DNA from: Gemmatimonadota bacterium
Lineage (GTDB): Bacteria; Gemmatimonadota; Gemmatimonadetes; Gemmatimonadales; Gemmatimonadaceae
Assembly (NCBI GenBank): GCA_026387935.1
Contig: JAPLKU010000005.1
Span: forward strand, 1-64,000
Direction: 5' to 3'
Length of the DNA stretch: 64,000 bases
Positions 1 through 64,000 of the stretch are shown piece by piece. Below the pieces are notes generated by a model. The model saw nothing but the letters and a program-made list of their open reading frames with translations, was not told the origin of the DNA and did no database searches. The translations under genes and the position numbers were made by a program. The first letter of the stretch is position 1; each line of letters opens with the position of its first letter.

Positions 1-546
1 CTGCTCGATGTTCGGCGAGAGCACCCAGTCGAGTTGCGTGCGCCCGAGATCTGCGGCGAACGCCGTCGTTCGCGCAGAGTCTCGCGACAGATGCGCACGC
101 TCACCAAATACAATCCGTTGGTGATTGTTCGTGTGGCGCACCGTGCCATCATCATCGAGCGTCGCGGCGACAACAACCGCACCACCAAGCACGGACTCTG
201 CTCCAAAACGCGCATCGAGCCGCGCCAGGTGTGAGATGCCATTCAGCATTGGCACCACGCAGCACTTCATACCCATCGCCGGCGCAATGGCATCCATCGC
301 TGAGTGGAGGTCGTATGCCTTGCAGGTGAGCAGTACAAGGTCGAATTCCGGCTTGAGTTCCGTCGCGAGCACGGTCTTCACGTGGAAGCGCATATCGCCG
401 AGTGGGCTGACGACAACGAGTCCGTCGCGTTCGAGCTGTGCGCGACGCCTGGGCCGCACCAGGAAGGTGACGTCCGCGCCTGCTTCCGCGAGCCGACCGC
501 CGATGTATCCGCCGATTCCGCCGGCGCCGAGTATGAGCAACTTCAT
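1..546 (-). CDS. Ketopantoate reductase (ApbA/PanE) family protein, 3' end cut off
   Basis: The reading frame begins with ATG at 546 and stays open for 182 codons to the window edge, so the C-terminal half is missing. The N-terminus is a Rossmann fold with the dinucleotide-binding motif LGAGGIGGYIGG at residues 6-17. It is followed by an LVRPRRRAQL segment typical of NADPH-binding ApbA/PanE proteins, and by LLTCKAYD and VVPMLNGISH, which match the conserved K and N-G regions of ketopantoate reductases. PanE reduces 2-dehydropantoate to pantoate in coenzyme A synthesis. The wider family also contains paralogues of other or unknown function, so pantoate synthesis is only the likeliest role. It is transcribed divergently from the M28 peptidase gene, and the 165 bp between them hold no other gene. 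Confidence 0.88.
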   Translation of the reverse strand, partial: MKLLILGAGGIGGYIGGRLAEAGADVTFLVRPRRRAQLERDGLVVVSPLGDMRFHVKTVLATELKPEFDLVLLTCKAYDLHSAMDAIAPAMGMKCCVVPMLNGISHLARLDARFGAESVLGGAVVVAATLDDDGTVRHTNNHQRIVFGERAHLSRDSARTTAFAADLGRTQLDWVLSPNIEQ

Positions 547-711
547 TGAGTCGATGTGCTGGGGTAGCAGTGGAGCTTAGGGCAGTGCCGGGCTCCGGCC
601 AAGCCGAGACCCTATTTGATGCAGCACGATGGCCGAACGGAGCCACAAAGCGGATATTGGTGTACGTACGATGAACACGTTCGGAACCACTCAAATCAGG
701 TTCGCATCTCT

Positions 712-2409
712 ATGATGTCTCGCACCCTCTGCCTCACTCTCGCCGCAACCGCAGCCGCCACCCTCGCTTGCGGTGGCGAAAGCACCGCCGGATCCGGTCC
801 CGCGCTGCCTGCCGCCGTGACTGCTGCCGTGGACACCGCCACACTGATGCGGCACATCCGCGTCCTTGCGCACGACTCGCTCCTCGGCCGCGCACCGGGG
901 TCGCTCGGTGAAGATCGGACCGTGGCCTATCTCGAATCCGAGTTCAAGGCCATCGGCCTCAAGCCCGGCAACACCGACGGGACCTACATCCAGAAAGTCC
1001 CGCTTGTGGGCATCACGGTGAAGAACTCGCCGTCGCTCACCTTTGCCAAGAACGGCGCGACACAGAAGCTCAAATGGCACGACGATTTCGTCGCCTGGAC
1101 AAAGCATGTGGTGCCGAGCGTCTCGCTCAAGGCGTCCGAACTCGTGTTCGTCGGGTACGGCGTCGAGGCGCCAGAGTTTGGCTGGGACGATTTCAAGGGT
1201 ATGGACGTGGCGGGCAAGACGCTCGTGATGCTGGTAAACGATCCGCCCCTTGCCGACACGAGCAAGTTCGGCGGCAAGCGGATGACCTACTACGGCCGCT
1301 GGACCTACAAGTTCGAACAGGGCATGAAGCACAAGGCGGCGGGCGTGCTCATCGTGCACGAGACCGGTCCCGCGGGCTATCCCTTCGCCGTGGTGCAGGG
1401 CAAGACGGGCGAGCAGTTCGACCTCGTCACGCCCGACAAGAATGCATCACGCAGCAGCGTGGAAGGATGGATCTCGCTCGAGCAGGCGAAAGAACTCTTC
1501 GCCATGGCGGGCGCCAACTTCGACACGCTCCATGCGCGCGCGGCGACGCCTGAGTTCAGGCCCGTGCCGCTCGGCGTGACCGCGAGCATCAACATCGAGA
1601 ACAAGCTGCGCACTATCGACTCGCGCAACGTCGTCGCGAAACTCGAAGGCAGCGATCCCATTCTCAAGGACGAGTACATCATCTACTCGGCGCACTGGGA
1701 TCACTTCGGCGTCGGCGAAAAGGTGAATGGCGATTCCATCTACAATGGCGGGGCGGACAACGCGACGGGCACGTCAGCGCTGCTCACGGCCGCGAAAGCG
1801 TTCGCAGCGATGCCCACGGCGCCTAAGCGCTCGATTCTCTTTCTCTCGGTGACCGCGGAAGAGCAGGGGCTGCTCGGCTCGCAGTTCTATGGGATGACGC
1901 CCATCTATCCGCTGGCGAAGACCGCCGCGAACATCAACATGGATGGAATGACCACCTGGGGCGTGACGAGTGACGTCACGGTCATCGGACTCGGCGCGTC
2001 GGAGCTCGACGACTATGCGCGTGCCGCGGCCAAGGAGCAGGGGCGCACGTTGCGTGCCGATCCAGAGCCGGAAAAGGGTTTCTACTATCGCTCCGATCAT
2101 TTCAACTTCGCAAAGGTCGGCGTGCCGGCCTTTGATCCGGGCGAGGGCGTGACATTCATCGGCAAGCCGGCGGACTTCGGCATGAAGAAGCGCGATGAAT
2201 ACACCGAGAAGTTCTATCACAAGCCGCAGGACGAGCCGCAGCCCGGCTGGGACCTGAGCGGCGCGGCGCAGGACCTCAAGCTCTTCATGACGATCGGCTA
2301 TCGCGTGGCCGAAGCGGCCAAGATGCCAGAGTGGAGCGTGGGGAACGAGTTCCGTGCGATTCGCGAGAAGTCGCTGCAGTCCAAGGGGTCCGTCGAGCCC
2401 AAGAAGTAG
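712..2409 (+). CDS. M28 family zinc aminopeptidase, lipoprotein
   Basis: The product is a 565-residue exported metallopeptidase. The start at 712 (ATGATG) is chosen because it gives a compact lipoprotein signal ending in TLAC (Cys20); upstream in-frame codons are not protein-like. A protease-associated-type region (about residues 110-270) precedes the catalytic domain. The M28 zinc ligands and catalytic residues are visible in order: HWDH (about 326), GGADNATG (about 347), TAEEQGLLGS (about 381), NMDG (about 409) and SDHFNF (about 461). Family members remove N-terminal amino acids from peptides in the periplasm or outside the cell. A GTG-started oxidoreductase gene begins 9 nt after the stop, so the two may be cotranscribed. 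The peptide specificity cannot be read from the sequence. Confidence 0.92.
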   Translation: MMSRTLCLTLAATAAATLACGGESTAGSGPALPAAVTAAVDTATLMRHIRVLAHDSLLGRAPGSLGEDRTVAYLESEFKAIGLKPGNTDGTYIQKVPLVGITVKNSPSLTFAKNGATQKLKWHDDFVAWTKHVVPSVSLKASELVFVGYGVEAPEFGWDDFKGMDVAGKTLVMLVNDPPLADTSKFGGKRMTYYGRWTYKFEQGMKHKAAGVLIVHETGPAGYPFAVVQGKTGEQFDLVTPDKNASRSSVEGWISLEQAKELFAMAGANFDTLHARAATPEFRPVPLGVTASINIENKLRTIDSRNVVAKLEGSDPILKDEYIIYSAHWDHFGVGEKVNGDSIYNGGADNATGTSALLTAAKAFAAMPTAPKRSILFLSVTAEEQGLLGSQFYGMTPIYPLAKTAANINMDGMTTWGVTSDVTVIGLGASELDDYARAAAKEQGRTLRADPEPEKGFYYRSDHFNFAKVGVPAFDPGEGVTFIGKPADFGMKKRDEYTEKFYHKPQDEPQPGWDLSGAAQDLKLFMTIGYRVAEAAKMPEWSVGNEFRAIREKSLQSKGSVEPKK

Positions 2410-2418
2410 ATTCAAGCT

Positions 2419-3840
2419 GTGTCTTCTGCTCCAAACGCTACCCACGACGTTGCCGTCATCGGTTCCGGGCCCAACGGACTCGCTGCGGCAATCGTGGCCG
2501 CGCAGAGCGGGCGGCGGACCATACTATATGAAGGGAACGATACCGTTGGCGGGGGGCTTCGGTCCGCCGAGCTGACGCAGCCCGGATTTGTGCACGATGT
2601 CTGTTCGAGTGTACACCCGATGGGCGCGGCGTCTCCCTTCTTCCGTTCGCTGCCGCTCGCGCAATACGGCCTCGAGTGGATCACGCCGCCGGCGGCCGCG
2701 GCGCATCCATTGGACGACGGCACATCGGCCATGCTCTGGAACGATGAAAAGCGCACCGCCGACGAGCTTGGGCTTGATCGGATGCGGTGGCACCGTCGGA
2801 TTGGAACCATTGCGCGCGACTGGAACAACCTCGAACTCGATCTCCTGGCGCCGCCGGTTTCGTTTCCGACGCATCCGGTATCATTCGCCAGATTCGGCAT
2901 TCAGGCGCTACTCTCAGTCAACGGGTATGCGAAGCTCGCGTTCAACACGCCTCGTGCCCGCGCGCTCTTTGCAGGGTGTGCGGCGCATTCGCTCATTCCA
3001 TTCTCGTATGCCGGGAGCGCTGCCATCGGCATCGTGATGGCCGCGGTGGCGCACGCACGAGGGTGGCCCGTGGCGCGTGGTGGTTCGCAGTCCATCGCCA
3101 ATGCACTCGCCGCTCACTTCAAATCACTCGGCGGCGAAATCGTAACAGGCATGCCGATCACCACGCATGAGCAGCTCGGCGGCGCAAAGCATTTGTTTTT
3201 TGATACGTCGCCGCGCGCCATGGCCCGGATCATGGGCGCGCGACTGCCGGCCGCCTATGCAACGAAACTCGAGCGTCACGCATACGGCCCCGGTGTTTTC
3301 AAGATCGACTGGGCGCTGAGCGGCCCCATTCCATGGAAGGCGCGCGAGTGCCTCGAGGCAGCCACCGTTCACCTTGGTGGCACCATCGAGGAGCTCGCAG
3401 AATCTGAGGCCGCACCCTGGCGCGGCGATCACGCGGACAAGCCATTCGTACTGGTGACGCAGCCGAGCTTGTTTGATGCGAGCCGCGCACCGGCTGGCCA
3501 GCACACGGCATGGGGATACTGTCATGTGCCGAATGGGTCTACGGTAGATATGACGGCACGCATCGAAGCGCAGATGGAGCGCTTTGCGCCCGGGTTCCGC
3601 GATGTGGTCATCGCGCGTGCCGTGCACAACACCGCATCGCTCGAAGCCGGCAATCCAAATCTGGTTGGCGGCGACATCGGTGGCGGATCGAACGAACTGA
3701 AGCACCTGCTCTTTCGGCCCACGTGGCGTACCTATTCGACTCCAACGCCCGGTGTGCACCTGTGCTCCGCGGCCACACCGCCGGGCGGCGGCGTGCATGG
3801 CATGTGTGGATATCACGCGGCTGCGCGCGCATTGACGTAG
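2419..3840 (+). CDS. FAD-dependent oxidoreductase, phytoene desaturase (CrtI)-like
   Basis: A 473-residue flavoprotein of the NAD(P)/FAD-dependent amine-oxidase/CrtI-like superfamily. It starts at GTG 2419, 9 nt after the preceding stop. The FAD-binding motif VIGSGPNGLAAAIVAAQSG lies at about residues 13-31 and is followed by EGNDTVGGGLRSAE, the usual second glycine motif. The C-terminus ends in a typical FAD-contact region, LCSAATPPGGGVHGMCG. Relatives act on hydrophobic isoprenoids or remain uncharacterised; no other carotenoid gene lies nearby, so carotenoid desaturation is not supported by context. The next gene (a membrane protein) starts 47 nt downstream behind a GGGAG ribosome-binding site. 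Confidence 0.85.
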   Translation: MSSAPNATHDVAVIGSGPNGLAAAIVAAQSGRRTILYEGNDTVGGGLRSAELTQPGFVHDVCSSVHPMGAASPFFRSLPLAQYGLEWITPPAAAAHPLDDGTSAMLWNDEKRTADELGLDRMRWHRRIGTIARDWNNLELDLLAPPVSFPTHPVSFARFGIQALLSVNGYAKLAFNTPRARALFAGCAAHSLIPFSYAGSAAIGIVMAAVAHARGWPVARGGSQSIANALAAHFKSLGGEIVTGMPITTHEQLGGAKHLFFDTSPRAMARIMGARLPAAYATKLERHAYGPGVFKIDWALSGPIPWKARECLEAATVHLGGTIEELAESEAAPWRGDHADKPFVLVTQPSLFDASRAPAGQHTAWGYCHVPNGSTVDMTARIEAQMERFAPGFRDVVIARAVHNTASLEAGNPNLVGGDIGGGSNELKHLLFRPTWRTYSTPTPGVHLCSAATPPGGGVHGMCGYHAAARALT

Positions 3841-3887
3841 GAACTCGAGAGTACAAAACAGCACCGGAAACAACACCGGGAGAGCCG

Positions 3888-5276
3888 ATGGAAACCGCAA
3901 CGATGGATGCTCCGCCGCCGGTCATAACACCGCCAGTCGCACCGCCAGTCGCCGCGACGGCGCAACCGCCGAGTGCGGCCTGGCCGGCCTGGCCGTTGTG
4001 GCAGCGCGTTCTGTTCCGGCTCGTGTTTGCGTACATGATTCTGCAGACGGCGCCGTGGAACTGGTTGTCGCCGATACCTGGCGCGCAGTACCTGCTGCAG
4101 CCGTTGCGGATGGGCATCAACTGGGCCGTGCACTTCGCCAACGACAACGTGTTCCACTTGTACGACAAACTCGTGCCGGTGAACGGGAGTGGCGACACGT
4201 CGTGGGCATGGACGCAGATGTGGATGTACATGAGCATCGCGGCCATTGCGTGTGTGGTGTGGAGCGTGGCGGATTGGAAGCGGCCGCACTATCGACGGCT
4301 GAACTACTGGTTTCGGTTGGCGCTGCGTTTTTACATTGCGAGTGCGGCGCTCAGCTATGGAATCATCAAGCTCTACGCGATGCAGATGGTCTTTCCGTCC
4401 ACAAGTCAGCTGGCCACGCCGCTCGGCGATTTGCTGCCGATGCGCTTTTCGTGGCTGTTCATCGGCTATTCGTTGCCTTACCAGATGTTCTCAGGGGTGA
4501 TGGAGACGACGGCCGGGCTCCTATTGTTGCACCGGCGGACCGTAACGGCCGGATTGTTCGCGGCGACCGGCGCGTTCATCAATGTCGTGATGATCAACCT
4601 CAGTTACGACGTGCCGGTGAAGTTGTACTCGTCGCACCTGTTGTTGTCGTGCATCATCCTGTTGACGATGGATTCGCCACGGTTGATCAACCTGCTCGTG
4701 CTCAACCGGCCGACACCGGCGACACGCGCCTGGGATCATTTCTGGACGAAGCCCTGGCAGGTGTGGGGCGGGCGGGTGGTGTGGGTGATGGTGACGTGGA
4801 CCATTCTCGTGTCGCCCCTCATGAATGAGTACACGCGGTACAAGGTGGCCAACGCACCGCCGATTGCCGGGCCGCTCAAGGCCGGCGTGTACGACGTGAA
4901 GAGTTATGTCGTGAACAAGACGCCGATGCCGCTCACCGTGGGCGACACGCTGCGATGGAAGGATGTGATCATCGACTCGTACACGGCGGCGAGCGTCGGC
5001 ACCGGTGACCAGGTATTCCAGCGGCGCTACGGGCGCGGGTACTTCCGGTACAAGCCCGACACGGCGACGCGCATGGCCGCGGTGTGGAAGACGTCAACGA
5101 TTCCCGGCGACAGCACCTTTCTGTTCACGATGCGGTATGAGGTGCCGGACTCGAGCACCATTCGGCTGCACACCGTGATTCGCGGCGATTCGATTCATGT
5201 CGAGCTCGTGCGGACGAACAGGAAGTTCCAGCTGGCGGAGAGACAGTTTCATTGGTTAAGTGAGTACAACCGATGA
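3888..5276 (+). CDS. Polytopic membrane protein with soluble C-terminal domain (DoxX-like)
   Basis: A 462-residue membrane protein of unknown function. The start at 3888 is supported by GGGAGAG five bases upstream. An Ala/Pro-rich N-terminal tail (about residues 1-35) is followed by roughly seven or eight hydrophobic segments between about 40 and 320. These include a DoxX/HTTM-like stretch around LQTAPWNWL and ALSYGIIKLYAMQM. After the last membrane segment there is a soluble domain of about 140 residues (from about KVANAPPIAGP) that is predicted to be beta-rich. I could not assign the C-terminal domain to a family. It lies directly downstream of the CrtI-like oxidoreductase and is probably cotranscribed with it. 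Confidence 0.65.
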   Translation: METATMDAPPPVITPPVAPPVAATAQPPSAAWPAWPLWQRVLFRLVFAYMILQTAPWNWLSPIPGAQYLLQPLRMGINWAVHFANDNVFHLYDKLVPVNGSGDTSWAWTQMWMYMSIAAIACVVWSVADWKRPHYRRLNYWFRLALRFYIASAALSYGIIKLYAMQMVFPSTSQLATPLGDLLPMRFSWLFIGYSLPYQMFSGVMETTAGLLLLHRRTVTAGLFAATGAFINVVMINLSYDVPVKLYSSHLLLSCIILLTMDSPRLINLLVLNRPTPATRAWDHFWTKPWQVWGGRVVWVMVTWTILVSPLMNEYTRYKVANAPPIAGPLKAGVYDVKSYVVNKTPMPLTVGDTLRWKDVIIDSYTAASVGTGDQVFQRRYGRGYFRYKPDTATRMAAVWKTSTIPGDSTFLFTMRYEVPDSSTIRLHTVIRGDSIHVELVRTNRKFQLAERQFHWLSEYNR

Positions 5277-5422
5277 CGTGGCGGTTGGCGCGGAGAGTTG
5301 CGGCGCCCACTGCCGGATGACGGCTCGTGCGCTGCATGTCCCAGTCCCATGGTATCGAGCCGCAACAGCCGCGTGTGTCGCGCGCGGAGCAACCACGCTG
5401 ATTCGTTTCCCACAGGAACACC

Positions 5423-6859
5423 ATGACCCGCAATCAATTCGGTATGTCCGCTTGCGCTCTGCTTCTCGTCGCCTGCGTCGACACCAGTCGTTCAGCGACG
5501 ACCAGAGAAGCAGTGCCTCCGTCGAAACCAACAGTCGCCCCAATTAACGTCGCCGAGCTGGATTCGATCATTCAGCGAGTCGTTGCGGCGAAGCAGCTCG
5601 TCGGACTTTCCATTGCGGTGATGCAGGATGGAAAGACCGTACTCGCCAAAGGATACGGCTTCCGGTCGCTCGAGCCGAAGCAACCGGTCACCACCACGAC
5701 GATGTTCCCGGTGGGGTCGGTCACAAAGCAATTTACCTGCTCGGCGGCGCTCCTCCTGCAGCAGGACGGTAAGCTTTCGATGCGCGACCCCGTGGCGAAG
5801 TATGCGCCGAAGGCGACGGCCGCCGACCGTCTTACACTGCTCGACCTCGGTCAGCATGTGAGCGGATATCGCGACTACTACCCGCTCGACTTCGTGGACC
5901 GCGAAATGCAGGCCCCGGTGCCGGCCGACACGATCATCGCGCGGTACGCGACGCGGCCACTCGATTTCGAACCGGGCACACGCTGGTCGTACAGCAACAC
6001 GAACTTCACGATCCTCGGCAAGGCGATCGAGACGGCGTCGGGCAAAACGATGCCGGCGTTTCTCAATGAACGGATCTTCACTCCACTCGGCATGACCCGC
6101 ACCGCGTACGATCCTCCGGCCACCGATACCGGAATGGCACGCGGGTACACGTCGTATGCGCTCGCCGCGCCGTCGCGCGCGCTGCCGGAGGCGAGTGGTT
6201 GGACTGGGGCGGCCGGCGCGATTTTCTCGACGCCGACCGATCTCTTGAAGTGGGACCTCGCGCTGATAGACGGGAAGATCCTCGCGCCCGCCTCGTACGC
6301 GACGCTCACCACCCCGCGCACACTCGCCGACGGTCGCTCCACCGGATACGGCTGCGGCATGAGTGTGCAGCTCACGGGTGACCAGGTTGTCTTTCAGCAT
6401 GGCGGCGCCGTGGCTGGTTCGGTGGCGCAGAACGTGATTCTGCCAGGCACTCGGTCGGCGATTGCCGTGCTTTCCAATGCGGATTTCGCGGCCACGGGTG
6501 AAATCATTGCCGCCGCGCTCCGCCGGCTCACGCCGCAGATTGACGTCCCAGTGATTGCCGGGCTCTCGGCACTCGAAGCGGCCAGAGCATTTCTCGTCTC
6601 GCTTGAGAGCGGTACCATCGATCGCAAAACACTCGGCGACGATTTCAATGCGTTGCTGACGGCCGAGCATATCGCTGCCGACCGGAAATCGCTCGCCGCG
6701 AATGGGCGCATCACCGACGTTCAGGTTGTGCGCACGGTGGAGCGCGGCGGAATGGAAGTCGCGGTGGTCAACTATATGGTAGGGAAGACGCCGGCGCGGA
6801 CGTCGATGTATCGCACGCCCAACGGGAAAATCCAGCAGTTTCTGATCAGCCGGCGATAG
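5423..6859 (+). CDS. Serine hydrolase, beta-lactamase class C-like (S12), lipoprotein
   Basis: The 478-residue product starts at ATG 5423 with AGGA eight bases upstream. Its signal peptide ends in LLVAC (Cys18), so it is a predicted lipoprotein. The penicillin-binding-protein-like catalytic motifs are present: SVTK (Ser99, Lys102), a YSNTN motif (Tyr as general base) near residue 192 and HGG near 330. Family members include esterases, D-aminopeptidases and D-alanyl carboxypeptidases; true beta-lactamase activity is uncommon in this lipoprotein group. A C-terminal extension of about 100 residues follows the catalytic domain. A second S12 protein lies at 52894-54279 on the other strand. Confidence 0.88.
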   Translation: MTRNQFGMSACALLLVACVDTSRSATTREAVPPSKPTVAPINVAELDSIIQRVVAAKQLVGLSIAVMQDGKTVLAKGYGFRSLEPKQPVTTTTMFPVGSVTKQFTCSAALLLQQDGKLSMRDPVAKYAPKATAADRLTLLDLGQHVSGYRDYYPLDFVDREMQAPVPADTIIARYATRPLDFEPGTRWSYSNTNFTILGKAIETASGKTMPAFLNERIFTPLGMTRTAYDPPATDTGMARGYTSYALAAPSRALPEASGWTGAAGAIFSTPTDLLKWDLALIDGKILAPASYATLTTPRTLADGRSTGYGCGMSVQLTGDQVVFQHGGAVAGSVAQNVILPGTRSAIAVLSNADFAATGEIIAAALRRLTPQIDVPVIAGLSALEAARAFLVSLESGTIDRKTLGDDFNALLTAEHIAADRKSLAANGRITDVQVVRTVERGGMEVAVVNYMVGKTPARTSMYRTPNGKIQQFLISRR

Positions 6860-6885
6860 AAACCGCTTCGGGGCTCATCGTGAAA

Positions 6886-7003
6886 GGTCTCGGCGCTGAC
6901 GCGTGTGCGGAACACCGCCGGATGAATCGGATTGTTCGTGGGGACGGCACTGAAAAATCCGACCCGTCCGGCATTTGTCCGCCCACGCGATAGCGCCGAG
7001 ACC
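6886..7003. repeat. 118-nt imperfect palindrome
   Basis: Two arms of 52 nt (6886-6937 and 6952-7003) are inverted copies of each other. They match at 41 of 52 positions with no gaps and are separated by a 14-nt loop. The outermost 12 bp (GGTCTCGGCGCT and its complement) are identical. The element fills much of the 371-bp gap between the serine hydrolase and the PadR gene. No short target duplication is visible at its ends, and I saw no second copy in this window. It could be a large transcribed hairpin, a REP/MITE-like element or an old inverted duplication. Confidence 0.7.
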
Positions 7004-7163
7004 CGTCATCGGGGCTTTGAGCCCGCGTGCCGCGAACGCCTGGTCGTAAGAACGAGATCATGGGCAACGTCTCGGGATCCAAAACGCAGATGGTGGATCA
7101 CGCCGTTGGTAGCCCGTCGCGCTGCGGCACTGCGCCGACCGGTCGCCCTTGCGATACATAGCG

Positions 7164-7179
7164 GTACAATGTATTGTAC
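7164..7179. promoter_or_regulatory. Candidate PadR operator palindrome
   Basis: GTACAATGTATTGTAC is a perfect 7-bp inverted repeat around a 2-bp centre, ending 51 bp before the padR-like start codon. A possible promoter (TTGCGA at 7149, 17-nt spacer, TATTGT at 7172) would be overlapped by it. A related half-site, TGTACA, follows at 7185-7190. PadR-family repressors commonly bind palindromes in their own promoters, so autoregulation of the two-gene unit is the likely meaning. Confidence 0.5.
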
Positions 7180-7230
7180 TCCTATGTACAGGCCGATCCC
7201 CCGCAGTTCACGCCTAAACCGTGCCGCGCC

Positions 7231-7611
7231 ATGAGTGAGCAGATGGAGATCAACAAGGATCTGATTGCCGCGTCGTCGACGCCGATCGTCCTGGCGATTC
7301 TCGTCGAAGGCGACAGCTATGGCTACGCCATTCTCAAGCGCGTGCGCGAGTTGTCCGGTGGGCGCATGGAGTGGACCGACGGCATGCTCTATCCCGTCAT
7401 GCATCGCCTCGAGCGAGACGGCGAGGTGAAGGCGCGGTGGGAAGTGGCCGACAATGGGCGCAAACGGAAGTACTACGGGATCACTCCGCGCGGCCGAACG
7501 CGGCTGAAGGACGAGCACAAGCAATGGCAGGCGGTGGATGCAACGCTGCGCGGCATTTGGTCCACGCGCTCGATTGCCATCCCGAGCAGTCCACTCCCAC
7601 AGGGAGCCTGA
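7231..7611 (+). CDS. PadR family transcriptional regulator
   Basis: A 126-residue winged-helix regulator. The start at 7231 gives the standard N-terminus MSEQMEINKDLIAAS; an ATG further upstream at 7183 is within the candidate operator region and less likely. The core contains PIVLAILVEGDSYGYAILKRV (helix-turn-helix entry), MLYPVMHRLERDG (recognition helix) and RKRKYYGITPRGR (the wing), all diagnostic of PadR. A C-terminal helix of about 30 residues would provide dimerisation. Its stop codon is 3 nt from the start of a permease-prefix membrane protein, a pairing that recurs in Gemmatimonadota and Acidobacteria. The partner is therefore its probable regulatory target. Confidence 0.93.
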   Translation: MSEQMEINKDLIAASSTPIVLAILVEGDSYGYAILKRVRELSGGRMEWTDGMLYPVMHRLERDGEVKARWEVADNGRKRKYYGITPRGRTRLKDEHKQWQAVDATLRGIWSTRSIAIPSSPLPQGA

Positions 7612-7614
7612 GCA

Positions 7615-8988
7615 ATGCCGACGCATAGTGAATCAGCACAGCTCGACGTGCAGATCGATCAGTGGCGCAACTTTCTCCGCAACCGACGCGCCATTCAGGC
7701 GGTGGATGTCGTGGAGCTCGAAGATCATCTGCGCGAACAGATCTCGAACCTCACGGAATCGGGACTCGCCGCCGACGAAGCGTTCCTCGTTGCGGTCAAG
7801 CGCATCGGCCGGCTCGACGCACTCTCAAATGAGTTTGCGCGCGAACATTCCGAACGGTTGTGGAAGCAACTCGTCCTGGCGCCTGCCGATGCCGCGGAAC
7901 CTCAGGGCGGAATCACGCGCGACGCGATCGTCGTATTCAGTTTGGCGCTCGCGGCGGCGCTGCTCGTCAAGTTGCCGGTGCTCTTTGGTATTCCGATGGT
8001 GAACGCGAACGAAGAATTCTACCTCCGCAACGCGAGCCTCTTCGTGCTGCCGTTGCTGACGGCCTACTTCGCGTGGAAACGAAACGTGGCCCCCGCCACG
8101 CTTCGTTGGCTGGCCGTGGTGTTCGTCGCCGCCGGCGTGTTCGCCAACGTGACGCTGTTTGCGCACGGCGGTACCGCCGGAATGCTCGGCGCACTGCACC
8201 TGCCCATCGCGCTCTGGATTGCCGTGGGCGTTGCCTATGCCGGCGCCCGCTGGAAGGAAGTCGCCGGCCGCATGGATTTCATCCGATTCTCCGGAGAACT
8301 CTTCATCTACTACGTACTGATCGCGCTTGGCGGGGGAGTGTTCACCGGCTTCATGATGATGATCTTCGAAGCCATCGGGATCACGCTGCAGCCATTCGTG
8401 CAGTCGTGGTTGATCCCGTGCGGCGCTGCTGGTGCGGTACTCGTTGCATCGTGGCTGGTGGAAGCAAAACAGAGCGTCATCGAGAACATGGTGCCGGTGC
8501 TCACGCGTCTGTTCACGCCGCTCTTCGCCGTCATGCTTGTTGCGTTCCTGGTGACGATGCTGTGGACCGGCCGCGGGGTGGGTATCCAGCGCGAGGTGCT
8601 CATCGGCTTCGACCTGCTGCTCGCCATCGTGGTCGCACTGCTGCTCTACTCGGTGTCTGCCCGCGATCCGCGTGCGCCCGCCGGCGCATTCGACGTTGTG
8701 CAGATCGTGCTCATCGTCAGCGCGCTCGTAGCTGACCTTGTCGCGCTCTGGGCGATTGGTGCGCGCATATCCGACTTCGGCTTCAGCGCCAACCGCGTGG
8801 CCGCGCTCGGCGAGAACATCATCTTGCTCGTGAATCTCTCGTGGTCGGCGGTGGTGTACATCCGCTTCCTGCGAGGACGGGGATCGTTCACGAGCCTCGA
8901 GCGCTGGCAAACGGGCTATCTACCCGTCTACGCCGCGTGGGCGGCGATCGTGGTGATCGCCTTCCCGCTCGTGTTCCGAAACAGCTAG
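7615..8988 (+). CDS. Permease prefix domain 1-containing membrane protein
   Basis: The 457-residue product begins 3 nt after the PadR stop. Residues 1-70 resemble permease prefix domain 1, the cytoplasmic helical module found before MacB-like permeases and beside PadR regulators; its signature here is VELEDHLREQI followed by LAADEAFLVAVKRIG. After residue 95 there are about ten hydrophobic helices reaching the C-terminus. No ABC ATPase or MacB periplasmic domain is present, so this is a membrane protein with the prefix rather than a complete exporter permease. Its substrate and role are unknown. The PadR pairing suggests an inducible envelope function. Confidence 0.8.
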   Translation: MPTHSESAQLDVQIDQWRNFLRNRRAIQAVDVVELEDHLREQISNLTESGLAADEAFLVAVKRIGRLDALSNEFAREHSERLWKQLVLAPADAAEPQGGITRDAIVVFSLALAAALLVKLPVLFGIPMVNANEEFYLRNASLFVLPLLTAYFAWKRNVAPATLRWLAVVFVAAGVFANVTLFAHGGTAGMLGALHLPIALWIAVGVAYAGARWKEVAGRMDFIRFSGELFIYYVLIALGGGVFTGFMMMIFEAIGITLQPFVQSWLIPCGAAGAVLVASWLVEAKQSVIENMVPVLTRLFTPLFAVMLVAFLVTMLWTGRGVGIQREVLIGFDLLLAIVVALLLYSVSARDPRAPAGAFDVVQIVLIVSALVADLVALWAIGARISDFGFSANRVAALGENIILLVNLSWSAVVYIRFLRGRGSFTSLERWQTGYLPVYAAWAAIVVIAFPLVFRNS

Positions 8989-9077
8989 TCCCGGCAAGTC
9001 CGCTCATGGTATCGACCATCTTCATGCCGTGTTGAATCGAACCGCGCTCCCCCCTGACTCAACCAACAGCTGACACA

Positions 9078-9407
9078 ATGAAGCTCTCCAACATTCCGTT
9101 CGAGACCACCGACTGGTCGCAGGTCGCATCAACCGAGCATCCGGGCACGTCGGGCGTTGCCACCTCGCGCACACGCCAATTTGGCGAGATCCGCGTGCGC
9201 ATGGTGGACTATTCGCCTGGCTACGTTGCCGATCATTGGTGCGAGAAGGGCCACATCCTCCTCTGCGTGGACGGCGCGCTGCACACCGAACTCTCGGACA
9301 AACGCGCTGTCATTCTCACACCAGGCATGAGCTATCAGGTGGCCGACGGCGCCGCACCGCACAAATCGTCGGCGCCCACGGGCGCACGGTTGTTCATCGT
9401 GGACTGA
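9078..9407 (+). CDS. DHCW-motif cupin-fold protein
   Basis: A 109-residue single-domain cupin. The central segment YVADHWCEKGHILLCVDG contains the D-H-W-C and G-H motif that gives this cupin subgroup its name; the order is HWC here. The C-terminal half carries LTPGMSYQVADG and the final strand RLFIVD. The histidines and the cysteine could form a metal site, but no substrate is known for the subgroup. It stands alone on this strand, between the PadR unit and a TauE/SafE gene. Its last 14 bp overlap a possible small gene on the opposite strand. Confidence 0.82.
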   Translation: MKLSNIPFETTDWSQVASTEHPGTSGVATSRTRQFGEIRVRMVDYSPGYVADHWCEKGHILLCVDGALHTELSDKRAVILTPGMSYQVADGAAPHKSSAPTGARLFIVD

Positions 9408-9612
9408 GGACTGTCGATCCTGTGACCTGCGCTGCTGGCCCTGCCGAGGCGAATTGGCCATGCTCGAAGTGATCGCCTCCCGATCTCGTACCGGTGCGAT
9501 CCTCCTTTTCCTGTGCCGAGAGCCGAGCCGACGTGAGGCCCGCAAGGAGAGCGGCGACCGATGCCGCACGGAGTGCGAGAGTCGCGGATCGGAACCAAAA
9601 GGTGCGGCGCAT
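9394..9612 (-). CDS. Possible small exported protein (72 aa)
   Basis: This 72-residue frame has a convincing signal peptide: an Arg-rich start (MRRTFWFR), a hydrophobic core LRAASVAALLAGLTSARL and a predicted cleavage after SAQ, the same Ala-Gln ending as many exported proteins in this window. The ATG is preceded by GGGAG at seven bases. The mature part (about 38 residues) is polar and resembles nothing I know. It is convergent with the cupin gene and overlaps its last 14 bp. It could still be a chance open frame in GC-rich DNA. The remaining bases from 9613 to 9752 hold nothing that I recognise apart from the upstream region of the TauE/SafE gene. Confidence 0.45.
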   Translation of the reverse strand: MRRTFWFRSATLALRAASVAALLAGLTSARLSAQEKEDRTGTRSGGDHFEHGQFASAGPAAQVTGSTVLSPR

Positions 9613-9752
9613 CTATAACTCCCGGTGGGTGGGGCTGGGAGAATATGTACGCGCTCGGAGGGGGTGGTTGCTGTCGCCCAGCGGACCCATGTGCCAGATT
9701 CATGCCCAAGAGTGTTTCGCCCCTCTCCTCCATATAGAGAGTACGCGCACCG

Positions 9753-10859
9753 ATGACGCCAAAAGCGTGGTTGTTCCTGGCCCTTGGACTGTTCGTCGCC
9801 TACTACGCCTACACGTGGGTGAAGAACGTACGGCCGGATGGCGAAGACGCTGCAGCCGCGGGCAGCCCACCGCCGTTGCACCTGGCTATCGGCATCCTGA
9901 TCGGCCTGTTCTTTGGCTGGGTGGCCGGCGGCGGCGTGCAGTACGATGCCGGCGCGGTCAAACTCACCTACCCCTTCGGCCCGAATGGGGCCGACATCAG
10001 CATGCTGATCGCCATCGCGTCGATGACGATCCTTGGCGTTGCCGTCCCGTTTCTGATGCACCGCGGCAAGACCGGCTGGCCGAAGCCGATTGAACTCTTT
10101 ATCGGGTTCGTCACGAATTTCTTCGACACGCTTGGCATCGGTTCGTTCGCCCCGACCACCGCGATGTTCAAGGCCTGGAAGATCGTGGACGACCGGCTCA
10201 TTCCAGGCTCGCTCAACGTCGGGCACACGCCGCCGACTATTGCCGAGGCGCTGATTTTCATCGCGATCGTCGAAGTGGACTTCACGACACTGGTCGTGCT
10301 GCTGCTGGCGTCGGTGCTTGGCGCGCGACTGGGCGCCGGGATCGTGGCCGGCTGGTCGAAGCGGAACATTCAGCTTGGGATGGGCATCACCCTCGCTATT
10401 GCCGCGGCGTTGTTCGTGATCAAGAATCTCGACGAGATGAGGGGCGCGCCGATGATTCCTGGTGGCACCGCACTCGCGCTGTCAGGTGTGCTGCTCGCGG
10501 TCGCGTTCCTTGGCAACTTCATGCTCGGTGCCCTGATGACGCTCGGCGTGGGCATGTACGCGCCCTGCCTGATCATGATTTCGCTGCTGGGGATGAATCC
10601 GACGGCCGCGTTTCCCATCATGATGGGATCGTGCGCCTTCCTCATGCCGATCGCCAGTGAACGATTCGTCAAGAAGCGGTCCTATGCGCTGCGTTCGTCG
10701 CTCGGCCTCACATTGGCTGGCGTGCCGGCGGTGCTCATCGCGGCGATCATTGTGAAGTCGATGTCGCTCACCACCGTGCGGTGGCTTGTCGTGGTGGTTG
10801 TGCTCTACACGTCCGTTTCGATGCTGCGGTCGTACCGGGCGACGGAGAAGGCGGCGTAG
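9753..10859 (+). CDS. TauE/SafE family permease
   Basis: A 368-residue membrane protein of the TauE/SafE (sulfite/anion exporter) family. An N-terminal single helix (about 5-22) is followed by about eight more hydrophobic segments. Two internally similar repeats are seen, each with a Gly/Pro-rich re-entrant motif: FFDTLGIGSFAPTTA near residue 128 and LMTLGVGMYAPCLI near 268. Members export sulfite, sulfonates or other small anions; no sulfur-metabolism gene is adjacent, so the substrate is open. The gene is monocistronic as far as can be seen, and the next gene is convergent 16 bp away. Confidence 0.85.
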   Translation: MTPKAWLFLALGLFVAYYAYTWVKNVRPDGEDAAAAGSPPPLHLAIGILIGLFFGWVAGGGVQYDAGAVKLTYPFGPNGADISMLIAIASMTILGVAVPFLMHRGKTGWPKPIELFIGFVTNFFDTLGIGSFAPTTAMFKAWKIVDDRLIPGSLNVGHTPPTIAEALIFIAIVEVDFTTLVVLLLASVLGARLGAGIVAGWSKRNIQLGMGITLAIAAALFVIKNLDEMRGAPMIPGGTALALSGVLLAVAFLGNFMLGALMTLGVGMYAPCLIMISLLGMNPTAAFPIMMGSCAFLMPIASERFVKKRSYALRSSLGLTLAGVPAVLIAAIIVKSMSLTTVRWLVVVVVLYTSVSMLRSYRATEKAA

Positions 10860-10875
10860 CGCGAGCGACGAACAC

Positions 10876-12132
10876 CTAAGGGGCGGACTTCTGCGGCGCG
10901 AGCCGCGCGAGGTCTACGACCTGCAGAGTTTTCGACGCGAAGTTACTGACGAGGAGCGTGCGGCCGTCCGCGGTCACGCGCAGTTCACGAGGAAAGGCGC
11001 CGGCGGGAACGACTCCAACCAGAGTCGCACTCGCGGCGCCTTTCCTCGCATCGAGCACATTCAGCGACTGACGATCATTGGCATCGCCGGCAAAGCGATT
11101 GGAGTTCGTGGCGATGATCGTTTTGCCACCGCCCACGACGGCGACGCCGACCGGTGCCGTGCCGACTTTCACTTGAGTGATCACCGCATGAGCAGAATCG
11201 GTGAGCATCTTGCGGGTGTCGAGCGCAAGGAGCGCGTTGTCCGCACGGAGTGAGACCCATGCGGTGCGATCGTCCGGCGTGAGGACGAGACGCACCGGGC
11301 CACAACCGACGGGGTAACGCATCAGCACGGAGTTGGCAGCGTCAGTGCGGGCCTTGGCGACATCAATCACGAGAATCGCGCCCACCGAACGCGTCATCGC
11401 GTACACCGGCTGTTGCGGATTTTCCGGCGCGCAGGCGTTCGGCCAGTTCCACGACGGCGCCGATGACTGGCTGGTGGAGTAGAGGTACTTCTCATCGCTG
11501 GAGAGCGTGACCGCGATAGGCGCGTTGCCCGTGGGGATTCGGCCGAGGATCACGCTGTGGTCGAAGGTGCCGCGGCGGACCTTTGGCAAATCGATGACCA
11601 GAATCGTCGTCGCGCGTTCCAGCGAAACGAAGAGAATCGCGTCCTCCTTCGTAACGTTGACGTAGATAGCGCCCGCGGCCTGGCCGGTGCCGGCTGCGCT
11701 CGTGCCTTCGCCCACGTCCATGTAGCCGAGTACCGGGTCGCCGGTACCGGACTTGAGGCGGTCCACGTCGAGGAACGCGATGTTGGGGCCGGCCGCAACG
11801 ACGAGCAGTTTCCCGTCGTGGGTGAGTACTGTACCCGTTCCACCGGTCTTGAGCGGAACGGTGCGCTCGAGCCTCAGCATGCCGGCATTTCGACTGATCA
11901 CGGCCACACCGGGTGAGCCGCCCTGCGTGGGATTCCCACCCATTGCCACGAAAATCCAGCAGCCGTCAGCGGTTGGGACGGGGGTGAATGGGTTTCCGGG
12001 GAGCGTGATGTGGACGATCGGCTCGGTGGTTTGGGCGTTGCAGGCGGCGGCCGGCTTCGCAGACTGCCCGGCGAGTGCCGCCGCGAGCAGAGGCAGCATA
12101 AGGACCAACGCCAGGCTGATTCGAACGCTCAC
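10876..12132 (-). CDS. Exported YVTN/YncE-like beta-propeller protein
   Basis: A 418-residue secreted protein. The GTG start at 12132 has GGGAG eight bases upstream and gives a clean signal peptide (VSVRISLALVLMLPLLAAAL); the ATG further upstream at 12186 lacks such support. The body is made of repeated propeller blades of the YVTN type, seen as GVAVISRNAG, ILVIDLPKVR, ILVIDVAKAR, LLALDTRK, LNVLDARKG and LQVVDLARL, each preceded by a T-x-D-G/D-R-x-L/W strand. Such proteins often act as periplasmic binding or scaffold proteins. No catalytic motif is visible. It is divergent from the dehydrogenase gene, with 64 bp for both promoters. Confidence 0.8.
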   Translation of the reverse strand: MSVRISLALVLMLPLLAAALAGQSAKPAAACNAQTTEPIVHITLPGNPFTPVPTADGCWIFVAMGGNPTQGGSPGVAVISRNAGMLRLERTVPLKTGGTGTVLTHDGKLLVVAAGPNIAFLDVDRLKSGTGDPVLGYMDVGEGTSAAGTGQAAGAIYVNVTKEDAILFVSLERATTILVIDLPKVRRGTFDHSVILGRIPTGNAPIAVTLSSDEKYLYSTSQSSAPSWNWPNACAPENPQQPVYAMTRSVGAILVIDVAKARTDAANSVLMRYPVGCGPVRLVLTPDDRTAWVSLRADNALLALDTRKMLTDSAHAVITQVKVGTAPVGVAVVGGGKTIIATNSNRFAGDANDRQSLNVLDARKGAASATLVGVVPAGAFPRELRVTADGRTLLVSNFASKTLQVVDLARLAPQKSAP

Positions 12133-12196
12133 GGTCAATTCTCCCGACGTAGGGCCGTACTTGCCACTCAGCCGCCTTCGCGGCACTCTACATGTT

Positions 12197-13651
12197 ATGA
12201 AGTACCCTCAAGTTCGCAACTATATAGGTGGTGGCTTCGCGGCAGCGAGCCTCCCCGAAATCGACGTGTTCGACCCGAGCGCCGGCACCGTGATTTCGCG
12301 CGTGCCGATATCGGGCGCCAACGAGCTGAATGCCGCGGTAACGGCGGCCAAGAAGGCGTTCCCGGCTTGGTCGGCGATGCCGATCAAGCAGCGAGTGCAA
12401 GTCTTCTTCCGTTACAAAAGGCTGCTCGAACACCATATCGACGAACTCGCGGCGCTGATCTCCGAAGAGAACGGCAAGCTCATGAGCGAGGCGCGTGCCG
12501 AAGTGGAGAAGGCCGCGGAGCTTTGCGAATTCGCCTGCTCGCTTCCGCAAATCGCGACAGGCGAAGTGCTCGAAGTGAGCCGCGGCGTGGAATGCCGTGT
12601 CGAGCGCTTTCCGCTTGGTGTGGTGGCCGGCATCGCGCCGTTCAATTTCCCGAACATGGTGCCGCATTGGAGCATTCCGAACGCCATTGCGCTCGGGAAC
12701 TGTTTCATCCTCAAGCCATCTGAACTGGTTCCGCTTTCTGCGGGACGAATCGCCGAGTTGCTTGCAGAGGCCGGGCTGCCTTCTGGGGTATTCCAGGTCG
12801 TGCATGGTGGACGCGATGTGGTGGAAGCCATCTGCGATCATCCCGATATCAGTGCGATCAGTTTTGTAGGCTCGACGAAAATCGCCAAGGCAGTTTATCG
12901 CCGCGCGACACACAATCTGAAGCGGTGTCTCGCACTCGGTGGCGCGAAGAACCATCTGATCGTGATGCCCGACGCCGACAAGGAGATGGCGGCGAGCAAC
13001 ATCATTGCATCCATGAGTGGTTGCGCGGGCCAGCGCTGCATGGCGGCGTCCGTCATGGTCGCCGTGTCAGCCACAGACCATGTGATTGCCCGCATGACCG
13101 AAATCGCAAAGGCGATGGTGCCCGGAAAGGACATTGGCCCCGTGATTTCTGCTGAGGCCAAGGCGCGAATCGTTGGCTACATAAACGAAGCGGAAGCGAA
13201 TGGCGCCAAGGTGCTCGTGGATGGCCGCAAAACGGTCGTGGCCGGCCGCGAGCTTGGCTACTTCCTTGGGCCGACGATCATCGATCATGTGAAGGCTGAC
13301 ATGAAGATCGCGCAGGAAGAAGTGTTCGGACCGGTGCTCGCGATTGTGCGCGCAGACGACGTGGACCAGGCGATCGCCATTGAGAACGCATCTCCATATG
13401 GCAACGCGGCGTCGGTGTACACCGAAAGTGGTGGCGTGGCGCGCAAGGTGATGGAGCGCGCGAACGCCGGCATGGTTGGCGTGAATGTCGGCGTGCCGGT
13501 GCCGCGCGAGCCGTTCTCGTTTGGCGGGTGGAATGAATCGCGCTTCGGAGTGGGCGATATTACGGGGAAGGGATCAATCGAGTTTTGGACGCAGTCGAAG
13601 AAAATGACCACGAAGTGGAATCGAGAAGCTGGAACTAACTGGATGAGCTGA
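12197..13651 (+). CDS. mmsA: CoA-acylating methylmalonate-semialdehyde dehydrogenase
   Basis: A 484-residue aldehyde dehydrogenase of the MMSDH subfamily. It converts (methyl)malonate semialdehyde with NAD and CoA to propionyl- or acetyl-CoA in valine, thymine and beta-alanine breakdown. PFNFP (Asn150) and the nucleophile in GCAGQRCMA (Cys281) are present. At the place where ordinary aldehyde dehydrogenases have a catalytic Glu, the sequence reads LGGAKNH (247-253), as expected for CoA-dependent members that lack this base. The ATG at 12197 is the first that aligns with the family N-terminus. A class III aminotransferase follows after 7 nt, which fits a two-step pathway. Confidence 0.92.
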   Translation: MKYPQVRNYIGGGFAAASLPEIDVFDPSAGTVISRVPISGANELNAAVTAAKKAFPAWSAMPIKQRVQVFFRYKRLLEHHIDELAALISEENGKLMSEARAEVEKAAELCEFACSLPQIATGEVLEVSRGVECRVERFPLGVVAGIAPFNFPNMVPHWSIPNAIALGNCFILKPSELVPLSAGRIAELLAEAGLPSGVFQVVHGGRDVVEAICDHPDISAISFVGSTKIAKAVYRRATHNLKRCLALGGAKNHLIVMPDADKEMAASNIIASMSGCAGQRCMAASVMVAVSATDHVIARMTEIAKAMVPGKDIGPVISAEAKARIVGYINEAEANGAKVLVDGRKTVVAGRELGYFLGPTIIDHVKADMKIAQEEVFGPVLAIVRADDVDQAIAIENASPYGNAASVYTESGGVARKVMERANAGMVGVNVGVPVPREPFSFGGWNESRFGVGDITGKGSIEFWTQSKKMTTKWNREAGTNWMS

Positions 13652-13658
13652 GGAAGCC

Positions 13659-15017
13659 ATGACCGCCACCGAACCGATGCTTGCGCTGCCACACTGCGAC
13701 CACACGCCGAAGCACTACACCGGCCCGTCGAAGGCTGAAATCCTTGCGATGCGCGCGCAGTACACAAACCCCGCGATCTTCACGATCTATAAAGATCCGC
13801 TGCTCATCGTCGAGGGCCATATGCAGTACCTCTTCGATGAAACGGGGCGCCGCTATCTCGATTGCCTCGCCGGCATCGTGACCATGGGCATTGGCCACGC
13901 GCACCCGAAGTACGTGAAACGCGTGCAGGAACAGGCCGCGACGCTGAACCATGCGACCACGATCTACCTGCACCCGAACTTCCCGATGTTGGCCAAGAAG
14001 CTGGCGTCGAAAATGCCCAAGGGTCTCGAGGTCACGTACTTCACGAATAGCGGTACGGAAGCCAACGAGCTCGCCGTTGCCATGGCGCGGCTGCACACCG
14101 GCGCGTCCGACATCATCACGCTGCGACACGCCTACCACGGCAACTCGGCAACAGCGATGAGCCTCACGGGCCTCAGCACCTGGAAGTACTCGCTGGAGAA
14201 CGGCGGACGCGTGCACCATGCGCTGAATCCAGATCCGTATCGCAGCCCCTTCACCGGTACGCCGGAAGAAGTGGCGCACATGGCAGCGAACGACGTGCGC
14301 GACATCATCCGCACCGGGACATCGGGCAAGATTGCCGCGTTCATGTGCGAGCCGATCCAGGGCGCCGGCGGTGTGACCCACGGCGCGCCAAACTATCTCA
14401 AGGAAGCGTACGCCCACGCGCGCGCAGCGGGCGGGCTCTGCATCGCCGACGAAGTGCAGACGGGCTTCGGGCGCACGGGCGATTACTACTGGGGCTTCCA
14501 GAACTGGGGCGTCACGCCCGACTTTGTCACGATGGCCAAGAGCCTCGGCAACGGCGCGCCGCTCGGCGCCGTGACCACGCGAATGGACATCGCCAAATCA
14601 CTCGTCGGGCACACGCACTTCAATACGTTCGGCGGCAATCCAGTGTCGATGGCGGCTGGGCTGGCCGTGCTCGACATCATTGATGAAGAGGGAATCCAGG
14701 CCAACTGCAAGGCGCGCGGAGCGGAGTTCCGCGCCGGACTCGAGAAACTCCAGCGCTCCTATTCCGTCATTGGAGATGTACGGGGCATGGGCCTCATGCT
14801 CGGCATCGAACTCGTGTCGGATCGCACGACACGCGAACCGGCGAAGGGCCCGGCCGCGGATGTGCTCGAGGCCACGAAGGAAGCAGGGCTGCTCATCGGC
14901 AAGGGCGGGCTGGACGGCAACGTGCTGCGTATCAAGCCACCGATGTGCATTACGGCGGCTGATGTGGAGTTCGCAATCGATGTGCTTGATCGAAGCTTCG
15001 CGGCAGTGAAAGTCTGA
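13659..15017 (+). CDS. Class III aminotransferase, AGXT2 / beta-alanine-pyruvate type
   Basis: A 452-residue PLP enzyme with GAGGAAG just before the ATG. Family landmarks are [13 protein letters not shown] (about 127-139), the PLP-ring contact [11 protein letters not shown] (Asp264) and the Schiff-base lysine in TMAKSLGNG (Lys294), followed by [10 protein letters not shown]. The pattern is closest to AGXT2-like enzymes, which transfer the amino group of beta-alanine or 3-aminoisobutyrate to pyruvate or glyoxylate. The product would be (methyl)malonate semialdehyde, the substrate of the dehydrogenase encoded 7 nt upstream. This operon logic supports pyrimidine or valine catabolism rather than ornithine or GABA metabolism, though those cannot be excluded. 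Confidence 0.88.
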
Positions 15018-15088
15018 AGGCGTGGCCGCGGATGAACGCGGACGCGGGCTCGGATGGTCGCAGATGCTGTTGTGCGCCGGCTAAGGGA

Positions 15089-15287
15089 GAAGACGCACGC
15101 CTGACCGAAAAGCGGACTGGCACGCCGTTGTTTGGCGTCGAGGGATCGATCACCGCGAAGGCCGCGTGCGACGCCGAGCATGGCCGATTCTGGCCGATTC
15201 TGGCCGGAGCTATTCGGCTGGATGGTTTACGCGAATGTGTTCGAAGGCACCGACCTGAAGTCAGCCTGGAGCCACGACCACCCCTAG
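15089..15287 (+). pseudogene. Frameshifted C-terminal gene remnant with a 10-bp tandem duplication
   Basis: Two protein-like pieces lie in different frames. The first (frame of 15089) reads through GTPLFGVEGSITAKAACDAE up to HGRFWP. The second (frame of 15180) reads PELFGWMVYANVFEG then TDLKSAWSHDHP and stops at 15285-15287. At the junction the unit TGGCCGATTC occurs twice in tandem (15181-15190 and 15191-15200). Removing one 10-bp copy joins the two pieces into one continuous frame ending in HDHP. This suggests a disabled gene whose 5' part is gone or unrecognisable. I do not know the parent family. The stop overlaps the convergent lipoprotein gene by 4 bp. Confidence 0.5.
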
Positions 15288-15772
15288 TTCTTCTTGTACA
15301 GCACCTTGTGCGTGACCGACCCGTCAACGTCGTTGACGGTGATGTCGACTGCCGTCCACGAGACGGCCGAGGTCAAACCGGTCTCGGCATTCAGGAAAGT
15401 CGCATTCGCCGTGCCGGCTCCAATGGTCCAGGTACCGAAGGTGCTGTCCGCGTAGGTCGAAACATTTCCGGCGACCGTTTCGCGCGTGGTGATCTTTGAC
15501 ACCCACTTTCCGGCGGCCGTGATCGTCAGCGTGCCGCTCGACACCTGCAACGTGTAGCCCGTGTCCGAATACATCGTATACGGCAGCGCCTTCGCATCAA
15601 CCGAATTGAGCGTGTACGCGCCGGTCGGCGTGGCCGGCGGCGGAACTACGACGGGACCGGTCGCGCCCTCGCCCTTGCTGCAGCCAACGATTCCGGTGAC
15701 GGCCAGCACAGCGCCAATGGCGACATTACGCCATAATTCGGCCATGCGATTTCGCGAATATGTCTTTTCCAT
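15284..15772 (-). CDS. Hypothetical lipoprotein
   Basis: A 162-residue predicted lipoprotein of unknown function. The start at 15772 is chosen because GAGGA lies five bases upstream; an internal ATG at 15745 is the alternative. The signal carries several basic residues, then NVAIGAVLAVTG and the lipobox IVGC. The mature part starts with a Gly/Pro-rich linker (VVVPPPATPTG). It then has alternating hydrophobic and Thr/Ser strands such as TLQVSSGTLTITAAGKW and WTAVDITVND, suggesting a small beta-barrel or beta-sandwich. Its 5' end overlaps the 5' end of the divergently transcribed cupredoxin gene, which is unusual. Confidence 0.65.
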   Translation of the reverse strand: MEKTYSRNRMAELWRNVAIGAVLAVTGIVGCSKGEGATGPVVVPPPATPTGAYTLNSVDAKALPYTMYSDTGYTLQVSSGTLTITAAGKWVSKITTRETVAGNVSTYADSTFGTWTIGAGTANATFLNAETGLTSAVSWTAVDITVNDVDGSVTHKVLYKKN

Positions 15773-16127
15773 CGGGGTCCTCGGTTCGCTCAGTACCATT
15801 GGTGGGCTTAGTGCCTGCTCAAGTAGCAAGGACAACACGGCGCCCACTACCGGCGGAGGTACTACGCCCACGGTGACCACCGTTGACGTCTTCACTCCGG
15901 GCCTAGTGTTCAGTCCCGCGTTTGTCACGATCAATGTTGGATCCACGGTGCGCTACAACATCACGGGCGTCGCGCACGACGTGACCTTCGGCACTGTTAC
16001 CGGTGCGCCGGCGAGCATTCCCGTCACGAGCAACCAGATCGTTTCCCGCACCTTCAACACCAAGGGCACGTTCCCGTACGACTGCCGCACACACCCCGGC
16101 ATGTCGGGTTCCGTTACCGTCCAGTGA
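15744..16127 (+). CDS. Cupredoxin (plastocyanin-like) lipoprotein
   Basis: The 127-residue product has a lipoprotein signal with lipobox LSAC (Cys25), a Thr/Gly-rich linker, and a plastocyanin-like domain from about residue 47. The type 1 copper ligands are in the expected order: His78 in GVAHDV, then Cys114, His117 and Met120 in DCRTHPGM, with a short C-terminal strand SVTVQ. It is probably a periplasmic electron carrier or copper-binding protein. No strong ribosome-binding site precedes the ATG, but no later start would keep the signal peptide. The first 29 bp are antisense to the start of the neighbouring lipoprotein gene. Confidence 0.8.
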   Translation: MRFREYVFSIGVLGSLSTIGGLSACSSSKDNTAPTTGGGTTPTVTTVDVFTPGLVFSPAFVTINVGSTVRYNITGVAHDVTFGTVTGAPASIPVTSNQIVSRTFNTKGTFPYDCRTHPGMSGSVTVQ

Positions 16128-16150
16128 TCGCAGGTGCAGTGACACGCTGA

Positions 16151-17518
16151 TCATTTGGTGACGTTGCGGAACGTGGGGTTCCAGCCCGGAAACACCTGCG
16201 CGATCTGTGTGTTCTGCAGCCGATTCTGCACGATTTCTGCGAGCACGTCACGATAGTCGAGCGTCACCTTGAGATCCTGATTGCTCTCCAGCTGCGCCGT
16301 GGCCAGCCCCGGCCAACCGGCCTGGCCGTTCGTGCCCAGCGCCAGCACGCGGCCGCCGTTGATGCCCTGACCCATGGCGTACATCGTCGTGGCGCGGCCA
16401 TGGTCAGTGCCCTGCGAACCGTTTTCCTTGGCGTTACGGCCAAACTCCGAAATAATCACGACGGTCACGCGCGCGTTGGTCGCGACGATGTCGGCATGAA
16501 ATGCGGCAAGCGAATTAGCGAAATCGGCGGCCGTTGTGGCCTGCCCGCCGATGGCGCCGCCCTGTGCGGCGTGGGTGTCCCAGCCGCCGACGTCAACCTG
16601 CGCGGCCTCTATTCCGACATCGAACGTGATCAGCTGCGCCACCGATTTGAGCGCGCGGCCGAACGTCGAATTGGGATAGGCAGCGCCATTTTTGGGTACG
16701 TAGGGCGACGCGTTCACCGCGTTCAGAAGTGCAATCGTATTGATTGCGTCGAGTGCCGACGCGTTCAGCGGTGGCGGCGCGTTGAAGTAGTCGGCAGCGA
16801 GCACAGCCTGGCGGGCTGCTGTTGTGTTGGTGGCGCCACCAATCGTGAAGCTCGCCGGATTGGCGATCGGCAGCGTCTTTGGCGCACCCACCAGCGTCTT
16901 CTGGAGTCCGGAAGCAAGGCCCAGCGCGCGCAGTGGCGCCGTGGAAAAACCGAGCGAGGTGAGCTTTGGCGTTGGCGGAAGCCCCTGGGTCAACGCCAAG
17001 TGCCGCCCAAGCCAGCCAGTGACGAGGTTCACATCCGCCGGCTTGCCGACTTCCATATACCGTTGGGCATCGAAGTGCGAACGTGTCACGAAGGTCTGCC
17101 CTGCGGCGTGCGCAATGAGCAGATTGCCCGCTCTATACGCCGGCAGCAAAGATCCCAGTGCTGGCGCAAGTCCAAAGAAGCCGTTGCTGAGATCAACGGC
17201 TCGTTGATTGGCCGGTACACTCGTGTCTCCAGGCGCCTTAATCGCGATCGTCGGTCGTCCCGTGTAGTATGCGGCGTCACCGTATGGCACGACGAGATTC
17301 AGTCCGTCGGCGCCACCGCGCTGAAAGATCGAGACAATCACATCGCGGTTGGTGGCAGCCGATGAGGCCATTACGACTTTCGGCAACCACTCGGGAAAGA
17401 TCGCCGCCGCTGCCGCCGCACCGGATAGCCCCGCCGCCGCGCCTACAAACTGGCGTCGCGAGAGCTCCTTGTATTCAGAGCAGCCGCAGGACTCGTCGTT
17501 GAGATAATCGTTACTCAT
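16151..17518 (-). CDS. DUF1501 family protein, Tat-exported
   Basis: A 455-residue member of DUF1501, an alkaline-phosphatase/sulfatase-like fold of unknown activity. The start at 17518 is preceded by GGAGAAG. A twin-arginine signal (SRRQFVGAAAGLSG then AAAAAAIFP) occupies about residues 20-50. Family signatures are VSIFQRGGADGLNLVVPYGD (about 60-80), VDVGGWDTHAAQGG (about 320) and VIISEFGRNAKENGSQGTDH (about 365-385), containing the probable metal-binding Asp and His residues. It lies 40 bp downstream of the DUF1800 gene in the same direction. The two families almost always occur together, so they presumably act in one envelope-associated process. Confidence 0.93.
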   Translation of the reverse strand: MSNDYLNDESCGCSEYKELSRRQFVGAAAGLSGAAAAAAIFPEWLPKVVMASSAATNRDVIVSIFQRGGADGLNLVVPYGDAAYYTGRPTIAIKAPGDTSVPANQRAVDLSNGFFGLAPALGSLLPAYRAGNLLIAHAAGQTFVTRSHFDAQRYMEVGKPADVNLVTGWLGRHLALTQGLPPTPKLTSLGFSTAPLRALGLASGLQKTLVGAPKTLPIANPASFTIGGATNTTAARQAVLAADYFNAPPPLNASALDAINTIALLNAVNASPYVPKNGAAYPNSTFGRALKSVAQLITFDVGIEAAQVDVGGWDTHAAQGGAIGGQATTAADFANSLAAFHADIVATNARVTVVIISEFGRNAKENGSQGTDHGRATTMYAMGQGINGGRVLALGTNGQAGWPGLATAQLESNQDLKVTLDYRDVLAEIVQNRLQNTQIAQVFPGWNPTFRNVTK

Positions 17519-17558
17519 GGGATTTCTTCTCCGGCGCCTGGTGTGGCGCAAATGCCAA

Positions 17559-19148
17559 CTAATACCACTGGAATGCTTCGGATGCGATCGCGAGCGACAA
17601 CGTCTCACGCACTCGCGTGTCGTTGAACGTTCCACCCTTCAAATAGTTGAGCAGTGATGTGCGGGTCGTGAGGTCCATCTCGCCGCCGTAGAAATTCGTG
17701 TTGATCAGGTCGATCGCCGCGTCGGTGGTGCCGGCCAGATATGGCGCGGAGTCCAGTGCGATCTGGCCGGTGCGCAGTGCTGACACAGTGCTCGCGAACT
17801 GCCAGCGCGTCATAAGGTTGCTCCCCCAGAACTCAAACCGATCCGGGAAGCCGTCGGGCGTTTCCCACTGATAAAGTGGCTGGCCAAGTGCATTCAGCTG
17901 CCCGTTCATATTCGTCGTGTTCGTGACCACGGCGTTCGAACCGCGGATCGACGATACGAGATAATGGAATGGCCGCTTGAACTTGAGCGGCGCCGTGGCC
18001 ACCCAGCCGCTGTTCAGAATCGCGCGCACCACGAGCTTGATGTCGCCCTTGGTGGCGCGGAAGACGCCGGACACGGTGGCGATCTGCTGCGCCGTCGGTT
18101 CGGGCGTGAGCAGCCACTTGAGCAGCTTCGTCGAGATAAACGTCGCCGTGTTCGGGTGGCTGCAGAGCAGGTCGATGATTTGCTCGCCTTCGGCGATTGC
18201 CGCGGCGCCAGTCGTCGTCGGCGAAGCAGGGATCGTTACGCCCATCACGGTCTTTGTCGTGTAGTCGTGAATCGCCGGATTGAAGAAGAAGTTGCCGCGC
18301 CCCTGGATCGTCCAGCCCGTGAGCACACGCGACAACTCGGCGACGTCTGTTTGCGTGTAGCCGTTGTCCACTCCGAGCGTATGGAGTTCCATCAGTTCGC
18401 GCGCGTAGTTCTGGTTGGGCGCGCCCACGCGACTTGTCGTCTGATCGAGGTAGGCGAGCATTGCCGCGCTCTTCGAGCTGGCTTTCACGAGGTCGGAGAA
18501 CTTGCCCATGGCGTTCTTGCGAATGACGTCGCGATCGTCGACGATCTTGAGATAGCCGACCTTGTCAATGTCAATGTTGAAGTGGTCGCTCCAGAACTCG
18601 ACCATGCGTTCGTAGAGCTGGCGTGGGCTAATCACCGCGCGGTACACCCACTGCGCCTGCAGAATCGTCACCACGGTGCCCCCGTCGAGCGCAAAGAGCG
18701 TTTCCACCTGCTCCGACAGTTGCGGCCAGAGCGCCGCCACCTGCGCTTCGACGGCGGTATTGTCGATGCGCGTGTGGTCGAGCTGTGACTGCAGCCACAC
18801 CTGGTAGCCCATGGCCTTTGCCGCGCTCACGTCGGCGGCATTGAGGCCCATCGTGGCGCGACGGAGCAGGCGCACCGTGGAGTTCGACCATTCAGTCGGT
18901 GCGGCGACGGCGTTGGCCAGTGCGCCAACAGCGAAGACGTCTTTCTGTCCCTGCTGTTGCACCTGTTTGGGGTTGGCTCGACGGCCCTGAGCTCTGGCGG
19001 TCGTCGGCACCATCGTCGCCGCACCCGCTGCGCCGGCGATCGCGCCAAGGAGGAAGGCGCGCCGCGACTTCTGTTCCTGTTCTGGCGGTTGCACCTCGCG
19101 CTGTTGCGAAGTGGAGCCGATCTCGGAGAGCTGCTCGGTATCGCTCAT
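17559..19148 (-). CDS. DUF1800 family protein, Tat-exported
   Basis: A 529-residue DUF1800 protein. Of the two adjacent ATG codons, 19148 has AGAGG at five bases and is preferred. It has a Tat signal (KSRRAFLLGAIAGAAGA then ATMVPTTARAQ) and the family hallmarks LLRRATMGLNAADV (about 108), WSDHFNID (about 200), NYARELMELHTLG (about 267) and VLTGWTIQGRG (about 290). The function of DUF1800 is unknown; co-occurrence with DUF1501 and the Tat signals point to a folded, probably cofactor-bearing periplasmic complex. It is the first gene of the unit, divergent from the large amidohydrolase gene across 259 bp in which I recognised nothing further. Confidence 0.93.
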   Translation of the reverse strand: MSDTEQLSEIGSTSQQREVQPPEQEQKSRRAFLLGAIAGAAGAATMVPTTARAQGRRANPKQVQQQGQKDVFAVGALANAVAAPTEWSNSTVRLLRRATMGLNAADVSAAKAMGYQVWLQSQLDHTRIDNTAVEAQVAALWPQLSEQVETLFALDGGTVVTILQAQWVYRAVISPRQLYERMVEFWSDHFNIDIDKVGYLKIVDDRDVIRKNAMGKFSDLVKASSKSAAMLAYLDQTTSRVGAPNQNYARELMELHTLGVDNGYTQTDVAELSRVLTGWTIQGRGNFFFNPAIHDYTTKTVMGVTIPASPTTTGAAAIAEGEQIIDLLCSHPNTATFISTKLLKWLLTPEPTAQQIATVSGVFRATKGDIKLVVRAILNSGWVATAPLKFKRPFHYLVSSIRGSNAVVTNTTNMNGQLNALGQPLYQWETPDGFPDRFEFWGSNLMTRWQFASTVSALRTGQIALDSAPYLAGTTDAAIDLINTNFYGGEMDLTTRTSLLNYLKGGTFNDTRVRETLSLAIASEAFQWY

Positions 19149-19407
19149 CATGACCTCTGGAGCTGAACGGCGTGTGCCATCGTCAAACCTGCTTCGAACC
19201 ACACGGTCGGGGGGACCGCTCCTCCCCTCAACATGGCGCCCCGACGACCTGCGTCAAGTGGAATCGCCACTCTGGTCCATTTCGTTACCCATGAGGCAGA
19301 CGAATGGTTCTGCAAAGCGTTATGGCGGCACAACGTGCAACCCTGCCATCACTCGCGAAGTGCGACCTGTGTCACCAGATTGACTATGGCCTTTACCCCA
19401 ATATCAC

Positions 19408-22400
19408 ATGCCGACCTCCATCGCGTCCCGGTTTGCGCGGTACCTGCGCGTCCTTCTTGTTTTCACGGTCGCGCTCAGCGCCATTTTCGTTGGCGAGCTG
19501 CGCGCCCAACGCGGAGGCGGCCAGGCAGCCCAACCCCGCGACCCGATGCAGGAGGGACTCCAACTGCGGCCCACGCGCACCGCATCGTGGACCACAAAAG
19601 TCGGACACTGGATGTCCGTTGACGTCAGTCCCGATGGGCGCACCCTCGCTTTCGACCTGCTCGGCGACCTCTACACGATGCCGATCACAGGCGGCAAGGC
19701 GACGCCCCTGACACGTGGAATGGCATTCGACGGCCAGCCGCGATTCTCGCCCGACAGCAAGAAACTTGCCTTCGTGAGCGACCGCGACGGCGGCTGGAAC
19801 CTCTGGACCATCTCTCTCGACAAGCGCGACACGTCACAGATCACTCGCGGCAAGCAGAACAACTACGAATCCCCCGAGTGGACCCCAGACGGCAAGTACC
19901 TCATCGCCGAACGCGGCACCAAACTCTGGATGTACCATGTGGATGGCGGCACGGGCCAGCAGTTGATCCCGGCCGGTGCCGGCGCCGGCGGCCGAGGTGC
20001 GGCACCCGCGGCTGGACAAGATGTGATTCGCCAAATGGGCGCCGCTTTCGGACCCGATGGACGCTACGTCTGGTTCGAGCAGCGCCGCGGCGCGTGGATC
20101 TACAACACGCCGATGAGCGACTACCAGCTCGGCACCTATGACCGCGAGACGGGCGAAGTGAGCATCAAGGAGACCCGGTGGGGGTCGGCCTTCCGCCCGA
20201 CGCTCTCGCCCGATGGGCAGTGGCTCGTGTATGGCACGCGCCACATTCGCGATACGTACCTCCGCGTTCGCAATCTCAAAACGGGCGAGGACAATTGGCT
20301 CAAGGGTCCGGTGCAACGCGACGATCAGGAATCGCGCGCGTCGCTCGACGTGCTCCCCGGCATGAGTTTCACGCCCGACTCGAAGTTTCTGATCACCACC
20401 TGGGGCGGCCGCCTGTGGAAAGTGTCCGTGCCCGATGGCGCGGCGACGGAGATTCCGTTCGAAGTCGACGTCGTGCAGGCACTCGGTCCGAACGTGCATC
20501 ACGATTATCCCGTCAGCGATTCGGCGACGTTCATCGTCAAGCAGATTCGCGACGCGGTGCCGAGTCCGAATGGTCGGCAACTCGCGTTCGTGGCGCTCGA
20601 CCACATCTATGTAATGGACTATCCCGCCGGTGCGCCCAAGCGGCTGACCTCGGCCACGGAGAATGAATTCCAGCCAGCATGGAGTCCCGATGGTGAGTGG
20701 ATTGCCTATGTGACGGCTCCCGTGGCCAATACCGGTGGCGCGCTCAACCGCGTGCGCGCCGATGGCAGCGGCCAGCCGCAGAAGCTTTCGAGTGAATACG
20801 CCTACTGGCGAACCCCCGCCTTCACGCCGAATGGCTCGCGGGTTCTCGCGGTGCGCGGGCCCGCGCGTCTCTTTGGCGATCTTTCCGCGGGTGGCGGTGG
20901 TGGCGGTGGCGGACAGAGCGACGTGGTCTGGATCCCATCGTCCGGCGGCGCGACGACGGTTGTGACCGAATCAAATGGTCTCTCGCAGTTCCATTTCGTG
21001 AAGGGTGACAGCTCGCGCATCTGGGCGTACGGTGGGCAGCGTGGGCTTGTCTCGATGCGATGGGATGGCACCGAACTCAAGACCCATCTCCGCGTAGCAC
21101 GTGCAACGCCACCGGGTGACGGCGGCGGTGGTGGTCGTGGCGGCGGGGCCGCATGGGCGCAGATGTCTCCGACCGGCGATCAGGTACTCACGCAGGCCGG
21201 CAATGATGTGTACCTCGTGCAGATGCCCTGGGTTGGTGCCGACGCGCCGACGGTCACCGTCGGTGAAGCGGTCGGCAACTTCCCGATGAAGAAGCTCTCC
21301 GACATTGGCGCGCAGTTCCCCGCCTGGGGTGCCGATGGCAAGACGGTGCACTGGTCCATCGGCAATGCGCATGTCGTGTACGATGTGGATCGCGCGAAGG
21401 CGTTTGATGACTCCGTGCGTCGGGCACGCGGTGCCTCGGCGGATTCAACCGGCGCTGGAGCAGGTGGACGTGGGGGCCGGGGCGGTGCCGCCGCGAACCT
21501 GCCGATGTTCCAGCCGGCGGAAACACGCATTCGCATTTCGGCGGCTCGCGATGTGCCGAGTGGCAGTGTGGTACTGCGGGGCGCGCGCATCCTGACGATG
21601 AAAGGCAAGGAAGTCATTGATGGCGGCGACGTCGTCATCAAGAACAACCGTATCGTCGGCGTCGGCAAGCGCGGCAGCGTGCCCGTGCCCGCGGGCGCGA
21701 AGGTGATTGACCTGAGCGGCAAGACCATCGTGCCGGGTTTTGTCGACACGCACGCGCATTTCGAGATCGCCGGTGGCGTGCACAAGGATCCGGTGTGGAG
21801 CTACATCGCGAATCTCGCCTATGGCGTGACCACCGGCCGCGATCCGCAGACAGGTACGACCGACGTCCTTTCATATGAAGATCAGGTTGTCGCCGGCAAC
21901 ATTCTCGGCCCGCGCATCTATTCGACCGGGCCGGGGCTCTTTGCCGCGACGAACGGCAATGGCGAGAACATCCGCGACCTGAACCACGCGCGCACGGTGC
22001 TCAAGCGCTACAGCGACTACTACGACACCAAGACGCTCAAGGAATACGTCACCGGCAACCGCGAGCAGCGGCAGTGGATCATTCAGGCCGCGAATGAACT
22101 CAAGCTGATGCCGACGACCGAAGGGTCACTCGACATCAAGATGAATATCACGGAGATGATCGACGGCTACAGTGGCCACGAGCACACGATTCCGACCTTT
22201 CCGCTCCAGGCCGATGTCATCAAGCTGCTGGCGGAATCGGGTATTGCGTACACGCCGACGATCATTGTTGCATATGGTGCGCCGTGGGCGGAGAACTATT
22301 GGTATGAGAAGATGGATCTGCTGAACGACACCAAGCTCAAGACCGTGACGCCGTGGAGTGTGCTCGAAGGAAAGATTCTTCGGCGCGGCGGCTCGCCGGG

Positions 22401-22863
22401 CGCCGTGACGACGGGTGCGCAGGCCGGCTGGTTCCATGACTCGCAGTATGCGATGGACCTCATCGGCGCGGACATCAAGAATCTCGTTGCGGCTGGAGGT
22501 CGCACGGGCGTTGGTGCGCATGGCCAGCTGCAAGGGCTCGGCTATCACTGGGAACTCTGGAACATCGCGATGGGTGGAATGGCGCCGTACGACGCTTTGC
22601 GCGTCGCGACGATCATCGGCGCGGATGCCATCGGACTCGCCAAGGACATCGGCTCCCTGGAAGCCGGCAAGCTCGCTGATCTCGTGGTGCTCGACAAGAA
22701 TCCACTCGAGAACATCCGGAACACCAACTCGGTCAAATACGTCATGAAGAACGGCCGCCTGTACGACGGCAACTCGCTCGACGAGATCTATCCGCGCCAG
22801 AAGAAGGCGGGGCCGTTCCCGTGGAATGAGCCGATGCCGACCAATACAACGGGGCAGAAGTGA
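19408..22863 (+). CDS. Exported amidohydrolase fused to TolB-like (PD40) propeller
   Basis: A 1151-residue secreted protein. A signal peptide (VLLVFTVALSAIFVGELRAQ) is followed by WD40-like/PD40 repeats to about residue 690, with blades such as PRFSPDSKKLAFVSDRDG, PEWTPDGKYLIAERG and PAWSPDGEWIAYVTAP. An M38 amidohydrolase domain follows, with GFVDTHAHFE (metal HxH) near 775, GPRIYSTGPG, GHEHTIPTFPL and a C-terminal LADLVVLDKNPL. Where many M38 enzymes have a catalytic Asp, this one reads VGAHGQLQG, probably a family trait. Four Gly/Arg-rich segments interrupt the propeller. This architecture occurs in imidazolonepropionase- and dipeptidase-like proteins; the substrate is unknown. An alpha/beta hydrolase gene begins 22 nt after the stop. 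Confidence 0.9.
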   Translation: MPTSIASRFARYLRVLLVFTVALSAIFVGELRAQRGGGQAAQPRDPMQEGLQLRPTRTASWTTKVGHWMSVDVSPDGRTLAFDLLGDLYTMPITGGKATPLTRGMAFDGQPRFSPDSKKLAFVSDRDGGWNLWTISLDKRDTSQITRGKQNNYESPEWTPDGKYLIAERGTKLWMYHVDGGTGQQLIPAGAGAGGRGAAPAAGQDVIRQMGAAFGPDGRYVWFEQRRGAWIYNTPMSDYQLGTYDRETGEVSIKETRWGSAFRPTLSPDGQWLVYGTRHIRDTYLRVRNLKTGEDNWLKGPVQRDDQESRASLDVLPGMSFTPDSKFLITTWGGRLWKVSVPDGAATEIPFEVDVVQALGPNVHHDYPVSDSATFIVKQIRDAVPSPNGRQLAFVALDHIYVMDYPAGAPKRLTSATENEFQPAWSPDGEWIAYVTAPVANTGGALNRVRADGSGQPQKLSSEYAYWRTPAFTPNGSRVLAVRGPARLFGDLSAGGGGGGGGQSDVVWIPSSGGATTVVTESNGLSQFHFVKGDSSRIWAYGGQRGLVSMRWDGTELKTHLRVARATPPGDGGGGGRGGGAAWAQMSPTGDQVLTQAGNDVYLVQMPWVGADAPTVTVGEAVGNFPMKKLSDIGAQFPAWGADGKTVHWSIGNAHVVYDVDRAKAFDDSVRRARGASADSTGAGAGGRGGRGGAAANLPMFQPAETRIRISAARDVPSGSVVLRGARILTMKGKEVIDGGDVVIKNNRIVGVGKRGSVPVPAGAKVIDLSGKTIVPGFVDTHAHFEIAGGVHKDPVWSYIANLAYGVTTGRDPQTGTTDVLSYEDQVVAGNILGPRIYSTGPGLFAATNGNGENIRDLNHARTVLKRYSDYYDTKTLKEYVTGNREQRQWIIQAANELKLMPTTEGSLDIKMNITEMIDGYSGHEHTIPTFPLQADVIKLLAESGIAYTPTIIVAYGAPWAENYWYEKMDLLNDTKLKTVTPWSVLEGKILRRGGSPGAVTTGAQAGWFHDSQYAMDLIGADIKNLVAAGGRTGVGAHGQLQGLGYHWELWNIAMGGMAPYDALRVATIIGADAIGLAKDIGSLEAGKLADLVVLDKNPLENIRNTNSVKYVMKNGRLYDGNSLDEIYPRQKKAGPFPWNEPMPTNTTGQK

Positions 22864-22885
22864 CAGACCGGATGGTAGACGGTAG

Positions 22886-23893
22886 ATGGTCGAGACAAGC
22901 GTCGTGAAGCGACCGCTTCCGCGGTGGCTCCGGGTCCTGCGCGTCCTGGCAATCGCCTGGCTGGTGAAGCTGGGACTCTCGGTCGCGTTGTACGCGTGGG
23001 TTCGGATGAGCGATATCGAGAAGCTGGAACTCAATGATGCCACGCGTGCCGAGCTGAGCAAAACGGTGCCGGGCAAATTTGTGCGCGGCCGCGACGGCGT
23101 GACGTACTACGAAATCGCAGGCCCGGATTCACTGCCGCTCGTGGTGCTGGCGGCAGGGAGCTCGGTGCCGGGCTACATCTGGCAGCCGACCTTCGATTCA
23201 CTGAAGGCCAATGGCTACCATGTGATGCGCTATGACTATCTCGGCCGCGGGTGGTCGGATCGACCGGATACCCTGCTCACGCAGGACGTGTATGTGCAGC
23301 AACTCTCAGACTTGTTGGATTCGCTGCACGTCACGAAGCCGATCACGCTCGCCGGGCTCTCGTATGGCGGAACGGTGATCACGAGTTTTGCGGCACAACA
23401 TCCGCGGCGGGTGGCGGCGCTCGCGTATTTCGATCCAGCAATCGTGCAGCCGCGACCCTTTCCGTGGTACATGAAATGGGATGAGCTGGCGGATTTGCTC
23501 ATGCAACTGGATTCGCGGAACTGGGCGAAGGGGCAGTCATCAGGTTTTCTGCACCCGGAGAAGTTTCCTGATTGGCCCGAACGCTACGTGCCCCAGATGC
23601 GCTACAAGGGATTTCGTCGCGGCCGGCTCTTGGCGAACGAGGCGAACGCCGAGACCGACATGCGGCCCGTGCTCGAGGAAGTTGGGAAGTATCCTCGTCC
23701 TGTGCTCGTGGTGTGGGGGAAGCAGGATCCTACGGTTCCGTTCTCGCGAAGTGAGCCTCTGATGAAGGCGTTGCCGCATGCGAAGCTCGTGCCGGTGGAT
23801 TCTGCCGGACACCTGCCGCAGTGGGAACAACCCGCAGTGACACATACGGCGCTGTTTGCGTTTCTCAAGGAGAATGCGGCGCCGAAGAAGTAG
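22886..23893 (+). CDS. Alpha/beta hydrolase, membrane-anchored
   Basis: A 335-residue alpha/beta hydrolase. An N-terminal hydrophobic segment (VLAIAWLVKLGLSVALYAWV, about 20-39) acts as an uncleaved anchor or signal. The catalytic triad is visible as Ser159 in AGLSYGG, Asp in VWGKQDPTVP and His in DSAGHLPQWE; LPLVVLAAGSSVPG supplies the oxyanion region. Members hydrolyse esters, lactones or C-C bonds. The gene follows the amidohydrolase closely, which suggests joint action on a periplasmic substrate. A strong terminator lies 18 bp after the stop. Confidence 0.86.
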   Translation: MVETSVVKRPLPRWLRVLRVLAIAWLVKLGLSVALYAWVRMSDIEKLELNDATRAELSKTVPGKFVRGRDGVTYYEIAGPDSLPLVVLAAGSSVPGYIWQPTFDSLKANGYHVMRYDYLGRGWSDRPDTLLTQDVYVQQLSDLLDSLHVTKPITLAGLSYGGTVITSFAAQHPRRVAALAYFDPAIVQPRPFPWYMKWDELADLLMQLDSRNWAKGQSSGFLHPEKFPDWPERYVPQMRYKGFRRGRLLANEANAETDMRPVLEEVGKYPRPVLVVWGKQDPTVPFSRSEPLMKALPHAKLVPVDSAGHLPQWEQPAVTHTALFAFLKENAAPKK

Positions 23894-23911
23894 CGCAATA
23901 CAGGTGTGTTA

Positions 23912-23954
23912 AACACGAAGGCCCGCGCGGACATTCCGCGCGGGCCTTCGTGTT
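23912..23954. terminator. Bidirectional hairpin terminator
   Basis: A perfect 20-bp inverted repeat with a 3-nt loop, cat (stem AACACGAAGGCCCGCGCGGA and its exact complement). It sits between two convergent genes and is flanked by TTAA on the left and TTG on the right. Because the stem ends in AACAC and GTGTT, it provides short T-rich tails in both directions. It would stop transcription from the alpha/beta hydrolase and from the M14 peptidase. Confidence 0.85.
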
Positions 23955-23971
23955 GAGCAACTGCGTGTTCG

Positions 23972-26900
23972 TTACGGCGTCGTTGTCGGCGGGGGCGTCT
24001 TGCCCGCGTCGAGATCGTTCCAGTTCAGGATGGCGTTGAAGCCCATCGCGTAGGTGCCCTGCGTCTGCCAGCGCCAGTACGGGCGGATGGCGAACGACAC
24101 CACGTGACCCTTGCCGATCGGCGAGTCGAGCAGCTGCACCTTGTTCGATAGCGCCGCGCCACCGGCAAGTCCGCCGGAGAGCAGCATCTGCGTGGTGTCA
24201 GTCGGGAAGCGCATGATCACGCGGGCCTGCGGCGTGTTGTCGGCGCCGCCGCGACCGCCGCGGCCGCCACCACCACCACCGAACGCTGCGAACTCGGGAG
24301 GAATTCCTGCAGGTAGACCGCCAGGTGCACCGGCCGGCGGCTCTGCGCCACCCGCCGCACCGCCACCACCACGGCCACCTCGCCCACCGCGGCCACCGCC
24401 CGCTGGAGCCGCCGCCGCTGCCGCCGGGTCGACAACACCACCGATGTTGATGCTCGTCACCGGCGGTGCACTGGCCATTGGCTGCGTGTTCTGACCAACC
24501 GGCGCGCCGCGGCCACCACCGCCGAATCCGGCAAATCCACCGCCACCGGCAGAGAGGATCGGGCCCTGGTTGAAGTACACCGGCAGTTGCGCCTCGTTGT
24601 AGCCGTAGACAATCGGGCTCTTCGCGTCCGTGATCAAGCCGCGAACAATCGTGCCGCGTGCAAAGAGGTTCGGCGCCTGCTCGACCGTCACACCGGGCGA
24701 GAGGTTGTACTCCGGGAAGATCGACGACGTCGCGCCTTCCGTCATGAGCATGCCGCCTTCCTGCACGAACTTGTAGATGTTCATGAGGCCTTCGACGCCC
24801 ATGCCACCGCGAACGTCGTCGGTGGAATCGGGAAGGCCCATCGCCGGATACTCCTTTGTCGACTTGTACGGGAGCGGCGTCGTGCCGCCTGCCGTGACGC
24901 CATTCACCATCGACTGTGCTGTGCCGCCGACGTGCGGATAGATGATCACGTCGTACTTCTGCTTCAGGTTCGGCATCTTGGCGACTTCCTTGTCGCCCAT
25001 ATACGTGAACGGAATGCCGTAGGCTTCGAGCGAACCACGCACCCAACCCTCATCCTGCGTGCGGTTCCAGCTGTGCAGGTAGAGAATGCGCGGAATATCG
25101 AGATCGTGCGAGCGCACGGTCGGCGCGGCGGCCATCGCCCAGCCGGAGAGGCCGAGCTCCTTGAGGAGCGGACCGACCTTCGCGGCGTCGGCGTTGGGGA
25201 TGATCATCGCGCCGGCCTTGAAGAGCTTGCCGCCGGCCGTGAAATCATCTTCGGCGGCCGCCATCTTCACGTCCTTCAGTTTGTAGCGGAAGGTAACGAT
25301 GTTGTTGTCGCCGGAATGCTCGACGACGATTACCGGCCCTGTGCCGGCAATGATGCCGCCCGGCGCGGTGGCATGTCCCTTCAGTTCCGTCATCGCAGCT
25401 GTGAGTACGCCCTTGTCAGTAACCGGCGTGATCACGATGTCACGGAGATACTGGAAGGTCCAGCCCGTGTCGTCATACGGACTCGGGTTGGCCGTCGCGT
25501 AGCGCTGCACCGCAAAATAGATGTCGGCTACCGTGCGGTAGGGCTGGTCGCCGCGGATGATGTAGTCGCCTTTCTTGATGTCGAGGTTGCCCGCCTTGAA
25601 GTCGGCATTGGCGATGTGGAACTCCACCCCCTGATCCACCAACTCGTTGACCGCATCAGCGGCATCCGCCTTGCGACGCTGCGTCGCCGGAATCACCCAG
25701 GCGTACGTCGGGCCATTCTTGCCCTTGTTCACGGCGTTCTTGTTCTTGATCCAGTAGTTCTCGAGCCAGAACTCGCGGTTCTTCGCCGTGTGCGACAGCG
25801 CGAACAGAATCGCCGACTCCTGAATGTTCGTGTTGTTGCGCGGACCCCAGGGAAACACGCCCTGCGTGGGGTTCGGACGGAACCACTCCTTGCTCTGGTT
25901 GAATGTGAGCGTGGAGGTGTCCGGACCGTAGCTCTGGACTTCGTAGAAACGGCCCGTGGCGTTGTGGCCATGGGCCACGAAGAACATGTAGTTCGGCGTC
26001 CAGCCGTCGTAGAACCCGTAGGTCCAGACGCCGGGCACGTTGCGCTTCGTCATTTCAATTACGTCGTTCTCGGCGAGTACCCACCACTCGTTCACCGTGA
26101 TCGGGTCGAGCTGTTCGTTGTACGGGCCCGTGCCGGTCGAGGCGTAGAGCAGCGTCTGCGCTTCGTGCAGATCGTGCAGGATGGTCGGGTGCCAATCGAG
26201 ACCGAACTTCTCGATGTTCTTCGTGAGCGCGAGCATCTGGCCCATGCCGTCACGATTGTTGTCATGCTGCACGTACTTGCCCCAGTACATCAGGGGCAGC
26301 GAGCCCTCGCCCGGCGCGCGCTTCTTGTTGAAGTAGTAGTTGTCCACCATCACGTCGCGGCCATCGGTTTCGACGACGGGCGTGATCATGGTGAGGACGT
26401 TGTTGCGGATGTTCTGGATGAACGGCGTCTCCTCGACGACGAGCCGATACGCGAGTTCCATCAGCATCTGCGGTCCGCCGCGCTCCGGCGAGTGCATGCC
26501 GCTCGTGATCCAGTACACCGGCTTGCCCGTCTTGATGAGCACCTGAGCCTGCGCTTCGGTCGTCTTGCGCGGGTCGGTGAGGTCGGCAAGCGCCGTCTTG
26601 TACTTCTGGAGGTTCTTGATGGCCTCTTCGCTGCCGATGATCAGCACGGACATGTCGCGGCCGTACTCGCTCTTGCCGATGCTCATGTACTTCGCGCGAC
26701 CGGGGGCAGCCTTGGCGATGGCCGCGAGGTAGTCGTTCATCGGGCCGCTCTTGTCGAGGATGCCCCAGGCGCCCATGATGTGGCCGAAGTGCTTGAGCGG
26801 CGTCGGCACCTTATCGGACGCAGGCAGGTGATCGACGAGTTCTGTTGAAATGCGCGGATCGCGCAGCATCTGCTTGATCAGCTTGCCGTATTCCTCGTCC

Positions 26901-26992
26901 TGCTTCTGTTGGGCGAGTACCGGCGTTGCGATGATGATCGCCAGCGCACCAGCGCCGAGGAAACGCGCGACCGTCGTAGTCAATCGAAACAT
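23972..26992 (-). CDS. Large secreted M14 family zinc carboxypeptidase
   Basis: A 1006-residue exported protein with GGAGG before its ATG and a signal peptide ending in ATPVLAQ. The M14 domain shows the zinc-binding H..E pair in SGMHSPERGG (about 167), the substrate-binding HDNNRDGMGQ and the third-ligand region ILHDLHEAQ. The following domain contains YDVIIYPHVGG and FVQEGGMLMTEGA, which resemble a class I glutamine-amidotransferase-like fold. A long low-complexity Gly/Arg/Ala-rich stretch lies near residues 810-930. The C-terminus reads GKGHVVSFAIRPYWRWQT, a motif shared with a second M14 protein in this window. It should remove amino acids from peptides outside the cytoplasm. It is divergent from a lipoprotein amidohydrolase. 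Confidence 0.9.
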   Translation of the reverse strand: MFRLTTTVARFLGAGALAIIIATPVLAQQKQDEEYGKLIKQMLRDPRISTELVDHLPASDKVPTPLKHFGHIMGAWGILDKSGPMNDYLAAIAKAAPGRAKYMSIGKSEYGRDMSVLIIGSEEAIKNLQKYKTALADLTDPRKTTEAQAQVLIKTGKPVYWITSGMHSPERGGPQMLMELAYRLVVEETPFIQNIRNNVLTMITPVVETDGRDVMVDNYYFNKKRAPGEGSLPLMYWGKYVQHDNNRDGMGQMLALTKNIEKFGLDWHPTILHDLHEAQTLLYASTGTGPYNEQLDPITVNEWWVLAENDVIEMTKRNVPGVWTYGFYDGWTPNYMFFVAHGHNATGRFYEVQSYGPDTSTLTFNQSKEWFRPNPTQGVFPWGPRNNTNIQESAILFALSHTAKNREFWLENYWIKNKNAVNKGKNGPTYAWVIPATQRRKADAADAVNELVDQGVEFHIANADFKAGNLDIKKGDYIIRGDQPYRTVADIYFAVQRYATANPSPYDDTGWTFQYLRDIVITPVTDKGVLTAAMTELKGHATAPGGIIAGTGPVIVVEHSGDNNIVTFRYKLKDVKMAAAEDDFTAGGKLFKAGAMIIPNADAAKVGPLLKELGLSGWAMAAAPTVRSHDLDIPRILYLHSWNRTQDEGWVRGSLEAYGIPFTYMGDKEVAKMPNLKQKYDVIIYPHVGGTAQSMVNGVTAGGTTPLPYKSTKEYPAMGLPDSTDDVRGGMGVEGLMNIYKFVQEGGMLMTEGATSSIFPEYNLSPGVTVEQAPNLFARGTIVRGLITDAKSPIVYGYNEAQLPVYFNQGPILSAGGGGFAGFGGGGRGAPVGQNTQPMASAPPVTSINIGGVVDPAAAAAAPAGGGRGGRGGRGGGGAAGGAEPPAGAPGGLPAGIPPEFAAFGGGGGGRGGRGGADNTPQARVIMRFPTDTTQMLLSGGLAGGAALSNKVQLLDSPIGKGHVVSFAIRPYWRWQTQGTYAMGFNAILNWNDLDAGKTPPPTTTP

Positions 26993-27135
26993 CCTGCCTC
27001 CGTCCTGAATGATGGGGTCCTAATTCTTTAGTAATTACGCACCTGAGGGAGTGCCACTGCAACACGCCACCCTCGGCTACGCTCACGACGGAGGCATGAC
27101 TGGCCCCCGGCCGAGCTTTCGTCCAACGTTATCCG

Positions 27136-28401
27136 ATGAAACTCACTCGACATTTGCTCGTTTGGGCCGTGCTGTTCGCGACGGCATGCACCCGCGGACC
27201 GTCGGCTGGCACGGCGACAGCCGCGGCCCCCCTCACCGCCGTACGGTTTGGCGAACTCGTGGGTGGCGACGGCACCGTCAGGCGCGACGCGGTTGTCATC
27301 GTTCAGGCTGATCGCGTGCTTGCGGTCGGCACAGGAGACCACGCTGTTCCGGCCGGCGCCACGGTGATGGATCTCCGTGCCTACACGGGAATCCCGGGCA
27401 TGATCGATGTGCACACCCACATGACCTACTACTGGGATCATGCGCCTGGCTCTCGGCCATTCGGCCGGGGCAACACCGTTCGCACCGGGCCTGAACTCGC
27501 GACCGTCGCGATGGAAAACGCGCGGCTCACGCTCGAGACCGGCGTCACGAGCGTTCGCGATCTGGGTGCCGGGCGCTACGTGGACATCCTCATGCGCAAC
27601 CGGATCAACCGCGGTGAGGCGGTTGGGCCGCGGATGTTCGTCGCCGGTAGCGGTCTTTCGCGGCGGCAGAACAATCCGTTCACGCTCGCGCAAATCGATT
27701 CGTTCGTGAAGGCGCAGGTGGATTCTGGCGCTGACGTCATCAAGGTGTATGGCTCAACCGGCACCGGCGCCGACACCTCAACGGTGCAGACGTTCACCTA
27801 TGACGAGATGAAGGCCGCGGTCGACGCGGCGCACAAATACGGCAAGCGCATCGCGATTCACTCGTACGGTGCGCCGGGTGGTCGCGATGCCGTGCGCGCC
27901 GGCACGAACACGCTGGAACACTCGATCGAGCTCGACGATGCGACGCTCGCGCAGATGGCGAAGCAGAACATCATCTATGTCCCCACCGTAGACCACAATC
28001 GCTACTACGCCGACTTCCGCACCGACTACGGCTACACCGACGACCAGGCGCGCGGGCTCGACCAGTACCGCGCAAAAAATCTCGAAACAACGCGCCGCGC
28101 GATCAAGGCCGGCGTAAAGCTTGGCATGGGCTCCGATGCGGTGCACATGATGTTCGGCCAGAACACCTGGGAGCTCGGCCACTTCGTGAAGGCCGGTATG
28201 ACGCCGGCGCAGGCGCTCGCCTCCGCCACGACCATCGGCGCCGAAGTGCTCGGGATGTCCGACCGGCTCGGGAAAATCGCCCCAGGCTACTTCGCTGATA
28301 TCGTCGCGGTGCAGGGAAATCCGCTCGCCGACGTGAACGTCGTGCTCAAGGGTGTGAAGTGGGTGATGAAGGGCGGCAAGGTGGTTGTGGACAAGCGTTG
28401 A
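27136..28401 (+). CDS. Amidohydrolase (M38-like) lipoprotein
   Basis: A 421-residue lipoprotein (lipobox FATAC, Cys18) of the metal-dependent amidohydrolase superfamily. The metal-binding sites are GMIDVHTHMTYY (HxH, about 90), DVIKVYGSTGTG (candidate carboxylated Lys), RIAIHSYG, LEHSIELDD and the catalytic Asp in GMGSDAVHMM. The C-terminal small beta-domain ends with GYFADIVAVQGNPLADVN. This is the imidazolonepropionase/prolidase-like Xaa-Pro or aryl-dipeptidase cluster. The exact substrate cannot be told. It is separate from the propeller-fused amidohydrolase at 19.4 kb and keeps the canonical Asp that the latter lacks. A membrane-protein gene follows 70 bp downstream. Confidence 0.9.
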   Translation: MKLTRHLLVWAVLFATACTRGPSAGTATAAAPLTAVRFGELVGGDGTVRRDAVVIVQADRVLAVGTGDHAVPAGATVMDLRAYTGIPGMIDVHTHMTYYWDHAPGSRPFGRGNTVRTGPELATVAMENARLTLETGVTSVRDLGAGRYVDILMRNRINRGEAVGPRMFVAGSGLSRRQNNPFTLAQIDSFVKAQVDSGADVIKVYGSTGTGADTSTVQTFTYDEMKAAVDAAHKYGKRIAIHSYGAPGGRDAVRAGTNTLEHSIELDDATLAQMAKQNIIYVPTVDHNRYYADFRTDYGYTDDQARGLDQYRAKNLETTRRAIKAGVKLGMGSDAVHMMFGQNTWELGHFVKAGMTPAQALASATTIGAEVLGMSDRLGKIAPGYFADIVAVQGNPLADVNVVLKGVKWVMKGGKVVVDKR

Positions 28402-28471
28402 GGGTCATTCCGGAATAGATTCGAAAGGTTCCTACCGAACGTATCAGCCACCGGCTGAGGAGATCCAATTC

Positions 28472-28975
28472 ATGTTGCTGGCCCTTCGTGTGCTGCATAT
28501 CATCACCGGCATTTTCTGGGCCGGGTCGATCTTCTTCATCGTCAGTTTCCTGATGCCGGCGTTTCGCGACGTTGGCCCCGATGGCGCTAAGGTGTTCGCG
28601 GCGTTGCGGGCCCGCCGGATGTTCGTCTGGATGCCGGTCTTTGCGTTCATCACCGTCGTCGCGGGACTCTGGCTCTACATGATTCGCATGGGGATGGCCG
28701 AAGGCTGGGCCAAGAGCCGCGAGGCCATGACGCTCGGAACGGGCGCGTTCACGTCGGTCCTGGCGCTGCTGCTGGCTGTCTTTGTGATGCGCGCATCGTC
28801 GCTCAAGGCCGATGATCTGAGTCGCGCGGCGATGTCGATGGCGGCCGGTGCCGAACGGGACGCGCAGATGGCGGTGGCGATGAAGCTGCGTGGCCGCGCG
28901 ATGATGTCGGGGCGTGCCGTGGCGACGTTGCTGCTCGTCACCGTCGTGACGATGGCCATCGCGCGCTACATCTAG
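28472..28975 (+). CDS. Four-helix membrane protein of unknown function
   Basis: A 167-residue protein starting at ATG 28472 with GAGGAG upstream. Four hydrophobic segments are seen: about 1-25 (LLALRVLHIITGIFWAGSIF), 50-70, 88-108 and 143-165. The N-terminal HIITGIFWAG with a membrane histidine resembles DUF2269/CopD-like integral membrane proteins, but the match is too short to be certain. It lies between the amidohydrolase lipoprotein and the D12 methylase gene, and all three run in the same direction. Confidence 0.65.
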   Translation: MLLALRVLHIITGIFWAGSIFFIVSFLMPAFRDVGPDGAKVFAALRARRMFVWMPVFAFITVVAGLWLYMIRMGMAEGWAKSREAMTLGTGAFTSVLALLLAVFVMRASSLKADDLSRAAMSMAAGAERDAQMAVAMKLRGRAMMSGRAVATLLLVTVVTMAIARYI

Positions 28976-29002
28976 CACTCCGGTCCGGCGCGCGGGACAC
29001 GC

Positions 29003-30076
29003 ATGATCAAGTACATCGGGTCCAAGCGAACGCTCGTCGCGCGCATTGTTGAGCTCGCTGACGCCGTGCGCGCGAACGCTGGTACTGGCAGTGGCGCGGG
29101 CGGCGCATGGACGGCGTGCGATCTGTTCTGCGGCACGACGCGCGTATCGCAGGGACTCAAGGCTGCTGGTTTCGTGGTGACGGCGAATGATCTCGCGACG
29201 TACTCCGAGGTGTTCGCCACGACGTACATCGAGGCGGACGCGAAGCGCGTGCGAAAGAAGGCGCTGGCCGAAAAGCTGGCCGCGCTCAACGCACTGCCTG
29301 GCTACGATGGCTATTTCACGAAAACGTTTTGCGAAGAGTCTCGGTTCTTCCAGCCCTTCAATGGACGTCGGATGGACGCCATTCGCGATGCGATCGACGA
29401 CGTTGCGGATGGACGCATTGAGCGCGCCATCTTATTGACGTCGCTGATGGAAGCGGCGGATCGCGTGGACTCCACGACCGGTCTGCAGATGGCGTACCTC
29501 AAGGCGTGGGCGCCACGGTCGCACAACGCGCTCGAGCTGCGGATGCCGGCGCTGATCGCCGGGCGCGGTCGCGCGGTGCGTTCAGATGCGAACGTACTGG
29601 CCGCCGAGATGGACGAGGTGGATATCGCGTACCTCGACCCGCCGTACAACCAGCATTCGTACCACTCGAACTATCACATCTGGGAAACGCTGGTGCGGCA
29701 CGATGCGCCGCCGGCGTATGGCGTGGCGCGCAAGCGCGAGGATTGCCGCACCATCAAGAGTCCCTTCAATTCAAAGGTGAAGGCGTGGGAGGCATTCTCG
29801 TCGCTCGTGCGAACGGTTCCGGCCAAGCACCTGATCGTGTCTTTCAGCGACGAGGGGTTCTTCTCGTACGATGAGATTGTTTCGCTGTTGGCTGACGTCC
29901 GCGGTGACGTGGCGGCGGTGCCGGTGTCTCATAAACGGTATGTGGGCGCGCAGATCGGGATCTACAATCCAAAGGGCGAAAAAGTAGGTAAGGTGGGGCA
30001 CCTCACGAATAGTGAATTCCTGTTTGTGGCCGGGGCGGGGGCTGGGCGAGTATTGCAAGGCATGAAGGTGGCGTGA
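29003..30076 (+). CDS. D12-class (Dam-like) DNA adenine methyltransferase
   Basis: A 357-residue N6-adenine DNA methyltransferase of the D12 class. The N-terminus MIKYIGSKRTL, the S-adenosylmethionine-binding motif ACDLFCGTTRVSQGLKAAG and the catalytic motif DIAYLDPPYNQHSY (DPPY at about residue 212) are all present. No restriction endonuclease is adjacent, so it looks like an orphan (regulatory or protective) methylase. Its recognition sequence is unknown. Its stop codon overlaps the GTG start of the first TonB-plug protein by 4 nt (GTGA), a surprising coupling. Confidence 0.87.
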   Translation: MIKYIGSKRTLVARIVELADAVRANAGTGSGAGGAWTACDLFCGTTRVSQGLKAAGFVVTANDLATYSEVFATTYIEADAKRVRKKALAEKLAALNALPGYDGYFTKTFCEESRFFQPFNGRRMDAIRDAIDDVADGRIERAILLTSLMEAADRVDSTTGLQMAYLKAWAPRSHNALELRMPALIAGRGRAVRSDANVLAAEMDEVDIAYLDPPYNQHSYHSNYHIWETLVRHDAPPAYGVARKREDCRTIKSPFNSKVKAWEAFSSLVRTVPAKHLIVSFSDEGFFSYDEIVSLLADVRGDVAAVPVSHKRYVGAQIGIYNPKGEKVGKVGHLTNSEFLFVAGAGAGRVLQGMKVA

Positions 30077-30876
30077 CCGTGGCCGGCGCAACTCAGTTGA
30101 TCACGTTGGGGCGAGGAGTCGCGGCGGGGGCGCTGATTGTGCTCTCGGCCAAAATCGCGTTCGCCCAGTCGGCGAGCTTCCGTGGTCGCGTAATCATCGA
30201 CTCGACGGAGGTGCCTCTTGTCGGCGTTGTGGTATCCATCCCCGAGTTGAAACTCGAGACCAGCACCGACTCGCTTGGCAACTATTGGATCCCGCGTTTC
30301 CCGCCAGGAGCGTATACGGTGTTTGTGCGCAAGATCGGATTCGCGCCGGTGACGTCGCTGGTCGAATTTGCGGCGGGTGAGTTCGAAACCGTCCTCGTGC
30401 TGACGCGTACTGCAGCACAGGCACTGCCCGATGTGAAAATCGAGACGAAGGCTCTGTTGCACGGCAAGCTCGCCGAGTTCCAGGAGCGGCGCCTGGCAGG
30501 TCAAGGAGGGCGGTTCCTCACGCAGGCCGACCTCGAGAAGCACTCGTTGGGCCGGATGAGCGATGCGCTTCGGACGATGCCCGGGATCGAGTTTCGCCAG
30601 AACCCGGGCCTGTCCAATGAAGTGTACGCGGTCGGCGGAAGGAGCTCAGTGCCGGGAAGATCGCTCTCCAGGAACGCTCCGTCTACTCCTTGCCCAGCCG
30701 CGGTCGTTGTCGATGGTTCCTTCGTGTATCACGGTGAGGGTCCGTTGTTTAACCTCAACTCGATTAACCCGACCGACATCGCCGGCATCGAGTTCTACGC
30801 CGGCGCCTCTTCCATGCCCATCAAGTACAACGGCACGCGCAATACCTGCGGACTGCTGCTGATATGGACCAAATGA
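30073..30876 (+). CDS. Plug-only TonB-receptor-like exported protein, array copy 1
   Basis: A 267-residue exported protein starting at GTG in a GTGA overlap with the methylase stop. After a signal peptide (ALIVLSAKIAFAQ), a carboxypeptidase-regulatory-like beta-sandwich (SFRGRVIIDSTEVPLVGVVV to about residue 100) is followed by a TonB plug-like domain. The plug signatures are LEKHSLGRMSDALRTMPGIE, PAAVVVDGSFVY and IAGIEFYAGASSMPIKYN. The protein ends at the plug with TCGLLLIWTK. No beta-barrel follows, whereas a full receptor would need several hundred more residues. Cysteines in TPCPAAV and TCGLL are conserved in all four copies and could form a disulfide. The role is unknown. Confidence 0.8.
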   Translation: MTVAGATQLITLGRGVAAGALIVLSAKIAFAQSASFRGRVIIDSTEVPLVGVVVSIPELKLETSTDSLGNYWIPRFPPGAYTVFVRKIGFAPVTSLVEFAAGEFETVLVLTRTAAQALPDVKIETKALLHGKLAEFQERRLAGQGGRFLTQADLEKHSLGRMSDALRTMPGIEFRQNPGLSNEVYAVGGRSSVPGRSLSRNAPSTPCPAAVVVDGSFVYHGEGPLFNLNSINPTDIAGIEFYAGASSMPIKYNGTRNTCGLLLIWTK

Positions 30877-31682
30877 GGTTCACTCGACTCGCGGTGGTTG
30901 CGCTCATGCTGCCGCAGCTTGCTGTAGCGCAGAGTGCGACGATGCACGGCAAGGTGCTGACCGACTCGACGGAGCGTCCGATTGCCGGCGTGCTCGTGTC
31001 GATTCCCGAGCTGAAACTCCAGGCGACGACGGACTCGCTCGGCAACTATGTGATCGCGAACATTCCGTTTGGCGCGCACATCGTGAGTGTGCGGAAGATC
31101 GGATTCGGGCCGCTCAGCTCGCGATTGGTATTTGCTGGCGGCGCGTTCGAGGCGGACCTCATGCTCACGCCGACGACGGCGCAGTCGCTGCCGGATGTAA
31201 ACGTCGAGGCGAAACCGGTGCCGCGCGGGAAGCTCGTTGAGTTTGACGGGCGACGGTTGGCGGGGAATGGCGGACGATTCCTCACGCAGGCAGACCTTGA
31301 AAAGCATGCGTTCGCGACACTGACCGACGCGCTACGGCAACTTCCCGGGCTCGACTTTCAGCGTGATCCGAAGTCCGGCCGCGGCTACTTCGCGGTTGCC
31401 GGGCGCTCCTCGTTGCCCGCGTGCGCTTTTTGTGGAGGACCGAAGGGTGGTGCGATGGTGCCCTGCTATGCGGCCGTAGTCATGGACGGGACGTTTGTGT
31501 TCGGCGCAGGCGCCGCAGCCGATCCGACGAAGGCGGAGGAGGGCGAGCCGAAGTTCAACCTCAATTCCATCGATCCGTCGTCACTCGCCGGTGTGGAGTA
31601 CTACGCGGGCCCGGCCTCGATGCCGGTGAAATACAACGGCACGCGCAGTGCCTGTGGGCTACTCGTCCTCTGGACCAAGTGA
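30873..31682 (+). CDS. Plug-only TonB-receptor-like exported protein, array copy 2
   Basis: A 269-residue paralogue of its neighbours. The ATG at 30873 (ATGA overlap with copy 1) gives the signal peptide MRFTRLAVVALMLPQLAVAQ; an ATG nine bases earlier is also possible. The regulatory-like domain (TMHGKVLTDSTERPIAGVLV) contains VRKIGFGPLSSRLVF, which is nearly identical to copy 3. The plug part is LEKHAFATLTDALRQLPGLD, with YAAVVMDGTFVFG and LAGVEYYAGPASMPVKYNG. This copy has an extra loop of about ten residues rich in Ala and Glu after TFVFG, and a CAFC pair not found in the others. It ends in ACGLLVLWTK. Confidence 0.8.
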   Translation: MRFTRLAVVALMLPQLAVAQSATMHGKVLTDSTERPIAGVLVSIPELKLQATTDSLGNYVIANIPFGAHIVSVRKIGFGPLSSRLVFAGGAFEADLMLTPTTAQSLPDVNVEAKPVPRGKLVEFDGRRLAGNGGRFLTQADLEKHAFATLTDALRQLPGLDFQRDPKSGRGYFAVAGRSSLPACAFCGGPKGGAMVPCYAAVVMDGTFVFGAGAAADPTKAEEGEPKFNLNSIDPSSLAGVEYYAGPASMPVKYNGTRSACGLLVLWTK

Positions 31683-32443
31683 AGCGGTTTCGCGCGTACG
31701 CGCTGTGCGGTTGGCTGCTCTGCGCGTTTCCCACGCTCCTCGCCGCCCAATCAGTCCTGCGCGGTAAGGTGCTCGTCGACGTCACGGAGCGGCCGCTGCC
31801 CGGTGTGGTCGTGAGCATCGTCGACCTCAAGATGGAAACGACGACCGACTCGGCCGGCAACTTCTTCATTGGTGGCGTTGCGCCGGGCGCGCACCTGATC
31901 AGCGTGCGCAAGATCGGCTTCGGACCGCTCTCGTCGCGGCTGACATTCGGCGTGCGCGACACCGTGGAAGCGGACCTCCTCATGGAGTCCACAACGGCGC
32001 AGTCGTTGCCGGATGCCAATGTTGTGACGGCCGCTCCCGTTTCTGCCAAGCTCGCTGAGTTCGAGGAGCGGCGTCTGTCCAACCGCGGCGGCCAGTTTAT
32101 CACGCAAGCACAGCTGGAAAAGCGGCAAGCGCCCACGCTCGCCGACGCGCTGAGGCCCGTTCCGGGAATCGGGTTCCTGCGCGGCGCAAACGATCAGGGA
32201 TGGTACGCGGTTACCGGACGCGGCAGGACCTCGTTCCGGTCAGCGACCTGCTACGTGGCCGTGATGATCGACGGGACGTTCGTGTACGGCATGGGCAATG
32301 CTGGCGAGCCGAAGTTCGATCTGAACAGTGTGAATCCGAACACGCTGGCCGGCGTGGAGTACTACACGGGAACGGCGGCAATGCCCATCAAGTACAACGC
32401 GACACGGGCAACCTGCGGACTTCTCGTGCTCTGGACCAAGTGA
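31679..32443 (+). CDS. Plug-only TonB-receptor-like exported protein, array copy 3
   Basis: A 254-residue paralogue starting at GTG 31679 inside the last codons of copy 2 (GTGA). Choosing this start gives the signal peptide VKRFRAYALCGWLLCAFPTL followed by LAAQ; longer frames upstream are not protein-like. The regulatory-like domain (VLRGKVLVDVTERPLPGVVV) is followed by the plug motifs LEKRQAPTLADALRPVPGIG, CYVAVMIDGTFVYG and LAGVEYYTGTAAMPIKYN. It ends with TCGLLVLWTK and has the two array-wide cysteines. The strong similarity to copy 2 suggests that these two arose from the most recent duplication. Confidence 0.8.
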   Translation: MKRFRAYALCGWLLCAFPTLLAAQSVLRGKVLVDVTERPLPGVVVSIVDLKMETTTDSAGNFFIGGVAPGAHLISVRKIGFGPLSSRLTFGVRDTVEADLLMESTTAQSLPDANVVTAAPVSAKLAEFEERRLSNRGGQFITQAQLEKRQAPTLADALRPVPGIGFLRGANDQGWYAVTGRGRTSFRSATCYVAVMIDGTFVYGMGNAGEPKFDLNSVNPNTLAGVEYYTGTAAMPIKYNATRATCGLLVLWTK

Positions 32444-33213
32444 AGTTGTTTCGAATCGCAGCGCTCATGTGGTTCATGTGCGCGTCGGCGGCGGCGCTCA
32501 ATGCGCAGGCTAGTCTGCGCGGCAAAACGCTGACCGATTCCGCCGAGCATCCGATTTCAGGTGTCGTGGTATCGATCGACGATCTCAAAATTCAGGACAC
32601 GAGCGATTCGCTCGGCAATTTCCTGCTGCCCAATGTGAAGCCGGGTCAGTACATGGTGAGCGCGAAGAAGATCGGATTCGGCGCGCTCACCGCGTATGTG
32701 CGCTTCGGTGCGAACGAGAAAGTCGAAGCCGACTTTCTGCTCAAACAAACCGCGCAGAGCCTGAACGAAGTGAAAGTCGAAACGAAAGCGGTGCCGCGCG
32801 CGAAACTCGTGGATTTCGAGGAGCGTCGCGCCAACGCGGCCGGTGGCCGGTTTCTGACGCAGCAGGTGTTCGAAAGTCGCGCGTGGGGTGCCACTTCCGA
32901 CGTGATACGCAGCAATGTGCCGGGACTGGAGATCAAGCGAAGCGGTAAGGCCACCGTCGTCGTTGGCGGGCGAATGCAGGTACCGGGTGGCGCATTTACC
33001 AATGGCGGCAATCCGCCCGGTGACTGCCCAGCGGCGATCGTGCTCGACGGGATATTCGTGTTTCAGGGCAACGGCGAACCGCCCTTTGACATCAACTCCG
33101 TGCCGCCCACCATGATTGCCGGAATGGAGTACTACTCAAGCCCGGCTTCGATTCCGGTCAAATACAACGGCACACGCGGCACCTGCGGCCTGATGATCAT
33201 CTGGACGAAGTAG
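32440..33213 (+). CDS. Plug-only TonB-receptor-like exported protein, array copy 4
   Basis: A 257-residue paralogue starting at GTG 32440, again in a GTGA overlap. The signal peptide is VKLFRIAALMWFMCASAAAL followed by NAQA. The regulatory-like domain (SLRGKTLTDSAEHPISGVVV, with KKIGFGALTAYVRF) is the most diverged of the array. The plug part carries SDVIRSNVPGLEIKRSGKAT, CPAAIVLDGIFVF and IAGMEYYSSPASIPVKYNG. The last residues, TCGLMIIWTK, end in a TAG stop, so this is the last coupled gene. The convergent DUF1028 gene ends 16 bp downstream. Confidence 0.8.
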   Translation: MKLFRIAALMWFMCASAAALNAQASLRGKTLTDSAEHPISGVVVSIDDLKIQDTSDSLGNFLLPNVKPGQYMVSAKKIGFGALTAYVRFGANEKVEADFLLKQTAQSLNEVKVETKAVPRAKLVDFEERRANAAGGRFLTQQVFESRAWGATSDVIRSNVPGLEIKRSGKATVVVGGRMQVPGGAFTNGGNPPGDCPAAIVLDGIFVFQGNGEPPFDINSVPPTMIAGMEYYSSPASIPVKYNGTRGTCGLMIIWTK

Positions 33214-33229
33214 CGGTCAGCGTTGCACT

Positions 33230-34021
33230 TCAGGGCTTCGCAGACCGGCAGGGCTGCGGGAGTCGAGCAGCCTCTTGTCGCTCGGCGAGACGGCGCAATT
33301 CCTTGATCGGTTCCGGGCTGTCATCCACCTGCAGGCGCAGGATGATGTCGTTGTGGAGCCAGACGCCGCAGTTCTTCTTGACGTGCGTGATGATCATTGC
33401 CGCCGACTGCTGGCCGCGTTTGTCGCCGCCCGCGCTCTGGCCTCCTTCGAGTGCGGCGACGAGTCGCAGGCGAAGTGGGCCCTCCGTGCGCTCGAACCGG
33501 GCGACCATCGAGTCGACCACCGCTGACCCAGCGAGGATGTTGCCCTGCGCCGCGCATTTGTGCGGAGGTGCGCAGAGTTTTCCGCCGGCCCACTCCGTGG
33601 CTTTCGGTCCGGTATGCGTGACGATGTTTCCCTTCGCGTCGAGCACGGCAAACTGACGCCCCTGTTTGCTCCAGCGCAGGGTATCGGGATCCGTGTCGGC
33701 GTCGAGTACGCGTTTCATGACGTCGGCGGCCTCAAAACCCTGGCGGAGGAAGGCGAGCGCTTGCGGACCGTAGCCGACGTCCACAATCGCTTGCGTCGCC
33801 ACGACGCCAACGCCCGCCTCGGCCCAGAGCACACCGTTGCCGACGGAGAAGACGCGGGATTGCACGGCCGCGCCGATTTCGCCGGTGACGGGATCCATCG
33901 CGACAATCGAGAAGGTGCCCGTAGGCCACTTGAGGGTGTCGGGGGCGAGTGGCGTGCGCGCGGACTGCGCGGTGAGGGTGGTGGCCACGAAAGCCAGCGA
34001 AGCAATTAATCGAATATTCAT
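33230..34021 (-). CDS. DUF1028 family exported protein
   Basis: A 263-residue protein with a signal peptide (MNIRLIASLAFVATTLTAQ). The DUF1028 signatures are TFSIVAMDPVTGEIGAAVQS (about 36-55), VGVVATQAIVDVGYGPQAL, GNILAGSAVVDSM and LRLVAALEGGQSAGGDKRGQ (about 185-205). The family has an Ntn-hydrolase-like fold; a peptidase or amidase activity has been suggested but is not established. The mature N-terminus is not at a catalytic Thr/Ser directly after the signal peptide, so self-processing is uncertain. It is divergent from the Asp-box propeller gene. Confidence 0.88.
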   Translation of the reverse strand: MNIRLIASLAFVATTLTAQSARTPLAPDTLKWPTGTFSIVAMDPVTGEIGAAVQSRVFSVGNGVLWAEAGVGVVATQAIVDVGYGPQALAFLRQGFEAADVMKRVLDADTDPDTLRWSKQGRQFAVLDAKGNIVTHTGPKATEWAGGKLCAPPHKCAAQGNILAGSAVVDSMVARFERTEGPLRLRLVAALEGGQSAGGDKRGQQSAAMIITHVKKNCGVWLHNDIILRLQVDDSPEPIKELRRLAERQEAARLPQPCRSAKP

Positions 34022-34092
34022 GGCTGAATCCTAGCTCAAATCGTGTCGCGTCGGCAGATTCGATGCGACCGCCCTCACTGGAGCTTTTTGCC

Positions 34093-37000
34093 GTGCGCAC
34101 TTCCGTCATCCGCAGTGCTTTCCTGGTAGCCAGCGTCGCGTTGCTCTCCATGCACGCCGCCGCTCAATCCAACGTCATCCGCAAGGACACCGCGGTCGTC
34201 AACCGCTCGCCGAACCCGCTCCTCTCGGAGTTCCGGTTCCGGTCCATCGGCCCCACGAGCATGGGCGGTCGCATCGACGACATCGCCGTGTACGAAAAAG
34301 ATCCGCGGATCATCTGGGTTGGTTACGCCGTCGGTGGTGTGTACAAGTCGATCAACAACGGCACGACCTTCGTGCCGGTCTTCGAGCAGTATGGGTCGGC
34401 CTCGATCGGTGACCTCGCGATCGACCAGACGAACCCCAACGTCGTATACGTCGGTACGGGCGAGCCGAACAATCGCCAGACGGCGTCGTTCGGCGACGGC
34501 ATCTACAAGACCACGGACGGTGGAAAGACGTTCAAGCACATCGGGCTGCGCGAAACGCAAACAATCGCGCGCATCGTGATCGATCCGAAGAACGCGAACA
34601 TCATCTATGTCGCGTCGCCGGGACACCTGTTTGGTCCGAACCCCGACCGCGGCGTGTACAAGAGCACGGACGCCGGCGCGACCTGGACCAAGGTGAAGTT
34701 TGTCGACGACAACACCGGCTTCACCGACATTGCCATCGATCCATCGAACTCGAATGTGCTCTACGCCGCGAGCTATCAGCGGCGGCGCACGGGCTGTTGC
34801 TTCAACGGCGGCGGACCGGGCAGCGCGCTCTGGAAGACGACAGACGCCGGCCGGACCTGGACGAAACTCACCGACGGGCTCCCGCCCGGGACGTACGGCC
34901 GTATTGCACTTGATGTCGCGCGCTCGAACCCGAACGTCGTCTACGCCGAAATCGAGACCGATGGCGGCGCTGACTCGGCGGCCGTCGTTGGCGGTGGCGG
35001 CGGCGGTGGTGGACGCGGCGGCTACGACTGGTGCACCAACGGTGGGCCGGGAAAGGGCTGGGGTCGAGGCGGTGCGGCAGCTGCTCCGGGCGCTGCGCCT
35101 GTCGACACGAACGCTCCACCCCCGGCACTCAGCAAGGCGCGCCCCGGCGTGTATCGCTCGGAGAACAAGGGGCGCACGTGGACACTGGTGAGCAACTGCA
35201 ACGGCCGACCGATGTACTTCAGTCAGATTCGCGTTGATCCGACAAATGACAAGACGATCTACGTCGGCAACGTGCGTGCGTCGAAGTCGCTCGATGGTGG
35301 CAAGACGTTTGTGGGCATCGACGAGCAGACGGGCTTCGGCAACGAGACGGTGGACAATCACGCGATCTGGATTGATCCGTCGAACCCGAATCATGTGCTG
35401 CGCGGTTCCGATGCCGGATTCGCCGTGAGCTGGGATCAGGGTCTCACCTGGGATTACATCCGCACGATGGCGACTGGCCTCGCCTACTGGGTCACGGCCG
35501 ACATGAACCGGCCGTACAACGTGTACACGGGGATGCAGGACAACGATGGATGGGGCGGGCCGAGTGCAGTGCGGAGCCGCGTGGGCATCCGCGACAATGA
35601 TTGGTTCCGCGTGAGTTTCGAAAACACGGGCGACGGATTCCAGACGGCTGTGGATCCGACCGACAAGAACATCGTGTACTCCGAGGCGCAGGATGGGCGC
35701 ACGGTACGCACGGATCTGAGCACCGGTCGCACCGTAAGCGTCCGGCCCGTGCCGCCGCCGGCTGTTGGTGCACCCACTGCGCCGGCTCCGGGTTCGTGCG
35801 TTGATGGGCGGATCATCGCGGCACCGGGCGCCGGTGGCCGCGGCGCGGCGGCGGGCGGCGGTGGTGGTGGTGGCGGACGCGGTGGACCGGCGGGCCCGGG
35901 CAATGTGGTGAATGGCGTGGCCGGCGAAGCGTACCGTTTCAACTGGAACACGCCGATCCTGCTGTCGCCGCACAATCCGAGCACGCTCTGGTTCGGCGGG
36001 AACCGGCTGTTCCGTTCAGACAGCCGCGGCGACATGTACGTGGCGAGCGCCGATCTCACCAAGCAGACGGACCGTTGCAAGATCACAGTGATGGGTGCGC
36101 CGGGTACGGCGCCGCAGCTTTCGAAGAACGATGGACACACGACCATCAGCACGATCATCTCGATTTCCGAATCACCCGTCGCGCGCGGCGTGGTGTGGGC
36201 GGGCACCGACGACGGCAACGTGCAAGTGAGCCGCGACAACGGCGCGACGTTCACCGAAGTCGGCAAGAACATCACCGGGCTTCCCGCCGGCGCGCTGTCA
36301 GGCGATAGCCCGTACTGGATTTCGCGCATTGAGGCGTCGCACTACGACGCCGGCGCTGCGTACATCGCGATTGACGGGCACCGTACTGACGATCTCAAGC
36401 CGTACGTCTATGTCACCCGGGATTATGGTCGGACCTGGGCGAGTGTGAGCGGCGGGTTGCCGCCTTTCGGCAACGTGCAGGTGGTGAAGGAAGATCCGAA
36501 GAACGTCAATCTGCTGTATGTCGGCACAGAGTTCGGGCTCTATATCTCGCTCGATGCGGGTAAGTCGTGGGAGAAATTCATGACCGGCTATCCCACCGTG
36601 CGCACCGATGACATTCTGGTGCATCCGCGCGACGGCGACCTGATCGTCGCGACGCACGGCCGAAGCCTCTGGATCGCGGACGACATCACGCCGCTGCAGC
36701 AACTGACGCCGCAGGTGATGGCGTCTGATGCGACCCTGTTCGACGTGCGGCCAGCGGTGGCGTACCTCGCGGATATCAAGACCGACATCTCGACCGGTGG
36801 TCAGCGGATTTTTGAAGGTGAGAATCCGGCGCGTGGGACGGCGATTCACTTCTATATAAAGGCCGCGGGCGACGCGAAGGTCACGATTTCCGATGCGACG
36901 GGCCGCGCGGTGTGTGAGAACACCATCAAGGCCCACGCCGGCATCAACCGCCTACAGTGGACGCTCGTGGCACCGCTGTTCAATGCGGCGCCGGGTGGTG

Positions 37001-37242
37001 GTCGTGGCGGTGGTCGTGGCGGACCGCCGGGCGGTGCAGCAGGGGCCGGTGCCGCCGGTGCCGCACCGCAGGCGGCTGCTCCGAATCCGAATGCCGGCAG
37101 CTGCATCGGCGCGACAGGTGGACGTGGCGGTGCAGGTGGCGGTGCTTCGCCAGGCAGCTACGTCGCGAAGCTCACCGTGAATGGAAAGGACTACTCCAAG
37201 CCGGTGACAGTACTCGAAGACAAGTGGATGAGTCCGAGATAG
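34093..37242 (+). CDS. Secreted Asp-box / sortilin-VPS10-like beta-propeller protein
   Basis: About 1049 residues. GTG 34093 is preferred because GGAG sits nine bases upstream and it gives a compact signal (VRTSVIRSAFLVASVALLSM then HAAAQ); an in-frame ATG at 34063 is the alternative. At least ten Asp-box repeats (S/T-x-D-x-G-x-T-W/F) run through the protein, for example TTDGGKTFKHIG, STDAGATWTKV, TTDAGRTWTKL, SENKGRTWTLV, SRDNGATFTEV and SLDAGKSWEKF. This is the sialidase/sortilin-like propeller arrangement. Three Gly/Arg-rich insertions interrupt it. The C-terminal 200 residues form a beta-sandwich-like region (FYIKAAGDAKVTISDATG). Such proteins are often called glycosyl hydrolases, but no catalytic residues can be assigned here. 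A hairpin terminator follows. Confidence 0.88.
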   Translation: MRTSVIRSAFLVASVALLSMHAAAQSNVIRKDTAVVNRSPNPLLSEFRFRSIGPTSMGGRIDDIAVYEKDPRIIWVGYAVGGVYKSINNGTTFVPVFEQYGSASIGDLAIDQTNPNVVYVGTGEPNNRQTASFGDGIYKTTDGGKTFKHIGLRETQTIARIVIDPKNANIIYVASPGHLFGPNPDRGVYKSTDAGATWTKVKFVDDNTGFTDIAIDPSNSNVLYAASYQRRRTGCCFNGGGPGSALWKTTDAGRTWTKLTDGLPPGTYGRIALDVARSNPNVVYAEIETDGGADSAAVVGGGGGGGGRGGYDWCTNGGPGKGWGRGGAAAAPGAAPVDTNAPPPALSKARPGVYRSENKGRTWTLVSNCNGRPMYFSQIRVDPTNDKTIYVGNVRASKSLDGGKTFVGIDEQTGFGNETVDNHAIWIDPSNPNHVLRGSDAGFAVSWDQGLTWDYIRTMATGLAYWVTADMNRPYNVYTGMQDNDGWGGPSAVRSRVGIRDNDWFRVSFENTGDGFQTAVDPTDKNIVYSEAQDGRTVRTDLSTGRTVSVRPVPPPAVGAPTAPAPGSCVDGRIIAAPGAGGRGAAAGGGGGGGGRGGPAGPGNVVNGVAGEAYRFNWNTPILLSPHNPSTLWFGGNRLFRSDSRGDMYVASADLTKQTDRCKITVMGAPGTAPQLSKNDGHTTISTIISISESPVARGVVWAGTDDGNVQVSRDNGATFTEVGKNITGLPAGALSGDSPYWISRIEASHYDAGAAYIAIDGHRTDDLKPYVYVTRDYGRTWASVSGGLPPFGNVQVVKEDPKNVNLLYVGTEFGLYISLDAGKSWEKFMTGYPTVRTDDILVHPRDGDLIVATHGRSLWIADDITPLQQLTPQVMASDATLFDVRPAVAYLADIKTDISTGGQRIFEGENPARGTAIHFYIKAAGDAKVTISDATGRAVCENTIKAHAGINRLQWTLVAPLFNAAPGGGRGGGRGGPPGGAAGAGAAGAAPQAAAPNPNAGSCIGATGGRGGAGGGASPGSYVAKLTVNGKDYSKPVTVLEDKWMSPR

Positions 37243-37261
37243 TTAGCGATAGAAACGAACG

Positions 37262-37298
37262 CGGGGCCGGCTCGAGGTGAGCCGGCCCCGTTTGCTTT
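37262..37298 (+). terminator. Rho-independent terminator
   Basis: A perfect 12-bp GC-rich stem (CGGGGCCGGCTC and its complement) with a 5-nt loop, gaggt, is followed by TTTGCTTT. It starts 20 bp after the stop of the Asp-box propeller gene and isolates it from the downstream M14 peptidase gene. Confidence 0.85.
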
Positions 37299-37368
37299 CA
37301 CGCATTAGATAGCTTGACGCAGGGTTGGTAGCTTCCGAACGTTGGTTAAACCCAAACAGCCACAAATA

Positions 37369-39717
37369 ATGACCAGCATTCGCCTGACCTGCGGCGCAGC
37401 CGTAGTCGCCTGCCTCGCCCTCGTTGCCGTTCCAGTCGCGGCCCAGAAATCCGCACTCCCCAGCTTCGAGCAGATGTACGGCTACAAGCCGGGCACCGAC
37501 CGCAAGCTGGTGAGCTGGAAGGAAGTCACCGGGTTCCTTACGGCGCTCGACAAAGCCTCACCGCGCGTCCAGCTCCACACGCTTGGCAAGACCGTGCTCG
37601 GTCGCCCATTCCTCGTGACGTTCATCTCGGATTCGGGCACGCTCGTGAACCTCGAGCGCTACCGCACGATCCAGCGCAAGCTGATGGACCCGCGCCTCCG
37701 CACCGCCAGTGACAACAAGGCCAAGCTGATCGCCGACGGGAAGAACGTCATCCTCGTCACCTGCTCAATCCATTCCACGGAAGTCGGCGGATGGCACACC
37801 TGCCTCAACCTCGCCGACTCACTCGCGCGTTCCGAGAGCGACGAGGCGAAACTGATTCGCGCCAACACGATCATCATGCTCGTGGCGAGCCAGAACCCGG
37901 ATGGCGTGGACATTGTCGGTGACTGGTATCGCAGCACGCTCGGCACGCCCGCCGAAGGCACCAACCCGCCCGAGCTCTACCACCACTACACCGGGCACGA
38001 CAACAACCGAGACTGGTACGCCTTCACGCAGCCGGAAACGCGCTACGTAGTGGATTCGCTCTACACCCCGTGGGATCCGCAGATCGTCAACGACATCCAC
38101 CAGCAAGGTGCAAATGCGGGCCGCATCTTCGTGCCGCCCTACATGGATCCGATCGAGCCCAATATCGATCCGATCCTCACGTCGAGCACCAACGCGATGG
38201 GCCTAGCGATGACGTGGACGCTCATCTCGCAGGGCTACACCGGTGTGGCGAACAACGCGAGCTATGATCAGTGGAGCCCCGCGCGTCAGTACTCGCTCGT
38301 ACACCGCGGTGCGCGCCTGCTCACCGAGACCGCGAGCGCGCGCCTCGCGACACCGATCGACATGCCCTTCGAGCGGCTCAGCACCGGCCGCGGCTACGAC
38401 GCACGCGAGGTAACCTGGAACTTTCCCGTACTCTGGCCCGGCGGAAGGTGGGGGCTCGAAGAAATCGTGAAGTACCAGACTGCCGCATCGTGGGCGCTCT
38501 TCACACACGCCGCACGCGACAAGCGCGCCTGGCTTGAGGCGTACGCAGCGATGGGCGACCGTGCTGTTGGCACAATGCCGGCATGGGGCAAGGATCCGTG
38601 GCCCAGTGCGTTCATCATTCCAAAGGCGCAGGCAAGTGCGAGTGCGTTGCAGCGGATGATCTGGACGCTGCAGCATGGCCAAGTGGAAATCCGTGAAACC
38701 ACGGCGCCGGTGTCGGCTGAAGGGAAAACCTATCCCGTCGGCAGCTACGCGGTGCTCGTGAAGCAGCCCTTCGGCGGCTACGGCAAGTCGCTGCTCGAGC
38801 GGCAGAAGTATCCAAACCTCTTCGAATATCCCGGCGGCCCGCCGAAGCGCCCATATGACGTGACCGCGCACACGCTCCCGCTGCTCTTCGGCGTAGAAGT
38901 CGCGACGTTCATGGGTGCCGAGCCGGCGACGGGGAAGGTCATTCCCGAGGTGAAGGAAGCGACGTTCACCGCGCCGATGCTTTCTGGCACGAGCAGCAAG
39001 CGCATCGGCATCTACAAGAGCTGGTCCGAGTCCATGGATGAAGGGTGGACGCGCTACGTGTTCGACACGTACAAGATTCCGTACACGTCGCTGCGCGACA
39101 AGGACGTGCGCGCGGGCAATCTCATTTCCAAGTTCGATGCGATCATTCTCCCTGACCAGTCACCGGCGGCCATCACGCGTGGCGTTGGCGCCGCGTACCC
39201 CGACTCGCTCAAGGGTGGACTCGGCGAGTCAGGCGCGGCGGCGCTCGCCGCGTTCGTCGAGGCCGGCGGCACCTTGATCACGTTTAACGACGCGTCGGAA
39301 TACGCGATTGAGACGATGAAGTTGCCGGTGAAGAACGCCCTCGCCGGCGCGAAGAACACGGAGTTCTATGCGCCGGGTTCGATTTTTGCGGTTGAAGTGG
39401 ACAAGTCGAATCCCATTGCGCGCACCTATAATGCGCCGGTGCCGGCGGTATGGTTTGAGAACAGCGCGGCGTTCGACGTGTCTGATCCGTCGGCCACCGT
39501 GGTCGCGAAGTATCCGGCGACCGGGAACTCACTGCTCTCGGGTTGGCTGCTGGGTGCGCCGAAGCTGAATGGCAAGGCCGCGCTTGTGGATGTCGCCAAA
39601 GGGAAGGGACATGTCGTGCTCTTTGGGTTCCGCCCGCAGTATCGCGGACAGACCGAGTCCACGCTGCCGCTCATCTGGGGCGCGATTCTGCGCGGTGATG
39701 CCGGCGTGCGCCCTTGA
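37369..39717 (+). CDS. Secreted M14 family zinc carboxypeptidase (second copy)
   Basis: A 782-residue exported metallopeptidase. ATG 37369 gives the signal peptide MTSIRLTCGAAVVACLALVA followed by VPVAAQ. The M14 domain has the zinc ligands in CSIHSTEVGG (about 140), the Asn/Arg substrate motif HDNNRDWYAF (about 213) and VNDIHQQGANAG (about 242). A glutamine-amidotransferase-like region follows (FDAIILPDQSP and FVEAGGTLITFND, about 590-640). The C-terminus is GKGHVVLFGFRPQYRGQT. The same layout is found in the larger M14 protein at 24-27 kb, but this one lacks the Gly/Arg-rich tail. The stop overlaps the TTG start of the DUF2779 gene by 4 nt (TTGA). Confidence 0.9.
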   Translation: MTSIRLTCGAAVVACLALVAVPVAAQKSALPSFEQMYGYKPGTDRKLVSWKEVTGFLTALDKASPRVQLHTLGKTVLGRPFLVTFISDSGTLVNLERYRTIQRKLMDPRLRTASDNKAKLIADGKNVILVTCSIHSTEVGGWHTCLNLADSLARSESDEAKLIRANTIIMLVASQNPDGVDIVGDWYRSTLGTPAEGTNPPELYHHYTGHDNNRDWYAFTQPETRYVVDSLYTPWDPQIVNDIHQQGANAGRIFVPPYMDPIEPNIDPILTSSTNAMGLAMTWTLISQGYTGVANNASYDQWSPARQYSLVHRGARLLTETASARLATPIDMPFERLSTGRGYDAREVTWNFPVLWPGGRWGLEEIVKYQTAASWALFTHAARDKRAWLEAYAAMGDRAVGTMPAWGKDPWPSAFIIPKAQASASALQRMIWTLQHGQVEIRETTAPVSAEGKTYPVGSYAVLVKQPFGGYGKSLLERQKYPNLFEYPGGPPKRPYDVTAHTLPLLFGVEVATFMGAEPATGKVIPEVKEATFTAPMLSGTSSKRIGIYKSWSESMDEGWTRYVFDTYKIPYTSLRDKDVRAGNLISKFDAIILPDQSPAAITRGVGAAYPDSLKGGLGESGAAALAAFVEAGGTLITFNDASEYAIETMKLPVKNALAGAKNTEFYAPGSIFAVEVDKSNPIARTYNAPVPAVWFENSAAFDVSDPSATVVAKYPATGNSLLSGWLLGAPKLNGKAALVDVAKGKGHVVLFGFRPQYRGQTESTLPLIWGAILRGDAGVRP

Positions 39718-41207
39718 GTTCGAAGTCGTCCCTCAGCAAGCGCGACGTTCTCTCCGGACTTCGGTGCCACAAGAAACTCTGGATTGAGTTTCACGAGCAG
39801 CAATCGCCCGAACTTGCCCACGACGCGGAAACGTTAATGCGATTCGCGGAGGGGCGCGTGGTGGGTGAGCATGCGCGCCGTTTCACCGGGGACGGTGTGA
39901 ACATCGCGCCCGGCCGAAACATCGATCCGGCCGGCGTGGACCAGCGCACCCGCGAGGCGATGGCGCGTGGGGAGTCGCGGATGTTCGAAGCCGGCTTCGT
40001 TGCTGGCGGCGCCAACTATCGCGCCGATATTTTTGAACGCGCGGGCGACGCGTGGGCCATCACCGAAGTGAAGTCGTCGAAATGGCCCGAGAAGGAACGT
40101 GATCAGCAGAAGAAGCTCGACCTGCATGTGCCCGACGTGGCCATCCAACGATGGGTCGCGGCCGAGGCGCATGTGAGTGTTGACCAGGCGCAACTGATGT
40201 ACCTGAACCGCGACTGTCGCCACCCCGACCTGTCGAATCTGTTCACGACGGTGGATGTGACGGGGAAAACGGAACCGATGGTGCTCGCCCTGCCGGCCGC
40301 CGTCGCGACGATGCACGCCATTCTGCGCGAGGCGGAGGCGCCCGACGTACCGGTTGGCGAGCAGTGTACCGATCCGGAGGACTGTCCGTTCTACGATCGC
40401 TGCCATGAACAGCTTCCGCCGCATCATGTGAGCGAGCTGTACTACGCAAAAAAACAGGCGAAGAAATACGAGGCCGAAGGCAAGACGATGATCGCCGACC
40501 TCACCGACGCTGAGGCGCCGAACGTCGCCGCCAAGCGCCAGGTCCGTGCGGTGAAGTCGGGAACTCGCATCGTCGAATCGGAGCTTGCGGCGGCACTCGG
40601 CCAGCTGAAGTCGCCCATTGTCTATTTCGATTTCGAAACCGTGCAACTCGCCGTTCCGCGCTGGCCGGGGTGCGGCCCGCAGGACATGGTGGCCGTGCAG
40701 TTCAGTGCGCATCGCGAAGGGTTTGCCGACAACACGCATCGGTATCACCTCGCGTCGCGTGGCGGCGACCCGCGCCCCGCGCTCATTGATGCGATGGTCG
40801 AGGCATGCGCGGGCGCTGCGAGTATCGTGGTCTACTACGAAGCGTTCGAGAAGTCGCGTATCAAGGAACTCGCTGAGTGGTTTCCTGAACGCGAAGCCGA
40901 GCTCATGGACGTGCACGACCGGATTGTGGACCTGCTGCCGATTGTGCGGGACCATGTGTACGACCCGGAGTTCCACGGGTCGTTTAGTCTCAAGAAAGTG
41001 CTGCCGGCGCTGGTGACGGATCTCGGCTACGCAGACTTGAACATTCGAGAAGGCGGCACCGCGACAGCCGGGATCTACAACCTGCTGTTCGACGAGTCGC
41101 TCGACACTGCCGCGCAGGATGCCCTCCGCGCCGATCTGCTCGCATATTGTGAGCGGGACACGGAGGCCATGGTGCGATTGGTGGGCGTCCTGCGGGACCT
41201 TGCATGA
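39714..41207 (+). CDS. DUF2779 protein: Cas4-like nuclease fused to DEDD exonuclease domain
   Basis: A 497-residue cytoplasmic protein starting at TTG 39714. The N-terminal half is Cas4/PD-(D/E)XK-like: Cys in LSGLRCHKKLW, the catalytic region ADIFERAGDAWAITEVKSS, and a cysteine cluster CTDPEDCPFYDRC that with the first Cys could hold a 4Fe-4S cluster. The C-terminal half is RNase H-like, with IVYFDFETVQLA (DxE, about 302), YYEAFEKSRIKEL and LLAYCERDTEAM. This matches DnaQ-type 3'-5' exonucleases and the DUF2779 family. It probably processes DNA in repair. It is coupled to a secreted peptidase gene with no obvious functional link. Confidence 0.82.
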   Translation: MSSKSSLSKRDVLSGLRCHKKLWIEFHEQQSPELAHDAETLMRFAEGRVVGEHARRFTGDGVNIAPGRNIDPAGVDQRTREAMARGESRMFEAGFVAGGANYRADIFERAGDAWAITEVKSSKWPEKERDQQKKLDLHVPDVAIQRWVAAEAHVSVDQAQLMYLNRDCRHPDLSNLFTTVDVTGKTEPMVLALPAAVATMHAILREAEAPDVPVGEQCTDPEDCPFYDRCHEQLPPHHVSELYYAKKQAKKYEAEGKTMIADLTDAEAPNVAAKRQVRAVKSGTRIVESELAAALGQLKSPIVYFDFETVQLAVPRWPGCGPQDMVAVQFSAHREGFADNTHRYHLASRGGDPRPALIDAMVEACAGAASIVVYYEAFEKSRIKELAEWFPEREAELMDVHDRIVDLLPIVRDHVYDPEFHGSFSLKKVLPALVTDLGYADLNIREGGTATAGIYNLLFDESLDTAAQDALRADLLAYCERDTEAMVRLVGVLRDLA

Positions 41208-41299
41208 CTGTCACGATGTTGCACGCGGCCTCGCGAAGCTGTTCGATATTGATGACCCGGTGAATCTCGTGCGTAGTGCACTCGAAGATGCGGGGACGC

Positions 41300-42640
41300 A
41301 TGCGGCGTAACTGGAGAATCGGCGGGTCGGCCATCATTGGTGTTCTCACCGGTGCAGTGGCGTGCAGCGGCGGCGAGCGCCCGCCGACGGACGCGACAGC
41401 CTCCACATCCTTTGCACGGATACAGGCGCAGGTGTTCGCGCCGTCATGCGCGTTTTCGGCCTGTCATGCCATAGGCAACACGAGCAACTCGGGACTCGTC
41501 CTCGCTGGTCCTGGGGTCTACGAGTCACTGGTCAATGCGGCCGTGACGCAACCGGTGGCGCGCGCCGACGGGCTCCGTCGTGTGGTGGCCGGGAAACCGG
41601 ATTCGAGTTTGCTCTGGCATAAGCTGAGCGGGTTCATCTCGAATCATCATGCACACGATTGGGGCTCGGCGATGCCGTACGCTGGTCAGTCGCTGACAGC
41701 GGGGCAGATCGAGTTCATCCGGCAGTGGATTGCCGGCGGTGCAAGCGCGACGACCGACAATGTGGATCCCGGGCTTCTCTCCGGCACGGTTGCGCCGCCA
41801 TCGTACGCACCGCTCGCAGTGCCATCAAACGGCTTTCAGGTGCGGATGACGCCGTACAGCATCAAGGCGAGCAGTGAGCGCGAAGTATTTCTGTATACAC
41901 CGGCCGGCAACACGCAGGAGACGTGGGTGAATCGCGTGCAGACGAACATGCGCGTGGGCAGCCATCACTTTGTGATCTACAGTTTTGCCGCGAACACGCC
42001 GTCGTTTTTCATTCCGCAGGCGAACGCATTGCGCGAGCTCAAGAACGCAGACGGCACGTACCAGCTCGGGACGCTGGCGGCGATGGGATACCACATCTTC
42101 TTCGCCGGCTCACAGGCCGCCGCAAGCGATTATACCTTTCCCGCCGGCGTCGCGATGCGCATTGCGGCGGGCGCGATGCTTGACGTGAACTCGCACTACG
42201 TGAACAGCACGACGAAAGAGATCACCGGTGAGGCGGAGGCGAACTTTTACACGGTGCCGGCATCGCAGGTGCAGTTCGAGGCACAGGCGTTGAACCTCGC
42301 CAATACGGATCTCACGCTTCCGGCCGGCCGCGACACGACCATCAAGAAGACGTTCAGCTTCATGAAGCTCACGCGCGTCGTGATGCTCACGTCGCACATG
42401 CACAAGCGCGGGATCAAGTTCGTGGTGCGCATAAGCGGAGGCGCCCGGAATGGCGAGCTCGTCTATCAGAATGACACGTGGGATCATCCCAGCATTCTCA
42501 CTCTCACCACGCCGCTCATCCTGCAGGCCGGCGAAGGCCTCACATCCGAGGTCACCTACCGCGGCGATCCGTCGAAGATCGTTCGCTTCGGGCTCACGTC
42601 TGAAGATGAGATGGATATCATCTTCGGCTATTGGTACTGA
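41300..42640 (+). CDS. Copper type II monooxygenase-like lipoprotein with N-terminal CX4CH domain
   Basis: A 446-residue lipoprotein (lipobox GAVAC); the start at ATG 41300 keeps a compact signal. Residues of about 30-150 form a cytochrome-c-like region with SCAFSACH (CX4CH) and MPYAGQSLTAGQIEFIRQWI. This region may bind haem or may be a degenerate relative. The second half resembles peptidylglycine alpha-hydroxylating monooxygenases. All six copper-ligand positions can be matched: HH in GSHHFVIYSF, His in VNSHYVN, HxH in TSHMHKRG and Met in EDEMDIIFGYWY. It therefore may be a copper oxygenase supplied with electrons by its own N-terminal domain. The next gene starts in a 1-nt TGATG overlap. 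Confidence 0.75.
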   Translation: MRRNWRIGGSAIIGVLTGAVACSGGERPPTDATASTSFARIQAQVFAPSCAFSACHAIGNTSNSGLVLAGPGVYESLVNAAVTQPVARADGLRRVVAGKPDSSLLWHKLSGFISNHHAHDWGSAMPYAGQSLTAGQIEFIRQWIAGGASATTDNVDPGLLSGTVAPPSYAPLAVPSNGFQVRMTPYSIKASSEREVFLYTPAGNTQETWVNRVQTNMRVGSHHFVIYSFAANTPSFFIPQANALRELKNADGTYQLGTLAAMGYHIFFAGSQAAASDYTFPAGVAMRIAAGAMLDVNSHYVNSTTKEITGEAEANFYTVPASQVQFEAQALNLANTDLTLPAGRDTTIKKTFSFMKLTRVVMLTSHMHKRGIKFVVRISGGARNGELVYQNDTWDHPSILTLTTPLILQAGEGLTSEVTYRGDPSKIVRFGLTSEDEMDIIFGYWY

Positions 42641-43263
42641 TGAACGCCGCCAGCATCAGGCAGCGGGCAAGAGCCCACCTCGCACAGGTCGATCCGGCGT
42701 TCGGCGACATCATTCGTCGTGTGGGTCGGTGCCCATGGGACGGATCGAGTGGGCACACGCATTTTGGGTTCGTGCTGCGCAGTATTGTCTACCAGCAGCT
42801 TTCGGGTGCGGCCGCGGGCACAATCTTCGGACGGGTCCAAGCGATGTACGGCGGACGCTCGCCGACGGAACCAGAGCTCCTCGCCACGCGCACGCAGCAA
42901 CTGCGCAAGGCTGGACTGAGTTCACGAAAAGTCGAGTACGCCAAAGAACTCGCCGCGCGGTCGCACTCAGGCGAAATCGCGCTGCACGAACTGCACACGT
43001 TGCCGGATGACCAGGTGATCGAGACACTCGTGCGGGTACGCGGCATCGGCCGGTGGACCGCGCAGATGGTGATGATGTTTCACCTCGCGCGACCCGACGT
43101 CTTTCCTGAACTCGATCTCGGAATCCAGAAAGGCGTGCAGAAACACCTCGGCCTCCGCCGGCTGCCGACGCCCGAGCGCACGGCAAAGGAAGGACTGCGC
43201 TGGGCGCCCTATCGCACGATCGCGGCCTGGTACCTCTGGCGAAGCCTCGAGCTGCCAGCATGA
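42640..43263 (+). CDS. DNA-3-methyladenine glycosylase, AlkA-type (HhH-GPD)
   Basis: A 207-residue base-excision repair glycosylase. It starts at ATG 42640 in a TGATG overlap with the upstream gene. The helix-hairpin-helix is VRVRGIGRWTAQMVMMF (about 131-147), followed by the catalytic aspartate in FPELDLGIQKG (Asp159). The N-terminal FGFVLRSIVYQQLSGAAAG is the usual AlkA/MAG substrate-pocket helix region. The size matches the short bacterial MAG/AlkA forms without the N-terminal AlkA domain. It removes alkylated purines from DNA. Its stop overlaps the start of the epimerase gene (ATGA). Confidence 0.9.
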   Translation: MNAASIRQRARAHLAQVDPAFGDIIRRVGRCPWDGSSGHTHFGFVLRSIVYQQLSGAAAGTIFGRVQAMYGGRSPTEPELLATRTQQLRKAGLSSRKVEYAKELAARSHSGEIALHELHTLPDDQVIETLVRVRGIGRWTAQMVMMFHLARPDVFPELDLGIQKGVQKHLGLRRLPTPERTAKEGLRWAPYRTIAAWYLWRSLELPA

Positions 43264-44147
43264 TCATCATCACCGGCGCTACGGGCTTTGTTGGTCGCGC
43301 CGTCTGCGACGCCCTTCGCACCAAGAGTCACCGCGTTGTCACGATTGGACGCGACGCCAACTCCGACGTGCAATGGCCGGCACGTGGCGATTTCGACGCC
43401 GACGCGCTCGCGAAATTGTCTGGCGCGCGCGCGGCGGTGCATCTCGCCGGCGAACCGATTGGCGCGCGCTGGACCGCCGCGCGGAAGGACGCCATCCTGC
43501 GGAGCCGTGTTGATGCCACGGCAACCCTCGCGCGCGCCTTGGCGAGCCTGAGTCCAAAGCCAGCCGCGATGATCTCGGCGTCGGCCATCGGCTACTACGG
43601 GAATCGCGGGGACGAGTGGCTCGATGAATCGAGCGCCGCCGGCGACGACTTTCTTTCAGGTGTGGTGCGCGCCTGGGAAGACGCCACACAACCGGCCGCA
43701 GTCGCAGGGCTTCGCGTGGTGCGGTTGCGCTTCGGTCTCGTCTTCGGTCGTGGCGGCGGAATGCTTGACCAGGTACGCCTGCCCTTCTCGCTCGGCGCCG
43801 GCGGCGTGCTCGGGAGCGGTACACAATGGATGAGTTGGGTTGCGCTCGACGATCTCGTGCGCGTCGTCGTGCGCGCCATTGATGATCCACAAATCACGGG
43901 CGCCGTCAACGTGGTGAGCCCGAATCCGGTTCGGAACGCCGAGTTCACGGCAGCGCTTGGTATGGTGCTGCGCCGGCCGGCCGTGATTCCGGTGCCGGCG
44001 TTCGCGCTGCGCGCGCTCTTCGGTGAGATGGCCGACGGTGCGCTCCTCGCCAGCCAGCGCGTGCGACCCGCCCGGCTGCTGGCATCCGAATTCGCGTTCG
44101 ACCACCCTACGGTGGACGGCGCGCTGCGCGCCGCACTCACTCCATGA
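43260..44147 (+). CDS. TIGR01777 family NAD-dependent epimerase (YfcH-like)
   Basis: A 295-residue extended short-chain dehydrogenase-like protein. It has the nucleotide motif IITGATGFVGRAVCDAL at the N-terminus, then AAVHLAGEPIGARWTAARKD, which is diagnostic of TIGR01777/YfcH, and SASAIGYYGNRGDEWLDE containing the active-site Ser and Tyr region. The C-terminal DUF1731-like part has GAVNVVSPNPVRNAEF and VPAFALRALFGEMADGALL. The physiological reaction is unknown. Its coupling to the glycosylase suggests a shared transcript. Confidence 0.9.
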   Translation: MIIITGATGFVGRAVCDALRTKSHRVVTIGRDANSDVQWPARGDFDADALAKLSGARAAVHLAGEPIGARWTAARKDAILRSRVDATATLARALASLSPKPAAMISASAIGYYGNRGDEWLDESSAAGDDFLSGVVRAWEDATQPAAVAGLRVVRLRFGLVFGRGGGMLDQVRLPFSLGAGGVLGSGTQWMSWVALDDLVRVVVRAIDDPQITGAVNVVSPNPVRNAEFTAALGMVLRRPAVIPVPAFALRALFGEMADGALLASQRVRPARLLASEFAFDHPTVDGALRAALTP

Positions 44148-44412
44148 CCAACGGCTACACCTGCCGGTGTGCCCATGCTGTCGGCGCGCGGAAGGAGTCG
44201 CTGCGCGACAATTGCGCGAAGCATTTCGGACATCTGCAAGCGTGACGCTTTCTGCTGATCGGACTGTAGTCCGGCGAGGAATGCGCGAATCGCCAACGGC
44301 ACGTCGGAGCGGAGCCGAATTGTTCCGGTAGTCCTGGTAGATTTAAAAAAGAAGCGGGCGGACACGCGGGTGCGAGTCCGCTGCCAGTGGGAGTCCCATT
44401 TCGGAGCAAGAG

Positions 44413-44913
44413 ATGCCTGTCGTAACCTTTGAAAGACTGCCCGACGATGCTCGGGTTTGGGTGTTCGGTGCCGCGGCGCCGGTTGACGAAATCGACGCGC
44501 CAAAGTTGCTGGCAGCCGTTGATGCCTTTCTGCTCCAGTGGAATGCCCATGGCCATCCGCTGACGGCGGCGCGGGACTGGCGCGAAGATCGATTCCTCAT
44601 TGTGGGCGTGGACCAGCGCGCCGAAGGAGCGTCGGGGTGCTCGATTGATGGTCTCTTCCAAACGCTCAAGGAGCTCGAGTCGGCCATTGGAACGACGCTC
44701 CTCGCCGGCGGTGGAGTCTATTTCCGCGATTCGATTGGCTTGGTGCACTGTATCACGCGCCAAGAGTTTGAAGCGATGTCGCGTCGCCTTCAGGTGAACG
44801 GCGATACGCCGGTGTTCGACACCACGGTGACGACGGCCGGTGCGCTTCGCACCCATCTCGAGCGCCCGGCGTCCACGAGCTGGCACGCCGGGCTGCTGCA
44901 GACCGCGAGTTAG
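44413..44913 (+). CDS. Conserved hypothetical protein
   Basis: A 166-residue soluble protein with a purine-rich leader before its ATG. The sequence has the ordered motifs VWVFGAAAPVDEID, LLQWNAHGHPLTAARDWRED, FLIVGVDQRAEGASGCSIDG and GLVHCITRQEFEA. The GCSIDG segment is well conserved in a widespread family of unknown function that is sometimes mislabelled as an ABC ATPase; no Walker motifs are present here. The stop overlaps the stop of the convergent CDGSH gene by 4 bp. The 265 bp upstream contain only a weak coding-like trace on the other strand. Confidence 0.7.
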   Translation: MPVVTFERLPDDARVWVFGAAAPVDEIDAPKLLAAVDAFLLQWNAHGHPLTAARDWREDRFLIVGVDQRAEGASGCSIDGLFQTLKELESAIGTTLLAGGGVYFRDSIGLVHCITRQEFEAMSRRLQVNGDTPVFDTTVTTAGALRTHLERPASTSWHAGLLQTAS

Positions 44914-45188
44914 ATCGCGGCCGGGGCTGCGGGCACGGCAGGCACGTCCGGAGGATCAACAAATCCGCACGCCTTATGAGCGCCATCGCAGAACGGTTTC
45001 CTCGCGGAGTGACCGCAGCGGCAGAGTGACGTGTTCGGCTTGCCGACTGGTCGTGGTATTTCGTGCCCTTCGTGGTCGACCAGCCGAAAATCACCGGTGA
45101 CCAGGAACGACCCGTTCTTGCGGACCTTGATTTCCACTCCGGTTGGAGCCGGCGGCGATGCCGCCGCCGGCAAAGCTGGTTCGGTCAT
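44910..45188 (-). CDS. CDGSH iron-sulfur domain protein
   Basis: A 92-residue protein. The start at 45188 overlaps the upstream stop (ATGA). The CDGSH-type 2Fe-2S motif is SLCRCGHSARKPFCDGAHKA, with three Cys and one His as ligands. It is preceded by a beta-rich segment (ENGSFLV-like, here KVRKNGSFLVTGDFRLVDHE) of the kind seen in bacterial single-CDGSH or divergent Fer4_19-linked proteins. The Pro/Ala-rich termini are probably disordered. The function is likely redox or cluster transfer. It is translationally coupled to a small membrane protein. Confidence 0.88.
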   Translation of the reverse strand: MTEPALPAAASPPAPTGVEIKVRKNGSFLVTGDFRLVDHEGHEIPRPVGKPNTSLCRCGHSARKPFCDGAHKACGFVDPPDVPAVPAAPAAI

Positions 45189-45625
45189 GCGCGCAACCAG
45201 TCCGGCTGCCAGTTCTTGATCTGCCTCTTGATTTGCTCGTCCGTGGCGAGCTCTCCTGACAGGCAACGCTCCACCAAGCCGGGCAATTCGGCATCACCGG
45301 CAAAGCGGAGACCAACGAACTGTTTGCGCGTGAGTTCATTGATCCGTCCGGCCGATGCGCCGGTGAGGACCTGACCGAGGCGCCCTCCCATCTCCAGCCG
45401 AATGACGCGGTCCTGCACGGTGTTCACCATGACGCGCGCCATGAGGGCCACGATGGCCAGCGCAACAGCCACGAGCACGCTCCAGCTATTCAGCAGGGTC
45501 GGGATCCGCACGGCCTGCCAACTGGCGAAGATCACGTTGCCGAACAGGATCGGCAGCGCGACGAAGTGAATAGCGGGCACCCAACGGCGGTGCGACTTGA
45601 TGTCTTGCGGCGGGACTGTGGCCAT
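45185..45625 (-). CDS. Small membrane protein, DUF6526-like
   Basis: A 146-residue protein with AGGAG eight bases before ATG 45625. The N-terminus PPQDIKSHRRWVPAIHFVAL resembles the P-Q-x-x-K-x-H-R motif of DUF6526. Two transmembrane segments follow (about 20-38 and 46-68), then a cytoplasmic helical region of about 75 residues with RVIRLEMGGRLGQVL and KQFVGLRFAGDAELPGLVERC. The family name is from memory and its function is unknown. The stop overlaps the CDGSH start by 4 nt. It is divergent from the HlyD-type exporter unit with 113 bp in between. Confidence 0.68.
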   Translation of the reverse strand: MATVPPQDIKSHRRWVPAIHFVALPILFGNVIFASWQAVRIPTLLNSWSVLVAVALAIVALMARVMVNTVQDRVIRLEMGGRLGQVLTGASAGRINELTRKQFVGLRFAGDAELPGLVERCLSGELATDEQIKRQIKNWQPDWLRA

Positions 45626-45738
45626 TGTGGATACTCCTGACAAGTGGTGATGCCGAAATCTGCCGCCCGGACCACTCTGTCGGGAGCACATGCGCCCACG
45701 GGCTACACGTCATGCCGTCGGTCGCCATAGCTTTCAGC

Positions 45739-46719
45739 ATGCGAATCACCGGCCCAGTTCTCCTGTTCGCCATCGTCAGCACGGCGTGCGGCCGCGCCAC
45801 GCCAGGCTCGATCGAAGCCACCGGCACGCTCGAAGTTATCGAGATCCCGGTGGCGTCCACCGTGCCCGGTCGTGTGGCGCGTGTCCTGGTCATCGAGGGG
45901 GCAACCGTTCGCGCCGGCGACACCCTTGCCGTCCTCACGCAGCCGTCGCTCTCATCCGATGAACTGCAGCGCTCGGCCCGTGCACGTGCGGCGCGCGCTG
46001 CGCTCGCCGAACTCGAACATGGCGCGCGGGCGGATGAACTGCGCCGCGCTGAGGCGGACTTGGCGTCGGCCGAAGCCGATGCCGCACGCGCGGCCCGCGA
46101 TGCCGAGCGCTTGAAGGGATTGGCCGACCGTCAGGTGGCGAGCGCCGCGCAATACGATGCGGCACGCACGCTGGCCACGCAGGCAGGCGCCCGCCGCGAC
46201 GCCGCCAAGTCGTCGCTAGCACTGTTGCGCGATGGCGCGCGCAGCGAACGCATCTCGGCGGCTCGCGCCGAGTCGGAGGTGGCCGATGCATCGGCGGCGA
46301 GCCTGCGCGCCACGGCGCGCGACCTCGTGCTGCTCGCACCAACGGACGGCATAGTGACCAGCAAGAATGTTGAGGCCGGCGAAGTGGTTGGCGCTGGCCG
46401 CGCGGTTGTCACCGTGGCCGATGTGAAACGGCAGACGGTGCGGGTGTTCGTTTCAAAGGGGGACCTGTCGCGCGTGCAACCGGGGCAGAAGGTGCACGGC
46501 GTCCTCGACGGCTACCCGGAGCGTGACTTTCAGGGGCGCGTCGCCATGATTGCCACGAAGGCGGAGTTCACCCCGCGTGTGGCGCTGACGGAAAAGGAGC
46601 GGGCCGATCTGCTCTTTGCGGTGAAGGTCGAGTTTGCAGACACGACAGGCATGCTGAAGGCCGGCCTGCCGATCACCGTCCACATCGAGCCGGCAGCCGG
46701 GGCGACGAAGGCGCCGTGA
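45739..46719 (+). CDS. HlyD-family periplasmic adaptor (membrane fusion) lipoprotein
   Basis: A 326-residue membrane-fusion protein. ATG 45739 gives a lipoprotein signal ending in VSTAC. The lipoyl half-domains (GTLEVIEIPVASTVPGRVAR and LLAPTDGIVTSKNVEAGEVV) flank a long Ala-rich coiled-coil hairpin at about residues 80-185. After it comes the beta-barrel domain (VRVFVSKGDLSRVQPGQKVH). It is the first of three genes linked by 4-nt overlaps. With the ATPase and ABC-2 permease it forms a YbhGFSR-like drug or toxin exporter, and the adaptor would connect to an outer-membrane channel encoded elsewhere. Confidence 0.9.
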   Translation: MRITGPVLLFAIVSTACGRATPGSIEATGTLEVIEIPVASTVPGRVARVLVIEGATVRAGDTLAVLTQPSLSSDELQRSARARAARAALAELEHGARADELRRAEADLASAEADAARAARDAERLKGLADRQVASAAQYDAARTLATQAGARRDAAKSSLALLRDGARSERISAARAESEVADASAASLRATARDLVLLAPTDGIVTSKNVEAGEVVGAGRAVVTVADVKRQTVRVFVSKGDLSRVQPGQKVHGVLDGYPERDFQGRVAMIATKAEFTPRVALTEKERADLLFAVKVEFADTTGMLKAGLPITVHIEPAAGATKAP

Positions 46720-47483
46720 CCGTGACGCCCGCCGGCCCATCCGGCGCGCCGGCCGTCGTCACCCGCGCGCTGCGAAAGGAGTTCGGCGCGAGCGTTGCTG
46801 TGGAGGGACTCGACCTCACGATCAATCGCGGTGAGGTGTTCGGGTTGCTCGGTCCAAATGGCTCCGGGAAGACGACGACGATTCGCATGCTCTGTGCGCT
46901 CATGGCGCCGACATCAGGCAGCGCGGAAGTGGTTGGGCTCGATATCGAACACCAAGGCGAGCGAGTGCGCGAGCGAATCGGCTACATGTCGCAGCGTTAT
47001 GGGCTCTACGACGACCTGACCGTCTACGAAAACCTGCGATTCTACTCGACGGTGTACGGCTTGCATGGCGATGCGCGCGCGAAGCGGCTCGCCGAGCACA
47101 TCCACACGCTCGGACTCGATGATCGGATCAACCAGCTGGCGGGGACGCTTTCCGGTGGATGGAAGCAGCGGCTGGCGCTGGCCTGCGCCACGGCGCACTC
47201 GCCTGAGATGTTGTTCCTCGATGAGCCGACCGCCGGCGTGGATCCAGCGGCGCGGCGCGATTTCTGGAAATCCATTTACGATCTCGCCGCCGCCGGTACC
47301 ACGATTCTGGTCACCACGCACTACATGGATGAAGCGGAGCGCTGCCAGCGCCTCGCGTTCCTTTCTCGCGGACACCTGATTGCGCTTGGCACGCCGAAGG
47401 AGATCACCACGCAGTTCGGCGCGACGAGCATCGAGGACGTGTTCATCGAGTTGCAGCGCCGCGATGAAGGGGTCCGCGTATGA
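46716..47483 (+). CDS. ABC-2 type exporter ATP-binding protein
   Basis: A 255-residue ATPase starting at GTG 46716 (GTGA overlap). Walker A is GPNGSGKTT, the signature is LSGGWKQRLALA and Walker B is MLFLDEPTAGVDPAARRDFW, followed by the H-loop in TTHYMDEAERC. This is the DrrA/CcmA-like class that energises ABC-2 permeases. The product acts with the permease encoded immediately downstream (ATGA overlap). The substrate is not predictable. Confidence 0.95.
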   Translation: MTVTPAGPSGAPAVVTRALRKEFGASVAVEGLDLTINRGEVFGLLGPNGSGKTTTIRMLCALMAPTSGSAEVVGLDIEHQGERVRERIGYMSQRYGLYDDLTVYENLRFYSTVYGLHGDARAKRLAEHIHTLGLDDRINQLAGTLSGGWKQRLALACATAHSPEMLFLDEPTAGVDPAARRDFWKSIYDLAAAGTTILVTTHYMDEAERCQRLAFLSRGHLIALGTPKEITTQFGATSIEDVFIELQRRDEGVRV

Positions 47484-48610
47484 GCCTCGTCACGCGAGTC
47501 CGGCTCTCGCGCTTCTGGCCCATGCTCTGGAAGGAATTCGTCCAGATGCGGCGCGACCGCCTCACGCTGGGCATGATGACGATGTTGCCGGCCGTGCAGC
47601 TGATGCTTTTTGGTTATGCCATTCAGACGGACGTCCGGCATCTGCCCACGGTGGTGCTTGACGAGTCCCGCACGGCGGACAGTCGCCGGCTGATCGGGGT
47701 CATCGCGAACACTGGAAATTTTCAGATCGTCGGTGAAGTGGCGAGTCGTGAGGCGTTGCGCGCGGAGATCATGGCATCGCGCGCATCAGCCGCGCTCGTG
47801 ATTCCTCCGGACTATGCCCGCGATTTGCGCGCCGGCCGCACGGCGACGGCACAGATGATTGTCGACGCGGCCGATCCGCAATCGTCGTCGGCCGCGATGT
47901 CCGGTGCCCAGCTCGCGGCGGCCGCGCTCGCCACGCAGATCGTCACCGAACGCGCTGCCCTCGTTCCACCGCTCGAAATGCGCGTGCGGCCCTGGTTCAA
48001 CCCAGCCCAGCGGAGCGCGATTTTCATTGTGCCCGGGGTGATCGGCGTGCTCCTCACGATCACGCTGACGCTGATCACGAGCACGGCAATCGTGCGCGAG
48101 CGCGAGCGTGGCACATTGGAGCAACTCGTCGTCACTCCCATCGGCAAGACGAGCCTCATGCTCGGCAAGCTCGTGCCGTTCATGCTCGTTGGGTACGTGC
48201 AGATGACCGTGGTGCTTGGGCTCGGAAAGCTGATCTTCCGGATTCCCACGGAAGGGAGCATTCCGATGCTCTACCTCCTCGCGCTCCCGTTCATGTTCGC
48301 GAGCCTCGGCGTCGGCCTACTGATCTCGACGGTGGCGCGGAGTCAGGCGCAGGCAATGCAGCTGTCATTCTTCTTCATGCTGCCGAATATCCTGCTCTCC
48401 GGCTACATCTTTCCGCGCGTCGCGATGCCGGAGCCGGCACAATGGATTGGGCTCGTGCTCCCGCTGACCTACTTCCTCAAGGTGCTGCGTGGCATCCTGC
48501 TGAAAGGCGTCGTTTTCACCGATGTCTGGCAACCCACCGTCTCCATGATCGTCATCGCGACGGTGCTGCTCGCCGTCAGCGTACGCCGGTTCAGGAAGAC
48601 GATCGAGTAG
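47480..48610 (+). CDS. ABC-2 type exporter permease
   Basis: A 376-residue YbhS/YbhR-like permease. An N-terminal membrane helix (about 25-47) precedes a periplasmic domain of about 130 residues (DVRHLPTVVLDESRTADSRR onwards). Five membrane helices then occupy about 170-370, including the ABC-2 motif VRERERGTLEQLVVTPIGKT at the cytoplasmic turn and the conserved LPLTYFLKVLRGILLKG near the C-terminus. It completes the three-gene exporter. Only one permease gene is present, so it would act as a homodimer. Confidence 0.92.
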   Translation: MSLVTRVRLSRFWPMLWKEFVQMRRDRLTLGMMTMLPAVQLMLFGYAIQTDVRHLPTVVLDESRTADSRRLIGVIANTGNFQIVGEVASREALRAEIMASRASAALVIPPDYARDLRAGRTATAQMIVDAADPQSSSAAMSGAQLAAAALATQIVTERAALVPPLEMRVRPWFNPAQRSAIFIVPGVIGVLLTITLTLITSTAIVRERERGTLEQLVVTPIGKTSLMLGKLVPFMLVGYVQMTVVLGLGKLIFRIPTEGSIPMLYLLALPFMFASLGVGLLISTVARSQAQAMQLSFFFMLPNILLSGYIFPRVAMPEPAQWIGLVLPLTYFLKVLRGILLKGVVFTDVWQPTVSMIVIATVLLAVSVRRFRKTIE

Positions 48611-48772
48611 CGGCGCGCAATGCGGCGCACGAACACAATCGCGGCCGTCACGGCCACCGCCCAGCCTAGGGCGGTCGGGAGTTACCGGGGAGGTAGGCGT
48701 CGAGCCAGTCGGGGGTGGTCATCGCAAGGGACTGAGGCGTGGGGCCGCCGGAAACTTCACGTCGCGCATGCG

Positions 48773-48778
48773 TATAAT
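48773..48778 (+). promoter_or_regulatory. Candidate -10 box for the msrPQ unit
   Basis: A perfect TATAAT lies 28 bp before the msrP start, with GGAGG between it and the ATG. It is the only full consensus -10 noticed near a gene start in this window. No good TTGACA hexamer stands at the right distance, so it may depend on an activator or an alternative sigma factor. The rest of the 195-bp gap shows nothing convincing. Confidence 0.45.
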
Positions 48779-48805
48779 ACGACAGCACAGGGAGGAACCC
48801 GAGAA

Positions 48806-49753
48806 ATGCATATTCGACGCGCTCCGGACGTCCAGTCGTCCGAAATCACGAAAGAAGACCACTACCTGAACCGCCGCGAGTGGATCGCGGCGGCTGTTGC
48901 CGCAGGCGCAGCAGCCGGTTTCGTGCCGCAGACCCTTCAGGCGCTCACGCAAGGCCAGGGACCGGTCGCCACCGGCACGCCCTATGGTCTGCAGAAGGAC
49001 GACAAGCCCACGCCGTGGGAAGACGTCACCGGCTACAACAACTTCTATGAGTTCGGCACCGCGAAGGAAGATCCCGCGCAGTATGCCAAGGGATTCAAGC
49101 CGAAGCCGTGGACCGTGAAGGTGGACGGCATGGTGAAGAACGCGGCCGACTACCAGCTCGAGGATTTTCTCAAGCCGGCCAAGATCGAGGACCGCATCTA
49201 CAGGCACCGGTGTGTCGAGGCGTGGTCAATGGTGATTCCGTGGCGCGGCTTTTCACTATCGGACATCCTGAAGCGCGCCGAGCCGACCTCGCAGGCCAAG
49301 TTCGTGGAGTTCACGACGCTGTTTGACCCGCGCCGCATGCCGGGCCAGACGATGCGCGTCCTTGATTGGCCGTACGTCGAAGGCCTGCGCCTCGACGAAG
49401 CGATGCACCCGCTCGCACTGATGGTGACGGGCGTCTATGGCCGCGATCTACCCAACCAGAATGGCGCGCCGCTTCGCCTGCACGTGCCCTGGAAGTACGG
49501 CTTCAAGAGCGTCAAGTCGATTGTGCGCATCCGCCTCGTGGACAAGCAGCCGCGCAACACCTGGAACCTCTCGGCGCCGGACGAATACGGGTTCTATTCA
49601 AATGTGAATCCTGAAGTCGATCACCCGCGCTGGAGCCAGGCGACTGAACGGCGCATTGGGGAGTTCAGCAAGCGCAAGACGCTGATGTTCAACGGCTACG
49701 CGGACCAGGTGGCGTCCATGTACACGGGGATGGATCTGAGGAAGAACTACTGA
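48806..49753 (+). CDS. msrP: Protein-methionine-sulfoxide reductase catalytic subunit MsrP
   Basis: A 315-residue periplasmic molybdoenzyme (formerly YedY) that reduces methionine sulfoxide in oxidised envelope proteins. GGAGG precedes the ATG. A twin-arginine signal ([19 protein letters not shown]) exports it folded with its molybdopterin. The cofactor region [18 protein letters not shown] contains the molybdenum ligand Cys136. The later signatures [14 protein letters not shown] and [20 protein letters not shown] are typical of MsrP. The haem-bearing partner MsrQ is encoded directly after it. Confidence 0.95.
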
Positions 49754-50376
49754 ACTTCCGGGCGCTCAAGGAGCCACGTGGGTTTGGCGTGCTCCTCATC
49801 GTGGCGTTGTGCATCCCGCCGGTGCTGGGCATCGCCGGGGTGGCGTCCGACATTCTCGCGCACACGCGGTATTTCGGCTCGAATCCGGTCAAGGAAGTGG
49901 AACACTTTCTTGGCCGGTGGACGCTGCGCCTTATTTTCGCAACGCTCACCATCACGCCCCTTCGGCAGATCTCGGGCTGGAACTGGCTCGCGAAGCACCG
50001 CCGCACACTCGGCCTCTTCGCCTTCGCGTATCTCACGTTGCACTGGATCGCGTACGCGTTCCTCGACGTACAGCTCGACTGGGGCGAACTCAAGAAAGAT
50101 CTGCTCAAGCGCCCCTACATCTTCCTCGGCATGACGGCGCTGCTGCTGATGATTCCGCTCGTGATCACGTCCACGAAGGCGATGATCCGGCGGCTCGGCA
50201 GGAACTGGACGAAGCTGCACCGGCTGATCTACATCATCGCGATCCTCGGTGTGATTCACTACAGTATGGCGGTGAAGAAAGACCTGACCGATCCGCTCAC
50301 GTACGGCGCCGTGCTGTTGGTGTTGTATGGATGGCGCATATACCGCGCGACCCGCTCGCGGCCCGCGCCGGCATGA
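49750..50376 (+). CDS. msrQ: Haem-binding membrane subunit MsrQ, probable CTG start
   Basis: MsrQ passes electrons through membrane haem to MsrP. Motifs are [44 protein letters not shown] and [17 protein letters not shown], which carry the conserved haem-ligand histidines; about six helices are seen. The first ordinary start is GTG 49789, which has no ribosome-binding site nearby and begins at the first helix. In the same frame a CTG at 49750 overlaps the msrP stop (CTGA), and GAGG lies eight bases upstream. It gives a 208-residue protein, matching the usual length of about 210. I therefore use CTG, as an inference. Confidence 0.85.
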
Positions 50377-50437
50377 TCGACGAACGCCTCGGCCGCCGCG
50401 ACTCCGTGATCGCGCTCCCTTTCTCGAGAAACGCACA

Positions 50438-51595
50438 GTGACCGAACGGAGCCGGAACTGTTTTGCGATCGTCACGCCGGGGTTTGAGGTGGTGACCGAG
50501 GGTGAACTGAAGCGCCTCGCCGCGTTCGGAGTTGCCGATGTCGCGGCCGAAGAAGGCGGCGTTTCGTTTCACGGGAACGATGCCGCGGTCTTTGTCGCCA
50601 ACTTGCACCTGCGCTCGGCGACTCGCGTGTTGGTACGCGTCGCGAGCTTCTCCGCGAAGTCTTTCGCGGAGCTTGAACGCCGCGCGAAGCCTGTGCTCTG
50701 GCGCGACTACGTTGCAAAGGGTCAGGACGCCGCGTTCAAGGTGACCTGCAAGAAATCGAAGCTCTATCACTCCGATGCGGTCGCCGAACGACTGGCCAAG
50801 TCGTTGGTAGCGGCGATGCCGGGATCCAAAGTGGTGGACCCTGGCGATGAAGAGGATGAGACGCAGGCGCAACGCGCCCAGCTCTTCATTGTCCGTGTGC
50901 TCCGCGACGTCGTGACGATCAGCGCGGATGCGTCAGGCGAACTGCTGCACCGCCGCGGCTATCGACTGGCCACCGCCAAGGCGCCAATCCGTGAAACGAT
51001 TGCCGCCGGCTGCTTGCTCGCCCTCGGATACGACGGCCGCGCGCCGCTCCTCGATCCGATGTGCGGCGCCGGCACATTTCCGATTGAAGCCGCGCTCATC
51101 GCGAGAAATATCGCCCCTGGTGCGGAACGCGTATTCGCCTGCGAGTCGTGGCCGGACTTCGACGCGGTCGCAGTGAAGCGCGAGCGAGCGGCTGCGCGGA
51201 AGAACGAACGTGCGTCATCGCACGCCCCAATCATCGCGTCGGACCGCGACGCCGGCGCGGTGAAAGCCACGCTGGCCAACGCCAAGCGCGCAGGGGTCGC
51301 TGACAACATCGTCGTGACCGAGCAGCCGCTTTCGGCTATAGAACCACCAGCAGGGCCAGGCCTCCTCATTGCCAACCCGCCCTACGGCGCGCGCGTTGGC
51401 GAAGGCGGCGATCTCCGCAATCTCTACGCGCAGTTTGGCAACGTCACTCGTGCGAAGGCGAAAGGCTGGCGCATTGCACTCGTCTCTGCCGATCGCGCGC
51501 TCGAGTCCCAAACGAAACTGCCGCTCGAGGAGCTCGTGAGCTTTTCGAACGGCGGAATCAAGGTGCGGTTGATTGGAACACGCGCCGCAACCTGA
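50438..51595 (+). CDS. THUMP-domain RNA methyltransferase (RlmL-N/TrmN-like)
   Basis: A 385-residue S-adenosylmethionine-dependent methyltransferase. The start is GTG 50438, with a weak GAGAA upstream. An N-terminal THUMP/ferredoxin-like region (about 1-165, with CFAIVTPGFEVVTEGELKRL and DAAFKVTCKKSKLYHSDAVA) binds RNA. The catalytic domain has LLDPMCGAGTFPIEAALIAR, DRDAGAVKATLANAKRAGV and the motif IV sequence LLIANPPYGARVG. This order fits the YcbY/RlmL N-terminal half, which makes N2-methylguanosine in 23S rRNA, or the tRNA enzyme Trm14/TrmN. The target nucleotide is not certain. Confidence 0.85.
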   Translation: MTERSRNCFAIVTPGFEVVTEGELKRLAAFGVADVAAEEGGVSFHGNDAAVFVANLHLRSATRVLVRVASFSAKSFAELERRAKPVLWRDYVAKGQDAAFKVTCKKSKLYHSDAVAERLAKSLVAAMPGSKVVDPGDEEDETQAQRAQLFIVRVLRDVVTISADASGELLHRRGYRLATAKAPIRETIAAGCLLALGYDGRAPLLDPMCGAGTFPIEAALIARNIAPGAERVFACESWPDFDAVAVKRERAAARKNERASSHAPIIASDRDAGAVKATLANAKRAGVADNIVVTEQPLSAIEPPAGPGLLIANPPYGARVGEGGDLRNLYAQFGNVTRAKAKGWRIALVSADRALESQTKLPLEELVSFSNGGIKVRLIGTRAAT

Positions 51596-51639
51596 CGCGG
51601 CGGCGCTCCACGACCTGCGGGAGAAGATCGGCTAGCGTA

Positions 51640-52797
51640 CTAGACCGAAAACTTCCGGACGAACTGTCCGTTGTTCTCCCACTGCGTCTTCTTCGGATCC
51701 ACCACCGACTGCTCGGGCTGCAGCACGCCGTGCGCGTCCGTCGCGCGGGAGACGATCGTGTGCTCTCCCGCCTTAAGACCGTCCCACGAGTAGCTGAAGA
51801 GCTTCCACGAGAACTCGGTGTTCTGCGGATCGAAGGTCGCGCGCTGCCAGGGCCCGTCGTCGAGGCGTACTTCCACGCTCCGCAGCGGCAGATTGCCGCC
51901 GAGTGCGAAGCCGTGCGCCGTGTACTTCGTGCCGCTACGCGTGAGCCGCGCGACCATGGACTTCACGCGGATGCGGTCGACAAGTGATTCGTTCCAGACC
52001 GTCTCTTCGCCCACCTGTTCCGGCTTGAAGGTCACATAGTCGCGCGTCATGAAGCGCCCGATGAAACGCGTGTCCTGTGCGTGAATGCGGTCGAGCCATT
52101 TCACGTTCGCCACGCCGTACCAACCCGGCACGATCAATCGCACCGGAAATCCGTGAATAGGCGCCAGCGGCTGGCCGTTCATTTCCCAGGCGAGCATGAC
52201 TTCGGGGCGCTGCGCATCCTCAGGGTAGAGGCTGCGGCCGAAATGCTGCTCCACTTCCATCTCTCCGGAGCGGCCGTGCGTTACTTTCTCCTTTCCCTTG
52301 TCCGTGCCGAAGAACACCACTTCGCGCGCGTTCTTGTCGACGCCGGCATCACGCAGAAGGTCGCGGAGGCGCGTGCCCGTCCACTTGGCATTGCCGGTGA
52401 GCCGATTCAATGAAGTCGGACTGCTGCCGCCACACTCGAAGCCGACGATCTGCTCGAATTTCGGGCGCTTCTTGAGTTCGTCCAGCGTGAGGGACAGCGG
52501 CTTGTTGAACATGCCCGTCAGCTTCAGCATGTACTTCGCCGGATCCACCTCGGCCGTGCCGTAGTGCTGTACGAGGTAAAAATCTTCATTTGCCGTAATG
52601 AACTTCGTGCGGTCCACTGTGCGCGTGTCGAGGCTGCCGCGCGCGACGAAGTTGGCGGGAGTGTCGGTCCATGGGATCACCTCGTCGCCCTGCTGCTGGA
52701 TTGAGCCGAGAATTTCGTCCCAGTTTCCGATGGCAGCGAATGAAGCGGCGGCTGCGCTGCTCCGCAGAAGGGTGCGGCGGGAGATGTCGTTGGTCAT
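51640..52797 (-). CDS. Sulfite oxidase-like molybdopterin oxidoreductase, Tat-exported
   Basis: A 385-residue molybdoenzyme of the sulfite oxidase family. A Tat signal (ISRRTLLRSSAAAASFAAIG) is at the N-terminus. The molybdenum ligand is Cys122 in VGFECGGSSPTSLNRL; HGFPVRLIVPGWYGVANVKW and LAWEMNGQPLAPIHG contact the cofactor. From about residue 275 there is the Ig-like Mo-co oxidoreductase dimerisation domain (VRLDDGPWQRATFDP). The class includes sulfite dehydrogenases (SorA-like) and enzymes of unknown substrate. No cytochrome subunit is adjacent. It lies within 2 kb of msrPQ but is distinct from MsrP, which lacks the dimerisation domain. Confidence 0.9.
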   Translation of the reverse strand: MTNDISRRTLLRSSAAAASFAAIGNWDEILGSIQQQGDEVIPWTDTPANFVARGSLDTRTVDRTKFITANEDFYLVQHYGTAEVDPAKYMLKLTGMFNKPLSLTLDELKKRPKFEQIVGFECGGSSPTSLNRLTGNAKWTGTRLRDLLRDAGVDKNAREVVFFGTDKGKEKVTHGRSGEMEVEQHFGRSLYPEDAQRPEVMLAWEMNGQPLAPIHGFPVRLIVPGWYGVANVKWLDRIHAQDTRFIGRFMTRDYVTFKPEQVGEETVWNESLVDRIRVKSMVARLTRSGTKYTAHGFALGGNLPLRSVEVRLDDGPWQRATFDPQNTEFSWKLFSYSWDGLKAGEHTIVSRATDAHGVLQPEQSVVDPKKTQWENNGQFVRKFSV

Positions 52798-52893
52798 GTG
52801 AGCCTCAAGGGGAAAAGCTGCAATGCTCTGCAGAAACTACGGCGAGCGGGCCGTTATCGCACCGCTCGGCAAACGAATTCAACGTCGAGCCGG

Positions 52894-54279
52894 CTATGGA
52901 ACCCGAACTGACTCGAGTGCCCTGGACCCGCCGCCAATCACGAAACCCGTGGCCTTGCCGTTCACGACATCGAAGGCCACGCGCCCCGGTCCGCGAGCCG
53001 TGAACACGTGGTTGCCCTGGCTCGCCAGCTTCACTCCGGCCGGCTGGCCGTCCTGCTGAAACATCAGCGCCTCGTTCTCATCGTAGAGGCGAACGCCGGC
53101 CTTGGATCCATCCGGCCGCGTGATGGCGTACCGCCCGACGTACTGCGCACGTTCCTCTGCAGTGGTCGGCAGATCCTTTGGTGGTGGCGGAACTCGGCGC
53201 GGAACGCCAAGCACCGCGCGCGCCAGCGCGTCCGCCACGGCATCTGACGGCGCGGGCGACGTGTTCGCGAGCACGACCACGGTGAGCGAGTCGTCGGGAA
53301 AGTGCGAGAGGAACGAAATGAATCCGTTGATGCCGCCACCGTGCGAAATCACACGGTGCGTTCCTGCCGTATCCGCTGTGAGGCCGAAGCCGTAACTCAT
53401 CGGCCGGCCACTCGGCAGCTTTACGGGCGTCGTCATGTCGCGGAATGACGTCGCGTTCACGATGCGTCCGGCGTGCAGCCGCGTCGTCCACGACACGAGG
53501 TCGCCGACGGTCGAGCAGAGCGATCCTGCCGCGTACGGCAGGTCCATTGAGAGGAAGTCGCTGTTCGTAAATCCGTTCGCGCCCTTGTCGTAGCCCTGCG
53601 CGCGGCGCGGAATCAGTTTCTTCGTATCGCAATACGTACTGCCCGCGAGTCCATGCGGTGCGAACAGCCGCTCGGCGAGGTAGTCACCGTATTTCTTGCC
53701 GGTGACTTTCTCGATGATCATGCCGAGCATGAAGTAGCCGGTGTTGTTGTAATAGAAGTGCGTGCCCGGCTCAAACTGGAGCGAATCCTTCGCGATGACA
53801 CTGATCAACGAGTCGTGCGAGAGGTCCATCCGCATCACCGTGCCGAACCGGCTGCCGACGTCAGTGTAGCTCGGAATGCCGGATGTGTGGTTGAGCAGAT
53901 GGCGCAGCAGGATCTTCCGGCCATGCGTCGGGAAGGTCAGCCCGTACTTCGTGATGTCGTCGTCAAGATTAAGCTTGCCTTCCTGCACCAGCTGCATGAT
54001 GGCGGACGATGTGAACTGCTTGGTGATAGAGCCGATCCGAAACACCGTTTGTGGCGTGGCCGCGAGCTGGTTCTCGACATCGGCGAATCCGTAGCCCTTC
54101 ATGAGCAACGTGTCGCGCCCCTTCACGACGGCGACTGTCATGCCCGCGACGGCTCCCGCTTTCACAGGCGCGCCGGCGATGGAGTCGAGGCGCGCGATGA
54201 GCGCGGCGCGCGAGGGGGATTGAGCGGCAAGGCTCACCCCGACAACGGACGCACAGGCAATGAGGTGACAGCTACGCAT
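52894..54279 (-). CDS. Serine hydrolase, beta-lactamase class C-like (S12), exported
   Basis: A 461-residue exported hydrolase. The start at 54279 has GGGGGAG eight bases upstream and gives a signal peptide ending in GVSLAAQ. The catalytic motifs are SITK (Ser84, Lys87), YYNNTGYF (Tyr general base) and SHGGGINGF. A C-terminal domain of about 100 residues (AQYVGRYAITRPDG onwards) resembles the DUF3471-type tail found on such esterases and peptidases. It differs from the lipoprotein paralogue at 5.4 kb, which is anchored and has another tail. It is 35 bp downstream of the MATE exporter gene on the same strand, probably in the same transcript. Confidence 0.9.
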   Translation of the reverse strand: MRSCHLIACASVVGVSLAAQSPSRAALIARLDSIAGAPVKAGAVAGMTVAVVKGRDTLLMKGYGFADVENQLAATPQTVFRIGSITKQFTSSAIMQLVQEGKLNLDDDITKYGLTFPTHGRKILLRHLLNHTSGIPSYTDVGSRFGTVMRMDLSHDSLISVIAKDSLQFEPGTHFYYNNTGYFMLGMIIEKVTGKKYGDYLAERLFAPHGLAGSTYCDTKKLIPRRAQGYDKGANGFTNSDFLSMDLPYAAGSLCSTVGDLVSWTTRLHAGRIVNATSFRDMTTPVKLPSGRPMSYGFGLTADTAGTHRVISHGGGINGFISFLSHFPDDSLTVVVLANTSPAPSDAVADALARAVLGVPRRVPPPPKDLPTTAEERAQYVGRYAITRPDGSKAGVRLYDENEALMFQQDGQPAGVKLASQGNHVFTARGPGRVAFDVVNGKATGFVIGGGSRALESVRVP

Positions 54280-54314
54280 GAGCAGATCTCCCCCGGTCCT
54301 GCGACCGGAATGTT

Positions 54315-55730
54315 CTAGTGCGCCGCGCTCCGGCCGAGATCGACCTTGATGTTGCGCCACTTCCCTTGATTGAACCGGATCACGCTGAGTGTGCAGCGCG
54401 TGAAGTGGCCGGCCAGAATCGCGAGCCAGATGTGCAGCGGCTCGAGCGTCCCGAACTGCCGCACGGTGAAACAGATGCCCAGCGGAATCATCACCTGCGA
54501 CACAATCGAGATATAGAGCGGGCTCCTCGTGTCGCCGGTGCCCTGCAGGCCGCCGGTGTAGGTGAGCGCTACGGTGATGAACAACCCGGACAGTGCCAGT
54601 ACACGCAACAACTGCGTGCCAATTTCGATGACCATCGGCTCGTGCATGCCAAACAGGGCGAGCAGCTGCGTGGGAATCAGTAGAAACGTCGCGCCGATGA
54701 CGGCCGCGCCGGTGAGCCCGTAACGCGCGGCGACGTGCACGCCTTCAACGGCGCGGTCGGGTTGGCCAGCGCCAAGGTTCTGGCCGGCGATTGCGGCCGC
54801 TGCGCCAAGCAGTCCCTGCGACGTCCACGTGATGAACGAAAACAATTCCGTGTAGCCAACGGCGAACGTCGCTTGCGCCTCAGCACCATGCGCAACGGAG
54901 CCGATGAATCCAAGCATCAGCACGCCGCCGACGTTCATCGCGATGCCCTGAATACCGGTGGGCAAGCCGAACTTGAACAGCGACTTGATGATCGTCCAAT
55001 CGGGCGCGTAGCCCTGGTGCTTCGGAAACGAGACGACCCATCCGCCTGCCCAGAGCTTATAGATGGAGTAGATGCCGAGCAGACCGAACGCCGTCACGGT
55101 TCCCATCGCCGCGCCCTTCGTGCCGAACGCGGGAATCGGTCCGAGGCCGCGGATGAGAATCACGTTGAAGGTGATGTTCAGCACGGTCACCGCCATGCCA
55201 AGCTTCATCGGCGTTTTCGCGTCGCCGGCCGAGCGCAGCGCGCCACCGAGCATGAAGAAAATCAGCATGCCACTGCTGAACACGAACATCGTCCGCAGGA
55301 AGGGCAGCGCTTCGGCTTGTACCGCCGGCGAGGCGTTCACCAAGCCCAGCAGCCAGGGCGAGAGGAAGTATCCTGCCGGCGCGAGAATCCCCAGCGACAT
55401 CCCAATCGCCGTGAGGAATGCTTGATATACGGTGCGATCGACCTTCTCGTGATCGCCGGCGCCGGCAAAGCGCGCGACGAGCACACTCATCCCCGTGAAC
55501 AGGGATGAAATAAAGACGATGACAACGAGAAAAATCTGCCAACTCACGCCAATCGCCGCGTTCGCCGTGAAGCCGACGAAGTTGCCGACAAGGGCATGGT
55601 CAATGACGCCCTGAAGTCCTCCAATCACGTTCGTAACCACCGCTGGCCAGGCGAGCTTCCAAACGGCCGAGCTCAGGTGGCCTTCAACGATTGAACGGTC
55701 GAACGTCTTGCTCGGGGCTGGTCCGGACAT
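54315..55730 (-). CDS. MATE family efflux transporter
   Basis: A 471-residue protein with twelve predicted membrane helices arranged as two similar halves. MATE signatures include WKLAWPAVVTNVIGGLQGVI at the N-terminus, FLRTMFVFSSGMLIFFMLGG and GDAKTPMKLGMAV in the first half, and AIAGQNLGAGQPDRAVEGV and LQGTGDTRSPLYISIV in the second. MATE proteins export cationic drugs, dyes or metabolites using a sodium or proton gradient. It is divergent from the 2-oxoglutarate dehydrogenase gene; the 162 bp between them contain no other gene. Confidence 0.93.
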   Translation of the reverse strand: MSGPAPSKTFDRSIVEGHLSSAVWKLAWPAVVTNVIGGLQGVIDHALVGNFVGFTANAAIGVSWQIFLVVIVFISSLFTGMSVLVARFAGAGDHEKVDRTVYQAFLTAIGMSLGILAPAGYFLSPWLLGLVNASPAVQAEALPFLRTMFVFSSGMLIFFMLGGALRSAGDAKTPMKLGMAVTVLNITFNVILIRGLGPIPAFGTKGAAMGTVTAFGLLGIYSIYKLWAGGWVVSFPKHQGYAPDWTIIKSLFKFGLPTGIQGIAMNVGGVLMLGFIGSVAHGAEAQATFAVGYTELFSFITWTSQGLLGAAAAIAGQNLGAGQPDRAVEGVHVAARYGLTGAAVIGATFLLIPTQLLALFGMHEPMVIEIGTQLLRVLALSGLFITVALTYTGGLQGTGDTRSPLYISIVSQVMIPLGICFTVRQFGTLEPLHIWLAILAGHFTRCTLSVIRFNQGKWRNIKVDLGRSAAH

Positions 55731-55892
55731 TCACGGAATGTAGGGGACGGGTACGACGAGCCGGGCAATACGCGTCGAACGGCTCAGGCTGGCGCTGCCG
55801 CCTGCCCTCGGTGTGGCTTCGCAACCCCTTCGCGCGTCTATGGTTGGCTGGTTTCACGCCGTACGTTCACCCCAGAGCTAAATTCCAACTCC

Positions 55893-58781
55893 ATGGTCGA
55901 GCCCGCAACCTCCGTGTTCAACGACGCTTACATCGCCGAGATGTATGAGCTTTGGCTCAGCAATCCGGTCGTGGTGGAAGAGTCGTGGCGGAATTTTTTT
56001 GTGCTTGCTCAGCGGTACGGCGGAGCGAGCCCGGCGTGGGCGCCCGCACCAGCGGTTGCGGCATCCGCTTCGCCCGCACCTGGCGCTTGGGCACCCGCAC
56101 CACCGCCAGTCCTCGCGCTAATCGCCCCATCACCCTCGCACCCAGCACCTCCGGGGCCCCCAGCGCCCGCTGTCCTCAGCACCGACCAGGACTTCGCACG
56201 CCGCGTTGTTGGTATCTCTCGCTATCTGAACTCCATCCGCCGCTACGGCTATCTCGCCGTGCAGCTCGATCCGCTTGGCTCGCCTCCACTTGGCGCCGCG
56301 GAACTCACCCTTGAGCACTACGGCATCGCCGACGCTGACCTTGATCTCGTTTCCGGCGAGGCGCTCGGTTTTCCGCACCTGACAACCGGACGCGACGTCG
56401 CCGAGCGCCTCAAGTACCGCTACACGCGCAACATCGCCGTCGAGTTCGTTCATTGCGGCACAGACGAAGAGCGCCAGTGGTTCCGGCAGCTCTTCACCGC
56501 CGAACAACTCACGCGCCCACTCACGCCCGACGAGAAGCGCGCGTTGTTGAAGCGGCTCTCGCAGGTGGAAGGCCTCGAACGTTTCCTCGGTCGTGCGTTC
56601 GTTGGGTACAAGCGTTTCTCGCTCGAAGGCACCGACGCACTCGTGCCAATGCTCGATTCGGCACTTGAGGAGTCGGCAGCAGCCGGCGCGCGCCACGTGG
56701 CCATCTCCATGGCGCATCGTGGCCGACTGAATGTGCTCGCGCATGTGCTCGGAAAGCCGTTCGAGCATCTCTTTGCTGAGTTCAGCGGCCGTCATGATCA
56801 CCTCGGCGGCGCCGCGACTGGCGACGTGAAGTACCATCTCGGTTTTGACAACGATCTGCTGACGTCAGCCGGCCGGCCGCTGCATGTGGCGCTCGTGCCG
56901 AATCCGAGTCACCTCGAAGTGGTGAATCCCGTGCTGCAGGGCATGGCGCGCGCGCTGCAGCGGCATCAGGGCGATCCGTACGAACGCAATGAGTTTTCGG
57001 TGGTCCCCATCTGCATTCACGGCGACGCGGCGTTTCCTGGCGAAGGCATCGTCGCCGAAACGTTCAACCTCGCGCAGCTGCGTGGCTACAGCGTCGGCGG
57101 CACGTTGCACATCATCGTCAACAATCAAGTGGGCTTTACCACTGATCCTGTCGACTCTCGCTCGACGCGTTTTGCCAGCGATCTCGCGAAGGGTTTTGAG
57201 ATGCCGGTCATTCACGTCAACGCGGATGATCCGGAAGCGTGCGTGATCGCGATGCGCATCGCTGTGGCGTACCGCACGACGTTCGGACGTGATTTTCTCG
57301 TGGATCTTGTCGGCTATCGCCGGCATGGCCATAACGAAGGTGACGAGCCGGCCTACACGCAGCCGTTGCTCTACGACACGATTCGCGCGCACCCCACCGC
57401 ACGTAACATCTGGGGCGCGCGATTGGTCGGTGAGGACATGGTCGCTGCTGCGGATGTGGATGCCGCCGAGCGCGATGTGGCGAACTCCTTGCAGCGCATT
57501 TACGACACGTCGAAGGATGCGGCGGCCGTCCCGCACAAGTGGGAGCAGTTTGTGGAACCGGGCGCGCCGATTGTTACGTCGGTGCGGCAGGATTTGCTGC
57601 TCACGGTGAACGATGCGCTGCTCACCTGGCCGGACACCTTCACGCCGCATCCGCGACTCGCGAAGCAGCTCGAACGCCGTCGTGAGGTGATGGACGCTGT
57701 TGGCGGAATCGATTGGGGTCATGCAGAAACGCTCGCGTTCGCGAGTATCCTTGCCGATGGCATGAGCGTGCGCCTCAGTGGACAGGACGCCGAGCGCGGC
57801 ACGTTCTCGCACCGACACTCCGTACTGCGCGACGTGAAGACGGGGCAGAGCTGGACTCCACTGCAGCACATCGCCGGCACCGCGTCGGCGTTCGAGGTGT
57901 ACAACTCACCGCTCTCGGAGACCGCCGTCATGGGCTTCGAGTACGGCTTCAGCGTTGCCGCGGCGGACACGCTTGTCCTGTGGGAAGCGCAGTTCGGCGA
58001 TTTCGTGAACGTCGCGCAGCCGATCATCGACCAGTTCCTCTCGGCGGATCGCGCGAAGTGGGGGCAGGACTCCGGGCTCGTGCTGCTCCTGCCGCATGGC
58101 TACGAAGGCCAGGGGCCTGAGCACTCGAGCGCTCGCCTCGAACGGTTCCTGCAAATGGCCGCGGAGTCGAACCTGCGCATCGCGTACCCGAGCACACCGG
58201 CGCAGTACTTCCACATTCTCCGTCGGCAGGCGCTTACGCCATCGCGCCGTCCGCTGATCCTGATGCAGCCCAAGTCTTTGCTGCGCCTGCAGCAGGCGAT
58301 GTCCCGCCTCACTGATCTCAGTGAAGGCGCGTTCCATCCGGTGCTCGACGATCCGAATGGACCGGCGAAGCGCGAGAAGGTGACGCGCCTCGTGCTGTGC
58401 AGCGGCAAGATCTACTATGACCTCGCGGCGAAAACGATTCCGGATGATGTCGCCGTCGTACGCGTCGAGGAGCTGTATCCCTGGCCGCATGCGGATCTGA
58501 CGTGGCTGCTCGACGGTTACAAGTCTCTGCGCGAAGTCGTGTGGGCGCAGGAAGAGCCGAAGAACCAGGGTGCCTGGAGCTGGGCCGCACCGCGCCTGCG
58601 CGGCACGGTCGGCAATGTCGTAACGATCCGTTACGCCGGGCGCCCGGAACGTGCCAGCCCCGCCGAGGGGTATACACAGGCGCACAACGAAGAACAGGCC
58701 CGGATCGTAGCTGATGCACTCTCCACCGCACCGAGGTCGCCGGCAACCCGGCGCTCGAGCGGTGTGCTGCACGTCGTTTAG
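55893..58781 (+). CDS. sucA: 2-oxoglutarate dehydrogenase E1 component
   Basis: A 962-residue thiamine-diphosphate enzyme that decarboxylates 2-oxoglutarate in the TCA cycle and passes the succinyl group to E2. The N-terminal E2-binding motif is FNDAYIAEMYELWLSNP, followed by an unusually Ala/Pro-rich linker (about residues 42-95). Catalytic landmarks are MAHRGRLNVLAHVLGKP, GDVKYHLG, HGDAAFPGEGIVAETFNLAQ, GGTLHIIVNNQVGF (thiamine diphosphate/Mg) and FSHRHSVLRD. The C-terminal transketolase domain ends in YAGRPERASPAEGY. The E2 gene (sucB) is not adjacent; a secreted deacetylase follows 19 bp downstream. Confidence 0.96.
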   Translation: MVEPATSVFNDAYIAEMYELWLSNPVVVEESWRNFFVLAQRYGGASPAWAPAPAVAASASPAPGAWAPAPPPVLALIAPSPSHPAPPGPPAPAVLSTDQDFARRVVGISRYLNSIRRYGYLAVQLDPLGSPPLGAAELTLEHYGIADADLDLVSGEALGFPHLTTGRDVAERLKYRYTRNIAVEFVHCGTDEERQWFRQLFTAEQLTRPLTPDEKRALLKRLSQVEGLERFLGRAFVGYKRFSLEGTDALVPMLDSALEESAAAGARHVAISMAHRGRLNVLAHVLGKPFEHLFAEFSGRHDHLGGAATGDVKYHLGFDNDLLTSAGRPLHVALVPNPSHLEVVNPVLQGMARALQRHQGDPYERNEFSVVPICIHGDAAFPGEGIVAETFNLAQLRGYSVGGTLHIIVNNQVGFTTDPVDSRSTRFASDLAKGFEMPVIHVNADDPEACVIAMRIAVAYRTTFGRDFLVDLVGYRRHGHNEGDEPAYTQPLLYDTIRAHPTARNIWGARLVGEDMVAAADVDAAERDVANSLQRIYDTSKDAAAVPHKWEQFVEPGAPIVTSVRQDLLLTVNDALLTWPDTFTPHPRLAKQLERRREVMDAVGGIDWGHAETLAFASILADGMSVRLSGQDAERGTFSHRHSVLRDVKTGQSWTPLQHIAGTASAFEVYNSPLSETAVMGFEYGFSVAAADTLVLWEAQFGDFVNVAQPIIDQFLSADRAKWGQDSGLVLLLPHGYEGQGPEHSSARLERFLQMAAESNLRIAYPSTPAQYFHILRRQALTPSRRPLILMQPKSLLRLQQAMSRLTDLSEGAFHPVLDDPNGPAKREKVTRLVLCSGKIYYDLAAKTIPDDVAVVRVEELYPWPHADLTWLLDGYKSLREVVWAQEEPKNQGAWSWAAPRLRGTVGNVVTIRYAGRPERASPAEGYTQAHNEEQARIVADALSTAPRSPATRRSSGVLHVV

Positions 58782-58800
58782 AAACCGAGTCCCGGACTTC

Positions 58801-61518
58801 ATGGCGCGATTTCATCGTTCGCTTGCCGCGAACGCAATGACGGCATTGCTGGCACTCGCGCCGTTGTGCTCGATGGCCGCCCAGGATCGTGGCGCCCCGC
58901 AGCTCGACCAGCTGGTGCGCGGGCTCGCCGTATCGGCTCGCGTCCTGGTGATCGGCGCGCATCCGGACGACGAAGACACGCAGGCCATCGCCTGGCTCGC
59001 GCGCGGGAAGCGCGTCGAAACGGCCTACCTCTCGCTCACCCGCGGTGACGGTGGGCAAAACCTCATTGGCAATGAACTCGGCGAAGCGCTCGGCGCGATT
59101 CGCACTGAAGAGCTGCTCGCTGCCCGGCGCATTGATGGGGGCCGCCAGTATTTCACGCGCGCCTTCGATTTCGGATTCTCCAAGAACGCAGAGGAAACCG
59201 CCAAGCACTGGCCGCACGATTCACTGCTCGGCGATCTGGTCACCGTGATCCGTGCCTATCGCCCACATGTCATCTACTCCATTTGGTCGGGTACCCGCGC
59301 CGACGGCCACGGCCACCACGAAATGGCCGGCATGCTGGCGCGCGAAGCATTCGACGCGGCACTCGACACCACGCGCTTTCCGGCCCCCAAGTTTGGCGAG
59401 CCGTGGGCCCCGCTGAAGTTCTACCTGCGCGGCGCGGCGATGCCATTGCCGGTCAACGACTACGATCCAGTGTTGGGGCGCACCTACGCGGAGATCGCGA
59501 TGGACAGCCGCTCGCAGCATCGCTCGCAGGGATTTGCCGGTGTGGCGCTGCGGCCCATCGTGCCCGGTGGTGCCAGCGGAGGGCCCGGCGGCCGTGGCGG
59601 ATTCAACTTCGGCGGCTCACTTGTTCGTGGCGCGACGCGGGTGAACGAGAGTGTGGCACCGGAGAACGAGAAGTCGATGTTCGACGGCATCGACACGACC
59701 TTCAAACGGCTGATCCTCTCCGCGCCGGCGCGCGTGCAGGACAATCTCGAGGGCGTCAGCATCAAGGCCGATTCGGCGCGCGCGGCGCTCGACTTCCGTG
59801 AACCGTGGCGCGTCGCGCCAATCGTCGCGCGAATGCTGTCAGCGGTGCAACAGGTGCGCGGCCAGCTCCCGCGCTGTGCGCTGCGCGTGCGCATGACGCA
59901 GGCCATCCAGCGCGCCGACGTCACGCGTCCGCCGCGGTGCAACGCTGGCGAGAACGATCTCGACGCCGCTCTCGAAACCATGGAAAAGCGCGCCGGCCAG
60001 GCACTGCTCGCGGCCGCTGAGTTACAGGTCGAAGCGATCGCGCCGCGCGAGCAACTCGCGTTCGGTGACTCGGTGCCGGTGACCATCCAGGTCATCAATC
60101 GCGGTCGCCAGGCGATCACGCTGGCGGATCTGCGCGTCACCGGTGGCCCGCGCCGGGGATTTGACGCCATCACGATTCAGCCGGGCGCCGGTGAGTCGAT
60201 TGTACAGAGCGTGATAGGCCTGCCCGATGATCGCCCCTTCTGGCTTGGTCCGCATGACGGAATGTTCGGCGAGCGGCAGTCGCCGTTCGATGGAATCGCT
60301 CGGGTCTCATCCACATCCGATGTTCTCGTGCCGTCCGTCGCGATTTCCGAAGAAATGCGCCGGCTCAGCGATGTGCGCCTCACGCTCGAACTCGGCGGCG
60401 TGAGCGTCGTCGTGAGCGCCGGCCCGCTCATCTACCGCACGGCCGATCCTCTGCTCGGTGTGCAGGACCCGCCGCTTGGCGGTGTGCCTTCGATTACGCT
60501 CGAGCTCGACCGAAATCTGGAATGGCTCCCGGCGAACAAGCCGATTGATCGGATGATGCGCGTGACCGTGAAGTCGTTCGCCGATGGTCCGCGTACGTTT
60601 GCGATCAAGGTGATTGCGCCGGACGGAATCAAGATCGATTCCATGCCGCCGTCCGTGACCATTGCCGGGCACGAGCAGATGGAGCTCTTTCTCCGCATGC
60701 GTGGAATGCTGAAACCCGGCCGCTACGAGTTTGGCGTGGTCGGCAGCGATCCTGCGCTTGGCAACTTCGCCGAAGGCTTTTCGTCCATCATCTATCCGCA
60801 CATCCGGCCAATTCATCGGTATCGGACGTCGGGCCTCTATCTCAATGCTGTCGACATCGAGGTTCCGCCGAGACTCACGGTCGCGTACGTCCAGGGAGTT
60901 GGCGACGACAACGCGGTCTTTCTCCGCCAGCTTGGAGTGCCGACGACCGTCATTCAGCCCGGTGAGTTGGCCGGCTGGGACCTCTCACGCTTTTCGACGG
61001 TAGTCATTGGCACGCGGGCCTTCGAGGCGAATCGTGGGTTGCTCGCCTATGCACCGCGCCTCATGGAGTTCACAAAAGCCGGTGGCACGCTCATCATTCA
61101 GTACGGACAGAATCCCGCCACCACGCCCCAAATATTTCCGTTTCCGCTCACCTGGCAGAGCCCGGCCGAGCGCGTCACGGTTGAAGAGGCGCCGGTGACA
61201 GTGCTCGATCGGAAGTCGAAGGTGCTCACGTTTCCCAACAAGATTAGCGACGAAGACTGGAAGGGATGGGTGCAGGAACGCGCAGTGTACATGCCGAGCA
61301 CGATTGATCCGCGATATCAGACCCCGCTCGAGATGCACGACCCCGGTGAAAAGGAAAACAAGGGTGCGGTCCTCGTGACCCCAATGGGCAAGGGGATGTA
61401 CGTCTACACGACGCTTTCGCTCTTCCGACAACTGCCTGGAGCGGTGCCGGGGAGCGCGCGTCTCTTCGTGAACCTTTTGAGCGCGGGCGTTCCTGAATCG
61501 GCGCGGAAGGTGCCCTGA
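58801..61518 (+). CDS. Secreted PIG-L family deacetylase with GATase-like C-terminus
   Basis: A 905-residue exported protein. ATG 58801 gives a signal peptide ending in CSMAAQ. The LmbE/PIG-L zinc motif is VIGAHPDDED (about 51-60) with the later HGHHEMAG (about 165), and TRGDGGQNLIGNELGEALG is a family signature. PIG-L enzymes remove N-acetyl groups from sugars such as N-acetylglucosaminyl conjugates. The middle has NEW3-like beta-domains. The last 200 residues (FSTVVIGTRAFEANRG, FTKAGGTLIIQYGQNP) form a glutamine-amidotransferase-like region like those of the M14 proteins. A microprotein and a sodium symporter follow with minimal spacing, suggesting deacetylation coupled to uptake. Confidence 0.88.
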   Translation: MARFHRSLAANAMTALLALAPLCSMAAQDRGAPQLDQLVRGLAVSARVLVIGAHPDDEDTQAIAWLARGKRVETAYLSLTRGDGGQNLIGNELGEALGAIRTEELLAARRIDGGRQYFTRAFDFGFSKNAEETAKHWPHDSLLGDLVTVIRAYRPHVIYSIWSGTRADGHGHHEMAGMLAREAFDAALDTTRFPAPKFGEPWAPLKFYLRGAAMPLPVNDYDPVLGRTYAEIAMDSRSQHRSQGFAGVALRPIVPGGASGGPGGRGGFNFGGSLVRGATRVNESVAPENEKSMFDGIDTTFKRLILSAPARVQDNLEGVSIKADSARAALDFREPWRVAPIVARMLSAVQQVRGQLPRCALRVRMTQAIQRADVTRPPRCNAGENDLDAALETMEKRAGQALLAAAELQVEAIAPREQLAFGDSVPVTIQVINRGRQAITLADLRVTGGPRRGFDAITIQPGAGESIVQSVIGLPDDRPFWLGPHDGMFGERQSPFDGIARVSSTSDVLVPSVAISEEMRRLSDVRLTLELGGVSVVVSAGPLIYRTADPLLGVQDPPLGGVPSITLELDRNLEWLPANKPIDRMMRVTVKSFADGPRTFAIKVIAPDGIKIDSMPPSVTIAGHEQMELFLRMRGMLKPGRYEFGVVGSDPALGNFAEGFSSIIYPHIRPIHRYRTSGLYLNAVDIEVPPRLTVAYVQGVGDDNAVFLRQLGVPTTVIQPGELAGWDLSRFSTVVIGTRAFEANRGLLAYAPRLMEFTKAGGTLIIQYGQNPATTPQIFPFPLTWQSPAERVTVEEAPVTVLDRKSKVLTFPNKISDEDWKGWVQERAVYMPSTIDPRYQTPLEMHDPGEKENKGAVLVTPMGKGMYVYTTLSLFRQLPGAVPGSARLFVNLLSAGVPESARKVP

Positions 61519-61616
61519 TGGCCGCCAGCTTTCGCACAGTCCTGATTCGCGTGCTTGCCGCCGAATTGCTCGCGTGGGCGTTCCTCGCGCTGATCCAGTA
61601 CCGCTACAACAGCTAG
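61518..61616 (+). CDS. 32-residue single-span membrane microprotein
   Basis: The frame ATG 61518 to TAG 61616 encodes 32 residues: a basic N-terminus (MAASFRTVLIRVL), one hydrophobic helix (LAAELLAWAFLALIQ) with a buried Glu, and a polar tail YRYNS. The start overlaps the PIG-L stop in TGATG, and the symporter gene begins 10 nt after its own stop, so it fits tightly into a three-gene unit. This position suggests a small subunit or regulator of the symporter, by analogy with other transporters that have one-helix partners. The assignment rests on position and hydrophobicity only. Confidence 0.6.
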   Translation: MAASFRTVLIRVLAAELLAWAFLALIQYRYNS

Positions 61617-61626
61617 CGTAGACACC

Positions 61627-63315
61627 ATGCATTGGATCAACTGGGCCGTAGTCATCGTGTACCTGACGTACCTCGTCACGGACAGCATTCGTCGCGCGCG
61701 AGGGGTGAACTCCATTGAGGGCTATTTCCTCGCCAACCGGAATCTTCCCTGGTGGGCAGTCGGGTTGACGGTGATGGCCACGCAGCTCTCGGCTGTCACG
61801 ATGATCGGCACGACCGGGCAGGGCGCTGTAGACGGCATGCGATTTGTGCAGTTCTATTTTGGGCTGCCCGTCGCGATGGTGATCCTCGGCGTGACCATCG
61901 TCCCGTTTTTGCACCGTGCCAAGGTGTACACCGCATATGAGTTTCTTGAGCGGCGATTCGGAGCACGCACACGATCGCTGACGGCGTTTCTCTTTCTCTG
62001 TTCGCGCGGGCTCTCGTGCGGCACGATTATCGCGGCGCCCGCTGTGGTGTTCACTGCGATTTTTGGGTGGCCGTTGCCGCTCTCCGTCGCGATCATCGGT
62101 GCACCGACCGTGCTGTATGTGGTGATCGGGGGCGTACAGGCCGTCACCTGGGCAGACGTGAAGCAGATGTTCGTCGTCGTCACGGCGCTGGTGGCGATTG
62201 TCATCGTACTGCTCGTGAAGATTCCGGTGAGCCCTGATGCGGCGCTGACGATTGCGGGCGCGGCCGGTCGATTGCAGGTGTTCGATTTCTCGTTCAGTCT
62301 CACGCAGACGTACACGTTCTGGAGTGGCATCATCGGCGGCACCTTCCTGATGCTCTCGTACTTCGGGACGGACCAGAGCCAGGTGCAGCGCTACCTCACG
62401 GCCAAAACCGTCGAAGAGGCGCGCCGCTCGCACCTGATGAGTGCGTTCTGGAAGATTCCACTGCAGGCCCTGATCCTTCTCGTCGGCGTGCTGGTGTTCG
62501 TGTACTACCTGTTCGTTGCCCCGCCGGTGTTCTGGAACCCGACGCATGCGCGCGCTGTGCAGGCGGCCGATCCCAACGCCTATGTGCAGATCGAGCGCGA
62601 AGCCAACGCCGCTTGGGTGCGGCGCAGCCAGACGGCTGTTGAACTGGCCGGAGCGCCAACTGCGGACCGTACGCTGCGGCGCGCGCAGTTCAAATCTGCC
62701 GATTCGGCGTATGGCGCAGTTCGGTCTGACGCGCTCAAGCAGGCCGAGAAGGCCACGGGCGGTACGGTGCGCGATGTGAACTACATCATTCCGCAGTTTG
62801 TGCTCAACGAGCTGCCCGTCGGCCTTGCCGGCCTGTTCATTGCGGCAGTGATTGCCGCGGCGATGAGCGCTGTAGCCGGCGAGCTCTCAGCGCTTTCCAC
62901 CTGCACCGTCATCGACTTCTATAGAAGGTGGGTGAAGCCCGAAGCATCCGACGCGCACTACCTCAAGGTCTCGCGCGGTGCGACGGCGTTCTGGGGTCTG
63001 GTGGCCTGTTTCGTGGCCGTGTACGCCGCCTCGCTCGGGTCGCTGATTGAAGTGGTGAACCGTTTTGGCTCGTTCTTCTATGGATCGATTCTCGGTGTGT
63101 TCATACTCGCCATGATTCCACGCGCGCGGGCGTCAGGGGCGTTCTTCGGCCTGGTGATTTCGCTGGTGGCGGTTGGCGCCGTGAGCTACTTCGCACCGAA
63201 TGTGAGTTTTCTCTGGTACAACGTGGTGGCCACCGTGACCGCCGTCGTGACCGGGTACGTGATCAGCGCGTTCTCGCGCGGGGCCCCGGAACGACACATG
63301 CCCACGAACACCTGA
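61627..63315 (+). CDS. Sodium:solute symporter (SSS family)
   Basis: A 562-residue transporter with about 13-14 membrane helices. Family signatures are GYFLANRNLPWWAVGLTVMATQLSAVTMIG (here split as GYFLANRNLPWW and MATQLSAVTMIGTTGQG), VIGGVQAVTWADVKQMFVVV and YFGTDQSQVQRYLTAKTVEE. A hydrophilic loop of about 90 residues (roughly 300-385) lies between two helices, longer than in the sugar symporters. Substrates in the family are sugars, amino acids, nucleosides and sialic acids. Context with a secreted deacetylase favours an amino sugar or related compound, but this is inference. A TerC gene begins 10 nt downstream. Confidence 0.93.
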   Translation: MHWINWAVVIVYLTYLVTDSIRRARGVNSIEGYFLANRNLPWWAVGLTVMATQLSAVTMIGTTGQGAVDGMRFVQFYFGLPVAMVILGVTIVPFLHRAKVYTAYEFLERRFGARTRSLTAFLFLCSRGLSCGTIIAAPAVVFTAIFGWPLPLSVAIIGAPTVLYVVIGGVQAVTWADVKQMFVVVTALVAIVIVLLVKIPVSPDAALTIAGAAGRLQVFDFSFSLTQTYTFWSGIIGGTFLMLSYFGTDQSQVQRYLTAKTVEEARRSHLMSAFWKIPLQALILLVGVLVFVYYLFVAPPVFWNPTHARAVQAADPNAYVQIEREANAAWVRRSQTAVELAGAPTADRTLRRAQFKSADSAYGAVRSDALKQAEKATGGTVRDVNYIIPQFVLNELPVGLAGLFIAAVIAAAMSAVAGELSALSTCTVIDFYRRWVKPEASDAHYLKVSRGATAFWGLVACFVAVYAASLGSLIEVVNRFGSFFYGSILGVFILAMIPRARASGAFFGLVISLVAVGAVSYFAPNVSFLWYNVVATVTAVVTGYVISAFSRGAPERHMPTNT

Positions 63316-63325
63316 CGAGACCGCC

Positions 63326-64000
63326 ATGGAACTGCTGACCCAGCCCGAGGCGTGGCTCTCGTTTGCCACCCTGACCGTGCTCGAGCTCGTACTTGGCATC
63401 GACAACGTCATTTTCATCGCGATTCTCGTCGACAAGTTGCCCGTGGCGCGGCGAGAGGGTGCCCGCCGCACCGGGCTCCTCATTGCCATGGTCATGCGGG
63501 TCGCGCTGCTCTTTGCCATCTCGTGGCTGGTGGGCGCCACGGCGCCGCTGTTCACCGTGTTTGGCAATGAGATTTCCATTCGCGACCTGATCCTGATCGG
63601 CGGCGGGCTCTTTCTGCTCTGGAAGAGCACAAAAGAAGTCGATCAGTTGATGGAAGGCGAGGCCGGTCACGAATCCGCCGCGGTAAAGGCCACCTACTCG
63701 GCCGTGCTCGCGCAGATCGTGGTGATCGATATCGTCTTTTCGTTCGACTCGATCATCACGGCGGTCGGCATGGCGCAGCACATCGAGGTGATGGTCGCCG
63801 CCGTGATCGTGTCGGTGGCGCTCATGATGGCGTTTGCCGGCGGGATTTCGAGGTTCGTGTCGTCGCACCCCACGGTGAAGATGCTCGCGCTGGCGTTCCT
63901 GTTCGTGATCGGCGTGCTGCTCATTGCCGACGGATTCGACCATCATGTACCCAAGGGATACATCTACTTTGCGATGGCCTTCTCGGTGTTGGTCGAAATG
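63326..64000 (+). CDS. TerC family integral membrane protein, 3' end cut off
   Basis: 225 codons are seen and the frame is open at the window edge, so the last part is missing. The TerC signatures are VLELVLGIDNVIFIAILVDK with the acidic LGIDN motif near residue 24, and VIDIVFSFDSIITAVGMAQH with the second SFDSI motif near 138. About seven membrane helices are expected, and six are visible. Members (YceF/YkoY-like) are linked to manganese export and to metalation of exported proteins. The gene starts 10 nt after the symporter stop, possibly as part of the same transcript. Confidence 0.94.
   Translation, partial: MELLTQPEAWLSFATLTVLELVLGIDNVIFIAILVDKLPVARREGARRTGLLIAMVMRVALLFAISWLVGATAPLFTVFGNEISIRDLILIGGGLFLLWKSTKEVDQLMEGEAGHESAAVKATYSAVLAQIVVIDIVFSFDSIITAVGMAQHIEVMVAAVIVSVALMMAFAGGISRFVSSHPTVKMLALAFLFVIGVLLIADGFDHHVPKGYIYFAMAFSVLVEM

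Follow-up and report, generated by a model that had tools for sequence, protein, structure and literature searches.

A tandem array of four barrel-free NTE-plug proteins belongs to a large plug-only family of Gemmatimonadota

TonB plugs are regarded as corks that depend on their barrel. In SusC/RagA-type transporters such as BT1763, an N-terminal extension (NTE) domain, a Ton box and a plug are followed by a 22-strand barrel. In SusC the NTE lies ahead of the Ton box, and it may confer TonB specificity (PMC7782687). When the FepA plug was isolated, it behaved like an unfolded protein, and its ligand binding was about 100-fold weaker than that of whole FepA (cited in PMC11658791). Our search of the open-access literature found no paper describing a barrel-less plug family.

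We analyzed a 64,000-nucleotide stretch of a Gemmatimonadota genome (the window), in which ORF calls placed four intact tandem genes, P1-P4, at positions 30073-33213 (Table 1). All junctions in the array, including that between the upstream methyltransferase gene and P1, are 4-nt stop/start overlaps (ATGA or GTGA); an alternative ATG start 9 nt upstream would extend P2 to 272 aa. No receptor, SusD or TonB gene adjoins the array, and its neighbors (the methyltransferase, a DUF1028 protein and an M14 peptidase) do not suggest a transport role. Gene order at the locus is the same in a congener, which carries two copies whose closest window paralogue by identity is P4; across this single syntenic comparison, no partner gene hinting at function is kept beside the array.

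Table 1. Features of the plug-protein array and its upstream neighbor
Feature	Coordinates	Strand	Details
D12-class N6-adenine DNA methyltransferase, upstream neighbor, outside plug family	29003..30076	+	PF02086 9.7e-34; GTGA overlap with P1
P1, NTE-plug protein	30073..30876	+	267 aa, GTG start; CarboxypepD_reg 1.6e-12, Plug 6.3e-8
P1 Cys207 and partner Cys259	30691..30693; 30847..30849	+	invariant alignment columns
P2, NTE-plug protein	30873..31682	+	269 aa, ATG start, ATGA overlap with P1; CarbopepD_reg_2 8e-11, Plug 1.9e-7
P2 Cys198 and partner Cys261	31464..31466; 31653..31655	+	invariant alignment columns
P3, NTE-plug protein	31679..32443	+	254 aa, GTG start, GTGA overlap with P2; CarboxypepD_reg 1.6e-12, Plug 1e-11
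P3 signal peptide (predicted), MKRFRAYALCGWLLCAFPTLLAA	31679..31747	+	read from sequence; putative cleavage site
P3 NTE (transthyretin/Ig-like) domain, mature residues 1-83	31748..31996	+	AF2; 5aq0 and 9hfj (SusC NTE), VIA Z 14.1 and 12.4
P3 Ton-box-like strand linking NTE and plug, SLPDANVVTA	32003..32032	+	aligned to the receptor segment L-x-x-V-V-[VT]-T of this genome
P3 family-specific helix and strand, EFEERR..G.G.F motif, preceding plug proper	32045..32101	+	model helix 100-111
P3 plug domain, to last codon, no barrel after	32096..32440	+	PF07715; 6z9a_B alignment
P3 Cys191 (mature Cys168), Cys pair member 1	32249..32251	+	57/57 family members, 0/18 receptors
P3 Cys246 (mature Cys223), Cys pair member 2	32414..32416	+	56/57 family members, 0/18 receptors
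P4, NTE-plug protein	32440..33213	+	257 aa, GTG start, GTGA overlap with P3; CarbopepD_reg_2 3e-11, Plug 0.0046 (sub-cut-off)
P4 Cys196 and partner Cys249	33025..33027; 33184..33186	+	invariant alignment columns

In each protein, a signal peptide leads into a SusC-type NTE domain followed by a TonB-receptor plug, and the chain ends at the point where a barrel would be expected to start. Because P2-P4 are 46-56% identical to P1, with 64% of columns conserved on average, this likeness is not due to chance. Pfam CarboxypepD_reg matched all four proteins, and the NTE domain (PF13715/PF13620) was recognized in the window proteins. Plug (PF07715) exceeded the cut-off in P1-P3 and fell under it in P4 (17.9 versus 23.9 bits), where structure prediction and comparison confirmed the plug by its fold. 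The best window score against the SusC/RagA family TIGR04056 was 27 bits versus an NCBIfam cut-off of 368 bits. P1, P2 and P4 have signal peptides equivalent to that of P3, in which direct reading revealed no lipobox; the exported family is most likely periplasmic. Two elements are invariant in the P1-P4 alignment, namely the C-terminal K-Y-N-x-T-R-x-x-C-G-L-x-x-x-W-T-K and a Cys seven residues ahead of the Asp in the x-V-x-D-G strand. Both had been described in the initial annotation, whose account of four consecutive paralogues with signal peptide, carboxypeptidase-regulatory-like domain and plug is likewise borne out by the ORFs, Pfam and the P4 fold. All four share a family signature of NTE, FxxRR helix, Cys pair and CG....WT[KR] end without a barrel.

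Structure prediction, proposed earlier as a check, returned confident AlphaFold (AF2) models of mature P3 and P4 (mean pLDDT 91.5 and 90.7), in which an NTE domain and a plug fold are present and barrel strands are absent. Foldseek and VIA matched the models to the SusC NTE (6ytc, 9hfj) and to the plugs of CirA, BtuB, ChuA and SusC BT1763; in VIA, SusC residues 96-205 of 6z9a_B aligned to residues 108-231 of the P3 model (Z 9.7). A PDB profile search matched receptor NTE plus plug (9gbc_A, E 8.6e-18).

A missing barrel could also mark truncated, decaying receptors or assembly errors, and one copy has indeed lost its stop. Yet when ORFs carrying the motif were collected by an independent pattern scan, 81 of 83 ended no more than 12 aa past it, which excludes a hidden frameshift as a general explanation; of the two exceptions, one was a DNA match arising by chance and the other read through into the arginine decarboxylase gene speA, neither being a barrel, and no barrel frame was hidden past the stops. 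Close homologues stop at the same point, and the C-terminal 22-strand barrel in the same chain that marks a TBDT is absent from window ORFs and homologues alike. Intact ORFs with family-specific conserved residues occur in 82 genera, synteny is kept with the congener and gene starts overlap. We therefore give truncation practically no credence: homologue ends, the motif scan and strict matches across genera refute an origin by truncation, pseudogene formation or frameshift. The initial view that these are complete plug-only proteins, and that they cannot act as channels given the lack of a barrel in ORFs, homologues and predicted structures, holds up, and their identity as barrel-free NTE-plug proteins is near certain.

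We compared 57 family members with 18 full receptors of this genome. Cys168 is present in every member, Cys223 and Trp229 each in all but one (56/57 for Trp229), and none of the three in any receptor. Pro213, near the C-terminus with Trp229, is conserved in the family and absent as a hallmark from the receptors, and the columns of the extra FxxRR..G.G.F helix are gaps in most receptors. Conversely, a basic residue at position 207 occurs in 12/57 members versus 15/18 receptors (p=3e-6), and we infer that it locks the plug to the barrel in receptors. The Ton-box segment keeps its hydrophobic L-x-x-V-x-V pattern, with the receptor-typical Thr in 13 of 57 members versus 15 of 18 receptors; loop lengths vary greatly among divergent paralogues. 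Each of the two cysteines opens a plug strand, and together they probably form the periplasmic disulfide that the initial annotation had thought plausible; it would staple down the last strand, the one that in receptors continues into the barrel. The genome has a VKOR gene match (E 1.2e-26), so an oxidizing periplasm is plausible. In a tree, all 18 receptor plugs fell on one side of one branch; support for this branch, and with it for a single origin, was weak (43).

The initial annotation had also suggested that the proteins partner barrels encoded elsewhere. As split receptors, they would insert into barrel-only outer-membrane proteins, and SusC plugs are able to leave their barrels in vitro (PMC7782687). 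This suggestion found no support in a genome-wide search: every barrel ORF (PF00593) has its own plug, that of C17:62578 being a plug-like region recognized by eye, except C17:621, which runs off its contig end. Moreover, the putative plug-to-barrel anchor is lost in the family, and a last strand stapled by a disulfide would be ill-suited to insertion. We regard split receptors as very improbable.

The proposed search for further plug-only copies yielded about 16 beyond P1-P4, bringing the barrel-less NTE-plug proteins of this genome to about 20, roughly as numerous as its full receptors. Most sit in unrelated gene contexts, and some members carry several NTE domains within proteins of about 820 aa. 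A first related-locus scan with the four window proteins as queries gave no confirmed relatives. Matches in 200/200 genomes at E 1e-8 had suggested phylum-wide universality, a claim that we withdrew. Because full receptors also match at E 1e-8, and matches in six genomes of another class were almost all receptor-length frames, we adopted E<=1e-36, chosen as stricter than the best receptor scores seen. At this threshold, 195 of 249 sampled Gemmatimonadota genomes (82/112 genera) have matches, as against 0 of 99 Acidobacteriota genomes, where the best score (6e-32) lies in a 1115-aa receptor frame. Among plasmids, barrel-less matches were confined to Gemmatirosa; the Bacteroidota records examined were full receptors, and the remaining matches were mostly annotated as receptors. 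Motif-scan matches in Betaproteobacteria, Acidobacteriaceae and Spirochaetia were rejected, as no such gene exists there, and one in Rhodospirillaceae is identical to a Gemmatimonadota gene and looks misbinned. The plug-only family is large and old, with its own conserved hallmarks, and among the groups searched occurs essentially only in Gemmatimonadota.

Two subgroups link the family to transport. Genes of one subfamily follow immediately after SusD of a SusC-SusD pair, on the same strand, in 10/10 distinct genomes with the upstream gene in view, and four more are divergent from a related SusC gene. In another, a TonB_C domain (E 1.7e-7) follows the plug, a fusion that recurs in 30/150 genomes and 14 genera. 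Both tie the family to TonB-driven import, through members other than the window array, whose genes do not follow SusD and whose ORFs end at the plug without TonB_C (PF03544). We propose, most tentatively for the window's four, that these proteins assist TonB-dependent uptake from within the periplasm by binding TonB and/or the imported ligand, and hold this to be about an even call. On this reading, they are built from the periplasm-facing half of a SusC-type transporter, with NTE, Ton-box-like strand and plug kept and the barrel lost. The plug has been remade as a free-standing globular domain by gaining the N-terminal helix, the Cys pair and the Pro and Trp near its C-terminus and losing the basic residue presumed to anchor it. 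The NTE/Ton-box end would engage TonB and the variable plug loops would bind imported ligand or a receptor, resulting in ligand relay or in control over which receptors TonB serves.

That most copies, the window array included, lack transport neighbors, that the Ton-box Thr is mostly lost and that some members are multi-NTE proteins would fit co-option unrelated to TonB, as periplasmic or cell-envelope structural or protein-binding modules sharing only ancestry with receptors. Set against the fixed position of one subfamily in SusC-SusD operons, the TonB_C fusion of another and the retained hydrophobic Ton-box pattern, this explanation is a real but doubtful possibility. A narrower version of the accessory role dispenses with ligand binding: the proteins would titrate TonB via Ton-box strand and NTE, throttling all receptors. 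The retained NTE and strand, the existing TonB_C fusion and copy numbers close to those of full receptors agree with such competition; it leaves the many divergent paralogues with very variable loops unexplained, and we consider it improbable. Also improbable is a plug acting as an independent, TonB-addressable carrier or relay in the periplasm, in which free plugs would take ligand leaving a SusCD receptor and be engaged or turned over by TonB, with the NTE-plug-TonB_C fusion as a self-contained TonB-receptor relay. If true, TonB would also work on soluble periplasmic proteins, beyond outer-membrane barrels.

Plug-only proteins are easily mistaken for receptor fragments in annotation. A 284-aa protein from an Acidobacteriota-drawn genome also combines NTE and plug and ends shortly past the plug, but has neither of the conserved Cys nor the WT[KR] end and scores at receptor level. 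With TonB C-terminal domain proteins (PF03544), the family shares a domain in one conserved subgroup, unlike the window's four; the literature searched contained no barrel-less protein in which a plug is joined to TonB_C. SusC/RagA-type transporters show the same signal peptide-NTE-plug order and matching predicted folds, whereas the plug-only family lacks the barrel and the basic residue at 207, has a degenerate Ton box and adds the Cys pair, extra helix, Pro213 and Trp229. The laboratory-made FepA plug is likewise a plug without a barrel; in contrast to it, the natural family is predicted to be folded and has features that would stabilize a free plug. Such class-wide natural free plugs make lone plug folding and ligand binding, the role of the SusC NTE and TonB action on soluble partners testable, and suggest that in Gemmatimonadota the cork has become a working protein by itself.

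The initial annotation had proposed a tandem array of four 254-269-aa paralogues, P1-P4, at 30073-33213, each ending after a signal peptide, a carboxypeptidase-regulatory-like domain and a TonB-receptor plug, and our analysis bore this out. All four are intact ORFs arranged head to tail, with a 4-nt ATGA or GTGA overlap at each junction; P2-P4 are 46-56% identical to P1. Each protein runs from a signal peptide, read as lacking a lipobox, through CarboxypepD_reg and Plug domains to a C-terminal W-T-K; the P4 plug scored under the Pfam cut-off, yet its model resembles the CirA plug. P2 carries two additional cysteines (C-A-F-C, 31422-31433) in the loop ahead of the conserved first Cys, absent from P1, P3 and P4.

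Coordinates of the array and of the adjoining gene
Feature	Position	Strand	Description
D12-class adenine methyltransferase gene	29003-30076		stop overlaps P1 start by 4 nt, in the manner of the array junctions
P1	30073-30876	+	intact ORF, 267 aa
P2	30873-31682	+	intact ORF, 269 aa
P3	31679-32443	+	intact ORF, 254 aa
P4	32440-33213	+	intact ORF, 257 aa

The surrounding block is kept in one congener (G003), where the flanking genes retain their order at 58-83% identity; it holds two copies there versus four in the window. P4 is nearest to both G003 copies (56 and 64%), and P1-P3 therefore probably stem from local duplication. The methyltransferase gene adjoins the array in G003 too, across a 68-nt gap. 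Tandem arrangements were also seen elsewhere, with 13 of 86 runs comprising two or three genes, a rough figure because the caller's rules split two overlapping window genes. None of the window array's neighbours pointed to a transport substrate.

AlphaFold, using the 78-member family alignment A4, returned confident models of mature P3 (mean pLDDT 91.5, no segment below 50) and P4 (90.7), both without barrel strands. P3 residues 2-83 form the transthyretin-like fold of a SusC-type N-terminal extension (NTE) domain (5aq0, Z 14.1; SusC NTE 9hfj, Z 12.4), while residues 108-231 superpose on residues 96-205 of SusC BT1763 (6z9a_B, Z 9.7, rmsd 3.6); Foldseek matched the plugs of CirA, BtuB, ChuA and PirA. 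Searching the PDB with the family profile (hmmsearch) matched receptor NTE plus plug directly (9gbc_A, E 8.6e-18).

Such proteins could be receptors in decay, a reading to which we give little weight given a comparison of 57 sampled plug-only proteins with 18 receptor plugs, 16 of them from the window's own genome. In mature P3 numbering, Cys168 (57/57), Cys223 (56/57; for some rows the search pattern itself specified this residue) and Trp229 (56/57) occurred in 0/18 receptors, Pro213 in 56/57 versus 2/18 and Phe105 in 51/57 versus 1/18. Among own-genome members, found by profile, the Cys pair counts were 20/20 and 19/20. An additional helix occupies columns that are gaps in most receptors. 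Conversely, the basic residue of I-E-V-V-[KR]-G-P was present in 15/18 receptors versus 12/57 plug-only proteins (p=3e-6, indicative only, the sequences being related); column 207 may be one of the basic residues anchoring plug to barrel. The initial annotation had also allowed for homologues continuing into a barrel or for a hidden frame; 81 of 83 motif-bearing ORFs stopped within 12 aa of the C-terminal motif. Judged by sequence, the plug-only family does not consist of truncated receptors.

Further copies were found: the 2.8-Mb own genome (28 contigs) holds about 16 more barrel-less members. Some are short, others carry two or three NTE-like domains, and a tandem pair on contig C5 has no NTE. 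One member lacks the second Cys (C16), another bears a TonB C-terminal domain, and two reach about 820 aa yet terminate at the plug all the same. These two (L072:7752-10205, L076:5533-7962) contain several NTE-like domains plus a middle region without assignment; most congeners have long frames of a similar kind. At L067:7749-12611, L084 and L086, a conserved plug-only gene is flanked by an ABC-2 type exporter (ATPase plus permease) on one side and by a speA-like arginine decarboxylase gene on the other; at L165 a plug-only gene has lost its stop, the frame runs on into the speA-like gene and the plug appears degenerate. The own genome also encodes 18 ORFs with a PF00593 barrel; that plug and barrel act as separately encoded parts of one receptor seems improbable to us.

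Congeneric relatives gave 7-19 matches apiece at E 1e-10. At E<=1e-36, a cut-off that none of the receptors seen reached, the family was present in 195/249 Gemmatimonadota genomes and 82/112 genera, as expected of a real family, and in 0/99 Acidobacteriota genomes. Its presence does not extend to the whole phylum, since the matches in six genomes of another class were almost exclusively of receptor length. Scanning 84,980 species genomes with a nucleotide pattern encoding the C-terminal motif yielded 86 stretches, nearly all named Gemmatimonadota among the 80 listed; the pattern is biased to GC-rich codons and could therefore miss AT-rich groups. Stray hits in other taxa were put down to chance or to one misbinned contig: the gene end on L191, labelled Rhodospirillaceae RS361, is identical to the Gemmatimonadota copy L148, so this contig is probably misbinned. 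Bacteroidota, sampled only through two plasmid-collection records, showed just receptor-length frames. One genome drawn as Acidobacteriota (G267) encodes a 284-aa NTE-plug protein that lacks the Cys pair (L238, contig C60) and a 424-aa one with likely C-terminal membrane helices, possibly independent barrel losses.

Two sister subfamilies are linked to TonB-dependent uptake. In 10/10 distinct genomes with the upstream gene in view, members at least 50% identical to the own-genome protein L069:9368-10201 immediately follow SusD in the same orientation (gaps 23-159 nt). Four remoter members (42-50%) are oriented divergently from a SusC that shares 51-58% identity with the own-genome SusC; others in this range have unrelated upstream genes. 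The own-genome order is SusC-SusD-plug-only (L069:4699-10201). The second subfamily fuses NTE and plug to TonB_C (own copy E 1.7e-7; L081:9311-10450, contig C18, minus strand, no barrel). Full-length relatives occur in 30/150 phylum genomes and 14 genera, and those read end in a TonB_C-like tail and retain the Cys pair. The NTE of SusC, located ahead of the Ton box, has no known function and may confer TonB orthologue specificity; its deletion was dominant negative (PMC7782687).

Architecture, predicted fold, absent barrel, hallmark residues, distribution and both TonB links are the observations on which we base a mechanism. The proteins would be exported to the periplasm, a disulfide would clamp the final strand of the plug, the NTE/Ton-box end would contact TonB, and the plug loops, which vary in length (5-20, 2-30 and 1-23 residues), may contact ligand or receptor. 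We give these steps jointly about an even chance; an envelope role without relation to TonB is appreciably less probable, but a serious contender. A VKOR gene in the own genome makes periplasmic disulfides plausible. Isolated FepA plug behaved as unfolded (review PMC11658791), which would account for a free plug needing new stabilisers; in contrast, the plugs of P3 and P4 are predicted to be folded.
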